Assembly (NCBI RefSeq): GCF_001545155.1
Contig: NZ_CP014226.1
Location: 3,693,175-3,706,157 of the forward strand
Origin: Halomonas chromatireducens
GTDB taxonomy: Bacteria; Pseudomonadota; Gammaproteobacteria; Pseudomonadales; Halomonadaceae
DNA: 12,983 nucleotides
Reading direction: 5' to 3'
Shown here: one piece after another, positions 1 to 12,983 of the stretch
Layout: each line of letters opens with the position of its first letter
Numbering within the stretch: the first letter of the stretch is position 1
Program-made: the position numbers and the translations under genes
Notes under the pieces: generated by a model
What the model was told of the DNA's origin: nothing
What the model saw: only the letters and a program-made list of their open reading frames with translations
Databases searched by the model: none

Positions 1-93
1 GTCGGCCAGGCGTGCGACCATCCGGTCTCGGGTTCGCTGCGATGTCATGCCCACCCCGCGCAGCAGCTCGGGCAGTTGTTCAGGTGAATGCAT
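1..93 (-). CDS. pcm: Protein-L-isoaspartate O-methyltransferase, N-terminal fragment (partial, runs off the window)
   Basis: Only the first 31 codons are inside the window. The segment [16 protein letters not shown] matches the N-terminus of bacterial Pcm proteins (Pseudomonas Pcm begins with MTSQRTR). Pcm uses S-adenosylmethionine to methylate isoaspartyl residues in damaged cytosolic proteins. Two in-frame ATG starts are possible: position 48, immediately before MTSQRTR, and position 93, giving an extra [16 protein letters not shown] prefer 93, because AAGG sits 8 bases upstream and the added residues read like coding sequence, whereas the ATG at 48 has no good ribosome binding site. With start 93 the gene overlaps the end of surE by 14 bases. 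surE-pcm is a conserved gammaproteobacterial pair, which supports the call despite the short length. The methyltransferase motifs lie outside the window. Confidence 0.8.
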
Positions 94-826
94 CCAGCCA
101 GCCTTGCACGTCTTCGATGGCCGCATGACGCGTCAGATCGGTCTGCAGCGGCGTGATCGACACATAGCCCGCCTCGACGGCGGCAAAGTCGGTATCCGGC
201 CCATCATCGGCATTCCGGCCGACGGCTGCAATCCAGTAACGCAGCCGCCCACGTGGGTCGCGAACTTCCATGGGTCGCTCGGCGGGCCCGCGGTAGCCCA
301 TTCGGGTCACGCGAAAACCCTGAATTTCGTCCCAGGGAAGGTCCGGCACATTGACGTTGAGCAGGCTGCGCGGCGGCAATGACAGCTGGTCCGCCGCCCC
401 TACCAGGCTCGCCGCCACCCGGCCGGCGGTATTGAAGTGACGAGAGCCCACCAGCGACATGGCGATGGCCGGCATGCCCAGGTTGCGCCCCTCCATGGCC
501 GCTGCCACGGTGCCGGAATAAAGCACGTCATCACCCAGGTTGCCACCATGATTGATCCCCGCGATCACCAGGTCGGGCTTCTCGTCCCACAGGGCGTTGA
601 CGCCTAGATAAACGCAGTCTGCCGGCGTGCCGTCCACGCAGTGAAAGCCGTTGTCCAGCGCCGTCAGCGACAGCGGCCGGTTCAACGTCAGAGAGTTGCT
701 GGCACCGCTGCGGTCGCGGTCGGGCGCCACCACCCGCAGGCGGGCATGTGCGTCCAGCGCGTCATACAGGGCACGCAGTCCCGGGGCATGTACCCCGTCG
801 TCGTTGGATAGCAAGAGTCTGCGCAT
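80..826 (-). CDS. surE: 5'/3'-nucleotidase SurE
   Basis: A 248-residue cytosolic metal-dependent nucleoside-monophosphate phosphatase, close to the usual family length of about 250. SurE dephosphorylates 5'- and 3'-nucleotides and is linked to stationary-phase survival. The N-terminal SNDDG motif (residues 7-11) supplies the metal-binding Asp pair D9 and D10. The [11 protein letters not shown] segment (37-47) and [19 protein letters not shown] (89-107) are the other diagnostic active-site blocks, with N92 the likely metal-ligand Asn. The ATG at 826 opens directly into [11 protein letters not shown], the standard SurE start, with purine-rich AAGAGA upstream. It follows truD after a 39-base gap and precedes pcm, the normal arrangement. 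All recognisable key residues are present and nothing looks abnormal. Confidence 0.96.
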
Positions 827-865
827 CGGTATGGTCTCTTCTCCCCCAGAGGGTTCAGTTTCCGT

Positions 866-1936
866 TCAGGTCAACGCCGGTGTCGCACCCAATGTCGGGT
901 GCTCGATCAGCTCGCGCAGCACCGCCGTGGCAAAACTGCCACGGGGCAGGATGAAATCGAACCGCAGGCACGCCGGTTCGCGACCCAGGCGGGGCTCTCC
1001 CAGGCGCATGCGCAGGGGCCGTCGGGCCAGCTTCACCCCGGCTCTCTCCAGACCATCGCAGAGCGGCCCATGGCGCTCGCGCAGGCGCTGCTCGTACCCC
1101 GCCGCGCTGCCCGCCGTGGCCGACGAGCCGACGCCCCAGAGCACCCCGCTTGGGTGCAGGTCGAGTCGGGCGGCTCGCTCGGCCAGCTCAGCATCGACGG
1201 TGTCGACAACGAACTGGCTGGCAGTACCATCGAGCATCGCCACCTCCCCCGGCAGCAACCGGTCCCAGTTGCCATCCCCCTGGCGCATGGCCAGCAGCTC
1301 GTTGAACAGATAGCTGCGCGCAGTGGAGAGCATCATGCCCTCCCGATCGTCCCGCTTGCGCCAGCCGCGGGCCAGTACTGACTGCGCCCGTACCAGGTTA
1401 CGGCCGTCGGGGCCGAAACGCTGCGGGCCAAAGCCGTTGGGCACGCCATGGCGGCACAGCCACTCCCAGCGCGCCTCCAGCCCGGGCGCCTGCACCGCCT
1501 CCCCGGTGATAACCAGCGAGAAGCGGTTTCCGCGGTGAACGCCACGCTTGAGCTTGCGGGGATGGCGCACCTGCTCCAGCACCTGCACGCCGTGGCTCGC
1601 CAGGCGCTCGGCCAGGTCACCGGGGCCCTCGCGGCCCGGCAGATGCACCGACAGCCACTGCCGGGTCACGGCGATGCGATCCTTCATGCCGGAATAGCCC
1701 ACGGCGCGCTGCGTCACCTCGCAGGCGCGAGCCAGATGGCGCACCACCTCCAGGGTGGTAAGCCCCCGCTTCTCTACCCAGAGCCAGAGGTGCTCACCCT
1801 GTCCCTCCGGGGCGAAGTCGAGGATTTCCTCGACCACGAAATCCTCCGGGGTGGCGCGATAGTCGCCGGCCGGCGGCGGGCCAAATTCGGCATCCAGCAC
1901 CCGCGGCCAGGGATCGGCCGTCCCGGTCGGGGTCAT
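866..1936 (-). CDS. truD: tRNA pseudouridine(13) synthase TruD
   Basis: A 356-residue protein, compared with about 349 in E. coli. TruD isomerises uridine 13 in tRNA(Glu) to pseudouridine. The catalytic block [17 protein letters not shown] (residues 80-96) carries the catalytic aspartate D86. The second family signature, [17 protein letters not shown] (164-180), precedes the TRUD insertion domain. The N-terminal PEDFVVEEI (30-38) and [12 protein letters not shown] (47-58) are also typical. The ATG overlaps the ispF stop as ATGA (1933-1936), so translation is likely coupled to ispF. Its position between ispF and surE is conserved in gammaproteobacteria. I see no missing key residue. Confidence 0.96.
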
Positions 1937-2442
1937 CGTGAGGCTCCCGCTGTCGCTGCCTGGTCATCACGGGTCAGCAATAGCACCACCGCCTCAGCGG
2001 CGATGCCCTCGCCACGCCCCGTGAAGCCCAGCCGCTCTGAGGTGGTGGCCTTGACGTTGACCGAGCCCGGCTCGAGGGCAAGGTCGGCGGCAATACAGGC
2101 CACCATGGCGGCGATGTGCGGCGCCAGCCTGGGCGCCTGGGCGATGACCGTGGCATCCACGTTGCCGACCCGGTAGCCGGCAGCAGAGACCAGGCCATGC
2201 ACGTGTCGCAACAGGGCACGGCTGTCGGCGCCCGCCCAGGCCTCATCGGTATCGGGAAAGTGGCGGCCGATATCACCCAGGGCGCAGGCGCCAAGCAGGG
2301 CATCGCAGACGGCATGCAGCAGCACGTCGCCATCGGAGTGGGCGACGAAGCCCTGTCCAAAGGGAATGGCGGTGCCACCAATCATCAGGTGATCGCCTTC
2401 GCCAAAGCGATGCACATCGAATCCATGACCGATTCTGACCAT
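1933..2442 (-). CDS. ispF: 2-C-methyl-D-erythritol 2,4-cyclodiphosphate synthase
   Basis: IspF cyclises CDP-methylerythritol 2-phosphate to MEcPP with release of CMP, the fifth step of the MEP pathway to isoprenoid precursors. The protein is 169 residues; the family norm is about 157-160, and the surplus is a C-terminal tail ([12 protein letters not shown]). The N-terminal [11 protein letters not shown] supplies the zinc ligands D9 and H11, and H43 lies in [18 protein letters not shown] (35-39), [11 protein letters not shown] (56-66) and the substrate-binding [19 protein letters not shown] (near 131-149) are all intact. The start ATG at 2442 immediately follows the ispD stop (TAGATG), with GGGAG a few bases upstream inside ispD, so the two are co-translated. 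Confidence 0.97.
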
Positions 2443-3180
2443 CTAGCGCTTCTCCCTGCAAGACGCCGTAGCGTTTACCGAACCCTCGGCATGCTGGGCC
2501 GAAAGAATCCGTGCGGCCAGCCCCAGGTCTTCCGGATGGGTGATCTTGAGATTGTCCCGCCGACCGGCCACCAGGCGTGGCGCCAGACCCAGGGCCTCCA
2601 CGGCGGAAGCCTCGTCGGTCACGGCCAGCCCCTGCCGCCGGGCCGTCGCCAGGGCCCGGCACAGCAGTCCGTAGCGAAAGCCCTGAGGGGTCATGGCATG
2701 CCACAGCCCCTGTCGCAACTCGGTGGCAGCCACCCGTCCTGCGCCATCGTCACGCTTCATGGTGTCGGCTACCGGGGCGGCAAGCAGTCCCCCTACGGTA
2801 TCGTGACGCAGTTCTTCGTAGAGTCGCACCAGGTCATCGACGGAGACACAGGGCCTGGCCACGTCATGCACCAGAACCATTTCGTTGTCGCCCGCCCTAC
2901 CGGCCAGCGCTGCCAGGGCGTGGGCCACGGAGTCGGCCCGCTCGGCTCCGCCATCAACCCGCTGCCAGTCGGCGAAGGGTACCCAGGCCGGGTCGAACAG
3001 GGCATCGTCCGAGTCGAGGCAGAGGCACAGCCGCGCCGTGGGAAAGGCCTGGTGCAGGCGCGACAGGGTATGAGCCATCACCGGCTTGCCCGCCAGGGTC
3101 AGGTACTGCTTGGGCCACTGGGCGCCCATCCGCCGCCCCCGCCCCGCGGCAGGCACCACCAGCCAGAGCGCTTCACTCAT
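2443..3180 (-). CDS. ispD: 2-C-methyl-D-erythritol 4-phosphate cytidylyltransferase
   Basis: IspD joins CTP and methylerythritol 4-phosphate to give CDP-ME in the MEP pathway. It is 245 residues, compared with about 236 in E. coli. The nucleotide-binding signature VPAAGRGRRM then PKQY (residues 9-26) contains the conserved Arg and Lys. GGAERADSV (78-86), VHDVARPCVS (104-113), the TPQGF block (164-168), TDEASAVE (188-195) and NLKITHPEDL (210-219) follow in the usual order. The C-terminal tail (SAQHAEGSVNATASCREKR) is longer than usual. Its start overlaps the ftsB stop by 8 bases (3173-3180), with GGAGG upstream. Downstream it abuts ispF with no gap. Confidence 0.97.
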   Translation of the reverse strand: MSEALWLVVPAAGRGRRMGAQWPKQYLTLAGKPVMAHTLSRLHQAFPTARLCLCLDSDDALFDPAWVPFADWQRVDGGAERADSVAHALAALAGRAGDNEMVLVHDVARPCVSVDDLVRLYEELRHDTVGGLLAAPVADTMKRDDGAGRVAATELRQGLWHAMTPQGFRYGLLCRALATARRQGLAVTDEASAVEALGLAPRLVAGRRDNLKITHPEDLGLAARILSAQHAEGSVNATASCREKR

Positions 3181-3529
3181 CGGCAGCGCCTCCGGAAGCG
3201 GAGGAGGGCTGGCGAACCAGGCCGGCGTTCGCCTCCAACAGGCTGCCCTCGATCACCACGCCCGGAACCCAGTAGAAGTGCTCGTCGGTACGCACCATGC
3301 CGATATCGCTGCGGGCCCGCTCCTCGATGGCGTCCAGCCCGGTCTTGAGGTCGACCACTTCGGCGCCGAGACGCGCATTGCGATCGCGCAACGGCTTGTT
3401 GTCGGCATCCAGCGCGGCGACCCGCTCGCGGATCTCGCGCAACTCCTGCACCCCGCTGTCGCCGAACCACAGCCGGTATTGCAGCAGCGCCAGCATCACT
3501 AGCAGGGCGATGGCGAGCCACCTGAGCAT
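3173..3529 (-). CDS. ftsB: Cell division protein FtsB
   Basis: A small bitopic inner-membrane protein of 118 residues (about 103 in E. coli). With FtsL and FtsQ it forms the divisome subcomplex that activates septal peptidoglycan synthesis. One transmembrane helix lies at about residues 3-19 (LRWLAIALLVMLALLQY), followed by RLWFGDSG, which matches the typical FtsB juxtamembrane sequence, and then a heptad-like coiled coil (about 28-68). The block RARSDIGMVRTDEHFYWV (about 72-89) resembles the conserved C-terminal region of FtsB. The last 20 or so residues are a Ser/Ala/Gly-rich tail. The start at 3529 has GGAAGGA 5 bases upstream. ftsB leads the ftsB-ispD-ispF-truD-surE-pcm cluster; eno, its usual upstream neighbour, is absent. 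Confidence 0.93.
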   Translation of the reverse strand: MLRWLAIALLVMLALLQYRLWFGDSGVQELREIRERVAALDADNKPLRDRNARLGAEVVDLKTGLDAIEERARSDIGMVRTDEHFYWVPGVVIEGSLLEANAGLVRQPSSASGGAADE

Positions 3530-3563
3530 CGGGGTCCTTCCTCACTGATTCGAAACGGTCGCC

Positions 3564-3592
3564 ATTATGCCACCTTCGTCCCGCCGGCTCAC
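3564..3592 (-). promoter_or_regulatory. Candidate sigma-70 promoter for the ftsB operon
   Basis: On the minus strand a -35-like GTGAGC (3587-3592) is separated by 17 bases from CATAAT (3564-3569), which matches the -10 consensus in five of six positions. It lies about 35 bases before the ftsB start, within the only sizeable gap upstream of the operon, and overlaps the stop codon of the upstream gene. The -10 is good and the -35 is poor (three of six). This is a pattern call only. Confidence 0.4.
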
Positions 3593-4721
3593 GCCCTGAA
3601 CGGTAGTGCCTGCTCAGCGATCCGACTGTAGGCCGCTACATGGCGCTGCTCCTCGTCACAGAATCGCGCCACGGCCGCACGCAGCCCCGGATCGGCCAGA
3701 TAGTGCAGCGAGCGCAACCGATGCGGTGCGAAGCCGCGGCTCAGCTTGTGCTCGCCCTGTGTGCCGGGGTCGAAGCGGGTCAGGCCCCGGGCCAGACAGT
3801 GCTCGATACCCTGGTAGTAGCAGGCCTCGAAATGCAGCGAGTCGGCCACCACCTCACTGCCCCAGTAGCGTCCGTAAAGTGTCCGGCTACCCTGCAGGCA
3901 GAGCGCCGCAGCCACCGGCCTGCCTTTCAGGCGCGCCTGAACCAGCACCAGCGCCTCGGGCAGCGTACGGTGAAGCCGCTGAAAGAAGTCGAGGTTCAGA
4001 TAGCCATGGCGGCCGCGCTCCAGATAGGTGATCTCGTAGCAGCGGTAGAAGTGCGCCAGGTCCTCCGCGCCGATCGCCTCGCCCTCCAGGCGGTGCAGGG
4101 TCAGCCCCTGCTCCGCGACCAGGCGTCGCTCGCGGCGGATCGCCTTGCGCCGCTTCGAGGTCATGGCCGCCAGAAAGCCGGCAAAGTCGCCGTAGCCCCG
4201 ATCCTGCCACTGGAACTGGACCCCGTGGCGGACCACCAGCGTCGGCCTGGCCGCCAGCCAGCCGTCCACCTCCTCCCGCTCGGCAAACAGCAGGTGCCAG
4301 CTCGACAGCGAGCCGCCCTCCCGGCGCTGGCGAGCAGGTTCCGAGCCGCCAGCGGGTCGACACCTTCCGCCAGCGCCAGCCGCGGGCCCGGCGCCGGCGT
4401 GAAGGGAATCGCCGTCAGCCCCTTGGGGTAGTAGCGTCCGCCGGCGCGCTCCCAGGCGTCGGCCCAGTTCCAGTCGAAGACATATTCGCCGTAGGAGTGA
4501 TACTTGTGGTAATGCGGCATGGCCCCGACCAGTGCCTCGCCCTGCCACAGCGTCAGGTGGCGCGGCTCCCAGCCCGTGGCGGCCCCCACCGAGCCGCTGG
4601 CCTCCAGAGCATGGAGGAATTCATGGCGCAGGAAGGGATGGTCGTGGCCAACCAGGGCATTCCACGCATCGGCTGTCACTGCCTCGATGGCGGGGAGCTT
4701 TTTCAGGACGAGCTCGGACAT
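3589..4721 (-). pseudogene. COG3146/DUF482 FemAB-like (GNAT-type) acyltransferase, frameshifted
   Basis: Two overlapping minus-strand frames together give one protein of about 377 residues. The N-terminal part starts at ATG 4721 (MSELVLKKLPAIEAV, with AGGAG 4 bases upstream). It contains HPFLRHEFLHALE, YVFDWNWADAW and YYPKGLTAIPFTPAPGPRL, hallmarks of this family. After about codon 134 the family match moves to another frame: SSWHLLFAEREEVDGWLA, VQFQWQDRGYGDFAGFLA, then KRRKAIRRERRLVAEQG and the C-terminal NAT-like region through RFDPGTQGEHKLSRGF. The switch needs one extra base near the two CCC runs at 4316-4322; adding one G on the coding strand would read ASAGEGGSLSSWHLLF. The family is usually called a GNAT/FemAB-like N-acetyltransferase, sometimes peptidogalycan biosynthesis protein; its substrate is unknown to me. 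Either the gene is broken or one base was miscalled in a homopolymer. No classical slippery heptamer is evident. Confidence 0.88.
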
Positions 4722-4759
4722 GCGACTCCTGCTTTTTCGGTGAAGACCGATACCGCCGG

Positions 4760-4789
4760 CTGACAAGCGACCGGCAAACCGCCTACATT
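4760..4789 (+). promoter_or_regulatory. Candidate sigma-70 promoter for the aldehyde dehydrogenase-like gene
   Basis: In the 118-bp divergent region, CTGACA (4760-4765, five of six to the -35 consensus) is followed after 18 bases by TACATT (4784-4789, four of six to -10). The start codon at 4840 lies about 45 bases downstream, preceded by AGGGAG at 4828-4833 with a 6-base spacer. This is a plausible arrangement; no operator was recognised here. Confidence 0.4.
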
Positions 4790-4839
4790 GTGCCCAGACC
4801 CACCCGCTCCTTCCATCACCCTCATACAGGGAGACGCGA

Positions 4840-6234
4840 ATGGCCGACGCCAGCCAGCTGTCGGCGCACCTCGACGCGCAGCGCCAGGCCTTCGATGCCG
4901 AGCGCTACCCGACCCTCGCCGTGCGCCGCGACCGCCTGAGACGACTGGGCGACATGACCCGGGAGCATCGTCAGGACATCATCAAGGCGATTCGCCAGGA
5001 CTTCGGCTATCGCCCCGAGGCCGAGACCCGGCTGCTGGACATCGCCCGGGTGCTTCAGGCCGTGCGCCATGCTCGCCGACACCTCAAACGCTGGATGCGG
5101 CCCAGCCGAGCGGCCGTGCCCTGGCGGCTATGGCCGGCCCGCGTGCGCGTACATCGACAGCCTCTGGGCACGGTGGGCATCATCGCCCCCAGCCACTCGC
5201 CCTGGAGCCTGGCCCTGCTGCCCGCGGTGGATGCCCTGGCGGCCGGCAACCGGGTGCTGATCAAGCCCAGCGAAAGATCGCCGACGACCAGTGCCCTGAT
5301 GGCACGGCTGGCCGAACACTACTTCTCCCCACAGGAACTCAAGGTCATCACCGGCGACGCAGGCACGGGTCGGGCCTTCGCCGCCCTGCCCTTCGACCAC
5401 CTGCTGTTCACCGGCGACGACCGGGCCGGGCGGGAGGTCGCCCTGGCCGCCGCCGCCAACCTCACCCCGGTCACGCTGGAGCTGGGCGGCAAGACCCCGG
5501 TCATCATCGGCGCCGATGCCGACCTGGAGCAGGCGGCCGAGCGCCTCGCCTTCGGCAAGTGGTTGAATGCCGGTCAGACCCGCCTCGCCCCGGACTATGT
5601 GCTGGTGCATGAGCCGCATCTCACCGCCTTCGTGGCGGCCCTGACCCAAGTGGTGAAGCGCTTTCACCCCAGCGGCCCGGCCGGCGACGACTACAGCGCC
5701 ATCGTCGGTGAGTCGCACCGCGAGCGACTCGACGCCATGCTGGAAGAAGCACGGGATCACGGCTGCAGGGTGATCCCGCTGGGCGAGACGCTCGAACTCA
5801 GCCGGGGCGCCAAGCTGCCGCCGACACTGGTGATCGACCCGCATGGCGAGTTGGCCATCATGCGTGAGGAGATCTTCGGCCCCTGGCTGCCGATCATCGG
5901 CATCGGCGACCTGGATCACGCCCTAGGCTTCGTTCACGAACGGCCTCGCCCCCTGGCGCTCTACGCCTTTACCAACGACCCCGAGCAGCGCAGACGCATT
6001 CTCGAGGAATCCCACTCCGGCGGCGTCGTCTTCAACGATACGCTCTGGCATAACGCCGTCCCCAACCTGCCGTTCGGCGGCGTGGGCGGGAGCGGCATGG
6101 GCGGGTACCAGGGGGAGGCCGGTTTCCTGCGCTTCAGCCACCAGCGCAGCGTCTTCCTTCAGGCCAGGCGCAGCAGCGTGAGGCTGCTCAACCCGCCCTA
6201 CCGGCACTGGCTCTACCGGCTGATGGGGTTTTGA
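4840..6234 (+). CDS. Aldehyde dehydrogenase-family protein lacking the catalytic Cys (coniferyl-aldehyde dehydrogenase-like)
   Basis: A 464-residue full-length member of the class 3/coniferyl-aldehyde dehydrogenase branch, which oxidises aldehydes with NAD(P)+. Framework motifs are present: IKPSERSPTTS (residues 141-151, cofactor-binding Lys), LELGGKTPVII (213-223, general-base Glu E214), EEIFGPWLP (343-351), PFGGVGGSGMGGYQG (411-425) and the hydrophobic C-terminal NPPYRHWLYRLMGF. Catalytic residues are not. The nucleophile motif, normally GQTC(I/V)APDY, reads GQTRLAPDY, with Arg (CGC, 5581-5583) at residue 248. The oxyanion Asn of the NYP motif is His in PSHSP (H119). The usual FTGS is FTGD (190-193). 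The frame is otherwise intact and well coded. Known ALDH chemistry would not be expected; a non-catalytic role or early decay is possible. Start 4840 has a good ribosome binding site. Confidence 0.9.
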   Translation: MADASQLSAHLDAQRQAFDAERYPTLAVRRDRLRRLGDMTREHRQDIIKAIRQDFGYRPEAETRLLDIARVLQAVRHARRHLKRWMRPSRAAVPWRLWPARVRVHRQPLGTVGIIAPSHSPWSLALLPAVDALAAGNRVLIKPSERSPTTSALMARLAEHYFSPQELKVITGDAGTGRAFAALPFDHLLFTGDDRAGREVALAAAANLTPVTLELGGKTPVIIGADADLEQAAERLAFGKWLNAGQTRLAPDYVLVHEPHLTAFVAALTQVVKRFHPSGPAGDDYSAIVGESHRERLDAMLEEARDHGCRVIPLGETLELSRGAKLPPTLVIDPHGELAIMREEIFGPWLPIIGIGDLDHALGFVHERPRPLALYAFTNDPEQRRRILEESHSGGVVFNDTLWHNAVPNLPFGGVGGSGMGGYQGEAGFLRFSHQRSVFLQARRSSVRLLNPPYRHWLYRLMGF

Positions 6235-6243
6235 GCAAAAATA

Positions 6244-6258
6244 CGTAATAAAACTACA
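6244..6258. promoter_or_regulatory. HexR operator (predicted)
   Basis: CGTAATAAAACTACA matches the HexR consensus TGTARTWWWAYTACA in 14 of 15 positions, with the outer T replaced by C. HexR is an RpiR-family regulator whose DNA binding is relieved by the Entner-Doudoroff intermediate KDPG in gammaproteobacteria; edd and glk are classical targets. The site lies 92 bases before the edd start in the AT-rich gap at 6235-6349. The match was made by eye from memory of the consensus. The hexR gene itself is not in the window. Confidence 0.75.
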
Positions 6259-6275
6259 TAGCAGCCAAAAGGCAC

Positions 6276-6305
6276 GTATCATGACGGGAAAAAGTGCGCG
6301 ATAAT
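6276..6305 (+). promoter_or_regulatory. Weak candidate promoter for the edd operon
   Basis: GATAAT (6300-6305) matches the -10 consensus in five of six positions and lies 45 bases before the edd ATG. The best -35 at 18-base spacing is the poor GTATCA (6276-6281). A second -35-like ATGACG (6281-6286) is too close. The HexR site would lie upstream of this promoter, so another promoter overlapping the operator may exist. Low confidence. Confidence 0.25.
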
Positions 6306-6349
6306 TTGTAAACTTACCGCAAAAACCACTCAACGATGCGAGGTACCCC

Positions 6350-8239
6350 ATGGCTCGCCCATCCGCAGCTCTTCACTCAACCGTCCACCAGGTTACCGAA
6401 CGCATTCGCAAGCGTTCACAGGAGCGGCGCAAGCTCTACGAAGCCCACATGGCGGCCCAGCACAGCCAGGGCGTACATCGTGGCGAGCTCTCCTGCGGCA
6501 ACCTGGCTCACGGCTTCGCCGGTTGCGATGTCGACACCGACAAGGACCGGCTCAAGCTGACGAACAGCGCCAACCTGGGCATCGTTTCGTCTTATAACGA
6601 CATGCTTTCCGCCCACCAGCCCTTCGAGGACTACCCCGCCGCCATCAAGGAGGCGGCACGCGGGATGGGGTCCACGGCGCAGTTTGCCGGCGGGGTACCG
6701 GCGATGTGCGATGGCGTGACCCAGGGGCAGCCGGGCATGGAGCTGTCGCTCTTCTCCCGCGACGTGATCGCCATGGCCACCGCCGTGGCGCTTTCCCACA
6801 ACATGTTCGACGCCGTGCTCTATCTGGGGATCTGCGACAAGATCGTACCCGGCCTGTTCATCGGCGCGGCCCGCTTCGGCCACCTGCCGGCGGTGTTCGT
6901 GCCCGGTGGCCCCATGACCAGTGGCCTGCCCAATAACGAGAAGGCGCGCATCAGGCAGCTCTATGCCGAGGGCAAGGTGGGTCGTGACGAGTTGCTGGAG
7001 GCAGAGTCCCAGTCCTATCACAGCCCCGGCACCTGTACCTTCTACGGCACCGCCAACTCCAACCAGCTGATGATGGAGATGATGGGCCTGCACCTGCCCG
7101 GCGCCTCCTTCGTCAACCCCGGCACCCCGCTGCGTGACGCCCTGACCCGCTACGCCACGGAGCAGGCGATTCGCAACACCGAGCAGAGCGGCGACTACCG
7201 CCCGTTCTACCGCCAGATCGACGAACGCGCCATCATCAATGCCATGGTCGGACTGCTCGCCTCGGGGGGCTCCACCAACCACACCCTGCACCTGGTGGCC
7301 ATGGCCGGCGCGGCGGGCATCACCATCGACTGGGACGACTTCACCGAGCTCTCGGCAGTAGTGCCCAGCATGACCCGCATCTATCCCAACGGCCAGGCCG
7401 ACGTGAATCACTTCCAGGCCGCCGGCGGGATGAGCCTGCTGATTCGCGAGCTGCTCGATGCCGGCCTCATTCATGGCGACATTCCCACGGTGTTCGGCAC
7501 CGACCTGCACGCCTATACCCAGGAACCCTTCCTCGAGGAGGGCAAGCTGGTGTGGCGCGAAGGCCCCACGGAGAGCCACGACCGCGATGTGCTGCGTCCG
7601 GTGGCAGCTCCCTTCTCCCCCACCGGCGGCCTCACGGTGCTCGACGGCAATCTCGGCCGCGGCGTGATCAAGATCTCGGCGGTCAAGCAGGAGCACCGCG
7701 TCATCGAGGCGCCGGTCAAGCTGTTCGACGACCAGAATCAGGTGAAGGCGGCGTTCGAGTCGGGGGAGCTCGACCGCGACGTGGTGGTGGTGGTTCGCTT
7801 CCAGGGCCCCAAGGCCAACGGCATGCCGGAGCTACACAAGCTCACCCCCTTCCTGGGCGTGCTCCAGGATCGCGGCTATCGGGTCGCACTGGTCACCGAC
7901 GGCCGCATGTCGGGCGCGTCCGGCAAGGTGCCGGCTGCCATCCATGTGACCCCCGAGGCGATCGATCGCGGCCCGCTGGCCAAGCTTCGCGACGGTGACG
8001 TGGTGCGCCTGGATGCCGACAGCGGCGAGCTGCGCGTGCTGGTCGATGCCGCCGAGTTCAACGGCCGCCCCTTCGTCGACATCAATCTGGAACATAGCCA
8101 CTTCGGCATGGGCCGCGAGCTGTTCGGCGGTTTCCGCCACCTGGCCGCCAAGGCCGAAGAGGGAGCCGGCGTGTTCGGCGGCTTCGAGGCGGAGGTACTG
8201 GCACGGCAGCTCGAAACGATCGAGCAGGAGGATCAATGA
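6350..8239 (+). CDS. edd: Phosphogluconate dehydratase
   Basis: Edd dehydrates 6-phosphogluconate to 2-keto-3-deoxy-6-phosphogluconate (KDPG), the first committed Entner-Doudoroff step. It is a cytosolic Fe-S enzyme of the IlvD/Edd family. The 629 residues slightly exceed the usual 600-610, mostly through N-terminal residues. Diagnostic blocks are [13 protein letters not shown] (43-55), [15 protein letters not shown] (79-93), [20 protein letters not shown] (114-133), [10 protein letters not shown] (159-168, cluster Cys C162), [14 protein letters not shown] (227-240, cluster Cys C229), [13 protein letters not shown] and [18 protein letters not shown]. The ATG at 6350 has GAGG 6 bases upstream. 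It is the first gene of a four-gene operon behind a predicted HexR operator, and its stop overlaps the glk start as ATGA. eda, the next pathway step, is not adjacent. Confidence 0.97.
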
Positions 8240-9204
8240 CTCGACCGGCGCTGATCGGAGACATCGGTGGCACCAACGCGCGCTTCGCGCTGGTGGCGCC
8301 GGGGGCCTTCGAGCCCTATGACATTCAGACCCTGCCCTGCGCCGACTATCCCGGCGTGGTGGAAGCCGTGCGCGACTACCTGGCGAAGGTCGAGCAGAAC
8401 GGGACCCAGGCACCGGAAGAGGCCTGCCTCGCCTTCGCCTGCCCCATCGATGGCGACCTGGTCCGCATGACCAACAATCACTGGTCCTTTTCCCGGCGCG
8501 AGGCCCAGGCGTCACTCGGGCTGACGCGACTGAAGGTGATCAACGACTTCACCGCCCAGGCGTTGGGCGTGCCCCACCTGGGGCCCGAGGACCTGGTCGA
8601 AGTCCAGCCGGGAGAGGCCCGCGAGCACAGCGTCCAGCTGGTGATCGGCCCCGGCACCGGCCTGGGCGTGGCCGGCATCTTCCCGGGACGCCGCGCCTGG
8701 ATACCGCTGCCCACCGAGGGCGGCCACTTCACCTTCGCTCCCACCGACGAACGCGAGCAGAACCTGCTGCGGCACTTTCGCAACCGCTATGGGCGGGTCT
8801 CGGTGGAACGCATCCTCTGCGGCCAGGGGCTGCTCGACCTCTACCTGGCCCACTGCTCGCTGAAGGGGGCGCCACCACGCCACGCCACGCCTGCCGAAGT
8901 GACCGAGGCCGCTTCGCACGGAGACGCCATCGCGCGTGATACGCTACTGCGTTTCCTGAAGATCCTCGGCGACATCAGTGGCGATGCGGCCCTGGTCATG
9001 GGCGCTCGCGGCGGGGTCTATCTCTGCGGCGGTATTCTGCCGAGGCTGCTCGACTGGCTGCCCCAGAGCCGTTTCGTGGAAGCCTTCACCGCCAAGGGAC
9101 GTATGAGCGACTACACTCGCGCCATCCCGGTTCACGTGGTCACCGCCCCCTGGTCGGGCCTGCTGGGCGCCGCCGAGGCCCTGCACAACGAAGAAGTGGA
9201 ATGA
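8236..9204 (+). CDS. glk: Glucokinase (Glk family)
   Basis: A 322-residue ATP-dependent glucokinase of the proteobacterial Glk family (321 in E. coli), not the ROK type. It converts cytosolic glucose to glucose 6-phosphate. The phosphate-binding loop [14 protein letters not shown] lies at residues 6-19. Sugar-site blocks are AFACPIDGD (66-74), MTNNHWSFS (78-86) and [12 protein letters not shown] (100-111), with the catalytic Asp D104. [12 protein letters not shown] (137-148), [12 protein letters not shown] (158-169), [13 protein letters not shown] (191-203) and [13 protein letters not shown] (259-271) complete the pattern. The start overlaps the edd stop by four bases and has AGGAGG (8226-8231) 4 bases upstream, so strong coupled translation is likely. 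It supplies substrate towards the Edd route. Confidence 0.96.
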
Positions 9205-9223
9205 TCTGAAACAAGGAGAGCGA

Positions 9224-10240
9224 ATGATCCCGTCACGCCTGCGAGTCCTGCTCGACGAGACCGATGGCCAGCGTCAGTGCGAATGGGCCGGCCGCCCCGT
9301 GTGGCTGGCTCGCGAAAGCTGGGGCGAACTTGCCGTCTGCCTGCAGGGCGCCCAGGTACTTCACTATTTACCGGCGCCGCTCTCTAGAGCGTCCGAAGCC
9401 ACGCGCACGCGCGCCCACACTGCCGAAGCCGCGCGCACGGCCAGCGCGTCCGACGACACGCGAGCTGACACCGATGCTGCCGGCCCGGTCGAGCAGGAAG
9501 AGGCGCTGGTGCCCGGCGGCTGGCTGTGGGTGACGCCGACGCCGCAGCCGCTGCCCAGCGCCATTCGCGGCGGCATCCCGCTGTGCTGGCCCTGGTTTGC
9601 CGATGACAGGGGCGCCGACGAGACACCGGACCGGTCGGGGCCCTTCCACGGCCCGGCGCGCAAGGCCGATTGGCGGCTGGACGCAGTGGATGAACATGAA
9701 GAGGGCATCGAGCTGCACCTCTCTCCCACCGAGCCCCTGCATACCCAATTGGCCCCCCGTGCGGTGATACAGGCCAACGCCCGCCGCCTGCACGTGGAGT
9801 TGATCACCGAGCATGTCGGCGAGACCCCGGTCAAGCTGAGCGGCGCCCTGCATACCTACCTCGCCGTGACCGACAGCTTCGCCTGTCGCCTGGAGGGGCT
9901 GGCCGGGGCCCGCTATCTGGACAAGCTGTCCGGCTTCGCCGAGCGCGATCAGCAGGGCGAACTCGCCGTGCGTGGCGGCCTCGACCGCATCTACCACACC
10001 AATGCCGAGCTGACTCTCGACGATGGCAACCGGCGCCTGCGGGTCGCCCGCCAGGGCAGCGACTCCGCTGTGGTCTGGCATCCGGGCGAGGCGCCACCCG
10101 ACGATACGCCGGCCGGGGCCTCGTGCCGCTTCCTCTGCGTGGAATCGGCCAATACCCGCCTGGACCCGGTGTGGCTGGTACCCGGTGCCCAGCACCTGCT
10201 GGGAACCACAATCTCTCTGGCGAAGCCGGATACGGCCTGA
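9224..10240 (+). CDS. D-hexose-6-phosphate mutarotase, YeaD type, with a low-complexity insertion
   Basis: An aldose 1-epimerase-like enzyme that interconverts anomers of glucose 6-phosphate, fitting its place after glk. Family blocks are WGELAVCLQGAQVLHYLP (residues 33-50), WLWVTPTPQPLPSAIRGGIPLCWPWF (100-125), GPFHGPARKADW (139-150, conserved His H142), LSGALHTYLAV (205-215, H210), GGLDRIY (251-257) and FLCVESANT (303-311, probable catalytic Glu E307). The protein has 338 residues, compared with about 270-300 in the family. The surplus is a hydrophilic, Ala/Thr/Arg/Asp-rich stretch at about 53-95 between the first beta strands, encoded partly by an imperfect repeat. The core sequence and active-site residues remain, so it is probably functional. 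AAGGAG (9213-9218) precedes the ATG. It lies 19 bases after glk and 38 before the kinase gene. Confidence 0.9.
   Translation: MIPSRLRVLLDETDGQRQCEWAGRPVWLARESWGELAVCLQGAQVLHYLPAPLSRASEATRTRAHTAEAARTASASDDTRADTDAAGPVEQEEALVPGGWLWVTPTPQPLPSAIRGGIPLCWPWFADDRGADETPDRSGPFHGPARKADWRLDAVDEHEEGIELHLSPTEPLHTQLAPRAVIQANARRLHVELITEHVGETPVKLSGALHTYLAVTDSFACRLEGLAGARYLDKLSGFAERDQQGELAVRGGLDRIYHTNAELTLDDGNRRLRVARQGSDSAVVWHPGEAPPDDTPAGASCRFLCVESANTRLDPVWLVPGAQHLLGTTISLAKPDTA
9389..9466 (+). repeat. Imperfect triplicate (about 30-nt period) inside the mutarotase insertion
   Basis: Three related 21-base stretches start at 9389, 9419 and 9446, spaced 30 and 27 bases apart, both multiples of three. They share a CCGA(A/C)G(C/A)C(A/G)CGCG core. 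The encoded peptides are SEATRTR, AEAARTA and SDDTRAD. The spacing keeps the frame, consistent with expansion by slippage in a tolerant surface loop. Identity is moderate, especially in the third unit. Confidence 0.55.
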
Positions 10241-10278
10241 GGCTTTCGCTTGCTCCAACAGCCAACGAGGATACCTTC

Positions 10279-11238
10279 ATGACCCCCGTGATCGCCTTCG
10301 GCGAGGCCCTCGTCGACATGCTCTCCAGCCGCCTCGGCGACGCCACCGAGGGCCCCGAGACCTTCACACCCTATGCCGGCGGCGCCCCGGCCAACGTAGC
10401 CGTGGCCTGCGCCCGACTGGGGGTTCCGAGCCGTTTTCTCGGCATGCTGGGTGATGACTACTTTGGCGATTTCATCGCCACGGAGCTTGCGTCCCACGGT
10501 GTCGACCTCTCGGGCACGGCACGTACCCGCGAGGCGCGCACGGCACTGGCCTTCGTCTCCCGCGACGCGGCGGGCGAGCGCACCTTCGACTTCTACCGGC
10601 CGCCGGCCGCCGATCTGCTGTATCGGCTCGAACACCTGCCGGCAGGGATCTTCGCCCACCCCGCCATCGTGCACTTCTGTACCAACAGCCTGACCGAATC
10701 CAAGATTGGCGAGACCACCCTGGCCATGGCCGACATGGCCAATCGTGCCGGCTGCCTGGTCAGCGTGGACGCCAACCTCCGGCACAACCTCTGGGAGAGC
10801 GGTGTCGCCGACATCACCCTGACCACCCGCCTGCTCGACCAGGCCGGGCTGGTCAAGCTCTCAACCGATGAACTCGACTATCTGCGTGGCGACCACCCGG
10901 TGGAAGCCTGGCTGGCCGAGCGGCTTGCCACCGGCGTGAAGCTGATCGTGATCACCGATGGAGCGGGCCCGGTGCGAACACTGGGCGTTGGCAGAGACTT
11001 CCGGATCACGCCACCCAAAGTGCAGGCCGTGGATACCACCGCCGGCGGTGATGCCTTCATCGGCGGCCTGCTGGCGGAACTGGCCGAGCGGGGTATCGAA
11101 GGTGACTGGCACCAGGATGACGCCTTCCTCGAACGAGCCGTCAAGATTGCCTGTCACTGTGGCGCCCATGCGGTCACCCGCCCCGGCGCCTATGCCGCGC
11201 TGCCGACCCGTGAGGACCTGGCCATGCTGCGTGGCTGA
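10279..11238 (+). CDS. PfkB-family sugar kinase, probable fructokinase
   Basis: A 319-residue ribokinase/PfkB-fold kinase. The N-terminal VIAFGEALVDM (residues 4-14) and first PfkB signature YAGGAPANVAVACARLG (32-48) are typical of fructokinases. DANLRHNLW (164-172) and KLSTDELDYL (193-202) follow, and the C-terminal signature VDTTAGGDAFIGGLL (251-265) holds the catalytic Asp D258. The anion-hole motif is AGGD rather than the commoner GAGD. The likely reaction is fructose plus ATP to fructose 6-phosphate, but 2-keto-3-deoxygluconate or another sugar cannot be excluded by eye. The frame stays open upstream, into the end of the mutarotase gene. I chose ATG 10279 because GAGG lies 8 bases before it and the family N-terminus begins there. 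It closes the edd-glk-mutarotase-kinase operon. Confidence 0.88.
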   Translation: MTPVIAFGEALVDMLSSRLGDATEGPETFTPYAGGAPANVAVACARLGVPSRFLGMLGDDYFGDFIATELASHGVDLSGTARTREARTALAFVSRDAAGERTFDFYRPPAADLLYRLEHLPAGIFAHPAIVHFCTNSLTESKIGETTLAMADMANRAGCLVSVDANLRHNLWESGVADITLTTRLLDQAGLVKLSTDELDYLRGDHPVEAWLAERLATGVKLIVITDGAGPVRTLGVGRDFRITPPKVQAVDTTAGGDAFIGGLLAELAERGIEGDWHQDDAFLERAVKIACHCGAHAVTRPGAYAALPTREDLAMLRG

Positions 11239-11307
11239 CGCTGTTTAAGCTATCGTCGTCATAGCAGAAAATAGCTATACAAAAATGATCACTAGCGGTA
11301 CAAAAGC

Positions 11308-11341
11308 TGTACATAACGTAAAATCGTTGCGCTTATGTACA
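11308..11341. promoter_or_regulatory. Inverted repeat upstream of the chemoreceptor gene, possible operator
   Basis: TGTACATAA (11308-11316) and TTATGTACA (11333-11341) form perfect 9-bp arms around a 16-base spacer, ending 20 bases before the start codon at 11362. A further GTACA at 11298-11302 pairs with TGTAC at 11308-11312 across 5 bases, giving three GTACA-type half sites in the AT-rich gap 11239-11361. TAAAAT (11319-11324), a good -10 match, falls inside the spacer, so a bound protein could block transcription. The regulator is unknown, and no convincing -35 was found. The palindrome could instead form a hairpin in the 5' leader. Confidence 0.4.
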
Positions 11342-11361
11342 ACTTTACTGTGAGATCATGA

Positions 11362-12983
11362 ATGCGACAGAACGGCCCGGTAACCCAGTCGGAGTATCTT
11401 CTTCAAGACGATGATGTCCTCATCTCCAAGACCGATACACGCAGCATCATCACTTATGCCAATCAGCGCTTCATCGACGTCAGCGGTTATGACTACGAGG
11501 AATTGCATGGAGCCCCACACAACCTGGTGCGTCATCCAGACATGCCACCCAGCGTCTTCGCCGACATGTGGCATGATCTTCAGACAGGAGAGTTCTGGTC
11601 CGGCCTGGTCAAGAACCGGCGCAAGAACGGAGATCACTACTGGGTCAGAGCCAACGTGGTTCCCATCCGCGAAAACGGTGAACTCAAGGGTTTTGCCTCC
11701 ATACGTGTCAAGCCGAGTGCCGCAGAAACCACTCATGCCGAAGCGGTCTATCGTGACATCCGTGAAAACGGCGGACGCTACACGGTCAAGCACGGACGCC
11801 CTTATCGGCGCGGTGCCCTGCATGCGGTGAAGCGCATCGATTGGCGCAGCCTCTCCACACGAAGCTTGTTCGCTAGCCTCGCCATCGCCGTGCTGCCTGC
11901 CGCCCTGGGTATGACCGCCTGGAGCGCCATGACACCTTCGGCATCACTAATTGACGAAGGGGTGCTCGCCTCAGGGGTTCTCGGCGGCATTCTGCTGGCT
12001 TGGCTGAACTGGAAAGGCAACGCCAGGATGCGCCGCTTGCTCCACCAGGCCCACGACTTTTCATTGCAGGTCGCGGCCGGCAACCTCAAGGCTGATCTGC
12101 CTGTCCAGCGCCATGATGAGCTGGGCCGCATGCTCGGCTCGCTGGCCTTCATGCGCCAGTCCCTGGGAGCACTGATCGGCGACCTGGAACGCCGCATCGG
12201 CGTGGTCGAGCCTGCGGTCACGGACCTTGTGCGAAACAACGACGCCATGGCCAGCCGGCTCGAGCAACAGGCATCGGCGGTACAGGAAACCGCCGCCAGC
12301 GCCGAGCAGATCACCGCCACGGTAAGCCAGAGTGCGGAGCATGCCCATCAAGCCGGTGAGGTGACTTTCGGCAGCGTAACAACGGCTGACCAAGCCGCCG
12401 AGGTGATGCAGAGACTGGCAACGTCGATGCAGGAGATCACTCGCCAGGCCGATAACATGGCCAGTATCGTCGGCACCATCGACAGCATCGCTTTTCAGAC
12501 CAATATCCTGGCCCTCAACGCCTCGGTGGAAGCCGCCCGTGCCGGGGAACATGGGCGAGGCTTTGCCGTTGTCGCGCAAGAAGTCCGCAAGCTGGCCAGT
12601 GAATCAGCAGGCGCTGCTCATCGTGTGCAAGACTTGATCAACACGGCGCGAAAAGAAATCGAGGCGGGCCGGTCACATGCCGGAGAAGCGGAAGATACCA
12701 TGACGGCGATCAAGGCAGCCAGCCACCGCGTCAACGGGTTGATGCAGGAAATCAGTGCCGCCGCCGCAGAGCAGAGCCAAGGTATCGAGCAGATCAGCCA
12801 GGCCATCGGCGAGATAGACCAGGCAACCCAGACCAGCGCCGACAGCATGCAGGTCGCGGATGCCGTTGGTCGTTCCCGTGCCCAGGTGGCCAACCTGCTG
12901 CGTCTGTTGACGCTGGATCCGGAAGTGCAGACCCTGCTCGAACGCGGCGACCTGGACATGGGGCATGCCCGGGCCCTGCTGGC
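11362..12983 (+). CDS. aer: Aer-type PAS chemoreceptor fused in frame to a ParB segment (partial, no stop in window)
   Basis: 540 codons are visible. Residues 1-120 form an Aer-like FAD-binding PAS domain: [23 protein letters not shown] (54-62) with R57, H58 and D60 at the same numbers as E. coli Aer, and [16 protein letters not shown] (84-99). Two hydrophobic stretches at about 168-189 and 200-216 give a membrane hairpin, followed by a HAMP-like linker. The signalling domain carries [20 protein letters not shown] (376-395) and [17 protein letters not shown] (396-412), the CheA/CheW-contacting tip. Such receptors report redox or energy state to the chemotaxis system. At about residues 494-500 the last helix of the receptor stops and ParB sequence begins, still in frame. 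The ATG at 11362 is preceded by an in-frame TGA, so it is the earliest start; its ribosome binding site (GAGA) is weak. The first 120 or so bases after the start region are only about 50% GC. Confidence 0.9.
12850..12983 (+). other. parB: ParB-like central segment (helix-turn-helix region) within the chimeric frame
   Basis: From about codon 497 the frame reads [20 protein letters not shown], then [22 protein letters not shown] to the window edge. This is the ParB/Spo0J helix-turn-helix and the following conserved L.MGHARAL block, the chromosome-partitioning protein region that binds parS. The N-terminal CTP-binding domain of ParB (GERR motif), which should precede it, is absent; chemoreceptor sequence stands there instead. 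The helix-turn-helix copy itself looks undamaged. The exact joint cannot be placed better than about 12847-12870, because MQVADAV could belong to either parent. Confidence 0.88.

Follow-up and report, generated by a model that had tools for sequence, protein, structure and literature searches.

The apparent chemoreceptor-ParB fusion of Halomonas chromatireducens AGD 8-3 is almost certainly an assembly artefact

An open reading frame of Halomonas chromatireducens runs from an Aer-like chemoreceptor into part of the partition protein ParB. Judged from the sequence, this receptor-ParB fusion is almost certainly an assembly artefact and not a real feature (probability about 0.98). The reading draws on an intact source gene, a displaced receptor C-terminus that overlaps the receptor piece, Ns at the two contig edges, a foreign tip on either side of the break and the gene order of a sister species. 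The preliminary description of this DNA had held an assembly join to be at least as likely as a real fusion; that view was borne out, as a chimera at a contig end, whereas neither a real fusion nor the longer shared string proposed for the joint stood up.

The joint and the sources of its two parts

The window, i.e., the whole stretch of 12,983 nucleotides analysed, corresponds to G000:C1:3693175-3706157 of a single 3,973,651-base record. Its last open frame (11362-12981, plus strand) stays open up to the window end. Pfam matched this frame to PAS_3 (residues 31-112), HAMP (217-268), MCPsignal (339-488, E = 2.2e-41) and HTH_ParB (488-540, E = 2.5e-14), and the domain order PAS, HAMP, MCP signalling is as expected of an Aer-like receptor. 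In an NCBIfam scan, no Aer model scored above cut-off for the frame and a general PAS domain was the sole family named; 'Aer' is the name used in the preliminary description, which we adopt here as an assumption. The features discussed below are as follows.

11362..12851, plus strand: genuine part of the Aer-like PAS-HAMP-MCP receptor (codons 1-496 and two bases of codon 497), from Pfam, from DNA that is 91% identical to the sister species as far as 12851, and from a protein 93% identical to the B. montanilacus receptor
12787..12851, plus strand: overlap where the two true receptor parts meet, 65 bases identical to G000:C1:2457083-2457147, from BLAST and exact extension
12849..12851, plus strand: joint between receptor and parB, 3-base microhomology GCA, from exact extension from both sides
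12849..12983, plus strand: probable misjoined contig tip, an exact copy of parB nucleotides 501-635 (135 bases), from exact extension against the intact gene
1..1, no strand: left contig edge; G000:C1:3693174 is N, preceded by the 5' end of a gene for pyruvate kinase, from the sequence of the flank
12983..12983, no strand: right contig edge; G000:C1:3706158 is N, followed by the 3' end of that pyruvate kinase gene, from the sequence of the flank

Exact extension showed that the identity to parB runs from window position 12849 to the last base, and that the identity to the other receptor copy stops at 12851; the receptor and parB thus overlap by just 3 bases, GCA. The string CAGGTCGCGGATGCC, previously suggested to be shared at the joint, is parB sequence that is not common to the receptor. 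The two reading frames agree at the joint, an outcome with a one-in-three chance for a random join. Together, Pfam and exact extension confirmed the in-frame change from the receptor to the ParB helix-turn-helix segment described near residue 497. The contig continues for 132 bases past the joint and ends where the N stands. By its letters, the 135-base tail is too long and too exact for a chance match.

A complete parB, encoding 304 amino acids, is present at G000:C1:3966872-3967786 (minus strand), about 261 kb from the window. The gene order around it is mnmG-rsmG-parA-parB-atp, the neighbours being genes that we take, from their translations, to be mnmG, rsmG, parA and atp; this is the second, intact copy that the preliminary description had proposed to look for. 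Its product contains ParB_N, HTH_ParB and ParB_C in Pfam, and the NCBIfam scan identified a ParB partition domain. Compared with this chromosomal ParB, 43 residues of the window frame are identical to residues 169-211, whereas ParB_N and ParB_C are missing from the frame and its HTH domain is partial. In agreement with the earlier account, the N-terminal CTPase domain (PF02195) was absent from the window frame in the Pfam scan; the C-terminal dimerisation domain (PF23552) was likewise absent as far as the window reaches, and both were found in the intact copy. Searching the organism's own genome for the ParB HTH domain returned three matches; two of them are the intact parB and the window tip, and the third scored below the family cut-off. 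The last is a weak match in a 238-aa frame (G000:C1:2781969-2782160, L017).

The rest of the receptor gene was found on another contig, from G000:C1:2457083 onward, 1.25 Mb from the window. It shares 65 identical bases with the window (12787-12851; BLAST and exact extension), reads SYQAATASLEREVSALAHSAGAFSG...REWETF beyond this overlap, and is followed by genes that, from their translations, are presumably eda, pgl and zwf. Separate loci for the two genes had been named beforehand as an outcome that would point to an artefact; indeed, the same assembly has parB intact in one place and the C-terminus proper to the receptor in another, which argues against a real fusion.

The contig carrying the receptor rest starts after an N at C1:2456931 and has a foreign tip of 151 bases. 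This second chimeric tip (L011 2433-2589, G000:C1:2456932-2457088) comprises 157 bases identical to C1:1025481-1025631 and the sequence just beyond it, that is, 151 bases before the joint and 6 shared ones, with the microhomology GAGCAG to the receptor gene. Its source, C1:1025481-1025631, belongs to an unrelated frame of 195 aa. Each edge of the receptor break thus bears a foreign tip, and the two tips come from different genes.

The receptor and its tail in relatives

Billgrantia montanilacus PYC7W (G005) has one uninterrupted receptor of 562 amino acids ending in EWETF. Window positions 11219-12851 aligned with L048 5735-4102 of this species (91%), and the displaced rest of the receptor (L011 2584-5501) aligned with L048 4166-1268 (86%); in B. 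montanilacus both pieces are contiguous as one gene, which runs into eda, pgl and zwf. Residues 1-497 align with this Aer-like receptor over their full length. The true Billgrantia members go on with SYQAATASLE...EWETF (B. montanilacus) or similar tails, whereas the window copy continues with parB. Elsewhere in the region, B. montanilacus has about 6.9 kb of extra sequence between a fructokinase-like gene and the receptor (window 11204-11219) and about 0.9 kb before the fructokinase-like gene (window 10220-10266).

The true receptor C-terminus (L011 2584-2844) ends in EWETF, which we take to resemble the NWETF-type pentapeptide by which some receptors tether the methyltransferase CheR. Similar endings occurred in 6 of 25 relatives' tails (the best 25 of 80), namely EWETF and EWAEF twice each, EWDSF and EWSEF; the others were unlike.

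For a wider comparison of receptor loci, the best 80 of 583 confirmed loci, from named genomes, were used. The window parB segment had no match in these 80 loci (tblastn, E up to 0.01), and no ParB tail was present among the receptor tails read, those of the best 25 of the 80. At the protein level, residues 440-540 matched 1029 of 2303 candidates. Among the 120 of these 1029 that were listed, 6 had an MCP domain and 114 a ParB HTH domain; none had both PF00015 and PF17762, and the homologues of the same architecture that had been sought were not among them. Three of the six MCP matches (P0001, P0002 and P0003) contained no ParB domain in a Pfam scan. The receptors P0003, P0007 and P0011 aligned over 85% of residues 440-540 with 67-69% identity, again with no ParB domain in the Pfam listing.

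Consistently, window positions 12760-12983 found some match in 88 of 90 genomes of the genus (best 8 candidates per genome scored), and among the matches listed G000 alone covered the whole joint stretch. The other listed matches stayed to one side of the joint, or else crossed it by short local matches. The accessible parts of the literature found on such a fusion named no receptor-ParB fusion.

Contig edges and the published assembly

The published genome of H. chromatireducens AGD 8-3 (CP014226; 3,973,651 bp), termed both draft and complete, was sequenced as 150-bp Illumina pairs that were merged with PEAR and assembled into 247 SPAdes contigs; the contigs were ordered on H. elongata by CONTIGuator and gaps were closed with GapCloser (PMC4796137). 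The record consists of a single contig of 3.97 Mb, and its completeness is estimated at 99.99%. A single N stands at each window edge (C1:3693174 and C1:3706158), and the 54,658 bases of the organism's own sequence that were examined contain five Ns, all single. From the Ns at the edges and the published method, we infer that the window corresponds to one assembled contig. A masked stretch was also considered as the cause of the Ns; their one-base size, the misordered contig edges and the published gap closing would speak against it.

A single pyruvate kinase gene flanks the window, with its 5' end on the left and its 3' end on the right; the 3' end was named from its translation, and we assume this identity. 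The body of the gene lies some 300 kb off at C1:3390716-3392109 (L052 2217-3610), on a contig of 1394 bp enclosed by two Ns. This contig overlaps both flanks exactly, by 219 bases on the left and 156 on the right, and the three pyruvate kinase pieces are continuous in B. montanilacus (L140 2176-3738, 3513-4918 and 4755-10603). Because pieces of a gene that is continuous in the sister species flank the window, the window contig has been set inside another gene. The 1394-bp contig with the pyruvate kinase body is misplaced.

At L050 2255-2381 (G000:C1:1938754-1938880), the first 127 bases of a pyruvate kinase gene follow a gene that is presumably a glycerate kinase-like gene. A 4-base overlap, with no N, joins them to a sequence whose counterpart in the sister species is about 40 kb distant. 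This joint is probably another misjoin, and the 5501 bases around it contain no N. SPAdes can also use k-mers of this length, 127 bases.

Alternative readings and the likely origin of the joint

A real partial duplication, in which a piece of parB was inserted or recombined into the receptor and left this strain with a truncated receptor or a receptor-HTH fusion, would fit both the frame kept over the joint and the exactness of the parB piece. However, the tail stops exactly at the N of the contig edge, and the true receptor C-terminus with its 65-base overlap at another contig edge is not what a real insertion predicts. Further against it, the eda-pgl-zwf neighbours follow the other receptor piece, as they do in the sister species, and we consider such a duplication highly improbable. 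A recombination confined to part of the culture, with a parB fragment behind the receptor beside the normal receptor gene, is likewise very unlikely.

That the frame encodes a true fusion protein, in which a membrane redox receptor is followed by a module that binds parS, is suggested by Pfam matches to both families in one open frame. Yet the ParB part lacks the CTPase and dimerisation domains of the intact copy, the same architecture was seen in 0 of the 120 matches listed (of 1029) and in 0 of the best 80 of 583 loci, and all evidence for a chimeric contig end counts against it, making it extremely improbable. Equally, the occurrence of a 65-base receptor stretch twice in the assembly could be taken to mean two receptor copies, a normal one beside eda and a second fused to parB. 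The shared stretch, however, is just 65 bases long, and a second N-terminal part was not found in the organism's own genome, where the other matches to residues 1-180 had at most 48% identity and belonged to other receptors or PAS proteins. A foreign tip, directly preceded by an N, opens the second piece, and both pieces tile a single gene of the sister species; the chance of two copies is accordingly minute.

The assembly artefact, by comparison, would have arisen at a contig end. In the proposed sequence of events, the receptor contig ends in a chimeric tip that passes at codon 497 into 135 bases of parB over the 3-base microhomology and stops at a one-N gap. The contig end was probably extended by a chimeric short read, a falsely merged read pair or a wrong gap-filling read, and the foreign tips in general may stem from any one of three sources, namely chimeric reads, faulty merging of reads and the gap closer. 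The pseudo-chromosome would then have been made by laying the contigs along the genome of another species.

The receptor-ParB joint thus carries, in all likelihood, no biological weight and is a caution for users of this genome. Although its estimated completeness is 99.99%, some contigs of the record are out of order and some end in chimeric tips. Close to its single Ns, one should not rely on the gene fusions, broken genes or gene order that it shows, and at least one joint that is probably false has no N nearby.

The joint lies near a contig edge, its source genes are intact or completed elsewhere, and the receptor of B. montanilacus is unfused, as in an assembly chimera. Set against misjoined contig ends of the kind that would be expected from SPAdes, CONTIGuator and GapCloser, no differing feature was seen. 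The features in common are a short foreign tip at a contig edge, single-N gaps, microhomologies at the two joints (one of 3 bases, the other of 6), intact source genes elsewhere and misplaced contigs.
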